Shown: piece after piece, positions 1-56,211 of the stretch | Position numbering within the stretch: the first letter of the stretch is position 1 | Layout: every line of letters begins with the position of its first letter | Assembly: GCA_021776915.1 (NCBI GenBank) | Contig: JAIQZU010000063.1 | Span: forward strand, 1-56,211 | Direction of reading: 5' to 3' | Origin: Candidatus Scalindua sp. | Lineage (GTDB): Bacteria; Planctomycetota; Brocadiia; Brocadiales; Scalinduaceae | Length of the DNA: 56,211 nucleotides | Position numbers and translations under genes: made by a program | Notes under the pieces: model-generated | Told to the model about the DNA's origin: nothing | The model's database searches: none | The model's input: only the letters and a program-made list of their open reading frames with translations

Positions 1-1332
<1,332 letters not shown>

Positions 1333-1620
1333 TTAAATAATCAATGGCCCGTCCTGATCTAAAGATTTCTTAGCGCCTACATGTTCTACCCGATGCTTCC
1401 AGTTTGACCCTAAAAAGTAGAATCTAAGGCTGTCTTTTTCAGGATCAATCTCATCGATTAGCCTGTTGCGCAAGACCGTCCATTGTGCGGGGTCTACAAT
1501 GCACTCAAAGACCGAATACTGCACTCTCTGGCCATAGTCCTGACATGCCCTTGCGACCCTGCGCAATCGTCTCGGCCCTTTACCTTCTGAAGCAACATCA
1601 TAACTGACTAATACAAACAT
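1333..1620 (-). CDS. cas2: CRISPR-associated endoribonuclease Cas2 (type I-C)
   Basis: The 95-residue protein has normal Cas2 length. It begins MFVLVSYDV, where the Asp of the first beta strand (D8) is the conserved metal-site residue. Cas2 is the structural core of the Cas1-Cas2 spacer integrase. It is the last gene of the minus-strand cas operon and lies next to the leader. The start codon is 9 nt past the cas1 stop and is preceded by GGAGG, which supports this start and tight co-translation with cas1. Nothing looks degraded. Confidence 0.97.
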   Translation of the reverse strand: MFVLVSYDVASEGKGPRRLRRVARACQDYGQRVQYSVFECIVDPAQWTVLRNRLIDEIDPEKDSLRFYFLGSNWKHRVEHVGAKKSLDQDGPLII

Positions 1621-1629
1621 TCTACTATC

Positions 1630-2661
1630 TCACCTCCACACATATGGCGGATAGGCATCCAGATCGCCTCGAAGATAACGAGCCATAAGCATTGCCTGCA
1701 CATGGGATAGAAGTCCTATTGTCACCTTCTCATTAAGGAATGGATGCACAATCTCATCCTGTTTTCTTGTCTGATAAGCGGTAAGTACGGTCTTTCTAGT
1801 TTCATCATCCATCAGTACAGCGCCGTTTTCTTTAACTTCAAAACCTTTAGCCTTCACCTGGCCGAGGTTAATCAGTGAAAGCACAAGACGGTCTGCAAGG
1901 AACGGGCGGAACTCTTCCATTAAATCAAGAGCCAGGCTGGGCCGTCCGGGACGGTCCCTGTGAAGGAAGCCGACCGCGGGATCAAGGCCGACGCTCTCTA
2001 AAGCCGATCTGACATCATGCATAACAATCGTGTACATGAATGACAGAAGACAATTCACCTTGTCCAGAGGGGGTCTGCGGTTTCGTTCATGAAATACAAA
2101 ATCTTCTTTCTGTGAAGTAATCAGATGGTCAAATACGCCGAAATAGGTCAATGCCGCTTCTCCTTCGATTCCGCGCAAAATATCCAGTGGTAATCCTGAT
2201 TGCAGCCTTCTTAATGAATATGCAAGTTTCTGCGAAGCCCTGGCCACCGCGCCTGTTTCAATTTTATCTGAATGGTCCCGCAGCACACGTTCAAGCACTA
2301 TGCGGCAATTGGCAATCTTGCCGGTCAAGACCGCCCTTGCAACGAATGCAGATATTTCAGGATTATCAGCCTGACGGTACTGTTCACGCCTCAACAGGAC
2401 ATTGCCCGATACCGGCCCCTGCACCTTCGCAAGAAACCGCCCGTATTCTGTCAGGAAACTTATTGCCACATTCTGCTCCGCACAGTAACCCATCAGAAAA
2501 GGGCTGCAGGATACCTGCCCGAAACAGACGATTCCGCCAATTGTATGCACTGGAAGACGCAGGCGGACGTCACTATCTACTTTAACGATAACAGTCTCGC
2601 CCTCTTTTGCGAGATATGCTCCTTGTGTTGTAACAAACAGAGTATTAAGATGTCTTTTCAT
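1630..2661 (-). CDS. cas1: CRISPR-associated endonuclease/integrase Cas1 (type I-C)
   Basis: The 343-residue Cas1 inserts new spacers at the leader-repeat junction as a complex with Cas2. The conserved metal-binding segments are present: GIEGEAAL near residue 165 (Glu), GFLHRDRPGRPSLALDL near residue 235 (His), and the following acidic MEEFRP. The length and the C-terminal PPYVW segment match type I-C Cas1. It sits between cas4 and cas2. The 55-nt spacer before it contains a low-complexity CTCTGCGT-type stretch but no obvious promoter. It appears intact, so the locus should be able to adapt. Confidence 0.97.
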   Translation of the reverse strand: MKRHLNTLFVTTQGAYLAKEGETVIVKVDSDVRLRLPVHTIGGIVCFGQVSCSPFLMGYCAEQNVAISFLTEYGRFLAKVQGPVSGNVLLRREQYRQADNPEISAFVARAVLTGKIANCRIVLERVLRDHSDKIETGAVARASQKLAYSLRRLQSGLPLDILRGIEGEAALTYFGVFDHLITSQKEDFVFHERNRRPPLDKVNCLLSFMYTIVMHDVRSALESVGLDPAVGFLHRDRPGRPSLALDLMEEFRPFLADRLVLSLINLGQVKAKGFEVKENGAVLMDDETRKTVLTAYQTRKQDEIVHPFLNEKVTIGLLSHVQAMLMARYLRGDLDAYPPYVWR

Positions 2662-2715
2662 GTTATGTTTTTTATTTTCTCTGCGTTCTTTGCGGCTCTG
2701 CGTGAGAATTTTTTA

Positions 2716-3369
2716 TTAAATATTATTCTTTTCTACGCTTCCTATCTTCAAAAGATAAGCGCTCGCCTTTCCCTTTTTGCCGCACGTCTTCGGCATGCAT
2801 AATTGCTCCAGAGAACAGCTTTTGCACTTCTTTGAATACTCCGGATTAGGAGTAATTCCAGCGCTGATAAGTTCGTGCACTTTCTTTGCAGTCTCTTCCG
2901 TCTCTGTTCTCAAGGCCGTGTCAAAAACAACGTCCTCTCTTCGTCTGGTTGTCCCGTAAAACAGTGCGCCTTCGGTAATCGTGCAATTGAGCATCTCCTC
3001 AAGGCATATCGCCTGAGCGCAAAGCTGAACTATATCGCAGTTGTCCCTTTTGGGCTTGCCGCGCTTGTATTCTACAGGGAATGGATGCCAGTCATCACCC
3101 TGCTTGTGGAACTCCATCACATCCGCCTTCCCGATCAGGCCAAGCCGCAGCGACCTGAGCGGCACGCCATATTCAATGCGGATATCACAGCGTCTTTCCT
3201 GCCCGGCAGTATCAACCTTGTCATGCATGATCCTGCCTTCGGCAGTGAACAGGTTTTCACTCCACAACTGCTCGATGTGTATCAATGCACACTGCCGCTC
3301 GCAGAATATGATGTGCTGCAGAGCAGATAGCATAATAAGATCGTCTTCATTATAGGTTCGATAAGTCAT
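2716..3369 (-). CDS. cas4: CRISPR-associated Cas4 exonuclease/adaptation protein
   Basis: Cas4 trims and orients prespacers for Cas1-Cas2. From the Met at 3369 the protein is 217 residues, usual for type I-C Cas4. LSALQHIIFCERQCALIHIEQ carries the first iron-sulfur Cys. VEYKRGKP is the nuclease Lys motif. CKSCSLEQLC supplies the C-terminal cluster cysteines. The frame is open further upstream to Met 3420 or 3444, overlapping the four-helix-bundle gene, but those residues do not look like Cas4. Type I-C Cas4 normally begins just before the LSALQH segment. No good ribosome binding site sits close to 3369, so the start is uncertain, possibly because of the neighbouring insertion. Confidence 0.93.
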   Translation of the reverse strand: MTYRTYNEDDLIMLSALQHIIFCERQCALIHIEQLWSENLFTAEGRIMHDKVDTAGQERRCDIRIEYGVPLRSLRLGLIGKADVMEFHKQGDDWHPFPVEYKRGKPKRDNCDIVQLCAQAICLEEMLNCTITEGALFYGTTRRREDVVFDTALRTETEETAKKVHELISAGITPNPEYSKKCKSCSLEQLCMPKTCGKKGKASAYLLKIGSVEKNNI

Positions 3370-3391
3370 ATAAGTCTTATTTTCTTTTACC

Positions 3392-3958
3392 CTATTTCCT
3401 TCTTCTCTTTGAGCGCGCATTATAGAGTCTTTCTGTAAACCCACCGTCTTTTATAAAATCCTTTTCCAGCTTTCTCAACAGTTGATCAAGCAGGTAGTTT
3501 GTCTGATGAATCAGGCAGGCCATGGTGTTTGCAGCAACTTCAGGAGAAGAGTCTTCAATATAAGTCTTATATGTCTTATAAGACCTATCCTTTTGATAAC
3601 AGAGATTTCTGACTTCTTTGGCCTTCGGATGATCCTTCGGCCAGAGCGGCAGCCCCTTCTGCCTCAAGAAATCCTGAAAATCCAGAAGCAGTTCCTCAAG
3701 GCTCGCCCGGGCCACGCCGACGAGCTTCAGCTCAAACTTCTTCGAAGTGCCCGACGCCATGCTGCCTTCGGCAATATTCTGTTTGCCGCTGCGCGCAGCC
3801 TGCACCATCTGGTCATGGGTGCGTGAGCGTATATTGATAAACCGGTTGCAAAATACAATCGTAGCATCATAGACAATCTCCGACATCTGGTAAGACTGTA
3901 AACCCTGATACCCGCCATGCGGCGGGATGAGTTTAGGGGGATCATTTTTGTTGATCAT
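3392..3958 (-). CDS. Four-helix-bundle (S23/IVP-like) protein inside the cas operon
   Basis: The 188-residue protein belongs to the S23 four-helix-bundle family, first found as proteins encoded in 23S rRNA intervening sequences. Visible hallmarks are MVQAARSGKQNIAEGS near residue 50, KFELKLVGVARASLEEL, and the C-terminal HQTNYLLDQLLRKLE and GGFTERLY segments of the long suffix form. The ATG follows the cas7 stop codon directly. It has a strong site, GGAGGAG, located in the last codons of cas7, so it should be translated with the Cas proteins. It is not part of a standard I-C operon and separates cas7 from cas4. Its function is unknown. It may be a passenger, or an RNA- or protein-binding accessory factor. 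Confidence 0.85.
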   Translation of the reverse strand: MINKNDPPKLIPPHGGYQGLQSYQMSEIVYDATIVFCNRFINIRSRTHDQMVQAARSGKQNIAEGSMASGTSKKFELKLVGVARASLEELLLDFQDFLRQKGLPLWPKDHPKAKEVRNLCYQKDRSYKTYKTYIEDSSPEVAANTMACLIHQTNYLLDQLLRKLEKDFIKDGGFTERLYNARSKRRRK

Positions 3959-4831
3959 TTAAAACTTCTCCTCCAAGTTTACGCCATCAGGAACTTTAGT
4001 ATTGTCTACTTCAACCTCATAATCTGAAAATGCCCGTGCCGGTTCGTTACTGCCGTTTGACCGTGACACCTTAACTAAATCGAACAGCTTATGTGCCGGT
4101 GCATTGCCAAGAGCAGAATCATGCTGAAATACAATCAATTTCCTGGCATTCATCTTGCCACGAGCGGCGGAGTGGTCATGATCAAACATGTTTGTTAAAG
4201 ACTCCCATAAGAGATCAAGATCATCACTAGAAAATCCTGTTTGTTTCGCAAGATGTGCTGATATGTAGCCTTCCGTTCTGTAAAGGGCATAGGGTACAGC
4301 GTGTTTTCTTCCCATTGTACGATTGTCTCCGCTCTGTTTTTCTGCTTCCTTTTCGGTTTCAACGGCCATTCTTGTAATACTTATTTCCAAAGGAACTATA
4401 GATTCTATGCTCCGGGCAAAGTTGATCTGTACCGCCCCCCTGACCTGACCACAGTTATTTTCCTTTGTAGACATGACAGCGCCAAATGTTCTAACATCAT
4501 AGAAGTTTTTACACATCCACTCGCGCGCTGCCTCGATGGTTTGTGCTTTTTTGCTCTTATCATCGTTGGTAACCGCTTTATATGCCTCACCACGGACTGA
4601 AGATAAGACGGCTTTCTCTCTAATATATATTTTGTTCAGATTCATATTCTTTTTCGCAATTTCAACATAGTTACGGATTTTTCTTTTGAGGCATACGTCC
4701 GTAACAATGCCATAGCTCGTTTCGGGATCAATGCGCGGCATATTACCCGCATCAGGGTCGCCGTTAGGGTTTCCGTTTTCAACGTCAAACAAATAGACAA
4801 ACTCATATCGATTTTCAATAGATGTACTCAT
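3959..4831 (-). CDS. cas7: Cascade backbone subunit Cas7 (Csd2)
   Basis: The 290-residue Csd2/Cas7 of type I-C forms the helical backbone that coats the crRNA spacer. The N-terminal FDVENGNPNGDPDAGNMPR segment is the family hallmark. A further typical patch is DVRTFGAVMSTKENN near residue 114. It overlaps cas8c by 4 nt (ATGA), implying coupled translation. Its last codons contain the ribosome binding site of the downstream four-helix-bundle gene. Length and motifs look normal. Confidence 0.96.
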   Translation of the reverse strand: MSTSIENRYEFVYLFDVENGNPNGDPDAGNMPRIDPETSYGIVTDVCLKRKIRNYVEIAKKNMNLNKIYIREKAVLSSVRGEAYKAVTNDDKSKKAQTIEAAREWMCKNFYDVRTFGAVMSTKENNCGQVRGAVQINFARSIESIVPLEISITRMAVETEKEAEKQSGDNRTMGRKHAVPYALYRTEGYISAHLAKQTGFSSDDLDLLWESLTNMFDHDHSAARGKMNARKLIVFQHDSALGNAPAHKLFDLVKVSRSNGSNEPARAFSDYEVEVDNTKVPDGVNLEEKF

Positions 4832-5190
4832 AATGAATCCTCCTTATTTTCTTTTTTTGTATAAAATTCTCTTCTCTGGTGATAGTAGCCGAGCGCAAAC
4901 AGCCCCTGATCATTTAGTGTAAGTTGTGGCGGGAACTCCTTAATTCCGTCTACTATTTCTTCAATATACTTATCTACCGATCTGCCGTATTCCGCCTTTT
5001 GTATATGATGCTGTGCTAATCTCAATAGTTGAGGGAACACAACTCCCGGTGTTGCCGACGCCGCGCCAAAGTATCTGTCCCTGATTGTTGAATTTGCTCC
5101 GGGAATAGCGTCCTGTTGGACTTTTTCCAACGCAGCAAACAATCTTCCCAGTCTGTAAGCGGTACTGGTTTCTTCTTTGTTTAAAGCCAT
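4828..5190 (-). CDS. cas11c: Putative internally translated Cas11c small subunit
   Basis: Inside cas8c and in the same frame, a Met codon at 5190 is preceded by GGAGG about 6 nt upstream (plus-strand ...CATGGTTACCTCC). It would give a C-terminal product of about 120 residues beginning [17 protein letters not shown]. Type I-C Cascades are known to use such an internal start in cas8c to make the Cas11 small subunit. The Shine-Dalgarno site and the product length seen here fit that. This is inference from sequence; there is no direct evidence of expression. Confidence 0.6.
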   Translation of the reverse strand: MALNKEETSTAYRLGRLFAALEKVQQDAIPGANSTIRDRYFGAASATPGVVFPQLLRLAQHHIQKAEYGRSVDKYIEEIVDGIKEFPPQLTLNDQGLFALGYYHQRREFYTKKENKEDSL

Positions 5191-6537
5191 GGTTACCTCC
5201 ATTGATTTTTTGTTTATACGCCAATTTCTGTTTAAATATGCCTTAATGAGTGATGCACGGATATAGTTGATTTTCTGGTCTGCCCGAATTCTCCCGATTA
5301 TTGCAGACAAAAGGCTACTGGGATAGGCGGAGCCGGTTAAAACAGAACGTATTAAAGGACCGGCGAGTACGGGAGAGATATTTTCTGATTTTCGCAGAGC
5401 GGCGGTTTCAATCAGCAACTGCCACATACCGGGGAATTCCGGGTCATTATCAAAACTTTTACAGATGGCTAAATCATCGAAGTGCTGAACAACTCTTGCA
5501 CTCATTTCACCTACTGTGCTAACATGCCAGAACCTGACGGACAATCGTGCTGCATTAGGAGAAAGACCAAGAATGTAAAACTTATCATCAAAATCAATAT
5601 CATAAGGCTTCTTGCCTGTCCGTACCGCATTGAGAAAGTCCCTTATATCTTTCACCTCACTATCATTTTTTGATTCTAGAATATTACCCATAATCTCAAT
5701 TATTTTTGATTCATTCTCAGTCCAGAATACTGTTGTCGCATCGCCGATCCAGACTTTTTGACGACTGCCGGAACTGAGCAAGTAATTCAATGCAGTAGTG
5801 TAAGCAAAAGCCGCTTGTTCATTTATCGGTGCGTTATAATTCTGCTCCTTTCCATAAGATAGAAAAGATGGCTTATTAAAAGAGACCAGTGATGCACCGC
5901 CGGGTTGTGCCCCTTTGTCTCTGACTCCTTTTATATTTGCGTGTAATCTTGCAATTGGCAATCGTTTCCCGGTAATAAGACATGTACCTTCCTTTTCTGA
6001 CGATTTACTTCTATAATGATTCAGCCATGCATCTTTTATATCAGGGCTTTGATGCAGGTATCTAAGTTCACCGTCAATTTGAAATACAATATTCATCCCC
6101 GCCATTTCATCCCAATGGTCAAGTTCTGTTGCTTTCTCTGGATTCCAGGTGTCAACAAAACGCAATAACGCCTTCATCCCCTCATCGTTCATTTTATCAC
6201 CCAATCTATGATGAAGCTGTTTGAAAGATTGAAATGTTTCTATTGCTCGTTCAGGATTTCCCTTATTATCCGCACCGAGTACGTAACTTGTATTATCCCA
6301 CATAAAATTTGGACTAATTCCAGAAGATCGTTTTACTGCTTCCGGCACATTCATTTTTATAGGAATGGTCTTTTTACCTGTGGAATCTCTCAAATCTCTC
6401 ACTTGTAAAAGGTTTCCATTTTTATTAAGGACCAATACAAAATGGATTGACTGGTCCCCAAAACCGGGAAGAGATATCTTTGAATCCGAATCTTCCACCA
6501 AGCGCCCATAATATTCATTCAATGCCTGAAGGATCAT
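4828..6537 (-). CDS. cas8c: Cascade large subunit Cas8c (Csd1)
   Basis: The 569-residue Csd1/Cas8c is the type I-C large subunit, which recognises the PAM and helps Cas3 recruitment. In several I-C systems its 3' part also yields an internally translated small subunit (Cas11c). Family-typical segments include [14 protein letters not shown] and [17 protein letters not shown] near residues 190-225, followed by [17 protein letters not shown]. It overlaps cas5c and cas7 by 4 nt each. A plausible internal start for a Cas11c is the Met codon near 5190, preceded on the minus strand by GGAGG, opening with [21 protein letters not shown]. That matches the expected position of the small subunit. Confidence 0.95.
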
Positions 6538-7193
6538 CTTCTGACCTCCTCGCTTGCAAAGGGAGGAACGCTTATGACACCGTCCTTCATGACAGCCCTG
6601 AAGAATCGTGCTTCCAGATTGTTATTAAAATCAATGTCATGAAGTATAAATCCCATATCACGTTCACCTTCACCTTCATATGGGCTGTCCGGAATGTCTT
6701 CCTCTATCAATTCAAACTGTACGGGAAATTCCCGGCAACCGAAATAGGGTTGGTGAAAGCACTGGCCTTTACCGGCCCTGCGTTCAAAAATTTCTTTGTG
6801 CTTAACAGTATTATTGTCTTCCTGACCGTTAAACTCAAAATGAGCTTCAATAACATAGGCAACATCTCTCAGTACCATTGACGCCCTCTGCTGCCTATCA
6901 TCTTCGATAAATATACCGACAGGAGATGAGCCATCTTTCATTGCTTTCCTGACGGTTGTTAATGGAATTTTGCTTGCAAGTTCATTACGTCTGACATTGT
7001 CAAAGCGAATAGGCTTCAGCACATGAATACGGTCAATTACCCATGTAATTGCTGGTTTCCAATAGATGGCCTCCAGAATTCCCCTGGCGGCGGATGGCGT
7101 CATTACGTCATAACTGACTCTCTCCACTTTCATTTCCGGCCTTGTAAAGCATGCGTAGTCACCCCATACTTTCAGCTTTACTCCATAGGACAT
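6534..7193 (-). CDS. cas5c: CRISPR-associated Cas5c (Cas5d), crRNA-processing endoribonuclease
   Basis: In type I-C systems Cas5c replaces Cas6, cutting the precursor at the repeat hairpin and holding the 5' handle. The chosen start (Met 7193) gives 219 residues, beginning [21 protein letters not shown], and has an excellent site, GGAGGTAATTAATATG. The open frame continues 10 codons upstream into cas3 but lacks support. The segments [18 protein letters not shown] and [13 protein letters not shown] are typical of Cas5d. The start codon lies just after the cas3 stop and the end overlaps cas8c. Confidence 0.95.
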
Positions 7194-7194
7194 A

Positions 7195-9396
7195 TTAATT
7201 ACCTCCTTTCCTCGTTTCGTCAAAAATTAATGTTTCCACTTTATGAAATGTGGGATCTTCAGGATACAGTCCAAGATCATTACTATACAAATCAGAATTT
7301 ATTAATACAGTATATTGCTTATCTTCTCCGATACGTTCAGCGCTTCCGACGGCAAGGAGGCTGTTAATCACTTGGGGATACATCTGAACTGTATACCTTT
7401 GCGCCTTCCGAGCGTATTTTAACGGATATGCCGCATATCTCAGATTCCTGATGATGTCTTGAGCGTCGTCATTCCACGGTATTATTATAGGTTCCATACC
7501 GTCTTTGATAAGTTTGAACTTGTCGGCTATTTCCTTGAATGGAAAGTTGAGTCTTGCAATGTCCTCATTGAGTAAGTTGATAATTCCGTATTCATCAAGC
7601 ATCTCTCCTTTTCTCCAGTAAAGCTCTTCAAAATAGTCGTTAACTGCTTCCAGTGATAAAGGATCATTATGTTTTCTTAATATCCCTTCAGCTATCTCGG
7701 CAGAATGTCTAAGGTAGCCGGGAGGCAGACCGTTTTCAGGAGAGAAGATATAAACGTTTCCTTTTTGAGGCAGCAGTCCTTCTCTATTGCATCTGCCAGC
7801 TGCCTGTGCAATGGAATCAATGCCAGAGGATGCTCGGTAAACTACAGGAAAGTCGATATCCACTCCGGCCTCAACTAACTGAGTGCTTACCACCCTGCAG
7901 GGTTTGCCATTGGTGAGTATTGATCGTATTTTATCCAAAACCGAGGTCCTGTGCGCCGGACACATTGAAGCGCTCATATGATAAAAGCTTTCACTTTTCC
8001 GACAGCGTTCAAAGAGAAGTTGGGCATGCTTACGGGTATTGACAATGCACAATACTTGCTTATCCTCCAATAACCTGCCAGACAATTCATCATTGGAAAC
8101 ATTGCCAATATTGTGAGTATGAACACGACTTAAAGATTGGTATAGTCTGGTCTGATCGGATATTATTTCATGTACATTATTAATCCCGTCACGAAAAGTT
8201 TCCGTTGTAGAAAGTGCAGGTTGTGTTGCCGTGCACAAAACTACAGATACGCCATATGATGAAACTAATTCTCTCAGGCTTTCCATGCATGGTCTCAGAA
8301 AAGGCGCAGGGAGCATTTGCGCCTCATCCAGAATTACAACACTTTTTGCAATATTATGAATTCTTCTGCAACGTGATGATCTATTTGCAAAAAGAGACTC
8401 AAAGAACTGGACATTTGTGGTTACAATCAACGGGGCATCCCAGTTTTCTGCCGCAAGATTATGACGGCTGAATTCTTCTCCTTCTTCCTTTTGAGGTTCA
8501 AAGTTGCTATGGTGTTCCAGTATGGCATCTTTCCCAAAAACACTTCGAAAGACTTCGGCATTCTGTTCGATAATGCTTGTATAGGGAATTACGTAGATGA
8601 TTCTTTTCAGGTTGTGCTCCAAAGCATGCTTTAGCGCAAAGGCCAGAGAGGATAATGTCTTGCCTCCTCCCGTTGGAACAGTTAGTGAAAACAGTCCCGG
8701 CATTTGTTTGGCAGTATCAAGGCAGCATTTTAGAACGTAAGCCCGTTCCACATTAATAGTCTTGGAAACATCAGTCTGCTTTAGTTGTTTCAACATTGTA
8801 TCGAGACGGTTCTCCATTGTATTTAGAGAGGGATACCCGGAACGCCATGCTGCTTTATCCGAACTCATAAACTTTTCAGTATCCAAAAAGTCGGAATCTA
8901 CAAGACAGGAATATATCATTCGTGTAAAGAATGAAAGTTGAAACCCAATACGCTTTTTATCAATACCTAAAGGAGGGTTTTCAAGCTTCTTCACATCTTC
9001 AATACGTGGATAAACCGACCAGTCAGAGACTTTTCTCTTGAGCCTCTTGGTCAAGCACGATTTGTCATTTGACTTGCCATCAGCCAGTCCTGAATGATGC
9101 CCTGCTATTGTATATGCAACTAATTTGCCTTTTTGTTCGTCGAGACACTTAAACGCATGTTGTGCACCTGCTGTTGCGTGATCTACTCTCTTTCCTCCTT
9201 CCAGTCTTTCTTGAAACTCCTCAGAATATTTCCCCAGATCATGCCACAATCCAGCAAGGTATGCCCATTCGCCAGAGCTGAATACATCAGCGAATGATCT
9301 CGCAAGTTTTGCCGTGTCCGCTAAATGATCATCAAGCAGATGCCATTCCTCAGTTGGCTTGTTTTTCAAGCTGTGTGCAAAATATTTTTTCTTCAA
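7195..9396 (-). CDS. cas3: CRISPR-associated helicase-nuclease Cas3 (HD + DExH)
   Basis: The 733-residue Cas3 unwinds and degrades target DNA recruited by Cascade. The N-terminal HD nuclease domain shows H24 and the H52-D53 pair in [12 protein letters not shown]. The superfamily 2 helicase follows, with Walker [10 protein letters not shown] near residue 241, the DEAQ box in [11 protein letters not shown], motif III TATQPA, and motif [12 protein letters not shown]. It is the first gene of the cas operon. The sequence upstream (9397-9683) should hold the operon promoter but is largely occupied by repeats. All catalytic motifs appear present, so interference should be functional. Confidence 0.97.
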
Positions 9397-9421
9397 TATT
9401 GTACCGCAGAATTATTGTATT

Positions 9422-9581
9422 CTAAATTGAGCGATTTTTTATCACATACCGTTGTCGTCGCTGGTTTTAGCCTGCGTTGTTCATCACTTGAGGGGGTTCA
9501 CGTAAGTTTCGTAACCTCAAGGTTGCGGCTACCCGCCCGAACGTGCCATTTGGTACGGGCAGGCGAAATCGCTCAATTTAG
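9422..9581. repeat. MITE-like inverted-repeat element, copy 1 (with 31-bp nested insertion)
   Basis: The termini are near-perfect inverted repeats, CTAAATTGAGCGATTT at the left and AAATCGCTCAATTTAG at the right. The interior matches the reverse complement of 16703-16829 along its length (shared stretches such as TTTTAGCCTGCGTT and AAGGTTGCGGCTAC). Copy 1 has an extra palindromic 31 bp at 9533-9563 (CCGCCCGAACG to GTACGGGCAGG). No reading frame spans it, so it would be a non-autonomous element mobilised in trans, if mobile. Confidence 0.8.
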
Positions 9582-9589
9582 ATAATAGT

Positions 9590-9643
9590 TTAAGCTGTTC
9601 AAGCCGATTGAACTGTTTGATCTGTTTAAACTGTTTGAACAAT
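9590..9643. repeat. Tandem 9-mer repeats, about six units
   Basis: Successive 9-nt units read GTTTAAGCT, GTTCAAGCC, GATTGAACT, GTTTGATCT, GTTTAAACT and GTTTGAACA, consensus GTTTRARCY. A related run occurs at 49575-49606. The array lies directly upstream of the cas operon and downstream of the WYL regulator. It could be a neutral microsatellite or a cluster of binding sites. Confidence 0.65.
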
Positions 9644-9683
9644 TTCTTGTTTTTATCCCATACCTACTCCCCCAAATAGTGTC

Positions 9684-10655
9684 CTACTGATAAATATTTT
9701 TCATTTTTTTGATTTCTTCTATTATCTCCTTCTTTAATCGCAGTGGCCTGAGAATTTCTACTTCAGCTCCGTATTTAAGGATTTCCCTCTTGATCTCGGT
9801 AGTATCCGCAACCGGAACATTTAGTATAATACTTCCGTCTTTCAGTTCTCTTATCTTCTGTTTTTTATGCCATATCTGTTCTTTTACAGATCTGGATGCC
9901 CTGGGAGAGAATTTGAGTGATACTTCATGATTTTGTCCTCCGTGGAATATTCCAAAAGTTTTACGTATGTAGGCCTTGATCGGCGGCAGGCCGGTTGGGA
10001 GTGATATTTCTTCGTCAACATAGTCACACTCTTCTATCCTTGAAAGTGCGAAGTTTCTGAGTCCTTTTTTTAGTGTGCAAAATGATATCAGGTGCCAGTT
10101 GCCCATATAGTCGAGAAGGTGAAGAGGAATTATTTTCCTATTCGTCCTTTCATCTTTGTGTGGAGAGTAATATTGAATCTCTAAAGATCTTCTGGTAAGA
10201 AGCGCATTTACCACCTTTCTGAATAAGCTTTCATCGACAGTATAATATTCTATGTTTTTCAGGGATATTTTATCCTGTATATCGTCCAGATTAAATCCGA
10301 CTTTGTCTGAAACCCGTGAGGAGAATTTATTTATAAACGTACTAAGAGCATCCTTCAGATTTCTGTCAGGTATAGCTGTGGCCAGTCTTTTGGCCAGGAT
10401 AAAGGCTACAAGCTCACTCTCATTCAGCCATATGGGCGGTAGTTCATAGCCCTTGTCGGTATAATAATAACCTCTATCAGTGTGAGAATATTCAAGCGGA
10501 GCGCCAATCCTCTCCCTCATGAATTCTATATCTCTCTGGGCGGTCTTTTGAGAAATTTCAAATTCTCCGGCAAGAACCTTGGAATTGGGATGTTTATTGC
10601 ACTTGATCTGCTCGTGGAACCAGTAATATCTTTCGTATGCAAGTTTTCCAGCCAT
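9684..10655 (-). CDS. WYL-domain transcriptional regulator (HTH-WYL-WCX)
   Basis: From Met 10655 the protein is 323 residues. The N-terminal helix-turn-helix covers about residues 1-60 (LAGEFEISQKTAQRDIEFMRERIG). The WYL domain is seen in NRKIIPLHLLDYMGNWHLISFC and LRNFALSRIEEC. The C-terminal WCX part ends EILRPLRLKKEIIEEI. WYL regulators often control CRISPR-Cas and other defence loci by sensing nucleic acid or nucleotide ligands. Here the gene lies next to cas3 on the same strand, separated only by repeats, so control of the cas operon is plausible but unproven. The open frame extends 19 codons upstream without a good ribosome binding site, so the start is tentative. Confidence 0.88.
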   Translation of the reverse strand: MAGKLAYERYYWFHEQIKCNKHPNSKVLAGEFEISQKTAQRDIEFMRERIGAPLEYSHTDRGYYYTDKGYELPPIWLNESELVAFILAKRLATAIPDRNLKDALSTFINKFSSRVSDKVGFNLDDIQDKISLKNIEYYTVDESLFRKVVNALLTRRSLEIQYYSPHKDERTNRKIIPLHLLDYMGNWHLISFCTLKKGLRNFALSRIEECDYVDEEISLPTGLPPIKAYIRKTFGIFHGGQNHEVSLKFSPRASRSVKEQIWHKKQKIRELKDGSIILNVPVADTTEIKREILKYGAEVEILRPLRLKKEIIEEIKKMKNIYQ

Positions 10656-11033
10656 AATATTTCTAGAGAACAAGCCGCCTGATGCATGCCCTGGAGCAGC
10701 TTCCAGGGACAACTCAGTCGGCGATACTGATATTAGAGTCGTGAATTAAATTCAGAATCTCAGGTATTAGAATTGAAAATTATGGTTGCTTATGGGAAAA
10801 TGCGGGTCTTTGACTGATGTACCGAACCAGATTTTCCATCAGCATGTTACAAATGTGATGAAAGAAAGTAAAGTACCCCCAAGGGGATTTGAACCCCTGT
10901 CTCATGGCTGAGAACCATGTGTCCTGGGCCTGGCTAGACGATGGGGGCGTAAATTACTTGAACTTAATTGAAATTTATAGTATAGAAATTTAACAGAATG
11001 GAGTTATTTTTTCAATCTAAAAGTGCTTAAACG
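10656..11033. other. Intergenic region around tRNA-Glu
   Basis: Apart from the tRNA-Glu gene at 10874-10948, no coding sequence or repeat is recognised. The part after 10949 is AT-rich and likely carries both the tRNA promoter (minus strand) and that of the lipoprotein gene at 11034 (plus strand). Confidence 0.6.
10874..10948 (-). tRNA. trnE: tRNA-Glu (anticodon CTC)
   Basis: On the minus strand the cloverleaf starts GCCCCCA and ends TGGGGGT plus discriminator A. The anticodon stem CATGG/CCATG encloses the loop TTCTCAG, giving anticodon CTC. The T arm reads GGGGTTCAAATCCCC. The 3' CCA is not encoded. The 5' TCGTCTAG D-arm start is typical of tRNA-Glu. Confidence 0.95.
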
Positions 11034-11342
11034 ATGCTGAAATATTCAGGGAAGGTTTTGGGCGTACTGTTAATATCAGCATTTTCTTTTCTGATTGGTT
11101 GTTCTACGGTACCTGTCAGCAGACTTTCCGACAGTGAGTTATTAGGTGAATACCGGCAATTAAAATCTGTTGTTTCCGGTCCCATTTCTTATGTCCCAAC
11201 TGATGTGCCGGTAGGAGGTGGTATCGGAAGCTGGGCTGCATTAGAGGCTGCCGATATTACAAAGAAATATACAATTAATTCTGCAAGTGAGAGGTTGAGA
11301 GAAGTTCAGGAAGAGATGTCACTGAGAGGTATTACGCCTTGA
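11034..11342 (+). CDS. Small putative lipoprotein
   Basis: The 102-residue protein has a lipoprotein signal peptide: a hydrophobic core, then the lipobox LIGC with Cys at residue 23. The mature part is short and polar, with no family I recognise. It includes a glycine-rich stretch (VPVGGGIGSWAALEAA) near residues 60-75 and a C-terminal amphipathic helix (SERLREVQEEM). A hairpin-plus-T-run terminator follows, so it is probably transcribed alone. Role unknown, likely envelope-associated. Confidence 0.75.
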   Translation: MLKYSGKVLGVLLISAFSFLIGCSTVPVSRLSDSELLGEYRQLKSVVSGPISYVPTDVPVGGGIGSWAALEAADITKKYTINSASERLREVQEEMSLRGITP

Positions 11343-11368
11343 TGGTATGTGGAATTCTTGACGCTGTA

Positions 11369-11395
11369 AAAACTTCTTTTTAAAGAAGTTTTTTT
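11369..11395 (+). terminator. Rho-independent terminator after the small lipoprotein gene
   Basis: AACTTCTTT and AAAGAAGTT form an AT-rich stem directly followed by a T run, about 27 nt after the lipoprotein stop codon. Confidence 0.7.
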
Positions 11396-11560
11396 CGTGT
11401 CATAAAAAGTTAAAAGTGCCTACCCGCCTGCCAAGCAGTTCGGGCAGGAAGTTTGAAGTGAGCTAAAGTTGTGGCAAAAAACAAATCTTTTATTTTTTTA
11501 GGTACTTTAGTTCATTTTCCGCCTAACAAACTGGCGGACAGGTAGACACTTCAAACCTGG
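11396..11560. repeat. Composite intergenic repeat with a nested palindrome
   Basis: The left end, GTGTCATAAAAAGTTAAAAG, is the near reverse complement of the right end of the element at 14340-14437. A CCCGCCTGCC...GTTCGGGCAGG palindrome at about 11422-11450 interrupts it. It continues as a CTAAAGTTGTGGCAAAAAAC...AGGTACTTTAG imperfect inverted repeat. A second, weaker copy of the small palindrome (GCCTAACAAACTGGCGGACAGG) lies at about 11521-11543. No gene is visible. Confidence 0.55.
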
Positions 11561-11596
11561 TTGCGGCTATGCCGCACTATGTTATAAAGGTTACAC

Positions 11597-12454
11597 ATGA
11601 CCTTAGGAGTATTCTTGTTGGTACTGTTTGCTGCGGCCTGTCATGCCGGATGGAATTATGCAGCACGGAAAGTTTCTGGGAATATGGTTGTCATATGGTT
11701 GGCTTTGTTGTGCGGAAGCATTCTGTTATTTCCATTTACAGTAGGTTGGGGTGTTTATTTTGGCTTTGGCGAATCAATCTCTTCTAAAGGCATCGGTTAT
11801 ATTTTTGCCAGTGGTGCGATTCACTCAGTATATTTTGTACTCCTGGCACATGCATATAAACATGGAGAAATATCATCTGTTTATCCGATTGCACGGGGTT
11901 CAGGGATTGGTTTAACAGCTATACTTGCATGGTTAATATTAGGCGAAAAGATTTCGTTCTTCGGAGCAGTTGGTATTGGATTAGTTTTCGTCGGAATTAT
12001 TTCGATGGGATTGCCAGTATATAATAAGGCTAATAAGGTTCATGAGTTTAGTCTTGCATTGTATATCGGAAGTATAATTATGGCTTATTCAATGATCGAT
12101 AAAATAGGAGTTTCTCACGTAGCTCCGGTTCTGTATATATGGTCAATGTTTGTTGTCTCCACGATTTTCGTGTTGCCGTATGTTATGTACTATCATTCGG
12201 GAACAATCTTGCAGGTAGGGAAGGAATACTATCGCTACATATTGATTATTGGGATAGGAGCAAGCGGTTCGTATTTGATTATTCTTTTTGCATTTACAAT
12301 GGGTTCAGTAAGCTACATTGTAGCGGCTAGAGAATTTGCAGTTGTTATAGGGGCATTACTTGGTATCATTTTTCTGAGAGAGCAATTGACCCTTGCGAAG
12401 ATAGTGGGGGTTATTTCTATTACTTTTGGTTTGATTTGTATTAAAGGAGGCTAA
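11597..12454 (+). CDS. EamA/DMT-family transporter
   Basis: The 285-residue protein is almost entirely hydrophobic, with about ten predicted membrane segments arranged as two EamA repeats (residues ~5-130 and ~150-280). The repeat-1 end AYKHGEISSVYPIARGSGIGLTA and the repeat-2 end VSYIVAAREFAVVIGALLG are typical of the drug/metabolite transporter superfamily. The substrate cannot be told from sequence; family members export amino acids, nucleotides or other metabolites. AAAGG precedes the ATG by a few bases. It is convergent with the next gene. Confidence 0.88.
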   Translation: MTLGVFLLVLFAAACHAGWNYAARKVSGNMVVIWLALLCGSILLFPFTVGWGVYFGFGESISSKGIGYIFASGAIHSVYFVLLAHAYKHGEISSVYPIARGSGIGLTAILAWLILGEKISFFGAVGIGLVFVGIISMGLPVYNKANKVHEFSLALYIGSIIMAYSMIDKIGVSHVAPVLYIWSMFVVSTIFVLPYVMYYHSGTILQVGKEYYRYILIIGIGASGSYLIILFAFTMGSVSYIVAAREFAVVIGALLGIIFLREQLTLAKIVGVISITFGLICIKGG

Positions 12455-12532
12455 CAAAAATCATAGAACATTGTAAAACCTGCTATTTTGCAAACACTGA
12501 TATATAGGCTAATTGACGTATTAAATGGCCTT

Positions 12533-14167
12533 CTATTCTTCAGACATGAACGGGTATCTGTAATCTGTTGGCGGTGCAAATGTCTCTTTAATTGTTCGAG
12601 GGGTTACCCATCTGATCATATTTAAAAAGCTGCCGGCTTTATCATTAGTTCCACTTGCACGGCTGCCGCCAAAAGGCTGTTGACCGACAGCCGCCCCTGT
12701 CGGTTTGTCGTTGATATAGAAATTGCCTGCCGCGTTAACGAGTATCTTTTCCGCCATCCTGATCGCTTCCCTGTTGCGTGAGAAAATAGACCCTGTCAAC
12801 CCATAGGGAGGGGTTTCATCACATAGATGAAGTGTCTCTTCAAATTTATCGTCCTCATAAATATATACTGTAAGAACAGGCCCGAATATCTCCTCTTCCA
12901 TGGTGCGGAAGTGAGGGTTTGTAGTGACGGCAATTGTAGGTTCAATAAAATATCCCTTACTGCTGTCATAATTTCCTCCACACACAATCTCAGCCTCATT
13001 ACTGTCTTTTATAAATTCAATGTATTCTGTAATCCTGGAAAAGGCCGCTTCGTCAATCACAGCATTTATAAAATTACTGAAATCCTCCACATCTCCCATC
13101 TTCACCGTTTTCATCTCTTCAAGTATAAAGTCCTTTAAGTCCGCCCATAGACTGCGGGGGATATAAGCGCGGGATGCAGCGGAGCATTTCTGCCCCTGGT
13201 ATTCAAATGCGCCCCGTATCAGGGCAGTGCCTAATTCTTTTACTCTTGTATCCTTGTGAACAAAGACAAAATCCTTGCCGCCGGTCTCACCCACAATGCG
13301 CGGATAGCTTTTATAATTCCTGATATTATTGCCCACAGTCTGCCACATATTCTGGAAGGTAGCCGTACTGCCGGTAAAATGAATACCGGCAAGATCCGGG
13401 GAGTTCATAATAATTGGGCCGATCTCGCTTCCTGCTCCGGGTATAAAATTAATCACACCGTCAGGGACGCCAGCTTCCTGGAAAAGCTTCATTAGATAAT
13501 AAGCCGAGTATGTAGCGTTTGAAGCCGGTTTCCATAATGCTACATTTCCCATTATGGCCGGTGCGGATGGGAGATTGCCGGCAATAGAAGTAAAATTGAA
13601 GGGCGTTGAGGCAAAGATGAAACCCTCAAGCGGCCGGTATTCCAGTCTGTTCCAGGTGCCGGTAGTCGAGACAGGCGGTTGCTGTTCGTAAATCTTCGTA
13701 GTATAAAATGCGTTGAAACGGAGAAAGTCAATTAATTCACATGCGGCGTCTACTTCTGCCTGAAAGACGTTCTTGCTCTGGCACAACATACTGGCTGCAT
13801 TTAACAGCGAACGCCATGGGCCGGCAAGAAGTTCCGCCGCTCTTAGAAAAATTGAAGCGCGGTCCTGCCAGTCCATCTCCGCCCACTGCCTGCGTGCACT
13901 GAGAGATGCATTGATGGCCTCGTGAACTTCCTTCTCTCCCGCCTTATGATATGTACCCACAACGGTTCCGTGGTCATGTGGCAGTACGCATTTCCCCAGG
14001 TTTCCTGTTTTTATCTCTTTGCCGCCAATAATAACCGGTATTTCTATCTGCAGGTTTTTTAAATTTTTTAATTTGGCCTTAATGTCTTTGCGTTCAGGTG
14101 TTCCGGGGGCGTAACTCTTGATTGGCTCATTGGATGGTAAGCTCAGGTTGAATCTTGCATTTGTCAT
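12533..14167 (-). CDS. pruA: L-glutamate gamma-semialdehyde (delta-1-pyrroline-5-carboxylate) dehydrogenase
   Basis: The 544-residue aldehyde dehydrogenase oxidises glutamate-gamma-semialdehyde to glutamate with NAD(P)+, the second step of proline catabolism. The length and overall pattern match the stand-alone P5C dehydrogenases. The catalytic Cys is in FEYQGQKCSAASRAYI and the general-base Glu in RIVGETGGKDFVFV. FASTPFNFTSIAGNL is the cofactor-domain signature. The C-terminal PTGAAVGQQPFGGSRASGTNDKAG is specific to this family. AAGGAGG sits upstream of the ATG. No proline dehydrogenase is seen nearby. Confidence 0.95.
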   Translation of the reverse strand: MTNARFNLSLPSNEPIKSYAPGTPERKDIKAKLKNLKNLQIEIPVIIGGKEIKTGNLGKCVLPHDHGTVVGTYHKAGEKEVHEAINASLSARRQWAEMDWQDRASIFLRAAELLAGPWRSLLNAASMLCQSKNVFQAEVDAACELIDFLRFNAFYTTKIYEQQPPVSTTGTWNRLEYRPLEGFIFASTPFNFTSIAGNLPSAPAIMGNVALWKPASNATYSAYYLMKLFQEAGVPDGVINFIPGAGSEIGPIIMNSPDLAGIHFTGSTATFQNMWQTVGNNIRNYKSYPRIVGETGGKDFVFVHKDTRVKELGTALIRGAFEYQGQKCSAASRAYIPRSLWADLKDFILEEMKTVKMGDVEDFSNFINAVIDEAAFSRITEYIEFIKDSNEAEIVCGGNYDSSKGYFIEPTIAVTTNPHFRTMEEEIFGPVLTVYIYEDDKFEETLHLCDETPPYGLTGSIFSRNREAIRMAEKILVNAAGNFYINDKPTGAAVGQQPFGGSRASGTNDKAGSFLNMIRWVTPRTIKETFAPPTDYRYPFMSEE

Positions 14168-14443
14168 ATCAACCTCCTTGGAAAAAGTTAATATACTTAC
14201 AGATTAATTGTTTTTTAAGTTCGGGAAATGGAGCAGGTCTTTCATATTTATCCCGAATTTGACTGTTTGAGAAAAAACATAATTGTTGTATATTATAGCA
14301 TAATGCGGTGTAATCGCAACCGTTGGCTGAGTTCACGCCGAAGCCAGGATTGAAGTGTCTAAAGTGTCTAAAGTTGAGGTAAAAAACAATTTTTATCTTA
14401 GGCACTTTTAATTTATTATGACACGAAAAAGACTTTAGAAACT
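14168..14443. repeat. Divergent intergenic region with a dispersed repeat (about 14340-14437)
   Basis: The spacer between the divergent pruA and aguB genes contains GTGTCTAAAGTGTCTAAAGTTG, AAAAAACAATTTTT and GGCACTTTTAATTTATTATG (three separate segments). The same components, partly inverted, appear at 11396-11560 and 49535-49620. The rest presumably holds both promoters, but none stands out. Confidence 0.55.
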
Positions 14444-15322
14444 ATGCAAAAGGAAGAACCTTACGTAATAGCGCTAATACAGATGATCTGCCAGGGATCA
14501 AGGGAAGAAAATCTGCAGCGTGCCAGACAGCGAATCGTTGAAGCGGCAGAGCAGGGAGCTCGTTTGATATGCCTTCCGGAACTTTTCAGTTCCATCTACT
14601 TCTGCCAGCAGGAGGCCCCTCGTTTTTTTGAGTTAGCTGAGCCGATTCCCGGCTATACAACAGACTATTTTTCGCAATTGTCAAGAACCGTGGATAGTGT
14701 TCTGGTGGTTCCCCTCTTTGAAAGAAGTACGTCGGGCGATTATTACAACAGTCTGGTCGTGATTAATCCGGATGGTTCCGTAGCAGGAAAGTATCGAAAA
14801 ATGCATATCCCGAATGATCCGCAATTCCAGGAAAAATACTATTTCACTCCCGGAGACCTTGGTTTTCAGGCTATTCAAACTGCTGTAGGAAAAATCGGGT
14901 CTATGATCTGCTGGGATCAATGGTTCCCGGAGGCGGCCCGCTTGTGTGCACTCGACGGAGCCGGAGTATTGATATATCCAACTGCAATCGGCTGGTTACC
15001 GGGAGAAAAGGAGGGTGATGGCAAAATGTATCTGGATTCGTGGAAGACAGTTCAGCGTGGTCACGCTATTGCCAATGGAATATATACAGCCTCTGTAAAT
15101 CGGGTTGGTATAGAACCTAACCAGGCCGGTGATTCCGAGATCGAATTCTGGGGGCATTCTTTTATAGTTGATCCCAGTGGTCACGTCATCGCTGAAGCAT
15201 CCGGAGAAGACGAGGAAATACTCTACGGAAAGATTGAACCGCAACTTATTCCTGTAACACGCCAGACATGGCCTTTCTTCAGGGATCGACGCATCGACGC
15301 ATATGGCAAGTTGGCTGAATGA
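14444..15322 (+). CDS. aguB: N-carbamoylputrescine amidase
   Basis: The 292-residue nitrilase-superfamily enzyme hydrolyses N-carbamoylputrescine to putrescine, CO2 and ammonia. The catalytic triad is visible: Glu in CLPELFSS (residue ~46), Lys in GKYRKMHIPND (~120), and Cys in SMICWDQWFPE (~155). The CWDQWFPEAAR and YPTAIGW segments are typical of this subgroup. Its neighbour downstream is agmatine deiminase, which makes the substrate, so the assignment is strong. A repeat of about 135 bp lies between them. Confidence 0.95.
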   Translation: MQKEEPYVIALIQMICQGSREENLQRARQRIVEAAEQGARLICLPELFSSIYFCQQEAPRFFELAEPIPGYTTDYFSQLSRTVDSVLVVPLFERSTSGDYYNSLVVINPDGSVAGKYRKMHIPNDPQFQEKYYFTPGDLGFQAIQTAVGKIGSMICWDQWFPEAARLCALDGAGVLIYPTAIGWLPGEKEGDGKMYLDSWKTVQRGHAIANGIYTASVNRVGIEPNQAGDSEIEFWGHSFIVDPSGHVIAEASGEDEEILYGKIEPQLIPVTRQTWPFFRDRRIDAYGKLAE

Positions 15323-15336
15323 TTTATTGTCCTGGA

Positions 15337-15477
15337 GTTTCAATGTTGACACAAATAATGTAGGGGCGTACCCGCCTGCCCGCCCGGCGATGCCGTTCGG
15401 ACGGGTACCTATTCGGGCAGGTGGCAATACGCCCCTGCGTAGTTGCAATAAAAGCTGTTGAAGGTTCAATTAACTGA
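15337..15477. repeat. Dispersed palindromic repeat (GTAGGGGCGTA family), copy 1, with nested palindrome
   Basis: TTTCAATGTTG, ACAAA and ATGTAGGGGCGTA at the left, and TACGCCCCTGCGTAG, AAAAGCTG and GAAGG at the right, match 38995-39073. There the two arms are separated by only a few bases. Here a 50-60-bp block built from CCGCCTGCCCG and CGGGCAGG arms lies exactly between them. It occupies the aguB-aguA spacer. Confidence 0.7.
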
Positions 15478-15478
15478 T

Positions 15479-16546
15479 ATGATTATGCATAAAAAAGAAT
15501 CGATTCACTATCGTATGCCTGCCGAGTGGGAGCCGCATAAAGCGACATGGCTGAGCTGGCCACATAACCCCACCGATTGGCCGGGTAGAATGTCTTCAGT
15601 GCAAAAGATTTATGCGGAATTGGCTCAAAAACTTGCGGTTGTTGAAAAGGTTTGCATTCTGGTAAATTCGGGGCAACACGAAGCGAGGGCAAGGAAATAT
15701 CTTGGACAGACCCAAGCAGACCTTGCAAATATCAGTTTCCATCACATATCAACCAATCGGAGTTGGATTCGTGATTACGGGCCTACGTTCGTATCGGATA
15801 ATCGGACTAAAGGTAAAACAAAGAGGATCATTCGTTTTCGATTCAATGGCTGGGCCCGTTATCCAGCACACAGAAAGGACAACAGCGTACCATTGGAAAT
15901 TGCCAACCGGTTAAACCTTAAAGTGATTTCCGCAAAGTGGAGGAATTCGCCGCTTGTATTGGAAGGCGGTAGTATTGACGTAAACGGGTTTGGATCATTA
16001 ATAACAACGGAGGAGTGCCTGCTTGACCCGAAGACACAGTCACGCAATCCCGGCATTACCAGGAGTGAAATAGAAAAGTTGTTCGGCAGGTATCTCGGCA
16101 TTACAAATATTATCTGGCTGAACCGTGGCATTGAGGGTGATGATACTCACGGTCATGTAGACGACATCTGCCGTTTTGTTGACAGGCGAACGCTGGTTTT
16201 GGCAATGGAGACCAATCCTTCGGACGTCAATGCCGACGTTCTAGCTGAAAACCTGGAACGATTAAAACATGTAAGATTGGAGGACGGGACACGGCCTGCA
16301 GTTGTAAAACTTCCCATGCCGAAACCTGTCTATTTCAAGAAATGGAGACTGCCGGCAAGCTATGCAAATTTCTATATTGCTAATGGAATTGTCCTGGTTC
16401 CCACCTTTGGCGACCCTGCAGATAGAAAAGCCATTGGTATCCTTGCTGAGCTTTTTCCCAGCCGTGATGTAATCGGCATTAATGCGGTAGATCTGCTCAT
16501 CGGATTGGGAGGGCCTCACTGCATCACACTCCAGGAGCCGGTTTAA
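15479..16546 (+). CDS. aguA: Agmatine deiminase
   Basis: The roughly 355-residue enzyme of the peptidyl-arginine-deiminase-like family converts agmatine to N-carbamoylputrescine. Hallmarks are the N-terminal MPAEWEPHKATWLSWP, the acidic and His residues of RSWIRDYGPTF and DDTHGHVDDICRF, and the catalytic Cys in the C-terminal GLGGPHCITLQ. The frame is open from a TTG at 15458, but ATG codons at 15479 and 15485 are more credible. No clear Shine-Dalgarno decides between them, because the upstream repeat runs to the start. With aguB it forms the two-step agmatine-to-putrescine route. No arginine decarboxylase is in the window. Confidence 0.95.
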   Translation: MIMHKKESIHYRMPAEWEPHKATWLSWPHNPTDWPGRMSSVQKIYAELAQKLAVVEKVCILVNSGQHEARARKYLGQTQADLANISFHHISTNRSWIRDYGPTFVSDNRTKGKTKRIIRFRFNGWARYPAHRKDNSVPLEIANRLNLKVISAKWRNSPLVLEGGSIDVNGFGSLITTEECLLDPKTQSRNPGITRSEIEKLFGRYLGITNIIWLNRGIEGDDTHGHVDDICRFVDRRTLVLAMETNPSDVNADVLAENLERLKHVRLEDGTRPAVVKLPMPKPVYFKKWRLPASYANFYIANGIVLVPTFGDPADRKAIGILAELFPSRDVIGINAVDLLIGLGGPHCITLQEPV

Positions 16547-17015
16547 TTATCCAATTATTTTGAAACTTATATATGGAAATTGGCAGGGATATATAATACA
16601 TTTATTTCTTTACAAATCCCATGTGAAATAGTAAATTTAGCGAAATATTCCAGTGCTTATGGGCTATTTCAGCAATTATGATAAAGGATAAGTTGCTATT
16701 ACCTGAATTGAGCGATTTCGTAGCCGCAACCTTAAGGTTGCGTAACTTACACAAATCCAACAGGTGATGAAAAACGCAGGCTAAAGCCAGCGGCTACAAC
16801 GGCATGTAAAATAAAATCGCTCAATTTAGCTATTATTAAAGAAGGGGGGGGGGTGAAATAAATTACGATACATGTATTTAAGATTTTAAAAAGAAAAAAA
16901 TGTAAATGGTAAAGCTCAACCCACTATGTGAAGGTAATGTCAGTAATGCGTCTTCCGATTGTAATTTTAATTTATTCCGAGTACAAAAAGATTGATTGAG
17001 AAAGGAGTAATAGTA
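16547..17015. other. 469-bp spacer upstream of the octaheme gene
   Basis: No gene is visible. It holds the second inverted-repeat element (16703-16829), then a run of ten G at about 16844-16853. About 160 AT-rich bases follow before the ribosome binding site of the octaheme cytochrome gene. The promoter of that gene should be in this last part. Confidence 0.65.
16703..16829. repeat. MITE-like inverted-repeat element, copy 2
   Basis: Ends are CTGAATTGAGCGATTT and AAATCGCTCAATTTAG. Its reverse complement matches 9422-9581 throughout except for the 31-bp insertion there, so this copy shows the uninterrupted form of about 127 bp. No coding capacity. Confidence 0.8.
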
Positions 17016-18425
17016 ATGAGTACAAAAAAGAAGATATTCACATTTTTCTTTGTATTTGCACTGGTATCTTTTGGATTATTTTCATCGGTCAATGTTCATG
17101 CAGATGGAGAACTTGGAAAGCTTGCAAATGGAGAAGGTAAATGGGGCAAATTCTGGAAACCTATCGAGATGTACCGGTGGTGGGATCCTGAGCATTATTT
17201 TGAACCGGACAATAAGGTTGAAGGTACTTTTGAAGGAACAGAGTGCATTACTTGTCATAAAGTAACAACACCGGGAATTGTAATAGACTGGAAGGCAAGC
17301 AAGCACAGCGGTGCAGTAGTGACCTGTGATAAATGCCATGGTTCTGACCACCAGAATCTATATATGCCGACGCCGGATACCTGCGGAACCAAAGGGTGTC
17401 ATGCCAAACAGGTTAAACAGTTTAAATCTGAAAAGGAAACAGGGCATCCCGCTCATGCAAGGGCCTTTCATCCGGACGTAGTTGAAGCTGGGTGGCAGAT
17501 CAGCAAACCTCAACCTGAGGTTGCCGGCTGTGCACAGTGTCATTCTATTGAAAATAAATGTGACGCCTGTCATTTCAGACATAGTTTCAAGGCTTCCGAG
17601 GCCAGGAGGCCGGAGACATGCGGATATTGTCATAATGGCCCGGACCACCGTGATATAGAATGTTATGAATCGTCGGCACATGGAGTTATTACAAAGATTG
17701 ACGGAGATAACTGGGATTGGGACAAGACTCTAAAGGCAGGGAACTACAGGGCACCTACATGTGCCTATTGTCACATGTACAAGGGTACTCACAACGCTGT
17801 TGAGAACACGGTATATGCCCATATGGGAGTTCTGGAAGTTGATCGTGGGTCTGAAGAATATGCGGATAAAAGAAAAAAATGGGTAAACATCTGTAACGAT
17901 TGCCATTCGTCTCGATTTGCGGCTGCGTATTTAAATGGAGCTGACGAAACAGTCAAGGTGAGCCATGCTAAAGCCAGAGAGGCAAAGGCTGTTATTGAGG
18001 ATCTGCATAAGGATGGATTCCTTGAAGCCATGCCAAAGGATCTGGCTCCATATCTGGACGAGGGGCATAAATGGAACCTGGGAGGCAGGATGTATAATAT
18101 CACGGAAATTGAGCGTCATTACTTTGATATGCTTGTATACGAGGGAACGACTATTTTCAAGGCGGCCTTCCATATGTCCGCGGATATGGCGACATACGTG
18201 GCTGCTTTCCGACAGGACGAATATCTTTTAAAGGTAAAGTCCGAAGCCAGCAAGCTGAGGAGGTTAAAGGCTCTGGAAGAGAAGGCGGGTATAAGCCATG
18301 TTCCATATGATTTCTGGAAGAAAGGTGAATATACAGATTCACTTCTTGTAATCGATAAGCAGGCTGAAGCTGATGAAGCAGATAAAACAAAATCAGAACA
18401 TCCCAAGGCTGAGCATTCTAAGTAA
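17016..18425 (+). CDS. Octaheme cytochrome c of the hydroxylamine oxidoreductase (HAO) family
   Basis: From ATG 17016 (AAAGGAG 10 nt upstream) the 469-residue protein has a Sec signal peptide (about 1-29, ending VHA). Eight c-type heme sites begin at Cys 77, 104, 123, 172, 182, 202, 249 and 293. All are CXXCH except the third, CGTKGCH (CX4CH). The spacing and the C-terminal helical region after heme 8 match HAO-like proteins. Anammox bacteria encode many paralogs that oxidise hydroxylamine or hydrazine, or run reductively, in the anammoxosome. Tyr 360, 369 and 375 lie roughly where the heme-P460 cross-linking Tyr is expected, but I cannot say which, if any, fills that role. A strong terminator follows, so it is monocistronic. 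A charged Lys/Glu/His-rich tail ends the protein. Confidence 0.93.
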   Translation: MSTKKKIFTFFFVFALVSFGLFSSVNVHADGELGKLANGEGKWGKFWKPIEMYRWWDPEHYFEPDNKVEGTFEGTECITCHKVTTPGIVIDWKASKHSGAVVTCDKCHGSDHQNLYMPTPDTCGTKGCHAKQVKQFKSEKETGHPAHARAFHPDVVEAGWQISKPQPEVAGCAQCHSIENKCDACHFRHSFKASEARRPETCGYCHNGPDHRDIECYESSAHGVITKIDGDNWDWDKTLKAGNYRAPTCAYCHMYKGTHNAVENTVYAHMGVLEVDRGSEEYADKRKKWVNICNDCHSSRFAAAYLNGADETVKVSHAKAREAKAVIEDLHKDGFLEAMPKDLAPYLDEGHKWNLGGRMYNITEIERHYFDMLVYEGTTIFKAAFHMSADMATYVAAFRQDEYLLKVKSEASKLRRLKALEEKAGISHVPYDFWKKGEYTDSLLVIDKQAEADEADKTKSEHPKAEHSK

Positions 18426-18518
18426 AGCCCTTATTATATTTGAATAAAGTCAATATTTAAGGAATAGATGAAGCGGGAAAACATGTAAGCAGGGTAATAG
18501 ACTATTGCTGTATTCTGA

Positions 18519-18558
18519 GAGGGTAGGAGCTATCACAATTCCTACCCTCTTTTTTTTT
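18519..18558 (+). terminator. Strong rho-independent terminator of the octaheme cytochrome gene
   Basis: GAGGGTAGGA (18519-18528) pairs perfectly with TCCTACCCTC (18540-18549) across an 11-nt loop and is followed by nine T. It lies about 95 nt after the stop codon and isolates the gene from the downstream pair. Confidence 0.93.
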
Positions 18559-18596
18559 GTCAAATGAATGTAGTGTGTTAATCGCGGAATAATAAT

Positions 18597-19499
18597 ATGT
18601 GGAAATATGTTATAATAATCATGCTGATCTGTTTGCTATGCAGATTAGATGCTTATGCAGTTGAAAATATTAACAATCCTTCCAGGATAATAAATTTACC
18701 CTGTGAACTCCAGGAAATATCCGGCATTAAAATATTAAATAAAAATACAGCAATATGCGTTCAAGATGAAAAGTGTTCTGTATATGTAATTGATCTTCTA
18801 AAAGGAAATATAAAAAAAGAGTTTGACTACGATATTTCAGGAGATTTTGAAGATATTGCTCTATTTGATCAAACAGTATATTTGTTAAGAAGCGACGGGG
18901 TTTTATTTGAAATTAAAGATTATACTTCTGAACATAATGAAATAGTTAAGCACGAATTAGGTTTTTATGCTAAAAATAACGAAAGTTTATGTCTCGACAT
19001 AAACAATAATCGTTTATTAATAGTTTCTAAAAGTAAACCGGGCAGAGGCAAAGAATATAAAGATAAAATTTTTATATATGACTTTGATCTAAATATAAAA
19101 ACCTTGGATAATAATCCCGCAACCGTTATTTTAGTGGATGATATAATAAAATACGCAGAAGAAAAAGACATAGGTATTCCAGTCAAAAAGAACAAGAAAG
19201 GTAAAAAGAAAAAAATAAGATTTCGTCCTTCAGGGATTGCTATCCATCCTATCGTGAAAAACTATTTTATTGTTTCATCTCTTGATTCTCTGATTATCGA
19301 AGTAACTCCTGACGGACAAATTATAAATGTTTCCTGTCTCAATAAAACAATATATAAACAACCTGAGGGGATAGATATTTTATCCGATGGAAGTATCTAT
19401 ATTTCTAATGAGGGGGAAATTGAGAGTCCAACAATTGTTGTGATTCATTCTAAAGATAACGCTGAAATATTCCAGCTAAGAAAAGGAGAGCGCCAATGA
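18597..19499 (+). CDS. Exported beta-propeller protein, SdiA-regulated/phytase-esterase-like
   Basis: The 300-residue protein has an N-terminal signal sequence (about 1-21, ending DAYA). The repeated strands (LQEISGIKILNKN, FEDIALFDQTVYLLRSDG, ESLCLDINNNRLLIVSKS, FRPSGIAIHPI, PEGIDILSDGSIYISNEG) are those of the SdiA-regulated family, related to phytase-like propellers. The family is thought to bind or hydrolyse phosphoesters, but no activity is established. A Lys-rich insert (VKKNKKGKKKKIRF, near residue 200) is unusual. The end overlaps the next gene by 4 nt (ATGA), so the two are probably translated together. Confidence 0.72.
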   Translation: MWKYVIIIMLICLLCRLDAYAVENINNPSRIINLPCELQEISGIKILNKNTAICVQDEKCSVYVIDLLKGNIKKEFDYDISGDFEDIALFDQTVYLLRSDGVLFEIKDYTSEHNEIVKHELGFYAKNNESLCLDINNNRLLIVSKSKPGRGKEYKDKIFIYDFDLNIKTLDNNPATVILVDDIIKYAEEKDIGIPVKKNKKGKKKKIRFRPSGIAIHPIVKNYFIVSSLDSLIIEVTPDGQIINVSCLNKTIYKQPEGIDILSDGSIYISNEGEIESPTIVVIHSKDNAEIFQLRKGERQ

Positions 19500-20398
19500 A
19501 AAAGATTCTATTATTTTCCAGTGTGATTTTTGCCGTGAGTTTAAGCAATAATGTAAATCATGTATATTCAAACGAGTATGCCGGTGATTACAATGTAATG
19601 CGTATAGAAAATGAGGATAAGTTAGTTGTTCCCAGAGAAAAAACCAAAGAAGTCTGGAATTATATGGTAAAAAAACTGGTCAATGACAAAAGTTACCTGA
19701 AAAGTTTAGATTCCGGATTTGAATCTTATTGCTACGATGAACTTTTCATTGATATATATTTTGATAGCCCTGCCTTGCAAATGTTGAAAAAAAAGAGCGG
19801 AATTCGTTATAGAACAAGATGGAATCTTGACAATCCAGATCATAAGAAAAGCGGCCGTAGGCTTCTTCAGGTCAAAATAAATGACATTGATGGCAATGAA
19901 CTCAACAGAGGTGAGTTGAAGTTTAAAATAGACCCCTCGGATAATCCCAATACGCGCGATGAACTTCATCCGGTAATTGGATTAATTGATAAACCACTAA
20001 GGGGAGATTTTAATCAGAGAATGACAGAAATTGGAGTAGATCCGTATTCATTAAAAGAAATTCTTAAATTAAAGCAATTACGCCACAGTCTATATATAAC
20101 GCTAAACGGAAAAGCATTTATGAGTATAAGGCTTGATGAGGTCTCATCAAAGAAATTCTGGTTCATAAAATGGGAACACGTAGAGTTAGAGCCGGAGTTG
20201 AATGAAGTTCCTTATACGGAAGCGGCGCCGGAAGAAAGAGAACGCATGGAAGAAATATCAAAAAAGATTGTTGCCGATATTTTAAAGGAATTCCCCGAGA
20301 TAAAAAGAGACCTCACCCCTAAATATAACAAAGCATTTGAATATTTTGAGAGTAAGATTCCTTTTTTTCATTTTCTGGTTAAAAATTTCAGTATCTGA
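19496..20398 (+). CDS. Exported CYTH/VTC-fold (triphosphate-tunnel-like) protein
   Basis: The 300-residue protein starts with a signal peptide of about 25 residues. It then shows a pattern resembling polyphosphate-polymerase VTC/CYTH domains: DKLVVPREK, then DIYFDSPALQMLKKKSGIRYR (near residues 82-102), LLQVKI, GELKFKI, SIRLDEVSS and a C-terminal HVELEPEL. The alternating charged strands (ExK, RxR, ExE) are those of a triphosphate tunnel. Family members act on triphosphate, polyphosphate or thiamine triphosphate, or bind them. Export would be unusual for this fold. The gene is translationally coupled to the propeller protein. The fold call is from motif reading only. Confidence 0.6.
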   Translation: MKKILLFSSVIFAVSLSNNVNHVYSNEYAGDYNVMRIENEDKLVVPREKTKEVWNYMVKKLVNDKSYLKSLDSGFESYCYDELFIDIYFDSPALQMLKKKSGIRYRTRWNLDNPDHKKSGRRLLQVKINDIDGNELNRGELKFKIDPSDNPNTRDELHPVIGLIDKPLRGDFNQRMTEIGVDPYSLKEILKLKQLRHSLYITLNGKAFMSIRLDEVSSKKFWFIKWEHVELEPELNEVPYTEAAPEERERMEEISKKIVADILKEFPEIKRDLTPKYNKAFEYFESKIPFFHFLVKNFSI

Positions 20399-20460
20399 AG
20401 ATCATCCGTATCAAAAATCAAGTCAGTGTTTATTTGTAATAAAGAGAATGGAGGTTAAAG

Positions 20461-21207
20461 ATGATAGCAAGATCAGCGAATCCAGCTTTAAATAAAAATA
20501 CTTTTTCTAAAGTTAGAGACTTTGCGGTTCCAGATAATTTAATGACGCTGCAGGGAACAGTCAACAAGACTGGAATACTACTCATTCTAGCTCTAATAAC
20601 CGCATTCTGGGTATGGCGTCAATTTTTTGTTTATGGAACACCTCAAATTTCATTGTACATCTTTGGGGGAGCTATTGGAGGTCTCATTGCTGCAATGGTG
20701 GCTATCTTTAAACCAACTACAGCACCGCTTGTATCACCGATTTATGCTCTATTGGAAGGATTATTTTTAGGTGGTATCTCCTCTCTTATGGAAGCGCGTT
20801 ATCCTGGAATAGTGATTCAGGCGGTAGGGCTTACTTTTGGAACCTTGTTTGCACTTTTGTTTGCTTATAAATCCGGATTGATTAAGGCTACTGCAAATTT
20901 TAAACTTGGCGTAGCTGCTGCGACAGGTGGAATCTTCATGATGTACATGGTAAATATTGTCCTTGGTTTTTTTGGGACAAACATTCCCTTTATCCATAGT
21001 AATGGCATTATGGGGATTGGGATTAGTGGTTTTATTGTTGTTATTGCAGCGCTTAACCTTGTTCTTGATTTCGATTTTATTGAACAGGGAGTAGAACAGG
21101 GTGCTCCCAAATTCATGGAATGGAGAGCCGCCTTAGGCCTGATGATTACGCTTGTCTGGCTTTACATTGAGATTCTCCATTTACTGTCTAAACTGAGAAG
21201 TCGATAG
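20461..21207 (+). CDS. Bax inhibitor-1/YccA-family membrane protein
   Basis: The 248-residue protein has about seven membrane segments. It begins with the family opening MIARSANPALNKNTF, and the LMTLQGTVNKTGIL segment is typical of the bacterial BaxI_1 subgroup. The last segments (FDFIEQGVEQGAPKFMEWRAALGLMITLVWLYIEIL) carry the conserved acidic and Trp residues. Members are linked to calcium leak and membrane stress, but their bacterial role is unclear. GGAGG precedes the ATG. It lies 62 nt after the CYTH-fold gene and may share its transcript. Confidence 0.88.
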   Translation: MIARSANPALNKNTFSKVRDFAVPDNLMTLQGTVNKTGILLILALITAFWVWRQFFVYGTPQISLYIFGGAIGGLIAAMVAIFKPTTAPLVSPIYALLEGLFLGGISSLMEARYPGIVIQAVGLTFGTLFALLFAYKSGLIKATANFKLGVAAATGGIFMMYMVNIVLGFFGTNIPFIHSNGIMGIGISGFIVVIAALNLVLDFDFIEQGVEQGAPKFMEWRAALGLMITLVWLYIEILHLLSKLRSR

Positions 21208-21657
21208 TTGATGATGTATCACCTTCATTAATCTTTTCCACATAACCAATCAGCTTCTTTATGCACTTAAGTGAGATTTGATAAAAGTATGGTTTGATCT
21301 GGGTTTCTGCCAGTCGGTATTGTTTATCATTTCCACTTCTGATATTGGTAGTTACCTGAGTATTATGATCTCTGATATTTCTATAGTATACATGATTCCG
21401 TACCGCACAGACATACACCATCAGATGATGGATATCATTACAATAGTGTGTTATACAGAAACTATATAATGACTTGTTAGACAATAAAAAAGGAGAGCAG
21501 TTGACAATATATACAAAAGTATAGTTTGTTATCGTTCCTCTAATACAGTAATTATCGACTATTTGGAGGAGGCAAATCATCCCAATTATCCCCACTCTCT
21601 TTTAACAACGCGGCTATCTTCCCATTACGAGGAGTATAATCTCACTTGAAGTTCAGG
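21208..21657. other. 450-bp spacer without a convincing gene
   Basis: Open frames exist on both strands (for example minus 21188-21595). However, their products look unlike any known family, are rich in residues expected from AT-rich noncoding DNA, and lack good ribosome binding sites. No repeat shared with the rest of the window was recognised. It may contain a decayed gene. Confidence 0.5.
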
Positions 21658-22008
21658 CTACTTAGAACCCTTCATATAATAACGCTTAATAATTACTCTC
21701 ATCTCTGTAAGCACACTTGCAATCAGCAAAACCGGCACAATCACTACAAAGCACATATAGAAAATAATATAAAATGCTCCAAAGAACTGGTGGCGCTTAC
21801 TGAAAGAGGCTGTTCCTGAAAGTACGGCGGTATATTCACGAAATCCTAACAGATGTGCTCCCATATAAAGTAGAGACAGCAATATTGCATAAGCTATGAA
21901 TCTTTTACAGGAAAGACCTGAAATGAAAGATGGTACGGTGTTAATCGGTTTACCTGTACTGCTCTCTTCATTATTCATTGTATACTTCTCCTTTGTACCT
22001 CGTTCCAT
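21658..22008 (-). CDS. Small membrane protein of unknown function
   Basis: The frame gives up to 116 residues. A start at the inner Met (MNNEESSTG, 21978) follows AAGGAG and is preferred. Three hydrophobic segments are visible (ISGLSCKRFIAYAILLSLLY, a FGAFYIIFYMCFVVIVPVLL block, and the adjoining VLLIASVL). They are followed by a basic C-terminal tail (RVIIKRYYMKGSK). I do not recognise the family. It precedes no obvious partner gene on its strand. Confidence 0.6.
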   Translation of the reverse strand: MERGTKEKYTMNNEESSTGKPINTVPSFISGLSCKRFIAYAILLSLLYMGAHLLGFREYTAVLSGTASFSKRHQFFGAFYIIFYMCFVVIVPVLLIASVLTEMRVIIKRYYMKGSK

Positions 22009-22442
22009 AGTGGTCCTTCCACCAAAGCATACAGCATTACGGCATCTCCTACCGGATTACTTGCCTGATAATACAACATACCATCAGTTTCTGTCGGAAA
22101 ACCTGCAAAATTGAGTGATGTGATCAAGGATGAAAAGAACTCTGGATGCTGACTACAATCGGTGAAAAAGCGGTTTTTTGGGTACTTCTAAATTGTCGTA
22201 AGTCGTTGTAAGAAAAATGGCTGGGGTACCAGGATTTGAACCCGGACAAATTGAACCAGAATCAATTGTGCTACCATTACACTATACCCCATTGGTTTAT
22301 TATTTTATTTCATATCTTTTTAATATCAACATAAAAATTTAAGATTTAAGGATTTGGGAATTGAAGAATTCGGGGATTCCTTAATCCCATTCTTGCGAAT
22401 TGGTGGAATGGAGCGGTTAAAGATTTATAAATCTTCCTCGGT
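22009..22442. other. 434-bp spacer containing tRNA-Gln
   Basis: Besides the tRNA at 22218-22291, the spacer holds AT-rich sequence. A short AGATTTATAAATCT palindrome near 22420, just after the ubiE stop, may act in transcription ending. No open frame is credible. Confidence 0.55.
22218..22291 (-). tRNA. trnQ: tRNA-Gln (anticodon CTG)
   Basis: On the minus strand the acceptor is TGGGGTA/TACCCCA, followed by the encoded GCCA (discriminator G plus CCA). The anticodon stem ATTGA/TCAAT encloses TTCTGGT, giving anticodon CTG. The T arm reads CCGGGTTCAAATCCTGG. The features are those of bacterial tRNA-Gln. Confidence 0.95.
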
Positions 22443-23198
22443 TTATCGAGGACTTGGGGGCTTTCTTCCTATGTGAATTGTGACTATACCTAATGTCCTT
22501 GTGAAAAACTTCACATCTTCCAGGCCACACATTTCCATCTTTTTCTTCAAACTTAATTTATCCGGAAATGCAAGGACGGATTGCGGCAGGTATGTATAGG
22601 CATCAATCTTGCTCTTGGATATCAACCTTCCGATCATTGGTAATATCCTGGTAAAATAAAAAAAGTATATTCGCCTGAAAAGGAAATTTGTAGGTTGAGA
22701 AAACTCCAGTATTACAACCCTGCCATTTGGCTTGACCACTCTTCCCATCTCTTTTATTCCAGCATCCAGGTCTGCTACGTTTCTTATACCAAAGGCAACC
22801 GTAGATATCTCAAAGGCGTTGTCACGGAAGGGAAGTTGCAATGTATCAGCTTCTATAAGCTTGATCTTATTTTCTAAATGCCTTTTCTTGATCTTCGGTA
22901 ATCCATACCTTAACATATCGTGGCAGTAATCACTTCCGACTACGAGCCCGTTTCCATTTAATAACTTTGAATATGAGATGGCAAGGTCGCCTGTGCCGGT
23001 ACAAACATCCAGTACTTTGGTATCAGGCTTTACGCCACTTACTTTTGCCGCAAACTTTCTCCATGATTTGTCGAAGTTAAGACTCAAAAGCGCATTCAGA
23101 AAATCATATACCCTGACAATAGAGCCAAACATGTTTCTTATGCTTTCGGCTTTTTTCTTTAAAAGTTCTTCCTGTGGTATTTCACTATCAGTATTCAT
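22443..23198 (-). CDS. ubiE: Demethylmenaquinone/2-methoxy-6-polyprenylbenzoquinol methyltransferase
   Basis: The 251-residue SAM-dependent methyltransferase performs the C-methylation that completes menaquinone (or a ubiquinone step). The N-terminal MFGSIVRVYDFLNALLSL matches the UbiE/MenG signature. The SAM site is VLDVCTGTGDLA, motif II falls around FEISTVAFGIRNV, and NGRVVILEFSQP is the second UbiE signature. An anaerobe of the suspected type would use it for menaquinone. Its ATG overlaps the larE stop by 4 nt, so the two are translated together. Confidence 0.95.
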   Translation of the reverse strand: MNTDSEIPQEELLKKKAESIRNMFGSIVRVYDFLNALLSLNFDKSWRKFAAKVSGVKPDTKVLDVCTGTGDLAISYSKLLNGNGLVVGSDYCHDMLRYGLPKIKKRHLENKIKLIEADTLQLPFRDNAFEISTVAFGIRNVADLDAGIKEMGRVVKPNGRVVILEFSQPTNFLFRRIYFFYFTRILPMIGRLISKSKIDAYTYLPQSVLAFPDKLSLKKKMEMCGLEDVKFFTRTLGIVTIHIGRKPPSPR

Positions 23199-24025
23199 TG
23201 TTGGTTTTGTGTGGTGCTGGTGCTGAGCACCTCATTCATGCTTCCGCTGCGGTAACCTTCTAAATCCAGTGTAACATATGTAAAACCTATTTTTTTAAAT
23301 TTGCAGAGCAGTTCCTCTCTTGTGGGAGGGCTGGTAAGAATATGTATATCTTCGGGCAAGGCCTCAATCCTTGCAATCGTTTCATGATGTCTTACTCTGA
23401 ATTGTTCCAGGCCTAGATTCCTTAAGTATTTTTCTGCTTCTGATACCATTCTGAGTTTTTCCTCCGTAATAGACTGTCCGTATGGAAATCTGGAAGACAT
23501 ACAGGCATATGCTGGCTTATTCCAGTTAGGAAGGTTTAACATTTTTGAGACTTCGCGTATATCTTGTTTTGTCATACCGGATTCCTTTAAAGGACTCCGG
23601 ACATTCAACTCTTTAGAAGCCTTCAATCCTGGCCGGAATTCCTTTGTGTCGTCCAGATTTGCACCATCTGCAACGTGCAGGAAACCATGCTGCCTGGCAA
23701 TCTCGTTCAATTTTTCGAATAGTTCAGTTTTACAAAAATAACATCTGTCAGGGGGATTGTCTGCGAATCCTTCGATAGCCAGTTCACTGGTATCTATTAC
23801 AAGGTGTTTTATGCCTATCTCTTTTGCCAGTTTTTGTGCCTCTTTGAATTCAAAGTCAGGATAGGTTTCCGACCTTGCCGTAACGGCCATAGAGTTGTCT
23901 TTAAGTATATCGTAGCATACTTTAGTAACAAGCGTGCTGTCCACGCCACCTGAGAATGCGACAACAACGCTTTTCAGTCCGCTGATAATTTCCTTCAGTT
24001 TAGATAGTTTTTCTTCTACTGTCAA
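23195..24025 (-). CDS. larE: ATP-dependent sacrificial sulfur transferase LarE-like
   Basis: The 276-residue PP-loop protein has the pyrophosphatase motif AFSGGVDST at residues ~23-31. DRCYFCKTELF near residue 93 and PAYACMSSRFPYG near residue 172 provide the cysteines typical of LarE. Some members sacrifice one Cys sulfur while others bind an iron-sulfur cluster. LarE makes the nickel-pincer cofactor of lactate racemase-type enzymes, together with LarB and LarC. Neither is in this window. The start codon is TTG, preceded by AAGGAAA. It is coupled to ubiE and follows the adenylate cyclase gene by 27 nt. Confidence 0.9.
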   Translation of the reverse strand: MTVEEKLSKLKEIISGLKSVVVAFSGGVDSTLVTKVCYDILKDNSMAVTARSETYPDFEFKEAQKLAKEIGIKHLVIDTSELAIEGFADNPPDRCYFCKTELFEKLNEIARQHGFLHVADGANLDDTKEFRPGLKASKELNVRSPLKESGMTKQDIREVSKMLNLPNWNKPAYACMSSRFPYGQSITEEKLRMVSEAEKYLRNLGLEQFRVRHHETIARIEALPEDIHILTSPPTREELLCKFKKIGFTYVTLDLEGYRSGSMNEVLSTSTTQNQQ

Positions 24026-24051
24026 AAAAATTTCCTTATCAAAAAAATTGA

Positions 24052-25230
24052 TTATTTTATTCCCAGAACTTTATAGGCTACAATACTTTTATTAATTCCT
24101 TTAAGAGTTATATCCGGGATTATTTCTGTTTCAAAAGTATCTTTTACCATACTGAATGTCCTTTGATTAACAAAAATCTGATCAGCTTCAGCCTCGGATT
24201 GTAATCTCTGTGCCAGATTCACATGGTTTCCTATAACAGTATATTCCATCCGTTCCTTTGAACCAATATTTCCTACCGTTACATAGCCCGTACATATTCC
24301 AACGCTCATATGTAATTCGCAGTTCATGTGTTTCCATCTTGATTGTAGTGAATTTACTACTTCTCTCATTTCAATAGCTGTCCGCACAGCTTTTTCAGCA
24401 TGGTCTTTATATTCCAGAGGGTCTCCATAAAAGGCTAATAAACCATCGCCCATAAACTTATCTATCGTTCCTCCGTGCTTAAATACTAACTTCGTCATTT
24501 CTGGAAAATATTCATTCAGGAGATTGACGGTGTCCTCCGGTTCCAGGTTTTCAGTCATAGTGGTAAACCCTTTTATATCGGAGAAGAATATTGTTAAGAG
24601 TTTTCTGGAATTTTCTAAACAAATATCACTTCCCTTTGAGATTACAGTATCAACAATTTGAGGAGAAAGGTATCTTTTTAATTTGTTAATTCTTTGTATT
24701 TCATCTACCTGCTCTTTAACCTTTTTTTCCAGATCCTTATTGAGTTCATCGATTTTTGCATTTCTTCTGCAAAGTTCTTCATTAAATTTAACATTTTCCA
24801 GAATATTTTCATAAGATTTTACAGCACTTGCCACAGTATCAAGCAGTTGTTCAGGGTCACTTCCTTTTATAACGTACGCATGCGGCCTGAATTGCCTCCT
24901 TATGTCCCTCCTGTCATCACTATGGGTAACGCTGCCTGTGTGAAATATTATTGGTACGTAAGGGTTTTTTGCCTTAATCTTCTCAAACACTTGAAGTCCT
25001 GTCATGTCCGGCATGCTGATATCCAGCACCACAGCGTTAATACTTTTGTTAAATTTATCGGCTGCTTCCTTACCAGTTAAACATGGTTCTACTTCATAAC
25101 CTTCCTCTTCCAGTACAAGTTCAGTCATTTTAAGAACCGAATCTTCATCGTCTACTACCATAATCATAGGTTTGACTGGTTTGTGGTTGCCGGTATTTCT
25201 GTCGCTTTGATGATTGGGGAGTCTATTCAC
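24052..25230 (-). CDS. Response regulator with class III adenylate cyclase output
   Basis: The 392-residue protein has an N-terminal receiver (about 20-140: MVVDDEDSV, phospho-acceptor in VVLDISMPDM, HTGS switch residue). A coiled coil (about 150-195) leads into a class III nucleotide cyclase domain. Metal-site Asp residues lie in TIFFSDIKGFT and DKFMGDGLLAF. The Lys before MGDG and the Thr in EYTVIG are the adenine-selecting pair, and VNLAQRL carries the Asn and Arg of the active site. It should make cAMP when phosphorylated. The GTG start overlaps the upstream gene by 8 nt. The receiver is a near duplicate of that gene's receiver. Confidence 0.93.
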   Translation of the reverse strand: MNRLPNHQSDRNTGNHKPVKPMIMVVDDEDSVLKMTELVLEEEGYEVEPCLTGKEAADKFNKSINAVVLDISMPDMTGLQVFEKIKAKNPYVPIIFHTGSVTHSDDRRDIRRQFRPHAYVIKGSDPEQLLDTVASAVKSYENILENVKFNEELCRRNAKIDELNKDLEKKVKEQVDEIQRINKLKRYLSPQIVDTVISKGSDICLENSRKLLTIFFSDIKGFTTMTENLEPEDTVNLLNEYFPEMTKLVFKHGGTIDKFMGDGLLAFYGDPLEYKDHAEKAVRTAIEMREVVNSLQSRWKHMNCELHMSVGICTGYVTVGNIGSKERMEYTVIGNHVNLAQRLQSEAEADQIFVNQRTFSMVKDTFETEIIPDITLKGINKSIVAYKVLGIK

Positions 25231-26263
25231 TCCTTTTTCTCCTTTTTTCAGTAACGATGCTCAAACAGGCATCTACTACATTGGAATCGTAACGAATCCC
25301 CCTGTTTTTCGATAATTCTTCTAATGCCTTGTCAATACCGAGAGCAGGCCGATAGGGCCGGTGCGGAACTATCGCATCCACAACGTCGGCTACACTCAGG
25401 ATTCTAGCCTCCATGAGAATATCATTGCCGCTTAAGCCAGATGGATAGCCTGAGCCATCCATCCTTTCATGATGTTGAAGTACATATTCAGCGACTGGAC
25501 ATTGAAATTCTATTGTCTTTAATATGTCATAGCCAGCCTGTGAATGTGTCTTAATCATATCGAATTCAAGTTCTGTTAATTTGCCACACTTGCTGAGGAT
25601 CTCAGTAGGGACCTGCATCTTTCCTATGTCATGGATAGTCCCTGCCAGGTGAATGCTGTCAATCTGTTCACCGGGGATACCCATTTCCCCTGCTATTTCT
25701 CTGGCAAGACCTGCTACCTGTCGTTGGTGTCCGGCAGTGTAAGGATCCCTCATTTCCACAGTCAATGCCATAGCATGGATGGTACCTTCTATGTTTGTCT
25801 TTATAACGTCCGAGCTTTTCTTGAGTTCTCTATAAAGTTCTTCGCTAATTTTAACATTTCTAAGGATATTTCCATAAGATTCTACAGCGCTTACTACCGT
25901 ATCCAGGAGATATTCAGGATCACCTCCTTTCTGGATATAAGCATGCGGCCTGAATTGTCTTCTCAGGCCTCTTCTCTCTTCTTGTCTTGCGACAGTACCT
26001 GTATGTAAGATTATAGGTACATACGGATTCTTTGCCTTGATTCTCTTAAATGCCTGCAGACCCGTTAAACCCGGCATATTAATGTCTAAGACTACGGCAT
26101 AAATATTTTTGTTTATTTTCTCAATCGCCTCTTCGCCGGTTGAGCACGGTTCAACTAGATAACCCTCATCTTCAAGTATAAGTCCGGTAGTTTCAAGAAT
26201 CGATTTTTCATCGTCTACTACCATAACTTTTGGTTTATCTTTTTCGTATGAATTGACATCCAT
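25223..26263 (-). CDS. Response regulator with HD-GYP phosphodiesterase output
   Basis: The 346-residue protein has a receiver (about 12-130) followed by a complete HD-GYP domain: HQRQVAGLAREIAG, TIHDIGKMQVP, and HHERMDGSGYPSGLSG. It should hydrolyse cyclic di-GMP or a related dinucleotide. Its receiver shares long identical stretches with that of the cyclase downstream (RIKAKNPYVPII, RRQFRPHAY), so one domain was copied and joined to a different output. It overlaps the cyclase gene and lies 102 nt after the triple-receiver gene. Confidence 0.94.
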   Translation of the reverse strand: MDVNSYEKDKPKVMVVDDEKSILETTGLILEDEGYLVEPCSTGEEAIEKINKNIYAVVLDINMPGLTGLQAFKRIKAKNPYVPIILHTGTVARQEERRGLRRQFRPHAYIQKGGDPEYLLDTVVSAVESYGNILRNVKISEELYRELKKSSDVIKTNIEGTIHAMALTVEMRDPYTAGHQRQVAGLAREIAGEMGIPGEQIDSIHLAGTIHDIGKMQVPTEILSKCGKLTELEFDMIKTHSQAGYDILKTIEFQCPVAEYVLQHHERMDGSGYPSGLSGNDILMEARILSVADVVDAIVPHRPYRPALGIDKALEELSKNRGIRYDSNVVDACLSIVTEKRRKRSE

Positions 26264-26365
26264 GTCTAGAAAAATCCAATTTAGAAATTTAGGGATTTAG
26301 GAATTCCTTAATCCCTAAATTCTTGAATCCCTCAATATTTATAAATCATTTTATTCTATCTTCTT

Positions 26366-27457
26366 TTATTCTTTTATGGCGCTAAATGTCAGTTGTAATA
26401 GTTCAACCATATCTATGGGCTTGGATAAATGTGCAAAGGCGCCCAGCGAGATGGCATTTTCAGCAAAATGTTCTACGTCATGACCAGTCATCATTATTGC
26501 CTTTGTTTCCGGGTCAATCTTTTTGATCTCATCAAGAGTTTGAAATCCGTCTATCCCCGGCATTACGACATCGATAAGCGCCATATCAAAATGTGTTTTC
26601 CCGGCCATTTCTATCGCTGTAAGTCCGTCTTCTGCAGTAGAAATCTTGTATCCCTTTTCTTCCAATACTCCCTTCAATGTTTCTCGAGAAGAAGGTTCAT
26701 CGTCAACCACAAGAATAGCGGACCGTGTCGTGTCTTCCTTGATAGTTTGCAGAGTTTGTAATAATTTGTCCATATCGTCGATTGGTTTAGGTATGCATGT
26801 GGATGCGCCAAGAGAGGTAGCTTTCTCAACAAGATGTTCTATGTTGTAGCCTGTCATTATTATTACGTTTGTTTCTGGACTGATCTTCTTGATCTCGCCA
26901 AGAGCTTGAAATCCGTCCATTCCCGGCATTACGACATCGATAAACATAATATCATAATGAATTTTTCTGGTCATTTCTATCGCAGTAAGTCCGTCTTCAG
27001 CAGAAGAAACCATGTATCCCCTGTCTTCCAATACCCCTTTTAGTGTCTCACGAATGGAAAAGTCATCATCAACTACCAGGATATTGGTCTTTGTCAGATC
27101 TTTTTTTATAACTTTCAGGACTAAATCAATGTCCAGAGGTTTATAAAGTATCGCTTGTGTTTCCAGTTTTACAGCTTCCTTCAGAAGGTCTTCATCAATA
27201 AAAGCAGTCATAAAAAATATAATAGTATCAGGGCTGACCTTCTTGATTCCTTTGAACGTCTCTATCCCGTTAATTCCAGGCATTTTCATGTCTATGAATG
27301 CAATTTTAAATTTCGTTTTTTCAGCCGCCTCAATCCCTTTATATCCATCCTCCGCCACGACAACATTGAATCCCTCGTCCTCCAGGATTCCAGCCAGGGT
27401 TATTCTTATTCCTTGTTCATCATCAACTACTAATATGTTAGCCTGTTCTTCTTGCAT
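26366..27457 (-). CDS. Triple-receiver protein (three tandem REC domains, no output)
   Basis: The 363-residue protein consists of three consecutive receiver domains, about residues 6-120, 128-240 and 247-360. Each keeps the acidic pair (LVVDDE/LVVDDD), the phospho-acceptor Asp (FIDMKMPG, FIDVVMPG, LIDVVMPG) and the Lys near its end (YKPLD, PKPID, SKPID). Domains 2 and 3 are much more alike than either is to domain 1, so they arose by recent tandem duplication. There is no DNA-binding or enzyme domain, which suggests a phosphate relay or sink. It overlaps the kinase gene by 20 nt. Confidence 0.92.
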   Translation of the reverse strand: MQEEQANILVVDDEQGIRITLAGILEDEGFNVVVAEDGYKGIEAAEKTKFKIAFIDMKMPGINGIETFKGIKKVSPDTIIFFMTAFIDEDLLKEAVKLETQAILYKPLDIDLVLKVIKKDLTKTNILVVDDDFSIRETLKGVLEDRGYMVSSAEDGLTAIEMTRKIHYDIMFIDVVMPGMDGFQALGEIKKISPETNVIIMTGYNIEHLVEKATSLGASTCIPKPIDDMDKLLQTLQTIKEDTTRSAILVVDDEPSSRETLKGVLEEKGYKISTAEDGLTAIEMAGKTHFDMALIDVVMPGIDGFQTLDEIKKIDPETKAIMMTGHDVEHFAENAISLGAFAHLSKPIDMVELLQLTFSAIKE

Positions 27458-29063
27458 CTTTATCCTCTAGTGGCAGTTTTATGATCATATTTGTACCTTT
27501 GCCTTCCTGGCTCTTCACTTCGATAATTCCATTATGTTTATCAATTATTCCATTGCATACAGCCAGGCCCATCCCTATACCCTTGGGTTTAGTAGTAAAT
27601 AGTGGATCGAATATTTTTTTTACCTCTTTTTCTGGAATACCACATCCGGAATCGCTTATTTGAATTTCCACAAAAGCTTTTGATTTTATAGCGCTAATTT
27701 GCAATTCTCCACCATCATTCATTGCCTGGCAAGCATTTTCAATTAGGTTTATAAGTACCTGGCCAACTTGATTTGAGTCTATTGTTACCATGGGCAAATC
27801 GGGTTGAAGATCTTTGGATAGTTTTATGTTCTCCGCTATCTTTACTCTCGACAGAGCTTCATTAATAACTATTTCAATATCAGATCTAATCCTGGTGGGT
27901 TTGGAAACGCGCGTGAATCCTAAAAGGTCATTAATGATCCTGGAACTCCTGTCAATTTCCTTATCCATAATATCAAGAAATTGTGGTACCTTTTCGTCTA
28001 TGTCCGGCATTACTTCTCTGGATAATTTCCTTTTCAAAAGAAAAACGGCATTCTTTATGGCACTCAGTGGATTTCTTAACTCATGGCTTACCCCGGAAGC
28101 TAATGTACCTACAGCGGCTAATTTCTCTGTCCTTACTAATTGTTCTTGTGTGTCTTTCAACTGCTCGTTTCTCTGTACTAACTCATCATTAATTGATGAT
28201 AGCTTTTTGTTCAAGTCTTTTAACTCAATCATGACGCCTTCTTTTTCATCTATGAGTTGTTTTAAGCCTTTTGTCATCTGATTAAATCTAGATGCGAGCA
28301 ATCCTATTTCATCCTTTGAACTTATTTCAACTTTCTGGCTCAGGTCTCCGGACGCCACCTTGTCAGTTATTTCTACAAGATATTCAACAGGCTTTACAAT
28401 ACTACCTGCTATGAAATATGAAATTCCTATGCCGACCGATATAACAACAAACCCCAGTGGTAGAATGCTGGTCCACAAAATCGTTTGCATTTTCTTATTA
28501 ATCCGTTCAGGAGTCAAACCGATTTGAATGGTCCCCAGGAGTTTTTCTTCGTTCTCATTATTATCCTCATCAGGACCAAAAACCTGTGTGGCAAATTCTT
28601 CTTCAGCTATTGTACGTTTTTCATAAATTGGCACAATAAAATTATAGAATTGCTCACCATTATCTGCAAAGAGAATATTAAAAACAGGATCAGTGATACC
28701 TTCAATATTCTTGTGTACAGGTATTTTATCAACTTCTGTCTTAATCCATGGTTCCTTTTCTTCAAGCAGTACATTCTCCTGAGCCAGCAATACACGCCAA
28801 TATGCCAATTCACGTTCTATGTCAAGGTTGCGTAACCTCCTGATCGGTTCTTCAAAGAATGCCTTTTGTGCGACACTCATGGAGTCTTTGACCTCTCCAT
28901 CCTGCGCAAGTTGAGTTATTAAGGAATAACCGCGTTTCTTGAGTTCTTCTTCAAGCAGTTTCTTGGTTTGGGTGGAAAAAAACCAGATACTGGCGATACC
29001 TATGGATGTAATTAATAAACTGGTGAACAAAATAAATTTGAATCTTATTCCAATCTTAAACAT
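27438..29063 (-). CDS. Sensor histidine kinase with periplasmic domain and HAMP
   Basis: The 541-residue kinase has membrane segments near residues 8-30 and 200-222 flanking a periplasmic sensor domain. A HAMP linker follows (about 222-275: GSIVKPVEYLVEITDKVASGDLSQKV) and then a coiled coil. The phospho-acceptor His is in GVSHELRNPLSAIK. The ATPase part has the N box (LINLIENACQAM) and G boxes (DSGCGIPE, GIGMGLAVCNG). It is likely the phosphodonor for the receiver proteins downstream. It starts 23 nt after the periplasmic binding protein, which may present its signal. Confidence 0.94.
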   Translation of the reverse strand: MFKIGIRFKFILFTSLLITSIGIASIWFFSTQTKKLLEEELKKRGYSLITQLAQDGEVKDSMSVAQKAFFEEPIRRLRNLDIERELAYWRVLLAQENVLLEEKEPWIKTEVDKIPVHKNIEGITDPVFNILFADNGEQFYNFIVPIYEKRTIAEEEFATQVFGPDEDNNENEEKLLGTIQIGLTPERINKKMQTILWTSILPLGFVVISVGIGISYFIAGSIVKPVEYLVEITDKVASGDLSQKVEISSKDEIGLLASRFNQMTKGLKQLIDEKEGVMIELKDLNKKLSSINDELVQRNEQLKDTQEQLVRTEKLAAVGTLASGVSHELRNPLSAIKNAVFLLKRKLSREVMPDIDEKVPQFLDIMDKEIDRSSRIINDLLGFTRVSKPTRIRSDIEIVINEALSRVKIAENIKLSKDLQPDLPMVTIDSNQVGQVLINLIENACQAMNDGGELQISAIKSKAFVEIQISDSGCGIPEKEVKKIFDPLFTTKPKGIGMGLAVCNGIIDKHNGIIEVKSQEGKGTNMIIKLPLEDKDARRTG

Positions 29064-29086
29064 TTTATTTTCCGATATTGAAAAGT

Positions 29087-30025
29087 TTATGGATATACAA
29101 TTATGTGTGGTTCTCCCAGAATTGCTTCCAATTTTAATCCAAGTTTCTCTGCAGTGTCTGCATTTATGGCTAACTTAAAGCTGTCCGGATTGACTGTGCC
29201 GAGTGATTCAGAAGATGGACTTTCTAATATTTCTCCGGCTAATTGGGCAGCTTGTCTTCCAACGCATTTATAATCTGAGAACACGGCCGCTAATGCACCT
29301 GTCTTCACGAAAGCATCTGATGTACAAAGCAAAGGGATTTTGTTTTCGAGCGCTGTGGATTTAATAAGATCAAAAGATTTCTTAGTTAACACTGTGCTAT
29401 CAGGTAGTAACCACAGGGCATCAATTCTGCCGGTAAGGCCTTCCATGGCTTCAGATACCTCTTTTGAAGAATTAATCTCATATTTAACTAAATTCATACC
29501 GATATCCTTTGCCTTTTGCTCCGCGCTTACTACAATGTTTCCTGTTTTAGAAGGATCATAAATTACGCCTATATTCTTAAGCGGACCCAGGATGGCTTGA
29601 TGCCCTTTCAATTGTTTTTCAATCGAGATTTCGGCCGCAATGCCAGTTATGTTGGCTCCGGTAAGCTGAAACCGTTCATGGTTAATTACCATGCAGAAAA
29701 CTATAGGGATATTCTTGATTTCCTCTTTCGCTATGGTTGTAGCCAGAATTCCTATTGTCAGAATAATATCCGGGTTTTCTTTCCTTACGTTGCGTATTAT
29801 TTTATGTCCAACCTTCATCTTGCCCTTCAGATCGTAAATGGATTTTATGGTGATATCGTTTTGCATACATTCGGCTTCAAATCCATTTATAACTTCGTTA
29901 TATGCGGAGAGGTTCTGGCTCTTAATCACTATCGCAATCTTTTCGGCATAAGCACAGTAAGTGCTGTGGAAAAGTATCCAGAGGATAAAAACAAGAATGG
30001 AATATATGCGTGTTCTATTAATCAT
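29087..30025 (-). CDS. ABC-type periplasmic binding protein (ABC_sub_bind family)
   Basis: The 312-residue exported protein has a signal peptide (about 1-28, ending CAYA). It shows the two-lobe pattern of the ABC substrate-binding family similar to TrpX-type proteins (NPDIILTIGILATTIA, IPIVFCMVINHERF, NIGVIYDPSKTGNI, AAVFSDYKCVGRQAAQLAGEIL). No permease or ATPase gene is nearby. It is the first gene of the sensor-kinase operon, so it probably acts as an extracytoplasmic ligand sensor instead of a transport component. The ligand is unknown. Confidence 0.9.
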   Translation of the reverse strand: MINRTRIYSILVFILWILFHSTYCAYAEKIAIVIKSQNLSAYNEVINGFEAECMQNDITIKSIYDLKGKMKVGHKIIRNVRKENPDIILTIGILATTIAKEEIKNIPIVFCMVINHERFQLTGANITGIAAEISIEKQLKGHQAILGPLKNIGVIYDPSKTGNIVVSAEQKAKDIGMNLVKYEINSSKEVSEAMEGLTGRIDALWLLPDSTVLTKKSFDLIKSTALENKIPLLCTSDAFVKTGALAAVFSDYKCVGRQAAQLAGEILESPSSESLGTVNPDSFKLAINADTAEKLGLKLEAILGEPHIIVYP

Positions 30026-30180
30026 CTCTCAAAATTAGAATAGCAACTTAATCAAATATGACCTTGCTAAAGATCGCGAATGTCTTTCTGTAACCTGTTT
30101 ATTCATTCCGTGCAAATAAATTTGCTAAATTAAAAAATGTGAAACATAACAACATGAACAATACAAAATAAAGGATTTTA

Positions 30181-30915
30181 TCATTTAAAATGATCGATTA
30201 TTATCTCAGTAATTTTATGTAAGTTTTTTCTTTCATCCAGGTTGTGACCGGCTCCATTTAATATTGTAAGTTTTGAGTTAACATCATATTTATTTAACAA
30301 TTCATGAAAGCTTTTTGAATAGCACCATGATATTATATTGTCTTTGTCTCCATGGACTATATGTAATTTATTAGATTTTTCTTTTAATTTCTTTGCAAGC
30401 TCGTCTAAATTAGAATCTCTCCATTCACTGTATAAGGAATAAGGTGCATGGCAACCATATCTGCTGATTTCTCCCCAATATTTCCAAATTGTTAAAAAGA
30501 ATTTACCGATCTCTTTCTCAAGCATATCTTGATAATAAATTACAGGATACTTTAGCAAAATCTTCATATTGTTATATTCTGTAGAAGCAACTACTGCCGG
30601 TAGACCGGAACTGCTTCTGCCAACAAGACCCATGTCGTCTATTTTAAATCCATGCGATCCCGCATATTCAACCATACGGTGAAACCTCTCTGCCATCTTA
30701 TTAACAGAATCAATATGATTGTTATTTTGAATATCGAAATTTATAATAGAAAAATTATATGGTTCTAAAATATTCGCGAGATTTACATTCACTCCTTTTT
30801 GCCGTTCCGGTGTGCCACCAGAACCAATAATTAGAATTTTATTCGCTTTACTGGCTTTATAAAATTCAAAATCAATTTCCTTGTAATTGCCGCTTTCTAT
30901 TTTGCCTTTCTCCAT
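30181..30915 (-). CDS. Alpha/beta-hydrolase fold protein
   Basis: From Met 30915, preceded by a GGGGG ribosome binding site, the protein is 244 residues. The nucleophile elbow is LVGRSSSGLPAV (GxSxG near residue 97). The acid residue is probably in VHGDKDNIISW and the His in NGAGHNLDER. The order and spacing are those of small serine hydrolases or dienelactone-hydrolase-like esterases. The open frame continues 35 codons upstream without a likely start. The substrate cannot be inferred. Confidence 0.82.
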   Translation of the reverse strand: MEKGKIESGNYKEIDFEFYKASKANKILIIGSGGTPERQKGVNVNLANILEPYNFSIINFDIQNNNHIDSVNKMAERFHRMVEYAGSHGFKIDDMGLVGRSSSGLPAVVASTEYNNMKILLKYPVIYYQDMLEKEIGKFFLTIWKYWGEISRYGCHAPYSLYSEWRDSNLDELAKKLKEKSNKLHIVHGDKDNIISWCYSKSFHELLNKYDVNSKLTILNGAGHNLDERKNLHKITEIIIDHFK

Positions 30916-31410
30916 TATCCCCCTTTTCTTTCTGTTAAATATAGTCTTTGGATGTAACATAGTAGGAACACTCAGTTTGTTATAGTAAAAACTATATGTA
31001 ATTAACAAAAAGAATGCCAATAAGGAGTAGAGAATTTGATTGTATTTAAAAAACCTATAACCGTTTAAGTTCTGGTTAGATCAAAGCTTAGACAACTCTT
31101 TATTATTTGTAATCCTGGACAATTGAATAGCAAGTGTGCCATGGCGCAAAAGTGTGACATTGCAGAAATGTGTCATGGCGCACTTTATAAAGGCAAGGTA
31201 ATAGTTCAAGACCCTGTCCGGTTCTTGCTTTGATGGTGGTGGATTTATCTTGTATGACTGCATTAGGGATAATTATCGTGGATATGGGTCTGTTATTCTA
31301 AATACTATTATCTATAAAAATTATAATCTTTGGATATAACACTACATGGGGAAATAGGCTTTGTGATCACAGTATAAAATATGCACGGTTGAATAGTCTT
31401 TAATAGTCAA
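30916..31410. other. 495-bp spacer with a hairpin-rich tandem repeat
   Basis: The spacer holds the tandem AAGTGTG-type array at about 31129-31187. A 60-residue open frame over the array on the minus strand is unlikely to be a gene. The rest is AT-rich with no clear feature. Confidence 0.55.
31129..31187. repeat. AAGTGTGNCATGGCGC tandem/palindromic array, copy 1
   Basis: Three units follow each other: AAGTGTGCCATGGCGC, AAAAGTGTGACATTGC and AGAAATGTGTCATGGCGC, then ACTT. The first and last also pair as an imperfect inverted repeat. The same 18/16/18-nt architecture recurs at 38770-38845 in the same orientation. Confidence 0.7.
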
Positions 31411-33474
31411 TCAAAATTGGTATCGCAATTCAACAATGAAGGATCTTCCCGGTTGAGGATAATCGGTAGGAACTGTATCTATTGGGGAGGGGTCTTCATA
31501 ACTTTTATCAAAGAGATTAAAGACTGAGCTTTTAATCTCAAAATTGTCCATGAAATTTTTTGTAATGACTGTTAGATTTACGAGTGCATAAGAGGGAATT
31601 TTGCGTCTGGTATCACCATTTTCCCTCGGCCTTGGCCCGCTTATGAGGGTATTTACATTGGCATTGGCATACTTCCAGAACCCAACATTTACACCAAGAT
31701 TTGCTTTATGTACAGGGACATCAGGCAGCCGGTTTCTATTCCTTGTTTCTTCACCCTTTTGAAAAGCGTAATTGGCAAAAGCATAATTGTCATTTCCATA
31801 GTCTGCTTTTAGTTCGGCTTCAACACCCAGTACCCTTGCCCCCCCGCTGTTCACAAATTTGTCAGGACTTAGTGTTTTGTCTAATATAATCCGGTCTCTT
31901 ATTCGGTTATAAAAATAATTTATGTTACCCCTTATGTGTTTGGTGAAATTATAACCCAGGCCGAACTCAAAGGTATTTATCTTTTCCGGATCAAGGTTGG
32001 GATCACCTTCCCTTGAGCCGTTATTTGTGAGGAATAACTCCTGGAAATTCGGTGCTCTGAAGGCAGTTGCTAAAAGGAGTTTCAGATGTGCATCCTCTAT
32101 AAATCGCCATATAAGACCAAACCTCGGATTGGTTGTTCCTTCGAATCTCGTGAACCGGTCATGCCTCACGCCAACCGTTAAATCAATGTCTTTTGTAATA
32201 TTCCATTCATCCTGAAGATAGAAAGCCATTATATGTCTCGTTGCTTTTCTGGTAAATGGAAGGTCTTTTGAAAAATCCTGAGGTGAAGCGAGTGGTGCAT
32301 TTGTTATGGGATGAAAAGTGAACTCGGTTGATTTTATGTCGTGCTGGTGTATCCACTCGTACTGGAAACCAAAAGTTAATTCATTCCCTTTAAACAAGTT
32401 ATAATTGAATTGATTTTCAAAGCCAATAGTCCTCTGTTTATGTCGCACTTGCCCCTGTAAACCGTCAGGAAAGCCAGTAACACCATCAGGACGCCGCTCA
32501 AGAAAAGGATTATAGTTAAACTGGTCATAATACAATCTGGGTAATATATTTAGTTTCTCTCCCAGGGCTAATTTATAAGTAAGTTCGGTAAACATTTGAG
32601 TGCTTCTTATCATCGAATCATTACCAAGGGCATTAGCAACACCTATATAATCTTCTCTCCTTTTTTTCGTATATTTACTCTTGATTTCCAGGTTATTATA
32701 GGACAGCTTTAAATTCAGATCTGTCTTTTCCCTCCTGTTGTGAGACCTTCCCGGGCTTTGAGAGCCAGGTGTACCGAAAATAATATCTTGTTCAACCTTT
32801 TCGCTATGACCGTTTGTATCGAAATAATCAAAAAAACCGGATACCGCCAGGTCTCCGTACTCTTTACCGAATAGCATATTATAATTCTGAGTATCAAATG
32901 CTCCACCACTCGTTGTCAATTGAAAGCCGTCAATATCATCCGTATCCTTTGTAATAACGTTAACAACTGCGAGGAACGCGTTCTGGCCGTACAGTGCTGA
33001 ACCGGGACCCCTGATGATCTCTATCCTTTTTATGTTTTCAACCACAAGATCGTCATACTGCCACGAAATCCCACCACTGTGTGGTTCATTAATGGAATGT
33101 CCATCTATCAAGACCTTTACTTTCTGTGAGTTAGTATCCAGGATACCTCTTACGGCAATCTCTCTCTCTCCTGTTTCGGACCAGATGATATCAAAACCGG
33201 GTACTATGTCTAAAGCTTCCGTTAACGTCCTGAAGCCCATTTGTTTAATTTGTTTGGCCGTAATCACACTCATTATTGCCGGAGATTTAGAAACTGTTCT
33301 GGGCCTTTTTAAGGCACTGACAACTGTTTGTTCTTCCGTGAAGATTGCGAACATGTCTTCAATGCCTGTTTCTTCATCCTGAGCAAGTGAATCTCCGGAA
33401 GTATACAGCATGAGGTTCAACAACAGAATTGAGATTAAGATGTGCTTTAGTATGGTTCTCAAAAGGGCATGCAT
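31411..33474 (-). CDS. TonB-dependent outer-membrane receptor
   Basis: The 687-residue protein has a signal peptide (about 1-31, ending SLAQ) and a TonB-box-like segment followed by a plug domain (VVSALKRPRTVSKSPAIMSV to IRGPGSALYGQNAFLAVVNVIT). A 22-strand-type barrel with repeated aromatic-flanked strands follows. It ends in ELRYQF, the C-terminal aromatic signature of outer-membrane barrels. It resembles vitamin B12/siderophore/heme-type receptors (FRAPNFQELFLTNNGSREGD), but the ligand is not determinable. It is followed by the repeat array at 31129-31187. Confidence 0.94.
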   Translation of the reverse strand: MHALLRTILKHILISILLLNLMLYTSGDSLAQDEETGIEDMFAIFTEEQTVVSALKRPRTVSKSPAIMSVITAKQIKQMGFRTLTEALDIVPGFDIIWSETGEREIAVRGILDTNSQKVKVLIDGHSINEPHSGGISWQYDDLVVENIKRIEIIRGPGSALYGQNAFLAVVNVITKDTDDIDGFQLTTSGGAFDTQNYNMLFGKEYGDLAVSGFFDYFDTNGHSEKVEQDIIFGTPGSQSPGRSHNRREKTDLNLKLSYNNLEIKSKYTKKRREDYIGVANALGNDSMIRSTQMFTELTYKLALGEKLNILPRLYYDQFNYNPFLERRPDGVTGFPDGLQGQVRHKQRTIGFENQFNYNLFKGNELTFGFQYEWIHQHDIKSTEFTFHPITNAPLASPQDFSKDLPFTRKATRHIMAFYLQDEWNITKDIDLTVGVRHDRFTRFEGTTNPRFGLIWRFIEDAHLKLLLATAFRAPNFQELFLTNNGSREGDPNLDPEKINTFEFGLGYNFTKHIRGNINYFYNRIRDRIILDKTLSPDKFVNSGGARVLGVEAELKADYGNDNYAFANYAFQKGEETRNRNRLPDVPVHKANLGVNVGFWKYANANVNTLISGPRPRENGDTRRKIPSYALVNLTVITKNFMDNFEIKSSVFNLFDKSYEDPSPIDTVPTDYPQPGRSFIVELRYQF

Positions 33475-33770
33475 TTATTTGCCATCCTTTTTTTCTATCT
33501 TCATTTGGATAATTTAGGTGATACGATATGTAATTAACTATATATTACACTTTTAAGTCAAGAGAATTTTCAATTTAGTACCATTTGTATTTTCATGTAA
33601 ACGACACAACCTGAAGCTTGCGGCTACTTACCCGAATGAACCGGTCGATACGATTAGGTATCATTTTCTTAAATTGGGGAATAGTATACCATAAAATATT
33701 TTCAGGAAATGTTATATGTAGGCAAAAGAGTGGTCAGGATTTATAGCCTTATTAAATTCAAGTGCAAAGG
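33475..33770. other. 296-bp spacer with a probable decayed repeat copy
   Basis: AACCTGAAGCTTGCGGCTAC at about 33609 resembles AACCTCAAGGTTGCGGCTAC of the 9422-9581 element. It is followed by a degraded CCGAATG...CGATACGATTAGG stretch, so an eroded copy of that element is likely. No gene is visible. The promoter of the receptor gene should lie on its left side. Confidence 0.45.
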
Positions 33771-35345
33771 TTATTTATTTACCTGGGCAACTTTTTGAGT
33801 AACAAGCAGATCTTCAGCGAGCTCCTCTGCCAGATAACCGGCTTTGTCAGTAACCATTGTGGGCTTAAAATAGTCTTCATAACGCGGGTCTACACGAAAT
33901 GCCGGTTTATAAGCGTCATCAAGCGGTTCCCTTGTACTGATATATGTATGCTGTCTGGTTCGTTTGCGTTGAGATCTGATCCCGCCGCAGGAGGTTACAA
34001 GTCTCTCCGCGCATAGCAGTAAACTGCTGTTCAAGGCAACCAGCATCTTAAAGGTAGAAAGCTTTGATCTATACCGCTTATAGAAACCCAGTGAATGTTT
34101 CAACACACGTGATCGATAACCTGAAAAACTATGAATGCTACGTAAAAAGTCAGCTACTTCGTCGATGGGATCCAATGGCCGCAGCGCCAGTGTAGCGCTG
34201 TCCAGATCTCGCAACTTTGTCTCAGGAAGAATATTCCCTTTGGCCAGGCTCTCATTAAAGAGAGGTGTGCCCAGGATTGGGATAGGCTGTACCAGGTATC
34301 CCGGTAGTGTGATATCAGGTGTTCCGGTAACAAAATCGAGTTCCTGGCGAAGCTCAGCGATGCTGCGTGTGGTGACGTCCAGAATGAGCCCGTAGTGAAA
34401 GACGACACCGGCATCCAGGGTTTTGCGGATTAGTTCTACTTGCGGGAGGCGTGCATTTTGAACCTTGTTTTTGCTGAGCCATTGTGTGTCAAAGGCTTCA
34501 ATTCCTGTGAAAAGCCCGAAACAGCCGGCATCGTTAACCAGCTTCAGGTTTTCGTCATTATAGAAAAAATCATTAGTGACTAATGCCGCCCAATCGCGAA
34601 AGTAACCTGCATTCCTCATTTCCTTGATGAGTTCCAGTCGTTCCAGGAAGAACTTTCTGTCGCTGCCATAAAAATTGTTGTCGAGGAAAAGAATATGCTT
34701 CTTCTTTCCCATGGCAATGAATTGTTTTCGAATATACTCAAGGTCATATTTTTGATAGCTTGTTCCCTCACCCGTCAATACACAAAAGGGGCAGCGAAAG
34801 TTGCAATTTCGACTGGTTTCGACGTAACCGATTCTTCGAGACTTAGTCCAGTAGGAGAGGTCATATCTTGGCAACATCTCTCGTGCGACGTAGTCTTTGC
34901 CGAAGGCGTCTTCAATAACTTCGTTCATCTCTTCTATGTCGCCGCAACAGGCGTAATCAAAAAATCTTCGAGAGTAATTGGGAATTGCACGGACAGCAGA
35001 GCCCCCGGCAACAACAATGACGTTTGCGTTTTTCGTGCGCGCATAGGCGGTAAGATGTAACATTCTATCAAATGCGGAAGTTAGACCTGTCAGGACCAGC
35101 ATATCCGGCCAGGAGAAGAGATGTTCGTCCTCAAGGGGTCCGCTATACTGCTCGTTGTACATGCGTATATCACAAAGCTCTTCAGAGAAAGCACCCGCAA
35201 GATAAACAGGCGCCATAGCCTGTGGCGCCTTGAAAGGACGGGGAACAGGCAGACGGGTATAGTCGAAATAGCAATTAACTATGAGAATGCGCTTCCGGTT
35301 ATGAATACGCCTCCTGGATAGTTTTGAAGCTGTTAAATGACTCAA
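33771..35345 (-). CDS. B12-binding-domain radical SAM protein
   Basis: The 524-residue enzyme starts with a TTG codon that has a near-perfect site (GGGAGG, 5 nt away), so the unusual start is well supported. Residues ~20-165 look like a B12-binding Rossmann domain (LVLTGLTSAFDRMLHLTAYA, NVIVVAGGSAVRAIP). The radical SAM cluster motif is CNFRCPFC (CX3CX2C) near residue 185. HILFLDNNFYG, GLFTGIEAFD and TLDAGVVFHYGLIL are typical of this class. Such proteins do methylations and ring or lipid modifications; the reaction here is unknown. No partner gene is adjacent on either side within 75 bp, but the amidohydrolase pair follows. Confidence 0.9.
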   Translation of the reverse strand: MSHLTASKLSRRRIHNRKRILIVNCYFDYTRLPVPRPFKAPQAMAPVYLAGAFSEELCDIRMYNEQYSGPLEDEHLFSWPDMLVLTGLTSAFDRMLHLTAYARTKNANVIVVAGGSAVRAIPNYSRRFFDYACCGDIEEMNEVIEDAFGKDYVAREMLPRYDLSYWTKSRRIGYVETSRNCNFRCPFCVLTGEGTSYQKYDLEYIRKQFIAMGKKKHILFLDNNFYGSDRKFFLERLELIKEMRNAGYFRDWAALVTNDFFYNDENLKLVNDAGCFGLFTGIEAFDTQWLSKNKVQNARLPQVELIRKTLDAGVVFHYGLILDVTTRSIAELRQELDFVTGTPDITLPGYLVQPIPILGTPLFNESLAKGNILPETKLRDLDSATLALRPLDPIDEVADFLRSIHSFSGYRSRVLKHSLGFYKRYRSKLSTFKMLVALNSSLLLCAERLVTSCGGIRSQRKRTRQHTYISTREPLDDAYKPAFRVDPRYEDYFKPTMVTDKAGYLAEELAEDLLVTQKVAQVNK

Positions 35346-35421
35346 ATGATCCTCCCTCTCCCTTGAGCAAATAGTTAGTGTGAAAGAAACCAGTTTATTT
35401 TATTAGCGATTATGCAGTGCC

Positions 35422-36723
35422 TTATTGATTAAATAAAAACGCTTCAGGATTTTTAGAGCAGAAATTTTCTTTAAGGGACTGTAGATATTGTGTTGTCTTA
35501 AAATCGGTCAAATATTTATTATAGGAGTCTGTCCAAATAAGGCTGATCAGGAAATCCGATCCAAAAAGGATTCTGTTTTTCAATTCATGATTGGCGCTCT
35601 CTTTTTCCTCTATCAGGTCTTCAAGATGTTTACACTCTTTATCGCTAAGTGAAAGGCACGAAAAATCTGCATATACATTCGGGTACTCTGACATCAGCTC
35701 AATTATTGTATCTCTCCACCGTGTTCGTGGGAAAAGCCATAAACGTTTACTTTGGTATCCAAAATGTCCAAAATTGATTTTAAGTTCGGGATATTCTTTC
35801 AGGACTTCTTTCCACTTCATTCCCGGCGCTGTATAATTATCAGCGTTTTTGTCAACTCTGAATCCGCCATTACTGCAGTGTGTTGTTATTGGTATGCCTT
35901 TATCAATACAATAATTATATAAGGTTATGACCTTATCCTTTTCTTCACCATCATCTGGCCATGGATCAAAGCCAAGAGGAGGATAGACCTTGATACCAGC
36001 AAAGAAATTGCTGCTGAATCCTGCTTCATCTATGTCTCCATTGAATTCACCCATATTTTCATACAAAGGTTGTTGCTTGCCCTTATAATCTTTAAAATAC
36101 TTATCCAACATTCTTTTCAACTTGAATTCGGTGTAATTTATTGTATTGAGTCCTAGAAAAGGGTAGATTTCATAGAGTTTATTATCCTTACCACCTTCTT
36201 TATCTTCATAACTCTTCAATTTGCCATCCTTTAGAACCAGTTTATTCTCACAATAAAATTTGATTCCATTAAACACATCAATTACCTGTGATCTAATTGG
36301 CTTTCTGGGTGGTATGTTATAAAAAATGCCAGGTTGTTCAATGTTTCTATAGCCATAATCCATTATCAAAGGAGTCAGAACAATCTTATTAAATGTTACA
36401 TTACCAATTTTAAACGTATTATCTGGAGAAACGACTTTAGGGTCTACGTTTCTTAAGAAGTATTCTGTTAAAAGAAAATAGTTGCCTAAATCATTCTCCA
36501 GAAGTGATAATAAGTTTTTAAATTTCATACTTGTGTCAGGGTTGATTTTATTATAAAGCCATACTAGAGGGCCTGCCGGAAGTAATAGTTTAATCTTGAA
36601 ACGTTTTAGAAAAACCAAAACGTTTAGATGACTCCAGTTAAATGCATGACAATGAACGTCGTAAAATTTCCTTGTTTCAGTTTTTTTGACATTTTCACGG
36701 TCTTTGTCGTTTTCAATTCCCAT
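35422..36723 (-). CDS. Amidohydrolase-2-type metal-dependent hydrolase (paralog B)
   Basis: Met 36723 has an excellent site (AAGGAGG) and gives 433 residues. The fold markers are FYDVHCHAFNW (metal-binding HxH), FFAGIKVYPPLGFDP, GIPITTHCSNGGF, INFGHFGYQSKR and ILFGSDFLIS. These belong to the amidohydrolase 2 (PF04909-type) TIM barrel, which includes decarboxylases and hydrolases. A roughly 100-residue insertion between the HxH strand and the central strands is larger than in the paralog. It lies 28 nt after the paralogous gene and is co-transcribed with it. The substrate is unknown. Confidence 0.85.
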   Translation of the reverse strand: MGIENDKDRENVKKTETRKFYDVHCHAFNWSHLNVLVFLKRFKIKLLLPAGPLVWLYNKINPDTSMKFKNLLSLLENDLGNYFLLTEYFLRNVDPKVVSPDNTFKIGNVTFNKIVLTPLIMDYGYRNIEQPGIFYNIPPRKPIRSQVIDVFNGIKFYCENKLVLKDGKLKSYEDKEGGKDNKLYEIYPFLGLNTINYTEFKLKRMLDKYFKDYKGKQQPLYENMGEFNGDIDEAGFSSNFFAGIKVYPPLGFDPWPDDGEEKDKVITLYNYCIDKGIPITTHCSNGGFRVDKNADNYTAPGMKWKEVLKEYPELKINFGHFGYQSKRLWLFPRTRWRDTIIELMSEYPNVYADFSCLSLSDKECKHLEDLIEEKESANHELKNRILFGSDFLISLIWTDSYNKYLTDFKTTQYLQSLKENFCSKNPEAFLFNQ

Positions 36724-36751
36724 TATACACCTCCTTCTCAACCTTTATAAT

Positions 36752-38023
36752 TTATGATGAAAACTTAAACCATGGTGGTAACTTTTTATCTTTACTTGCC
36801 AGAAAATTAATATGATTAAATAACGGTCCACTTGTGGGGTTATTGAGACCTAAAAATTTTACAGCATTACCTTTTAACAGACGTGTAATCAGGCTCTTCT
36901 TAATTCCCTGCTTTTTTGCATGGTCGCTGAATATTTTCAGATGTTCACTCTCAGAACACAATATCCTGAGTGGCCACCAGTCAGTTCCATAAAGGATTTT
37001 GTTCCAGATTTTATTATTTTCTGAATATTTCTTTAATCGTTTGAAATAAGGACCAGGCTTTTTGAGCATGGCCTCGATGTAGGCAAGGTCTGCATAGACA
37101 TTATCATACTTTTTCAAATAGCCCTCAATAGTCTCGCGCCATTTTCTTTCAATATTAATTTGAGCCTTATCTTTACGTTTAAAGATTAATCCTTTCGTAG
37201 CAAAAATATCACCACCAAAATGTGCAAGGTTTAATTTAAGGCGTTTATATTTTTCCAGTACAGGTTTCCAGTGTGTCGGATTCGCCATTTTCCAGTAATA
37301 TTTATTTTTTTCAGGTTTTTTCTTTTGGCCTTTCTTTTTGGGTACTGGTTCGTCTGAATAAAAACCACCATGAAGACAGTGGGTAGTGATAGGTATTCCA
37401 TTATCTTCATAGTACGCATATAGAGGATGAAGACGAGGATCATTTGGGAGGTAGCCCAGTGGAGGGTAAATTTTAACTCCCCAAAATCCTTGTGTTTCAA
37501 GTGCGTTGGTTATATATTTTATGCCATGAGGGTCATTGGTCTTCTTCTTCCTCTCCTTCTCCTTCTTCTTGTTAGCTTCGATCCTTCGAGGATCTGCAGC
37601 AATGAAAGGTAAAAACCTTCCCGGATGTTTCAACACTGCAGCTGTCATCTCTTTTTTTTGTCGAGCAAAGTCCTTTTTTGGTAACTGGTCTGCATCTGAG
37701 TGATCTTTAACGGCATATTCAGTGTCCATCATTAATAGTGTAAAGACCAACTGTATATTCTTGTCCTTAAATTTACTTTCCTTTAAAAGCGCTTCTGCTG
37801 TTTCCCTGGTATTGCTCATTTTACATAACGTTATGAACTTTCTAAGTCGATCAAGTGGATCATTATCATCGAACCAATTGTGAAAATACCTTAATATCTT
37901 TTTTATAGGATTCAGGTCTATGTCCTTTGTAAATCTGCCAGTAAGCTCTGTGGCAATACAATCATGATTAAAAATGTGACAGTGGTTGTCTATTATTATC
38001 TCCTTTTTAGATGCCTTGCTCAT
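36752..38023 (-). CDS. Amidohydrolase-2-type metal-dependent hydrolase (paralog A)
   Basis: The 423-residue protein shows IIIDNHCHIFNHD (HxH), GVKIYPPLGYLPND, GIPITTHCLHGGFYSDE, LNLAHFGG and ILYGTDWWPL, the same series as the next gene. The two are clearly paralogs, with a shared YPPLG and PITTHC core. A Lys-rich stretch (PVPKKKGQKKKPEKNK) after the central His is unlike its partner and may be a surface loop. GGAGG precedes its ATG. It is the first gene of the pair and follows the large 38.0-39.1 kb spacer, where a promoter is expected. Confidence 0.86.
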   Translation of the reverse strand: MSKASKKEIIIDNHCHIFNHDCIATELTGRFTKDIDLNPIKKILRYFHNWFDDNDPLDRLRKFITLCKMSNTRETAEALLKESKFKDKNIQLVFTLLMMDTEYAVKDHSDADQLPKKDFARQKKEMTAAVLKHPGRFLPFIAADPRRIEANKKKEKERKKKTNDPHGIKYITNALETQGFWGVKIYPPLGYLPNDPRLHPLYAYYEDNGIPITTHCLHGGFYSDEPVPKKKGQKKKPEKNKYYWKMANPTHWKPVLEKYKRLKLNLAHFGGDIFATKGLIFKRKDKAQINIERKWRETIEGYLKKYDNVYADLAYIEAMLKKPGPYFKRLKKYSENNKIWNKILYGTDWWPLRILCSESEHLKIFSDHAKKQGIKKSLITRLLKGNAVKFLGLNNPTSGPLFNHINFLASKDKKLPPWFKFSS

Positions 38024-38769
38024 ATTTCCTCCATTTAAATATTGTTGGAAAAATAAGGTGATTCTGGATAGATCACGCTTGCAGTCCGGGCAGATATAGA
38101 CAAAAATCGGCGAATAATTAGTTTAGAATCCTTTAAGACATAACCACAAAGATAATCAAACTTTATTCTGAAGTAATTGGTGAGATTAATGATTGGTATA
38201 ACACAAATAAACCCTCTTGGTTTTATCTTGTGAATATTCAATAGTATGCCTTCTTGACAGTGCCTGAATCAGGAAAGAAATAAAAGATTTATCGAATACG
38301 CTATTACGATAACTTTCCGTCAATTTGCGGAAAAAACAGAATTAACATTGGGAAGTATTCATAACTAAATGATTAAATATAAGCGAAGCCGTAATCCCGT
38401 TTGATACGAATTAGGCGTTTTCTTATTCAAACATAAAGTCTTTATTTTCTAAACATGGTAGGAATACTCTATATAGGAAGTATTTTCCTGTTTGTCAACT
38501 ATCTTTCAGGTTATTCATATTTATCGTTAAAGTTGTAACGGTCAAATTGTGACACATGTTCTCAGCTAACACGTTAGTAATATTAGAGGATTTCTTTTTC
38601 ATATTAATATTAACAAAATATGTGCCATAGGAAATGAGAAGTAATTTTTTTTTTAATATAATTAGATATTGTAATGTCTAACTTATTTTTAATTCAGGGG
38701 TTATGTTATTATCTAAGCGTCTTTTCTGCTGTATTTAATAGATGAAAAAAGGAAATCAAATTGGGACAA

Positions 38770-38845
38770 AAAGTGCGTTACGTTACAGAAGTGTGTCATG
38801 CCACAGAAGTGTGGCATCGGAAAAGTGTGCTATGACACACTTCTT
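38770..38845. repeat. AAGTGTGNCATGGCGC tandem/palindromic array, copy 2
   Basis: Units read AAAGTGCGTTACGTTAC, AGAAGTGTGTCATGCCAC, AGAAGTGTGGCATCGG and AAAAGTGTGCTATGACAC, then ACTTCT. Except for an extra first unit this is the layout of 31129-31187, in the same orientation. Confidence 0.7.
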
Positions 38846-38994
38846 ATAGTATCCAAAGTCCTTCGGCCTGCAGTTGGAATTGGTAAAGATGTGTGGTCAG
38901 TTACCGAGTTGTCTATTTAAAGATTTGGTTGCTCTTTAAATAATTTTACAGTTCTGTATCTGATGAGGCTTGCCCTTAAATTTGTGTATAGAAA

Positions 38995-39073
38995 TTTCAA
39001 TGTTGTAACAAAATGTAGGGGCGTATAATTATACGCCCCCCTACGCAACGACAAAAAGTTGCCGAAGGCCTAA
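38995..39073. repeat. Dispersed palindromic repeat (GTAGGGGCGTA family), copy 2
   Basis: TTTCAATGTTG, ACAAA and ATGTAGGGGCGTA are followed by TAATTA and then TACGCCCC, CGCAACGAC and AAAAGTTG. The same arms appear at 15337-15477, where a nested palindrome sits between them. This copy shows the empty form. Confidence 0.7.
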
Positions 39074-39114
39074 CTTGTATACCAGAATTGTTTAAAATAT
39101 TTCTATACAAGGTA

Positions 39115-40437
39115 TTAATATAGTCTTATAAGGCCACTGATTATATCTTTTAAACCCGGTTTACTTATCTCCTGAAGTTCGTACTTTGCTCTCACAATGG
39201 GTTTGTTTATCTTGATTATCTTGCCTAAATCTATTGGAGTGCCAATTATAACTGTATCACAATCTGCTTTATTGATAGTCTCTTCAAGTTCAAGGACTTG
39301 TTTCCTGCCATAACCCATAGCGGGGAGAAGATTATCAATACCTGGATATTTTTTGAAAGTCTCTTTTATACTTCCAACGGCAAAAGGTCTTGGGTCAACA
39401 AGTATGGATGAACCATACTTCCTGGCTGCCATGACTGCGGCGCCATAAGTCATACCTCCATGAGTTACTGTCGGTCCGTCTTCCACGGCAAGGACTCTGC
39501 GGCCTTTTATTCTCTCCAGATTTTCAACCGTAATATGCAGAGACGCATCAATTACAGAAGCCTTTGGATTTGTTTTCTTAATATTATCTTTAACCTTGAT
39601 TATATTTTCAGCATCAGCAAATTCTTCTTTGCTTATAATTACTATATCTGCGAGTATCAGGTTAGTTTCGCCGGGATAAAATGTTACTTCATGTCCCGGC
39701 CTGTGGGGGTCTACAAGGGTTATGTGGACGTCGGGTTTATAAAATGGTAAATCATTATTGCCTCCATCCCATATAATAATGTCGGCTTCGCCTTCTGCCT
39801 TTCTTAATATGGCTTCATAATCAACACCTGCATAGACGATAGTTCCCTGTTCAATATGAGGTTCATATTCCTCCATCTCTTCAATAGTGCAGTCGTGCAG
39901 GTCAAGGTCTTCATAAGTTTCAAATCGCTGTACTTTCTGTTTTACCAGGTCTCCATAAGGCATGGGATGACGGATGGCTACAACCTTCTTTCCTGCTTCT
40001 TTTAATATCTGGCATATCCTTCTTGTGGCAGCGCTCTTTCCACATCCGGTCCTGACTGCACAGACAGCAATGACCGGCGCCTTGCTCTTGAGCATCGTTT
40101 GCTCAGCACCCATGATAATAAAATTGGCACCGGCAGCCTGAACCTCACTGGCCTTATGCATAACGTATTCGTGGGATACATCGCTATAGGAGAAAACCAC
40201 TTCGTCAATCCTGTGGTCCTTGATAAGTTTCGTTAACTCTTTTTCGTCGTAAATGGGAATACCATCAGGGTATAGCTTGCCGGCAAGTTCAGATGGGTAT
40301 TTCCTGTCATCAATGTTGGGGATCTGGGTTGCTGTGAAGGCTACAACTTCATAGTCTTCGTTATCCTTATAGAAGACATTGAAATTGTGGAAGTCTCTTC
40401 CTGCCGCACCCATTATTACGGTTTTTCTTTTCTTCAT
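39115..40437 (-). CDS. Cyclic 2,3-diphosphoglycerate synthetase-like P-loop protein
   Basis: The 440-residue protein starts with a Rossmann-like KRKTVIMGAAGRDFHNFN segment. Next comes a P-loop region AVRTGCGKSAATRR (near residues 125-140), the Walker B IIIWDGGNND, and VTLVDPHRPGHE-like segments. The pattern fits the family named for cyclic 2,3-diphosphoglycerate synthetase of thermophilic archaea. That family is widespread in anaerobic bacteria, where cyclic DPG production is not proven. ATP or GTP use is likely from the P-loop. It lies divergent from the M16 peptidase pair, with no obvious partner. Confidence 0.82.
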   Translation of the reverse strand: MKKRKTVIMGAAGRDFHNFNVFYKDNEDYEVVAFTATQIPNIDDRKYPSELAGKLYPDGIPIYDEKELTKLIKDHRIDEVVFSYSDVSHEYVMHKASEVQAAGANFIIMGAEQTMLKSKAPVIAVCAVRTGCGKSAATRRICQILKEAGKKVVAIRHPMPYGDLVKQKVQRFETYEDLDLHDCTIEEMEEYEPHIEQGTIVYAGVDYEAILRKAEGEADIIIWDGGNNDLPFYKPDVHITLVDPHRPGHEVTFYPGETNLILADIVIISKEEFADAENIIKVKDNIKKTNPKASVIDASLHITVENLERIKGRRVLAVEDGPTVTHGGMTYGAAVMAARKYGSSILVDPRPFAVGSIKETFKKYPGIDNLLPAMGYGRKQVLELEETINKADCDTVIIGTPIDLGKIIKINKPIVRAKYELQEISKPGLKDIISGLIRLY

Positions 40438-40686
40438 ATTTATTTCAGTTTAAAAATAAGTTAATCGATGTATTCTTTCCTTTATTAAGTAGTATCGTTA
40501 TTCGTTTTGTGCTATGCGTCACAGCTTAAAACTACTATAGTGTTAAACAAATATCAATAGAAAACAGCTTCGTTTGTTGTATCTTCAAAATCTCCTTGCC
40601 TTGATTCTGTATTGGGAATACAATCGGTTTTTGCAAAGGAATATTCTCCGAGAAAGTTGCTGCCTCGCATATGTTTTTTCAACATA

Positions 40687-42066
40687 ATGATATATAGTGG
40701 TATAATGTTAAGGTTATCCGTGTTATGTTTCCTGGTTTTTTCATACTTGCTGATTTATATGCATACTTCAACTGCAGAACAAGTAAAACTTGATATTAAG
40801 GAACACCGCCTGGAAAATGGCTTGAGGCTGCTTATGCACCAGGACCATTCATCACCCATCATAAGTTTCCAGGTATGGTATGACGTAGGTTCCAGGAATG
40901 AGAGACCGGGCATAACGGGCATTTCACACCTGTTTGAACACATGATGTTCAAGGGGTCAAGAAACGTAGAGCCTGAGGAGCACAGCCGTATTATTCAGAG
41001 GAATGGTGGTACGGATAATGCCTTCACCACTGAGGATATGACCGCTTATTTTGAAAATCTTCCCAGCTCCCAGCTTGAATTAGCAGTAAAACTGGAGGCA
41101 GACAGGATGGCCCACCTTCGGCTTACGGCTGAGACCCTGGAGTCTGAAAGGCAGGTGGTGAAGGAGGAGAGGCGCATGCGGGTTGATAATTCACTTTCTG
41201 GCAAACTGAATGAGGGCCTTTACTCTGCTACATTTACCAGACACCCGTATCGATGGCCGGTAATAGGGTGGATGTCCGATATAGATGCCATAACTCTGGA
41301 TGACTGCAACTCTTTTTACAGTACACACTATGCACCAGATAATTCTACCGTCATAATACTTGGAGACATAGATTTTGATGAAACCGTATCCATGGTGGAG
41401 AAGTATTTTGGACATATACCTTCTGCAGAGCGTCAGGATGAGTTGATCCCAATGGAGGAACCGCAAAATCAGGAACGGCATAAAGACCTTTATGTTGATA
41501 CCCGGTTTCCCTGGCTTGCTGTTGCCTATCACATACCTGAAGCAGCCCATGATGACATTCCGGTACTGGAACTTATTGAAAATATACTTACGGAAGGACG
41601 CAGTTCCAGACTCTACAGGAAGATCATATATGAAGACCAGTCTGCCCTGTCCGTTTTCGCATCTGTTGACAAGTACAAAGACCCGGGGTTATTTGTCATT
41701 ACGGTCAGAAGCATAAAGCAGGGGCATACTCCTGATGAAGTTGCATCCGTGATTAATGAAAGTCTGGAACAACTCAAGACTGAAAAAGTAACAGAGCGTG
41801 AACTTGAGAAGGCTAGAAATCAAATGGAAACAAACCTGGTCTTTGGTCTCCAGACCAACTTTGTCAGAGGTATCCGGTTGGGGTTTAGTCTGGCAAGAAC
41901 TGGTGATCCGCTGGGATTTTTTAAGAATCTGGAAAAATACAGACATACAACTACAGGAGAAATACAAAAGGTAGCAAGGAAATATTTTACACCTGAGAAT
42001 CGAACCATAGTGAGGTTGCTTCCTAAGGGGGAGAAACCAGAAACAGTTAAGAGTACGTCTCAGTAA
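40687..42066 (+). CDS. M16-family zinc metallopeptidase (catalytic subunit)
   Basis: The frame opens with a TTG at 40612, but the Met codons at 40687 and 40705 fit better. The latter directly precedes a hydrophobic signal segment (RLSVLCFLVFSYLLIYM). The peptidase shows the inverted zinc motif HLFEHMMFKG (HxxEH) near residue 80 and the downstream Glu of the second metal site near VKEERRMR. Two M16 halves are visible (residues ~40-240 and ~245-450). It is probably periplasmic. With the inactive paralog downstream it resembles the two-subunit processing peptidases. Its position next to cysC and M48 may be coincidental. Confidence 0.88.
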   Translation: MIYSGIMLRLSVLCFLVFSYLLIYMHTSTAEQVKLDIKEHRLENGLRLLMHQDHSSPIISFQVWYDVGSRNERPGITGISHLFEHMMFKGSRNVEPEEHSRIIQRNGGTDNAFTTEDMTAYFENLPSSQLELAVKLEADRMAHLRLTAETLESERQVVKEERRMRVDNSLSGKLNEGLYSATFTRHPYRWPVIGWMSDIDAITLDDCNSFYSTHYAPDNSTVIILGDIDFDETVSMVEKYFGHIPSAERQDELIPMEEPQNQERHKDLYVDTRFPWLAVAYHIPEAAHDDIPVLELIENILTEGRSSRLYRKIIYEDQSALSVFASVDKYKDPGLFVITVRSIKQGHTPDEVASVINESLEQLKTEKVTERELEKARNQMETNLVFGLQTNFVRGIRLGFSLARTGDPLGFFKNLEKYRHTTTGEIQKVARKYFTPENRTIVRLLPKGEKPETVKSTSQ

Positions 42067-42176
42067 AATAGATGAATCATTTCATGTTGTGGATAGCAGG
42101 TATGGGTGGCATGGACAAACTTGTTTGTCCGTATAAAATCGGCAGTAAGCAATAAGCGAGAATCTGTCTTAAAATT

Positions 42177-43592
42177 ATGGCAAAGATTATTAATTCTTAT
42201 TTCTGTCGCTATGTGCTCCCAATTATTTTGATTCCATTCTCAATCCTTGTTAACTATAGATACCTGCAGGGTGCAGGAATGGATGAAGGAAACGTAGTAT
42301 CTATGAAATACCAGAAGGCAAAACTTGATAACGGATTAAGAATAATCATGGTAGAACACCATGAATTACCTGTTGTGGCTATAGATCTGCTGGTGAAGGC
42401 CGGCTCTGCACATGACCCGCAGGAGAAGTCCGGTCTTGCACATATAGCTGCACAACTCCTCCGTGAAGGCACGCGTTCAAAAGATTCTCTGGAGATATCT
42501 GAGGAGATAGACTTCATAGGCGGCTCACTGAGTTTGGATTGTGGATATGACTCAACGTCAATTACAACTACGGCACTTGTAAAGCATTTTAAGACTATAC
42601 TTGACCTGGTTTCTGAAGTTGCAAGGTTTCCTGCATTTCAATCAAAAGACATGGAATTTCACAGGGATAAGGCCATAACATCTGTTCTAAGAGAGAAGGA
42701 TGATAAGGCGTCCATAGCCGGCAGGCATTTCAGTGAGATGCTCTACGGTGATCATCCTTATGCTCATCCTCCCATTGGAACTGTGGAAGGTCTTAAGGAG
42801 ATTTCGAAAAATGAAATCATACATTTTCACAAGACTAATTATCTTCCCAACAATTCTATACTTACAGTAGTTGGTGACATAGATCCTGCAAACACACTTG
42901 CTGCCATTAAAGAAACCTTTGGTGATTGGAAAAAAGGTAAGATTCAGGAATTAATATTACCGCCTATACCAGAAATAAACGGTTATAAGATAAGGATTAT
43001 AGATAAGCCGGATTTGACACAGACAGAAATACTCCTGGGGCATCCGGGTATTACCCGCAATGATCCTGATTATTTCCAGGTTATGTTAATGAACTATATT
43101 CTTGGCAGGGGGCCTGTGTCAAGGCTTTATACCAGGATAAGGGTGGAGAAGGGTCTTACTTATGGCGCCAACAGTCGATTTGCGATGAGAAAATTACAGG
43201 GTCCATTTTATATAAGAACTTACAGCAAGAATGAAACTGCAATTGAGACTCTCAGGCTGGTTCTGGATGAGTTGAAGAATCTGACGTCAAACGGTGTGAC
43301 AAAGGAAGAATTAGACAGTGCCAAATCATATTTCGTTGGACACTTCCCCTTGAGTATGGAGACACCTGCCCAGATAGCCGCCAAGATAATAGATCAGGAA
43401 TTTTACGGCCTGCCCGAGGATTATCTGGATAAATATCTGGATAATATCAAGGCTGTTTCCATGGAAGGCATTGATCGTGCAATAAAGAGGGTACTTGATC
43501 CCGGTAATATCGTAATCACCCTCGTAAGCAGGGCAGAAGACATCATGGAGGAAGCGAAGGGATTAGGAGAGGTGGACTTAAAGGGGCTGTAA
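42177..43592 (+). CDS. M16-family peptidase-like protein, non-catalytic partner
   Basis: The 471-residue paralog of the upstream peptidase has an N-terminal signal/anchor segment (residues ~8-25: YFCRYVLPIILIPFSILVN). At the place of the HxxEH motif it reads GLAHIAAQLL, so the catalytic Glu and second His are replaced and zinc should not bind. It still has the two M16 folds, including DPDYFQVMLMNYILGRG and the glycine-rich GPVSRLYTRIRVEKGLTYG loop. This is the arrangement of an alpha/beta pair in which one subunit presents substrate and the other cuts. It lies 110 nt downstream. Confidence 0.88.
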   Translation: MAKIINSYFCRYVLPIILIPFSILVNYRYLQGAGMDEGNVVSMKYQKAKLDNGLRIIMVEHHELPVVAIDLLVKAGSAHDPQEKSGLAHIAAQLLREGTRSKDSLEISEEIDFIGGSLSLDCGYDSTSITTTALVKHFKTILDLVSEVARFPAFQSKDMEFHRDKAITSVLREKDDKASIAGRHFSEMLYGDHPYAHPPIGTVEGLKEISKNEIIHFHKTNYLPNNSILTVVGDIDPANTLAAIKETFGDWKKGKIQELILPPIPEINGYKIRIIDKPDLTQTEILLGHPGITRNDPDYFQVMLMNYILGRGPVSRLYTRIRVEKGLTYGANSRFAMRKLQGPFYIRTYSKNETAIETLRLVLDELKNLTSNGVTKEELDSAKSYFVGHFPLSMETPAQIAAKIIDQEFYGLPEDYLDKYLDNIKAVSMEGIDRAIKRVLDPGNIVITLVSRAEDIMEEAKGLGEVDLKGL

Positions 43593-43653
43593 ATAGTGTA
43601 GGTTTTAGTGATAAGCACTTAATTGATTCTCGAGTATTTAGAGAGGAGATAAA

Positions 43654-44265
43654 ATGGCAGGACAAAAATCAACTAACATCAAATGGCATCACGGCAAGAT
43701 TACAAAAGAAAACAGGGTGAAATTACTGAATCAGAAGGGTGTAACCATATGGCTTACGGGCCTGTCAGGTTCAGGGAAGTCAACAATAGCTGTTGAGCTT
43801 GAACATGCCCTCATTGAAAACAGGCATCAGGCATACATACTCGATGGTGACAACATACGTCATGGCCTGAATAAAAACCTTGGCTTTTCGCCTGAAGACC
43901 GTACTGAGAACATCCGCCGGATTGGTGAAGTTGCAAAATTGTTTACGGATACAGGCATAATAACAATTACTGCCTTTGTCTCTCCGTATAGAGAAGACCG
44001 GGATGCTGTCAGAAAATTGCTGAATGATGGTGAATTTATAGAGGTATATGTTAAATGCCCTCTGGGTGTTTGTGAGGAGCGAGATACAAAAGGATTATAC
44101 AAAAAGGCACGTACCGGCGAGGTGAAGGACTTTACCGGTATTTCAGCACCGTATGAAGAGCCTCTTAATCCTGAACTTACTATTGATTCATCAAGGCTGA
44201 CGGTTGAGGAATCAACAAGGGCAGTATTAAATTATCTTGAGGAAAAAGGATATGTTAAGTTTTAG
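43654..44265 (+). CDS. cysC: Adenylylsulfate kinase
   Basis: The 203-residue APS kinase phosphorylates adenylylsulfate to PAPS. The P-loop is [12 protein letters not shown] near residue 32, and the substrate segments are [17 protein letters not shown] and [13 protein letters not shown]. The C-terminal half, with [16 protein letters not shown] and [12 protein letters not shown], is family-typical. GAGAGGAG precedes the ATG. No sulfate adenylyltransferase is adjacent. The gene may serve PAPS supply for sulfation. Confidence 0.95.
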
Positions 44266-44324
44266 ACGAGGACTAAGAAATAAAATGGAAATAAAAATGT
44301 TATTTTGAAATAGGAGAAGTTTGT

Positions 44325-45125
44325 ATGAAGATTTCCAGGGGCAGTATTAGATTAATCATAGTTATTTTGTTTTTTTCACTATCCTGCACCACTGTACCAA
44401 TTACAGGCAGGCCGCAGTTTAGTATACTTCCAGATTATGCAATGCTCTCCATGAGTCTTCAACAGTATGATGAATTCCTTAAAACCAATAAAATCAGCCG
44501 TAACCAGGAACAGACTCAAATGGTCAAAAAGGTTGGCAGAAAGATTCAAATGGCAGTGGAACAATATTTTACAGATAATAATATGTCTCATGAATTAAGA
44601 GATTACAAGTGGGAATTCAATCTTATTGAAAGTGAAGAAAGGAATGCATGGGCTATGCCGGGAGGGAAAGTTGTCGTTTATGAGGGAATTTTGCCGATTA
44701 CTAAAGATGAGGCGGGCCTGGCAGTAGTTGTGGGGCATGAAATAGCGCATGCGATTGCCAAACATGGTAACGAGAGAATGAGTCAGGGTTTAATTGCACA
44801 AATGGGTGGGATGGCACTTTTAAAAGCCCTGGAAGAGAAACCTGAAAAAACCAGGCAACTCTGGATGACGGTCTTTGGTGTTGGCGCTCAATATGGAGTC
44901 ATGCTTCCTTTCAGTCGTCTCCAGGAATCTGAAGCAGACCACCTTGGTTTAGTGTTTATGGCTATAGCCGGTTACGACCCAAATGAGGCCGTAGAGGTTT
45001 GGAAAAGAATGGTACAAACGAAAGATGGTCAGGCACCGCCAGAATTTTTGAGCACACATCCTTCCGACGAAACCAGGATAAGGAAAATCAAAGAAACAAT
45101 ACCGGAAGCGAAACGGTATTTATGA
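44325..45125 (+). CDS. M48-family metallopeptidase, lipoprotein (LoiP/YcaL-like)
   Basis: The 266-residue protein begins with a lipoprotein-type signal ending LSCTTV (Cys near residue 21). The zinc site is VVVGHEIAHAIAKHG (HExxH), with the third ligand in ESEADHLGL. The length and the C-terminal FLSTHPSDETRIRKI match small M48 outer-membrane-associated peptidases of the LoiP/YcaL/BepA type, which degrade misfolded outer-membrane proteins. It follows cysC by about 60 nt with a good AGGAG site. It converges with recQ. Confidence 0.92.
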   Translation: MKISRGSIRLIIVILFFSLSCTTVPITGRPQFSILPDYAMLSMSLQQYDEFLKTNKISRNQEQTQMVKKVGRKIQMAVEQYFTDNNMSHELRDYKWEFNLIESEERNAWAMPGGKVVVYEGILPITKDEAGLAVVVGHEIAHAIAKHGNERMSQGLIAQMGGMALLKALEEKPEKTRQLWMTVFGVGAQYGVMLPFSRLQESEADHLGLVFMAIAGYDPNEAVEVWKRMVQTKDGQAPPEFLSTHPSDETRIRKIKETIPEAKRYL

Positions 45126-45180
45126 AGAAGGTATTCAGCTTCTCAGATAAAAGAAAACCTGCAAACCTTGAAACTGGGAA

Positions 45181-47346
45181 TTAAGCTGGATTTGTCTCTC
45201 GCTGTACATAAGCCCTCACAAGTTTTGCCTCATCATAGCTTACGGTGCCTTTGGAATGTTCAACAACAGGTCCTGTATTCCACGTCTTGAGGGTCAGGAA
45301 CAGTTCCTCGATTGTGTTTCGCTTTGCGGGATCAACGAGACGGTCTATTTCGATATCACGGCCATCCCTTATCAGGTTTTCAAGATGTCCTGTGATAGTA
45401 GATACTGCAAGATTGCGTTCTTTTGCAATTTCCTTAATTGAAAGCCCTTTATTGAAAAGGTCATAGGTCTTTTCGATGGTTCCCGCTTTTGCCTTTTGTG
45501 GTGACGTGCTGGCAGGTATGGTAACGGGCTTTCTATCAGGGATTGAAATGTTGGGATTTTCATCAAGATGCGCCCTTATCTCCTCTGTAAAATCTGTGCC
45601 GTATCTCTCAAGTTTAGTGTCCCCTACACCGCTGATGGTTTTCATGTCAGTTAACGTTGCGGGATAGTAAATGCACATTTCATGAAGGGTCATGTCAGAA
45701 AATATTATGTAAGGAGGGACCCTGTGCTCTTCAGCAAGTTTCTTTCGAAGAACACGAAGCCTGTCAAAAAGGGCTTCATCATAAGGCTCAAATCCACTGA
45801 CTTTGAATGCTTTAGGTTTTTTCCTAATCTCTTCTCTTTTTAATCCATCGATTATTTCTTTGCCGTAGAGTATATCTGTACCTTTTTTTGTCATTAATAA
45901 CACCGGGTACTGGCCGCCGTCCTGTACGATGGCATCCTGTGCCAGGAGCTCGTTAATAATGAATTGCCAGTGTTTCTTCTCTTTGTGCCTGCCTGCGCCG
46001 TAGGTCTTGATCTCGTTATGTTGAAGTTCACGAATACGCTTTGTATCAGCGCCGGCTACTATATCAATAATATGCCTGATCCCAAAACTTTGATAGGTCC
46101 TTGATATAGCCGACATCACTATCTGTGCATCAGTCGTAATATCAACCTTCTCAATATTACCTGTGCAGATGTCACATGCTCCGCAATTCTCATTAGGATA
46201 ATTTTCACCAAAATATTCAAGAAGCTGTCTGCGTCTGCATACATTATGAGAAGCATACTTGACCGATTTATTCAGCTTTTCCATGGAGATTGACCGCTCA
46301 TTTTCGTTGGGCATCTGATCTATGAAATACCTGATTTTAGGGATATCCTGTCTGCCGAAGAAGAGGAGGCAATTAGCAGGCTCTCCATCGCGCCCTGAAC
46401 GCCCTGTTTCCTGATAATACCCTTCTATATTTTTTGGTAGATCGGCATGAATTACAAAGCGAACATTTGACTTATCTATCCCCATTCCAAATGCAATTGT
46501 AGCCACAATTACAGTAACCTTGTCACGGCTGAACGCCTCCTGGTTTCTCTTGCGTTCTTCCGCAGCTAATCCGGCATGATACGGCAGAGCGCTGATGCCT
46601 TGATCTACCAGAAACTCAGCTAACCTGAAAACCGAGTCGCGTGTAGTACGATAAATTATGCCCGGTTCATTCTTATGCTCTTTGAGAAACTCCAGTATTT
46701 GTGATTTTAATTCAATCTTACTTTTTACCTGATAAAAGAGGTTCTGGCGATTAAATGATGCACGGATTACATATGGAGACCTCAGGCCGATCTTGTTGAT
46801 AATATCTCCCTGTACCCTTGGTGTGGCTGTTGCCGTAAATGCCGTTACGGGAATCTGAAAAAAGGTTTGAGTAAGACCGGAGAGACTCAGGTAATCAGGA
46901 CGGAAGTCGTGTCCCCATTCTGAAATACAATGCGCCTCATCTATGGCAAAAAGAGAGATGGGAATAGTTTTCAGAGTTTCGATGAAACTTGACATGGCAA
47001 AACGTTCGGGCGCAATGTAGAGTAATTCTAATGTACGATTCCTCAATCTGTGGTATACCTCAGACATCTCCTGCGGACTCAAAGAGCTGTTTATAAAAGC
47101 TGCAGAAATTCCATTTTCAATGGCCGCATCCACCTGGTCTTTCATCAGGGATATTAAAGGGCTTATAACAACCGTAGTTCCGGTCATCATTTTGGCGGGC
47201 AGTTGATAACAGAGTGATTTTCCTCCCCCTGTAGGCATCACGGCAAAGACATCATTTTTCTCAAGGATGTTCCTGATTATAGATTCCTGATTAGGTCGAA
47301 ATGTCTGGAACCCGAAAACCTTTTTAAGTGTGTCATGCATAATCAT
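45181..47346 (-). CDS. recQ: ATP-dependent DNA helicase RecQ
   Basis: The 721-residue helicase has Walker A AVMPTGGGKSLCYQLP near residue 36, the DEAH box AIDEAHCISEWGHDFRPDY near residue 138, and motif VI QETGRSGRDGEP. The RQC zinc site is CRRRQLLEYFGE...CGACDIC. An HRDC domain follows (residues ~505-585, LFDRLRVLRKKLAEE). A C-terminal helix-turn-helix extension (KGLSIKEIAKERNLAVSTITGHL) makes it longer than the E. coli enzyme, as seen in many anaerobes. It functions in recombination and fork repair. It is convergent with the M48 gene and divergent from the nucleotidyltransferase. Confidence 0.96.
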   Translation of the reverse strand: MIMHDTLKKVFGFQTFRPNQESIIRNILEKNDVFAVMPTGGGKSLCYQLPAKMMTGTTVVISPLISLMKDQVDAAIENGISAAFINSSLSPQEMSEVYHRLRNRTLELLYIAPERFAMSSFIETLKTIPISLFAIDEAHCISEWGHDFRPDYLSLSGLTQTFFQIPVTAFTATATPRVQGDIINKIGLRSPYVIRASFNRQNLFYQVKSKIELKSQILEFLKEHKNEPGIIYRTTRDSVFRLAEFLVDQGISALPYHAGLAAEERKRNQEAFSRDKVTVIVATIAFGMGIDKSNVRFVIHADLPKNIEGYYQETGRSGRDGEPANCLLFFGRQDIPKIRYFIDQMPNENERSISMEKLNKSVKYASHNVCRRRQLLEYFGENYPNENCGACDICTGNIEKVDITTDAQIVMSAISRTYQSFGIRHIIDIVAGADTKRIRELQHNEIKTYGAGRHKEKKHWQFIINELLAQDAIVQDGGQYPVLLMTKKGTDILYGKEIIDGLKREEIRKKPKAFKVSGFEPYDEALFDRLRVLRKKLAEEHRVPPYIIFSDMTLHEMCIYYPATLTDMKTISGVGDTKLERYGTDFTEEIRAHLDENPNISIPDRKPVTIPASTSPQKAKAGTIEKTYDLFNKGLSIKEIAKERNLAVSTITGHLENLIRDGRDIEIDRLVDPAKRNTIEELFLTLKTWNTGPVVEHSKGTVSYDEAKLVRAYVQRETNPA

Positions 47347-47463
47347 GATTTTATGACATCTGTATTACATGTCAAGAATAGAAATGACAAGTTTCTCTAA
47401 ATTCTACTTGTCTTGTTTCTGAAATAAGAATACAATTTCTGCTAAAGAAATTATAAATGTTTC

Positions 47464-47787
47464 ATGGTTGAAAAAGAGGTTGTAAAAAAGATAGAAGAAT
47501 TTGTAAAAGCTTTGAAAAGAGACAACATAAATGTTGCTAAAGTAATCCTGTACGGATCAAGAGCGTCAGGCAAAGCTCATGAATACAGCGATATTGATGT
47601 TGCTATTGTGTCTCCGGATTTTGGGAAAGACAGATTTGAAGAGGGAGTGAGGCTCTTTAAAATTGCCTGCGAAATAGACTCTTTGATTGAACCTGTACCT
47701 CTCTCTCTTGAGTCATATGAAAAAGATACATGGGTTCCTCTGATATATGAAATCAGGGTAAATGGAATAGAGTTAGAGGCCGCATAA
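47464..47787 (+). CDS. MNT-type minimal nucleotidyltransferase
   Basis: The 107-residue protein carries the polymerase-beta-like motif LYGSRASGKAHEYSDIDVAIV at residues ~30-50 (GSRASG and SDID). It has the size of the MNT half of HEPN/MNT systems. In such pairs the MNT enzyme adds AMP to the HEPN RNase toxin partner. No HEPN gene follows. Instead a fragment resembling another nucleotidyltransferase tail is seen. It may be part of a decayed toxin-antitoxin-like or defence pair. Confidence 0.82.
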   Translation: MVEKEVVKKIEEFVKALKRDNINVAKVILYGSRASGKAHEYSDIDVAIVSPDFGKDRFEEGVRLFKIACEIDSLIEPVPLSLESYEKDTWVPLIYEIRVNGIELEAA

Positions 47788-47858
47788 TCTGGCAGATAGA
47801 CTTGACAGCGCCCGGTAAGTTCTGGTTCAATCTGCTATTGCCGTTGGATGTAAACTAA

Positions 47859-48050
47859 ACAAATGGAAACAAAAGGATAGAATCTATAGCCGAGGGACTT
47901 AAGCTTATAAAATCTGAAAGAGACTCTTTATTAATATTAATTGAAGCAAATATAAGCCCCCTGATAATGTCAGAAAATGAATGGGGGAGTTCTCGCTTTT
48001 CTCTACTTCCGATTCATGCTTTTATTGAGGAAGAGGGTGTTGCTGTATGA
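47859..48050 (+). pseudogene. Remnant of a nucleotidyltransferase-like gene (C-terminal part)
   Basis: An open frame between stop codons encodes a tail including ILIEANISPLIMSENEW, FSLLPIHAFIEEEGVAV and then a stop. This matches the C-terminal sequence style of minimal nucleotidyltransferases (ISP followed by a Ser-Glu-x-Glu stretch and an EGxxV end). It has no credible start codon, ribosome binding site or catalytic motif. It is therefore probably a remnant of a deleted or decayed gene following the MNT gene. Identification is by pattern only. Confidence 0.5.
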
Positions 48051-48052
48051 GT

Positions 48053-49462
48053 CTAAATATGTATTGCCTTACCTTCAATCATATGAAAGGCTTCGGCTAA
48101 TACTTCTGAGAGTGTGGGGTGCGGGAAGATGTTGGCGCTGACTTCCAGGTTTGTTGCCTCCAGATTCATGGCAAGGGACATGCCGCCTATCAATTCTCCT
48201 ACTTCATGGCCTATCAGGTGCACGCCCAGGATCTCTCCGCTTGATGTATCAGTTATGACCTTTATGAAACCTTCTTCTCCTTCACCAATTATCTGAGTCT
48301 TGCTGTTAGCCATGAATGGGAATCTGCCAATCTTTACATCGTAACCTTCGAGTTCCGCCGCTTCCTGACTCATGCCAACGCTTGCGACCTGCGGATTGGT
48401 GTAGGTTACAGCCGGAATTGTATTATTATTTATTGGCGGGAAGTCTTTACCGGCAATATTGTGCGCAACGAGCATGCCCTGTGCAGATGCAAGATGGGCA
48501 AGTAGAGGCGGGCCGATGACATCGCCGATTGCATAAATGCCGGACCGGCTTGTCTGCATGTTCTCGTCTACATTTATGAACCTTCCATTAAATTCAAGAT
48601 TAAGGTCCTCCAGACCGGAATCTTTAGTTTCAGGTTTTCTGCCCATGGCAAGCAGGACTTTTTCACTTTGAAGTGTTTCCGTATTACCGTCACTATTTCC
48701 ATCCTTCTTCTTGATCGTTGTCTCAACCGAGCTCTCTTTTATTTCAATTCCCTCAAGGGCAGTTTGGGTAAGGAAGTTGACGCCTTTCTTCGTAAGGCTC
48801 TTTCTCAATGCACTTCCTACATCTTTGTCATTTGCCGGAAGAATTTCGTCCATCATTTCAACCACTGTTACCTTGCTTCCAAGCGCATTGTATATATAAG
48901 CGAATTCGACTCCTATTGCGCCTCCCCCGATAATCAGAAGCGAAGATGGTATTTCTTCCAACTCCAGAACATCATCACTCGTTAATACGTTCTTTTTATC
49001 ATATGGTAAGCCGTCAAAAATCATTGGAGAAGAACCGGTAGCGATAAGTATATATTTTGTCGATATTTCCTCTTTGATTTTGCCTCCTTCCCTGACGATA
49101 ACTTTATCAGGAGATGCTATCCGGCCTGTACCTTTTAATACATCAACCTTGTTTTTCTTGAGCAGGTGTTCGATGCCTCCGAACAATCTGTTTACGACCA
49201 GGTTCTTTCGCTTGTGGAATGCACTGAAATCTGTACTGACGCCTTCTGTAACTATACCGTACTCTTTGCTCCTTTTACATAGTTCGTATAAATGGGTGGA
49301 CTGAATCAGCGCCTTTGTGGGTATGCAGCCTCTGTGCAGGCAGGCCCCTCCGACTTTATCCCTTTCTACCAGTCCTACACTCAGCCCCAGTTGTGCGCCC
49401 TTAATCGCCGCAACATAACCGCCGGGTCCGCCTCCAATAATCAATAAGTCATATTCTTTCAT
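48053..49462 (-). CDS. lpdA: Dihydrolipoyl dehydrogenase
   Basis: The 469-residue flavoprotein is the E3 component of 2-oxoacid dehydrogenase/glycine-cleavage complexes. The FAD site is LLIIGGGPGGYVAAI and the redox disulfide CLHRGCIPTKAL (CX4C). The NAD site is LLIIGGGAIGVEFAY near residue 173, then IYAIGDVIGPP. The C-terminal HPTLSEVLAEAF holds the catalytic His-Glu pair. No E1/E2 genes are adjacent. The sequence ends KAIHI. Confidence 0.95.
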   Translation of the reverse strand: MKEYDLLIIGGGPGGYVAAIKGAQLGLSVGLVERDKVGGACLHRGCIPTKALIQSTHLYELCKRSKEYGIVTEGVSTDFSAFHKRKNLVVNRLFGGIEHLLKKNKVDVLKGTGRIASPDKVIVREGGKIKEEISTKYILIATGSSPMIFDGLPYDKKNVLTSDDVLELEEIPSSLLIIGGGAIGVEFAYIYNALGSKVTVVEMMDEILPANDKDVGSALRKSLTKKGVNFLTQTALEGIEIKESSVETTIKKKDGNSDGNTETLQSEKVLLAMGRKPETKDSGLEDLNLEFNGRFINVDENMQTSRSGIYAIGDVIGPPLLAHLASAQGMLVAHNIAGKDFPPINNNTIPAVTYTNPQVASVGMSQEAAELEGYDVKIGRFPFMANSKTQIIGEGEEGFIKVITDTSSGEILGVHLIGHEVGELIGGMSLAMNLEATNLEVSANIFPHPTLSEVLAEAFHMIEGKAIHI

Positions 49463-49712
49463 AATACGGTATTACCTTTTCTCATCCCCTCCTTCAAAAG
49501 AAGTAGATATTCTTTTTTAGAAAGTTTTTTGAGCCTCAGAAAAAGTTAAGAGTGTCTAAAGTTAGGGAACGGGCGCGGTTTGAACCGTTTAAGCCGTTTA
49601 AACCGTTATTTCACCCTAAATTTATGCACTTCAAACTTGATTGCCTGCCCGACCTTGCTATTCCCGTCCGAACAAATTTGACGGACAGGCAGGCGGGCGG
49701 CTTTGCCGTCTT
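49463..49712. repeat. Spacer with composite dispersed repeats
   Basis: The spacer holds AAAAAGTTAAGAGTGTCTAA (a part shared with 14340-14437), then tandem 9-mers GTTTGAACC, GTTTAAGCC and GTTTAAACC at about 49578-49604. A GCCTGCCCG/CGGACAGGCAGGCGGG palindromic block follows at about 49647-49699. No gene is visible. This combination parallels that upstream of cas3 and in the 11.4-kb spacer. Confidence 0.6.
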
Positions 49713-52418
49713 CTACTGTACCTTTTCTACTCTGGCAGCGCAGGTTTTGTATTCGGGAATCAGGTTTGAATTGCCGTTTGTACGTGGGGCGCAGGGATCT
49801 TTTGTAAGTAGGTTTGCCGGAGCGCTTATGAAGTGGAATGGAATCCAGACCTGTTTCGGCACTACACGGTTTGTGATATTGGCTGCAAGAGAAATCTGGC
49901 CGCGTTTGGTAGTTATCCTGACCATTTCTCCATCTTTTATTCCGGTGTCATCGGCATCTTCTTGAGATATTTCTACAAATGGATAAGGCTGTTTTTGTAC
50001 GCTCCCCTTTGCCCTGTGAGTCATGGTGCCGCTGTTAAAGTGATAAAGAGTGCGTCCTGTGCTGAGAATAAAGGGGTAACTCTTGTCAGCTTTTTCAAGA
50101 GATGGCTTATTTTCTGTTGCGGAAAATGTTGCTTTTCCATTGGGGAATTTCTTCTCGTACAGGAACTTTGTACCGGGGTGATCGGCTTTTGGACATGGCC
50201 ACTGTATTCCACCATTTTCGAGTCTTTCATAATTAATCCCGGCAAAGTTAGGTGAAACCTTCCTGATCTCCTCCCAGACGTCTTCCGGTGAATTGTAATT
50301 CATTGGATATCCCATGTAAGTAGAGAGTTCAGATATTATGTTCCAATCCGCCTTTGCCTTACCCGGTGGTTCAACACTCTTTTTTATCCTCTGTACCCGT
50401 CTTTCAATATTAGTAAACGTACCATCTTTTTCCGCAAAACAGGCTGCCGGTAGTATTACGTCAGCATATTGTGCAGTGTTGGACATAAATATATCCTGTA
50501 CAATCAATAGCTCAAGTTTGTTTAGCGCCTTCTTTACTTTTGTTGTATCGGGTTCACTCATCAGGGGATCAGTGCCCATAACGTACATCGCCTTAATATC
50601 TCCTTTTTGTGCGCTATTAAACATCTCCCTGATTTGCAGACCTCTGTTTTTAGGTAATGAGGTTTTATAAATCTTCTCGAATTTCTTGCGAACCGTATTA
50701 TCTGAGACAGGCTGAAAATCTGTGTAGAAATCAGGTATAGCGCCCATGTTGAAAGCTCCCTGACCATTGTTCTGGCCCGGGAGCGGATATATTCCCGCGC
50801 ATTCCTTCCCAATATTACCAGTCAGCAGGGCGAGGTTTACGAGGCTTTTTACATTATCAACCCCAGCCCTGTGTTGTGTTATGCCATTTCCGTATAATAT
50901 TATGGCGTTCTCTGCATTGGCATAGATCCTGGCAGCTTCCCTGATCGCTTCCTCTGATATACCGGTTAGTTTTACGGTTTTCTTAATATCATCTTTGGCA
51001 ACAGAATTTTTAAGCGTGTTAAACTTCTCTGTTTTCTTTTCTATAAACTTCTCATCATGGAGTTTTTCCTTGATGATTACGTCAATCATAGTGTTGATAA
51101 GAACGGTATCTGTTCCGGGTTGCAGGTTTAAGAAGACCTCTGCTTTCTTCGCCAGCCATATCCTGCGTGTGTCAGCTACAATCAGAGTTTTTCCATTGCG
51201 TACTGCCTTCTTTATCTCAAGTCCTATTATGGGATGTGATTCTGTAACATTAGCGCCAATCACAAATATCACATCTGATTCTGAGATTTCCTCGATTGAA
51301 TTTGTTGTAGCGCTCAGGCCAAGAGTACTTCTCAGGGCGTTTAAGGTTGGGGCGTGGCACTCTGTTTCTGACTGGTCAATATTATTTGTTCCAATAACAG
51401 TCCTGGCGAATTTCTGCAATAGATAATTTTCTTCATTTGTACACCGCCCTGAACTGATAAATGAAATTGCGTCTGCTCCGTGTTTTTTCTTAATGCCTTT
51501 CAGGTTTTCGGAAATCACCTTATATGCGTCTTCCCAACTTGCTTTCTCAAGATTTCCATTCCTTCTTACCATGGGAGAATCAATTCTGTCCGGATGATTT
51601 ATGAAATCATAGGCAAATCTGCCCTTCATACACAGATTGCCGTCGTTTGGTGTAGACCCAACTTCTGAGGTTATTTTATTGATTTCTTGATGATTGGAAT
51701 GGATATCGATCTGACAACCGATACTGCAGTAGCCGCATGTTGATCTGACTTTCTGGGTCTGGTAAGAGCGGCCTTTGCCGGTTGGCTGTTTCTCACGTAT
51801 GGCGCCTACCGGGCACGTGGACACACATTGACCACACAAGACACACGGACCGTCCAACAGTGTTTCGCCAAATGGTGTGGCAACCCACATTTGAAATCCT
51901 CTGCCTCCAAACTCTATTGCATGTTCTTGCGTTACTTCATCACATATCCTTACACAACGACCACACCTGATACACTTAGGAGTTTCTCTATAAATCAGCT
52001 CATTTTTATCCGGTATAACTCCGCCTCTCTTTTCCTTACTCCTGAACCTGTCTCCCTTGATACCGGTAGCATATGCAACATCCTGAAGCTCACAGCACCC
52101 TGTAGCCTCACAGGTCATACAGTCAAGAGGATGATCTGACAAGATGTATTCCAGGACTCCTTTCCTCGTCCTGCGAATATCCTCAGTTTCAGTCTTAACA
52201 ACCATGCCCTCATTAACCTTGGATATGCATGATGGCATCAACTGTCTTGCCCCTTTTATTTCGACCAGGCATATTCTGCATCCACCGTATGGCTCAAGGC
52301 GATTATCATGGCAAAGGGTCGGAATCCAGATGTCGTTTGCTCTTGCTACTTCCAGTACGGTCTTTCCTTGCTCTGTTTCATACGTTTTATCATTAATGGT
52401 TAATTTAATCTTTTCCAT
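49713..52418 (-). CDS. fdhA: Formate-dehydrogenase-type molybdopterin oxidoreductase with NuoG-like N-terminus
   Basis: The 901-residue protein has an N-terminal [2Fe-2S] domain (Cys 36, 47, 50, 64) and a His-Cys [4Fe-4S] segment (DHPLDCMTCEATGCCELQ). Two ferredoxin clusters follow (CIRCGRCVRIC, CVLCGQCVSTCPVG). Next comes the catalytic domain with its own cluster (CGYCSIGC...LCMKGRF), the putative Mo-ligand Cys in ETECHAPT, and a C-terminal molybdopterin-guanine-dinucleotide domain. That is the layout of the alpha subunit of NAD-dependent formate dehydrogenases. The ligand residue is Cys, not Sec. No beta or gamma subunit lies next to it. The electron acceptor cannot be told. Confidence 0.92.
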   Translation of the reverse strand: MEKIKLTINDKTYETEQGKTVLEVARANDIWIPTLCHDNRLEPYGGCRICLVEIKGARQLMPSCISKVNEGMVVKTETEDIRRTRKGVLEYILSDHPLDCMTCEATGCCELQDVAYATGIKGDRFRSKEKRGGVIPDKNELIYRETPKCIRCGRCVRICDEVTQEHAIEFGGRGFQMWVATPFGETLLDGPCVLCGQCVSTCPVGAIREKQPTGKGRSYQTQKVRSTCGYCSIGCQIDIHSNHQEINKITSEVGSTPNDGNLCMKGRFAYDFINHPDRIDSPMVRRNGNLEKASWEDAYKVISENLKGIKKKHGADAISFISSGRCTNEENYLLQKFARTVIGTNNIDQSETECHAPTLNALRSTLGLSATTNSIEEISESDVIFVIGANVTESHPIIGLEIKKAVRNGKTLIVADTRRIWLAKKAEVFLNLQPGTDTVLINTMIDVIIKEKLHDEKFIEKKTEKFNTLKNSVAKDDIKKTVKLTGISEEAIREAARIYANAENAIILYGNGITQHRAGVDNVKSLVNLALLTGNIGKECAGIYPLPGQNNGQGAFNMGAIPDFYTDFQPVSDNTVRKKFEKIYKTSLPKNRGLQIREMFNSAQKGDIKAMYVMGTDPLMSEPDTTKVKKALNKLELLIVQDIFMSNTAQYADVILPAACFAEKDGTFTNIERRVQRIKKSVEPPGKAKADWNIISELSTYMGYPMNYNSPEDVWEEIRKVSPNFAGINYERLENGGIQWPCPKADHPGTKFLYEKKFPNGKATFSATENKPSLEKADKSYPFILSTGRTLYHFNSGTMTHRAKGSVQKQPYPFVEISQEDADDTGIKDGEMVRITTKRGQISLAANITNRVVPKQVWIPFHFISAPANLLTKDPCAPRTNGNSNLIPEYKTCAARVEKVQ

Positions 52419-52602
52419 TTTATTATTATAGAGTTTTCTTTCTGTTATCTGAGTATTGTGTAAAAAATATGTGAAAAAAGAGAGTTAATTCTACATAAAC
52501 AAATAAAGAATGCAAACAAAACATTTGTGATGTGATGTTAGATATGTATCTGGTTAGGTAATCAATTTGGATACTGGTTGTGAAAACTTTATTCAATGAA
52601 AC

Positions 52603-53778
52603 CTAGTTAGTGTTTAACAGAGGCGTCCGGGCCGATTGCTGAATCTTTGGACGTGATCCCATCATGCAAAACTCTTTGGCGGTAATGTAACGTCCATAAA
52701 AGTTACTAATGCCTGCATCTCTGGCTTCGACTACAATACCAGTCCCATTATCGAGCCATCTGTCAGGTAAGTCGCTGACATTTGGCGTGATCAGGTTGGA
52801 AGATTGCCAGAGGAACGGGGCATTTCTTCGTACCGTAGTCATACGAAACCATCTGGCCAGGTTTTGGTTGAGCCTCATCCTGATCTCATACCATTCACGT
52901 ACGATCCGGGCGTGTTCAAAACACGCTAATCTATTATGTGGAGGAGCATGAATATCTACGTACCTGACAGCATCATTAAGAAATAGCCTGGCAAGTGAGT
53001 CAGCCGCTTCTTGTAACTGAGGGTCTTCTGTGGATTTTGCATCTTCTCCGGCCCATAGCTCAATAAGTTTATCTGCCAGTGTTTTAGCACGTTCATCCCT
53101 GATTTGTACTTGCGCAAGAGGTTCCTGGATTAGTCTGAATTCTCCTTCTATTGACATTGGTATCTTGCCAGATCCTGATTCACTTCTGGCGGACAGGGCC
53201 AGCCGGGTTTGCACGAGATACTGAACACCTGCTTCCATTTCAATTGTCAGCGGCTTCTGCTCCTCTACCGTACTCATCCATAAATGTTGGTTCCCATCTA
53301 TCGTAAACTCCTTTGCGTGGATTATCTTGTGCATGCGTCCAACCATACGATTATCCTCACTCAAGTGAACTTCAATGGAGATTTCCAGTTCAGATTTGAT
53401 GGTGTTAATGGGAACTGGTCCTGATTCCACGATTCCATCCAGATGTATAGCATAAATTCCCTTTTCATTAGCTCGGTAAGTCTCTTTCAGTTCACAGACT
53501 GCTTCACCCTCAGACTTGCCGGTTTCAAGCAATAGGGCCAAATGCGTCCAATACGAATCCCACTTTGGGGAGTATTCGGCAAGTGCACGACTCTCACTGG
53601 CGTTTACCGTGACAACTCCTCCCTGGTCCAGACGCCGGGTTTGTTGCACCTGACTGCTCTTTATGGTCGCTACCATATTTACCTGTCGTGAGTTGGCTAT
53701 GTTGGTTACGGTAGTACATCCGACTATCGACATCGCAACCATAGATAATAATCCTATATACGCTAAAGATGATCGCAT
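52603..53778 (-). CDS. Lipoprotein of unknown function
   Basis: The 391-residue protein has a lipoprotein signal, with the lipobox SIVGC ending at Cys 21. I recognise no domain. A polar N-terminal half includes QVQQTRRLDQGGVVTVN. Repeated beta-rich segments (residues ~80-210) are followed by a helical part (residues ~220-310, RAKTLADKLIELWAGEDA, ARIVREWYEIRMRLNQNLARWF). It stands alone between the formate-dehydrogenase-like gene and the YHS gene. It is likely anchored to a membrane and exported. Confidence 0.72.
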   Translation of the reverse strand: MRSSLAYIGLLSMVAMSIVGCTTVTNIANSRQVNMVATIKSSQVQQTRRLDQGGVVTVNASESRALAEYSPKWDSYWTHLALLLETGKSEGEAVCELKETYRANEKGIYAIHLDGIVESGPVPINTIKSELEISIEVHLSEDNRMVGRMHKIIHAKEFTIDGNQHLWMSTVEEQKPLTIEMEAGVQYLVQTRLALSARSESGSGKIPMSIEGEFRLIQEPLAQVQIRDERAKTLADKLIELWAGEDAKSTEDPQLQEAADSLARLFLNDAVRYVDIHAPPHNRLACFEHARIVREWYEIRMRLNQNLARWFRMTTVRRNAPFLWQSSNLITPNVSDLPDRWLDNGTGIVVEARDAGISNFYGRYITAKEFCMMGSRPKIQQSARTPLLNTN

Positions 53779-54006
53779 GGCCTTCCTCTCTGTAAAAATA
53801 CCGTTTATCGCACAAAAATACGGGGAGTATTATATCAAGTCAGTTTTAGATTAACAGACTCAATTTGACTTTGAGATGAGTATAAATTGAAATTATGGAA
53901 CCCATTATGTCTAAATTTTGTTTTATAATTTGTTAAATGTACGTTACAATGAATTTCCTGATTATATATTATTTTGAATTGTTAAAACATGAAAGGAGTA
54001 ATACTT

Positions 54007-54423
54007 ATGACACGTATTAGTTTTTTTACAGGTGCTGTCGTACTTGCGTTTGTGTTAGCGACTGCTAATACTACGACATTTGCCAACAACAGTTGTTGCG
54101 GCGTTAAGAAAGATGTTGAAGAATGTCAAAAGAAAGAGTCCTGTAGTATGAAAGATCACAAGGACTGTGGCAGTGATTGCGCTATGAAAGTTTCCGCAAG
54201 TGAAGGTTCAGATAATGCATGTCCTGTTTGTGGGCAAGCTGCAGACAGTAAGGGTAAGCAAGTAGATACAAAACACGCTGGTGAAACCGTCCATTTGTGC
54301 TGTGAAGGTTGTGCGAACGCATATAATGAAAACCCCGATAAATATTCAAAGGTGGAAAGAAAGAGGGAGACTCATAAAGCAGCTCCTCCAAAGAAAAAGC
54401 AGCGCGGTGAAGGGTACTATTAG
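54007..54423 (+). CDS. Exported cysteine-rich protein with YHS/TRASH-type metal-binding domain
   Basis: The start at 54007 follows AAAGGAG; an earlier in-frame Met at 53989 lies over that site and is unlikely. The 138-residue protein has a signal peptide (about 1-26, ending TFANN). A Cys-rich middle follows (NSCCGV, EECQKKESCSMKDHKDCGSDC). The C-terminal domain has CPVCGQ and HLCCEGCANAYNENPDKY, typical of YHS/TRASH-type metal-binding folds. The tail is basic: PPKKKQRGEGYY. A periplasmic metal-handling role is likely. Its last 15 codons and its terminator reappear downstream of the Fic gene. Confidence 0.82.
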   Translation: MTRISFFTGAVVLAFVLATANTTTFANNSCCGVKKDVEECQKKESCSMKDHKDCGSDCAMKVSASEGSDNACPVCGQAADSKGKQVDTKHAGETVHLCCEGCANAYNENPDKYSKVERKRETHKAAPPKKKQRGEGYY

Positions 54424-54458
54424 TAAACCGTAATGTAGTATAAAAAAAGTATTTTTAT

Positions 54459-54502
54459 AAAGGCGTTCTTGTATTAGTTAAGATACAGGAACGCCTTTTT
54501 TT
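54459..54502 (+). terminator. Rho-independent terminator of the cysteine-rich YHS/TRASH gene
   Basis: AAAGGCGTTC and GAACGCCTTT form the lower stem, extended by a TTGTAT/ATACAG part over a short loop, followed by a T run. An almost identical copy stands at 55617-55659. Confidence 0.92.
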
Positions 54503-54574
54503 GTCCTGAATATTGCAATTTTCTGCGTACTTTTCAATTGCAATATATATAGTTTTGTATATACTATTTAAATA

Positions 54575-55498
54575 ATGAGCGAAAACTATATATTACAATT
54601 AAAAAGTATTCTGGGTTCTCAGTCGCTAACCCAACAGCAATTGGCAGAAAAACTGGGAGTATCTTTTGCGACATTAAACCGCTGGCTAAATAAACACGCA
54701 GTCCCTCATAAAAAAAGATTAGAGCAGATCAGCCGATTGCACAGAGAGGTTGTCGGATATAGTTCTATTACAGCAGAAGATATCAATGGAATAATTAGTG
54801 AGGCAGATAACTATAGGGAAAGCAGAATTTGGGAAATTATCGAAAGCAGGCAGGATTTATTGGACGATTTACTTTTGGAGCACACCTATAATTCTACAAC
54901 TATTGAGGGAACTACATTCACGAAGAAGCAGACAGAGGCTGTTATCTTTGATAAATTAACTATCAAGAATAAATCACTTATTGAGCATCTGGATGTTATT
55001 AATTATTCAGTAGTGCTTCGTAAAATATTAAAGAGAGAGTTTCCGCAGAGAATCACAGAGACTTCAATTAAAGAGATCCATCGACTATTACTGCAAGGTG
55101 TTCGGGAAGACGGAGGGTTGTACTCGCAACATCAGAGGGGGATTCGAGGGCTCGATATGATGTTGACGCATCCACAGGATATTCCGGAAGAGATGGGCCG
55201 ATTAATCAGGCGATGGAATTCCGGTAAACAAAAGAACATACAGTCAATCGCAAAATTTCATAGTGACTTTGAACTGATTCATCCTTTTGGTGACGGAAAT
55301 GGCGGTGTTGGCCGGCTGATAATGGTTTTGCAATGTCAGGCAGAAAATTATGCCCCGGTTATCATCGAAAATTCAAGAAAAGCTGAGTATTATGAAGTTC
55401 TGGAATATGCTCAAAGGAAAAGTGAATATCCCTTTGTTCGTTTTTTAGTTGATGAAATGAAAAGGACTTTTAGAATAATCAAGAAATATAATATTTAA
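54575..55498 (+). CDS. Fic-domain protein with N-terminal helix-turn-helix
   Basis: The 307-residue protein has an XRE-type helix-turn-helix (residues ~14-50, LTQQQLAEKLGVSFATLNRWL), then an inhibitory-helix motif (STTIEG, matching S/TxxxE-G/N). The Fic core motif is HPFGDGNGGVGRL near residue 233. Canonical Fic enzymes, which AMPylate proteins, have HPFxDGNGRxxR. Here the first Arg after GNG is Gly, while the second Arg is kept. Activity may be altered. No antitoxin-like partner gene is adjacent. It lies between the two copies of the gene-tail/terminator duplication. Confidence 0.9.
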   Translation: MSENYILQLKSILGSQSLTQQQLAEKLGVSFATLNRWLNKHAVPHKKRLEQISRLHREVVGYSSITAEDINGIISEADNYRESRIWEIIESRQDLLDDLLLEHTYNSTTIEGTTFTKKQTEAVIFDKLTIKNKSLIEHLDVINYSVVLRKILKREFPQRITETSIKEIHRLLLQGVREDGGLYSQHQRGIRGLDMMLTHPQDIPEEMGRLIRRWNSGKQKNIQSIAKFHSDFELIHPFGDGNGGVGRLIMVLQCQAENYAPVIIENSRKAEYYEVLEYAQRKSEYPFVRFLVDEMKRTFRIIKKYNI

Positions 55499-55500
55499 TA

Positions 55501-55578
55501 GTGAGAGTAATAGCAGTTCCTATTCTTTCTAAGGCAGCTCCCCCCAAAAAAAAGCAACGTGGTGAAGGGTACTATTAG
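55501..55578 (+). pseudogene. Remnant of a paralog of the YHS/TRASH gene (duplicated C-terminal tail)
   Basis: After the Fic stop, KAAPPKKKQRGEGYY followed by a TAG is encoded at 55531-55578, identical in protein to the end of the gene at 54007-54423. The DNA differs at six third positions, all synonymous. The open frame reaches a GTG at 55501 but has no ribosome binding site. It is therefore a surviving tail of a once-functional paralog, not a translated gene. Confidence 0.75.
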
Positions 55579-55616
55579 TAAACCGTAATGTAGTATAAAA
55601 AAAGTATTTTTATAAT

Positions 55617-55659
55617 AAAGGCGTTCTTGTATTAGTTAAGATACAGGAACGCCTTTTTT
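55617..55659 (+). terminator. Duplicated rho-independent terminator after the Fic gene
   Basis: The stem-loop and T run match those at 54459-54502. The preceding 3' untranslated sequence is also shared apart from a small three-base TAA insertion. Confidence 0.9.
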
Positions 55660-55767
55660 ATTTGATGGTATTCATTTTCTGATGAGGGTATAGTGCAGAG
55701 CACATAGTTTTTGGAAAGGACATATATTTTGCCTACATTCATTATCTGTAAATCAAAAAATTAGTTT

Positions 55768-56211
55768 ATGAAAATTTACCTTATTTACGTCCGAGACGAG
55801 GATTATTACAATATTCTTCCTGAGAAACTCAGGAGATCAGGAAACAGCGACCGCATTGAGGTGATGGCTTTCCCGCCACTTGGCATTCAGGTGCTGGCAC
55901 CGGTAATCCGCAGTCATGGACACGAGGTAACCATGTTCGATACCTGCCATCCACAGATGAAAGAGGAGCACATCGAGCAGGCCGTAAAAGATGAAAAACC
56001 TGATATAATTGCCCTTTCATTTCTTTCAACTACTTGTTACCTTCTTGTGAAGAGTATGGCGCAAAGGCTAAAGAAGACGGCGCCAGAAACCCCCATTATT
56101 ATCGGAGGTGCTTTTGCAACGATGAATGCTGTTAAGATACTGAAAGATGCGCCATACATCGATTGTGTTGGCAGGGGGGAAGGTGAAGAGCTGATTCCTG
56201 AGTATCTCGAC
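55768..56211 (+). CDS. B12-binding radical SAM protein (partial, cut by window end)
   Basis: From ATG 55768 the frame runs open to the window edge (148 codons). It shows a B12-binding domain: AFPPLGIQVLAPVIRSHGHEVTMFD, KPDIIALSFLSTTCYL, TPIIIGGAFATMNA and IDCVGRGEGEELIPEYL. This opening matches radical SAM enzymes of the BchE/P-methylase class. The CX3CX2C site would lie beyond the window. It is a different sequence from the rSAM protein at 33771-35345. The reaction is not determinable. Confidence 0.88.
   Translation, partial: MKIYLIYVRDEDYYNILPEKLRRSGNSDRIEVMAFPPLGIQVLAPVIRSHGHEVTMFDTCHPQMKEEHIEQAVKDEKPDIIALSFLSTTCYLLVKSMAQRLKKTAPETPIIIGGAFATMNAVKILKDAPYIDCVGRGEGEELIPEYLD

Follow-up and report, generated by a model that had tools for sequence, protein, structure and literature searches.

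An orphan gene end behind a Fic gene as the probable trace of DNA exchange in Candidatus Scalindua

Results

The window analysed here is a stretch of 56,211 nt from Candidatus Scalindua sp., a marine anammox bacterium (GCA_021776915.1, contig JAIQZU010000063.1; G000), whose genome is a draft of 89 contigs that is 95% complete with 3.6% contamination. We compared it within a set of 13 Ca. Scalindua genomes, the window's own counted among them, using fixed clade-diagnostic sites that tell apart two groups of Scalindua sequences, clade 1 and clade 2; G015, a member of another genus, served as the outgroup for the comparison of terminators. The locus comprises, on the minus strand, a molybdopterin oxidoreductase or formate dehydrogenase alpha-like gene (F0, positions 49713 to 52418; an open reading frame whose functional name is read from the sequence) and an open reading frame for a lipoprotein-like protein of 391 amino acids (F9, 52603 to 53778), which has no Pfam match and is found elsewhere among the compared genomes only in G004 and G006. 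On the plus strand lie the intact gene of a secreted YHS/TRASH-domain protein (54007 to 54423; an open reading frame with Pfam TRASH and YHS matches below the gathering scores), which has orthologues in 12 of the 13 genomes, an HTH-Fic gene of 307 codons (54575 to 55498; Pfam Fic and HTH_3) and the 5' part of a B12-binding radical SAM gene (55768 to 56211). The latter, an open reading frame identified by Pfam on its G004 orthologue, reaches the contig end and is 97% identical to the G004 protein over 148 amino acids. The YHS frames of G001 (L028) and G003 (L031) are broken by in-frame stops, which suggests either decay or assembly errors.

The last 15 codons of the YHS gene, its 3' untranslated region (UTR) and its terminator hairpin make up a tail of 127 nt (copy A, 54375 to 54501, plus strand; delimited by repeat comparison, alignment and folding) that recurs once, behind the Fic gene. 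There it forms copy B (55530 to 55659, plus strand; from alignment), in which the same three elements, taken from another YHS allele, stand as an orphan. An earlier note on this DNA had described such a duplicated YHS/TRASH tail and terminator on both sides of the Fic gene, and the direct repeat and the alignment bear it out with a slight shift of its boundaries, the similarity running from 54375/55530 to the T-run at 54501/55659. Across the first 86 nt the two copies are 93% identical and in register, and both translate to the same 15 residues followed by a stop (KAAPPKKKQRGEGYY). As the note had also stated, the coding part carries six differences over 45 nt, all synonymous (at 54378, 54387, 54390, 54393, 54402 and 54405 in copy A); the synonymous share of random single changes in these codons is about 21%, which for six of six gives 0.21^6, or about 1e-4. 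The noncoding part, 81 nt long, is nearly identical: it shows 0 substitutions, and B carries a single insertion of 3 nt. Comparing 6/45 with 0/81 yields a Fisher p of 0.0017, for a split and boundaries that are post hoc and were prompted by the finding itself. The longest exact runs shared by the copies measure ~51 and ~45 nt. Tail B is an orphan gene end without a body of its own, in register with a complete relative. Folding gives a strong terminator hairpin in both tails (z of -5.5 and -6.5), and the Fic transcript now probably ends at the terminator of tail B.

A search of the whole genome for further tails, which the note had proposed, returned, besides A and B, only the tail of a YHS paralogue on contig C22 (82%), and a wider contig search with the YHS gene gave four loci (three of them Scalindua/Brocadiaceae), none of them from another member of the lineage to which the window belongs. 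Two other readings of the repeat were rejected: for a dispersed repeat or uptake sequence, no genome has more than four occurrences of the terminator core, a single mismatch being allowed, and most of these lie in YHS tails; for a site-specific integrative element with att repeats, there is no recombinase, and only the Fic gene lies between the repeats. Contig C22 of the same genome (54000 to 70000) carries a second block of YHS, F0, F1 and F4 together with F5 and F6, all of clade-2 type, which represents either a real duplication or a mixed bin.

The Fic domain scores 71.1 bits against a gathering cut-off of 24 (Pfam PF02661), and sequence comparison relates the protein to structures of the FICD-like and SoFic kind and to the PADLOC PDC-S04/SoFic models. 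It shares with the HTH-Fic, SoFic-like AMPylator family (PF02661; PADLOC PDC-S04, SoFic) the Fic domain, the HTH domain and a class II-like N-terminal motif, STTIEG. However, where Fic AMPylators have the complete motif HPFx(D/E)GNGRxxR, the window reads HPFGDGNGGVGR (near 55290 to 55315), with the first arginine of GNGR replaced by glycine (GNGG); the homologue in G008 has HPFGDGNGRVGR, with GNGR intact. This replacement makes the activity of the window's Fic protein doubtful, and the copy may be inactive. Compared with G008, the gene shows a dN/dS-like ratio of about 0.17 and an uneven distribution of synonymous differences, 5 in its last third and 29 in its first, which suggests that part of it was probably exchanged recently; similarity to G008 is also much higher in the 3' half of the gene than in the 5' half, a contrast that points to one or more additional exchanges. 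Of 62 genomes from the order, only G000 and G008 hold a close homologue, so that the gene was not found as a recurrent passenger elsewhere. An imperfect inverted repeat in the sequence across the Fic start (54535 to 54600, plus strand), which G008 shares and of which G009 keeps a relic, is a candidate autoregulatory operator for the HTH domain.

In the relatives, the YHS gene is followed directly by the B12/radical SAM gene (G004, G001, G003 and G011), by an SNF2 helicase gene (G006, G008 and G009) or by other conserved genes of the F5 and F6 families (G010, G012, G002 and G005). The tail and terminator are thereby joined, in different species, to SNF2-SWIM-Fic, to radical SAM, with a TIR-domain gene next in G004, or to MBL and methyltransferase genes (F6/F5). 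The sequence to the right of A (54502 to 54541, plus strand; TGTCCTGAATATTGC, by alignment to G008) is of the SNF2 type, as in G006 (G006a), G008 and G009, whereas that to the right of B (ATTTGATGGTATTC) is of the G004 type, and B together with everything rightward on the radical SAM side aligns to G004 unbroken at 94%. In relatives, each of these flanks lies 3' of a YHS gene that stands alone, and the comparison for two tandem YHS genes that the note had called for found none in any of the 13 genomes of the genus. In G008 the gene order is YHS-SNF2-SWIM-Fic, with a Fic protein 90% identical to that of the window and no second tail, and behind SWIM in G009 a remnant of the Fic promoter region is left. 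From these two genomes the linkage of Fic appears to be older than the second tail, which goes part of the way towards the case named in the note as refuting its own account, an ancestral Fic gene with a tail copied later. A second, 5'-truncated YHS gene with an SNF2-type flank, consisting of the last ~51 codons and the tail, lies in G006 (contig C171, about 3386 to 3620; L024) and constitutes another orphan YHS 3' end.

We then located the joints at which these arrangements meet in the window. Between tail A and Fic, the left side matches the sequence after YHS in G008 and the right side the sequence before Fic, with an overlap of 6 bp, AATTGC (54536 to 54541), at the end of the SNF2-type flank. 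The SNF2 and SWIM genes, about 3.8 kb in G008, are missing from the window at this point, and since AATTGC stands at both corresponding places in G008, the joint bears the signature of a microhomology deletion. Between Fic and B, the 31-nt spacer from the Fic stop to the orphan tail (55499 to 55529, plus strand) has no counterpart in the relatives compared, and it is the only unmatched joint at the locus. Further left, the clade-diagnostic sites and sliding identity place a switch from clade-2 to clade-1 ancestry inside F0, at 51341 to 51405: 3 sites of clade-1 type stand against 30 of clade-2 type on the left and 21 against 0 on the right, and none of 500 permutations was as good. This breakpoint is what one homologous junction would leave. 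In gene trees, the window's F0 and F1 group with clade 2, the RecQ-like F4 shares its half of the tree with clade 2, YHS groups with clade 1, and radical SAM groups with G004, the right-hand ancestry being read from the short stretch of a gene cut by the contig end.

The tails themselves are mosaic at the same sites. The codons of A and B look clade-1-like, the flank of A past its terminator is of clade-1 type, and the UTR and terminator of A, of B and, at most sites, of G004 show clade-2-like states. The outgroup terminator in G015 (TTACAATATGCAGG) resembles clade 1, so that the clade-2 states are probably derived. Clade-2-like UTR and terminator sites in A are thus enclosed by clade-1-like codons and a clade-1-type flank, and it looks, in line with one of two possibilities given in the note, as if the noncoding part had been homogenised by recombination; the pattern fits a conversion of A by B. 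In B, the noncoding sites are clade-2-like and the codons are not: the 15 codons, too few for placement in a tree, hold no clade-2-specific amino acids and look clade-1-like or ancestral, so that B may have an origin other than the clade-2 backbone.

Discussion

Our preferred reading, to which we assign a probability of roughly 0.55, is that the locus combines as a mosaic two alleles of one chromosomal site in Scalindua, with the arrangements YHS-tail-SNF2-SWIM-Fic and YHS-tail-radical-SAM, put together by an import with a homologous left and an illegitimate right end and by conversion of the tails. A segment from a clade-1 relative, with the 5' part of F0, the lipoprotein gene, YHS, tail A and Fic, would have entered a clade-2-related backbone by a homologous crossover inside F0 (51341 to 51405) on the left and a non-homologous join in the resident YHS gene, 15 codons before its end, on the right. 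The resident YHS body would have been lost and its tail, B, left behind with the radical SAM gene; gene conversion would later have homogenised the UTR and terminator of A and B, and the SNF2-SWIM deletion through AATTGC may have happened earlier or later than the import. The comparison shows the two flank types in relatives, the F0 breakpoint, the signature of the deletion and the single unmatched joint; in what order the events took place, which way the import went and that its route was homology-facilitated illegitimate recombination (HFIR) are what we infer. An import whose left end was homologous and whose right end was not needs the fewest steps.

The same two alleles could also have met by another route, somewhat doubtful in our judgement, in which either one crossover within the resident tail inserted a circular or tandem donor with a tail and Fic, or a fragment of the radical-SAM type, with its break inside the YHS tail, became attached behind the Fic gene of an SNF2-type genome. 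In both versions, A would combine resident codons with a donor flank and B donor codons with a resident flank. This explains the tails about as well as our preferred reading does, and at the two most informative coding sites A agrees with G004 (54378 A, 54402 G) and B with most SNF2-type genomes (G and A), as a reciprocal exchange predicts. However, the agreement concerns two sites only, the F0 breakpoint is left unexplained, and the donor would need a pre-formed Fic-to-tail joint, of which no relative gives evidence.

The earlier note had instead taken B for the end of a paralog under purifying selection, the second of two tandem YHS genes, whose body was replaced by Fic. All-synonymous differences do show that B was once part of a functional YHS gene, and a truncated second YHS 3' part does exist in G006, on a different contig, yet the lack of tandem YHS genes throughout the 13 genomes speaks against a tandem paralog, G008 and G009 weaken it further, and the SNF2-type flank of A with its microhomology deletion to Fic indicates that Fic arrived with the A side rather than by replacing a body in place. 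We therefore consider tandem paralogs quite unlikely. Our preferred reading keeps a displaced body, but more likely as that of the resident allele, pushed out by the incoming YHS and Fic segment, than as that of a paralog. A joining of coexisting alleles in one contig, as an assembly or strain-mixture artefact, would be in keeping with the draft state of the assembly (89 contigs) and the second homologous block on C22. The exact runs between A and B, however, measure only ~51 and ~45 nt, less than the large k-mers of final assembly steps and typical reads, and the Fic-to-B joint is unique sequence, which makes an artefact unlikely too, and markedly so.

The import that we favour has parallels in known systems. 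For the orphan immunity genes of Vibrio cholerae, the same kind of displacement event has been proposed (PMC5361080), and the type VI secretion system (T6SS) orphan immunity genes and orphan Rhs tips would share with the present locus an incoming module, a one-sided homology anchor, a displaced resident gene and a 3' remnant downstream. Here, however, the remnant is a 15-codon, presumably untranslated tail with a terminator instead of a functional immunity gene, and an anammox bacterium carries a Fic gene as the cargo. HFIR likewise pairs a homologous end with a non-homologous one. It has been documented for the competent bacteria S. pneumoniae, Acinetobacter and P. stutzeri and, as a rare event, for conjugation in E. 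coli (PMC3240628), whereas in Scalindua it is deduced from an old, much-altered locus whose joint cannot be dated. Our literature search found nothing specific on orphan tails at hotspots.

We regard the locus as a clear fossil of DNA exchange at a recombination seam rather than as a system of a new kind. A breakpoint, an unmatched joint, a microhomology deletion and a conversion tract, one of each, are preserved within about 4 kb and together give an unusually readable record of how species-level lineages exchanged genes in an anammox genus that is uncultivated and of global importance. The locus also illustrates that orphan gene ends can reveal allele displacement where tandem duplication might be supposed. 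As a tentative suggestion, the YHS 3' end might be a recurrent recombination seam in Scalindua, at which the duplicated tail would make the Fic module excisable to a G004-like empty site. In G004 itself (L022, 9657 to 11827), the radical SAM gene is followed by a TIR-domain gene and a gene for an unknown protein of 415 amino acids, which are possibly defence cargo.
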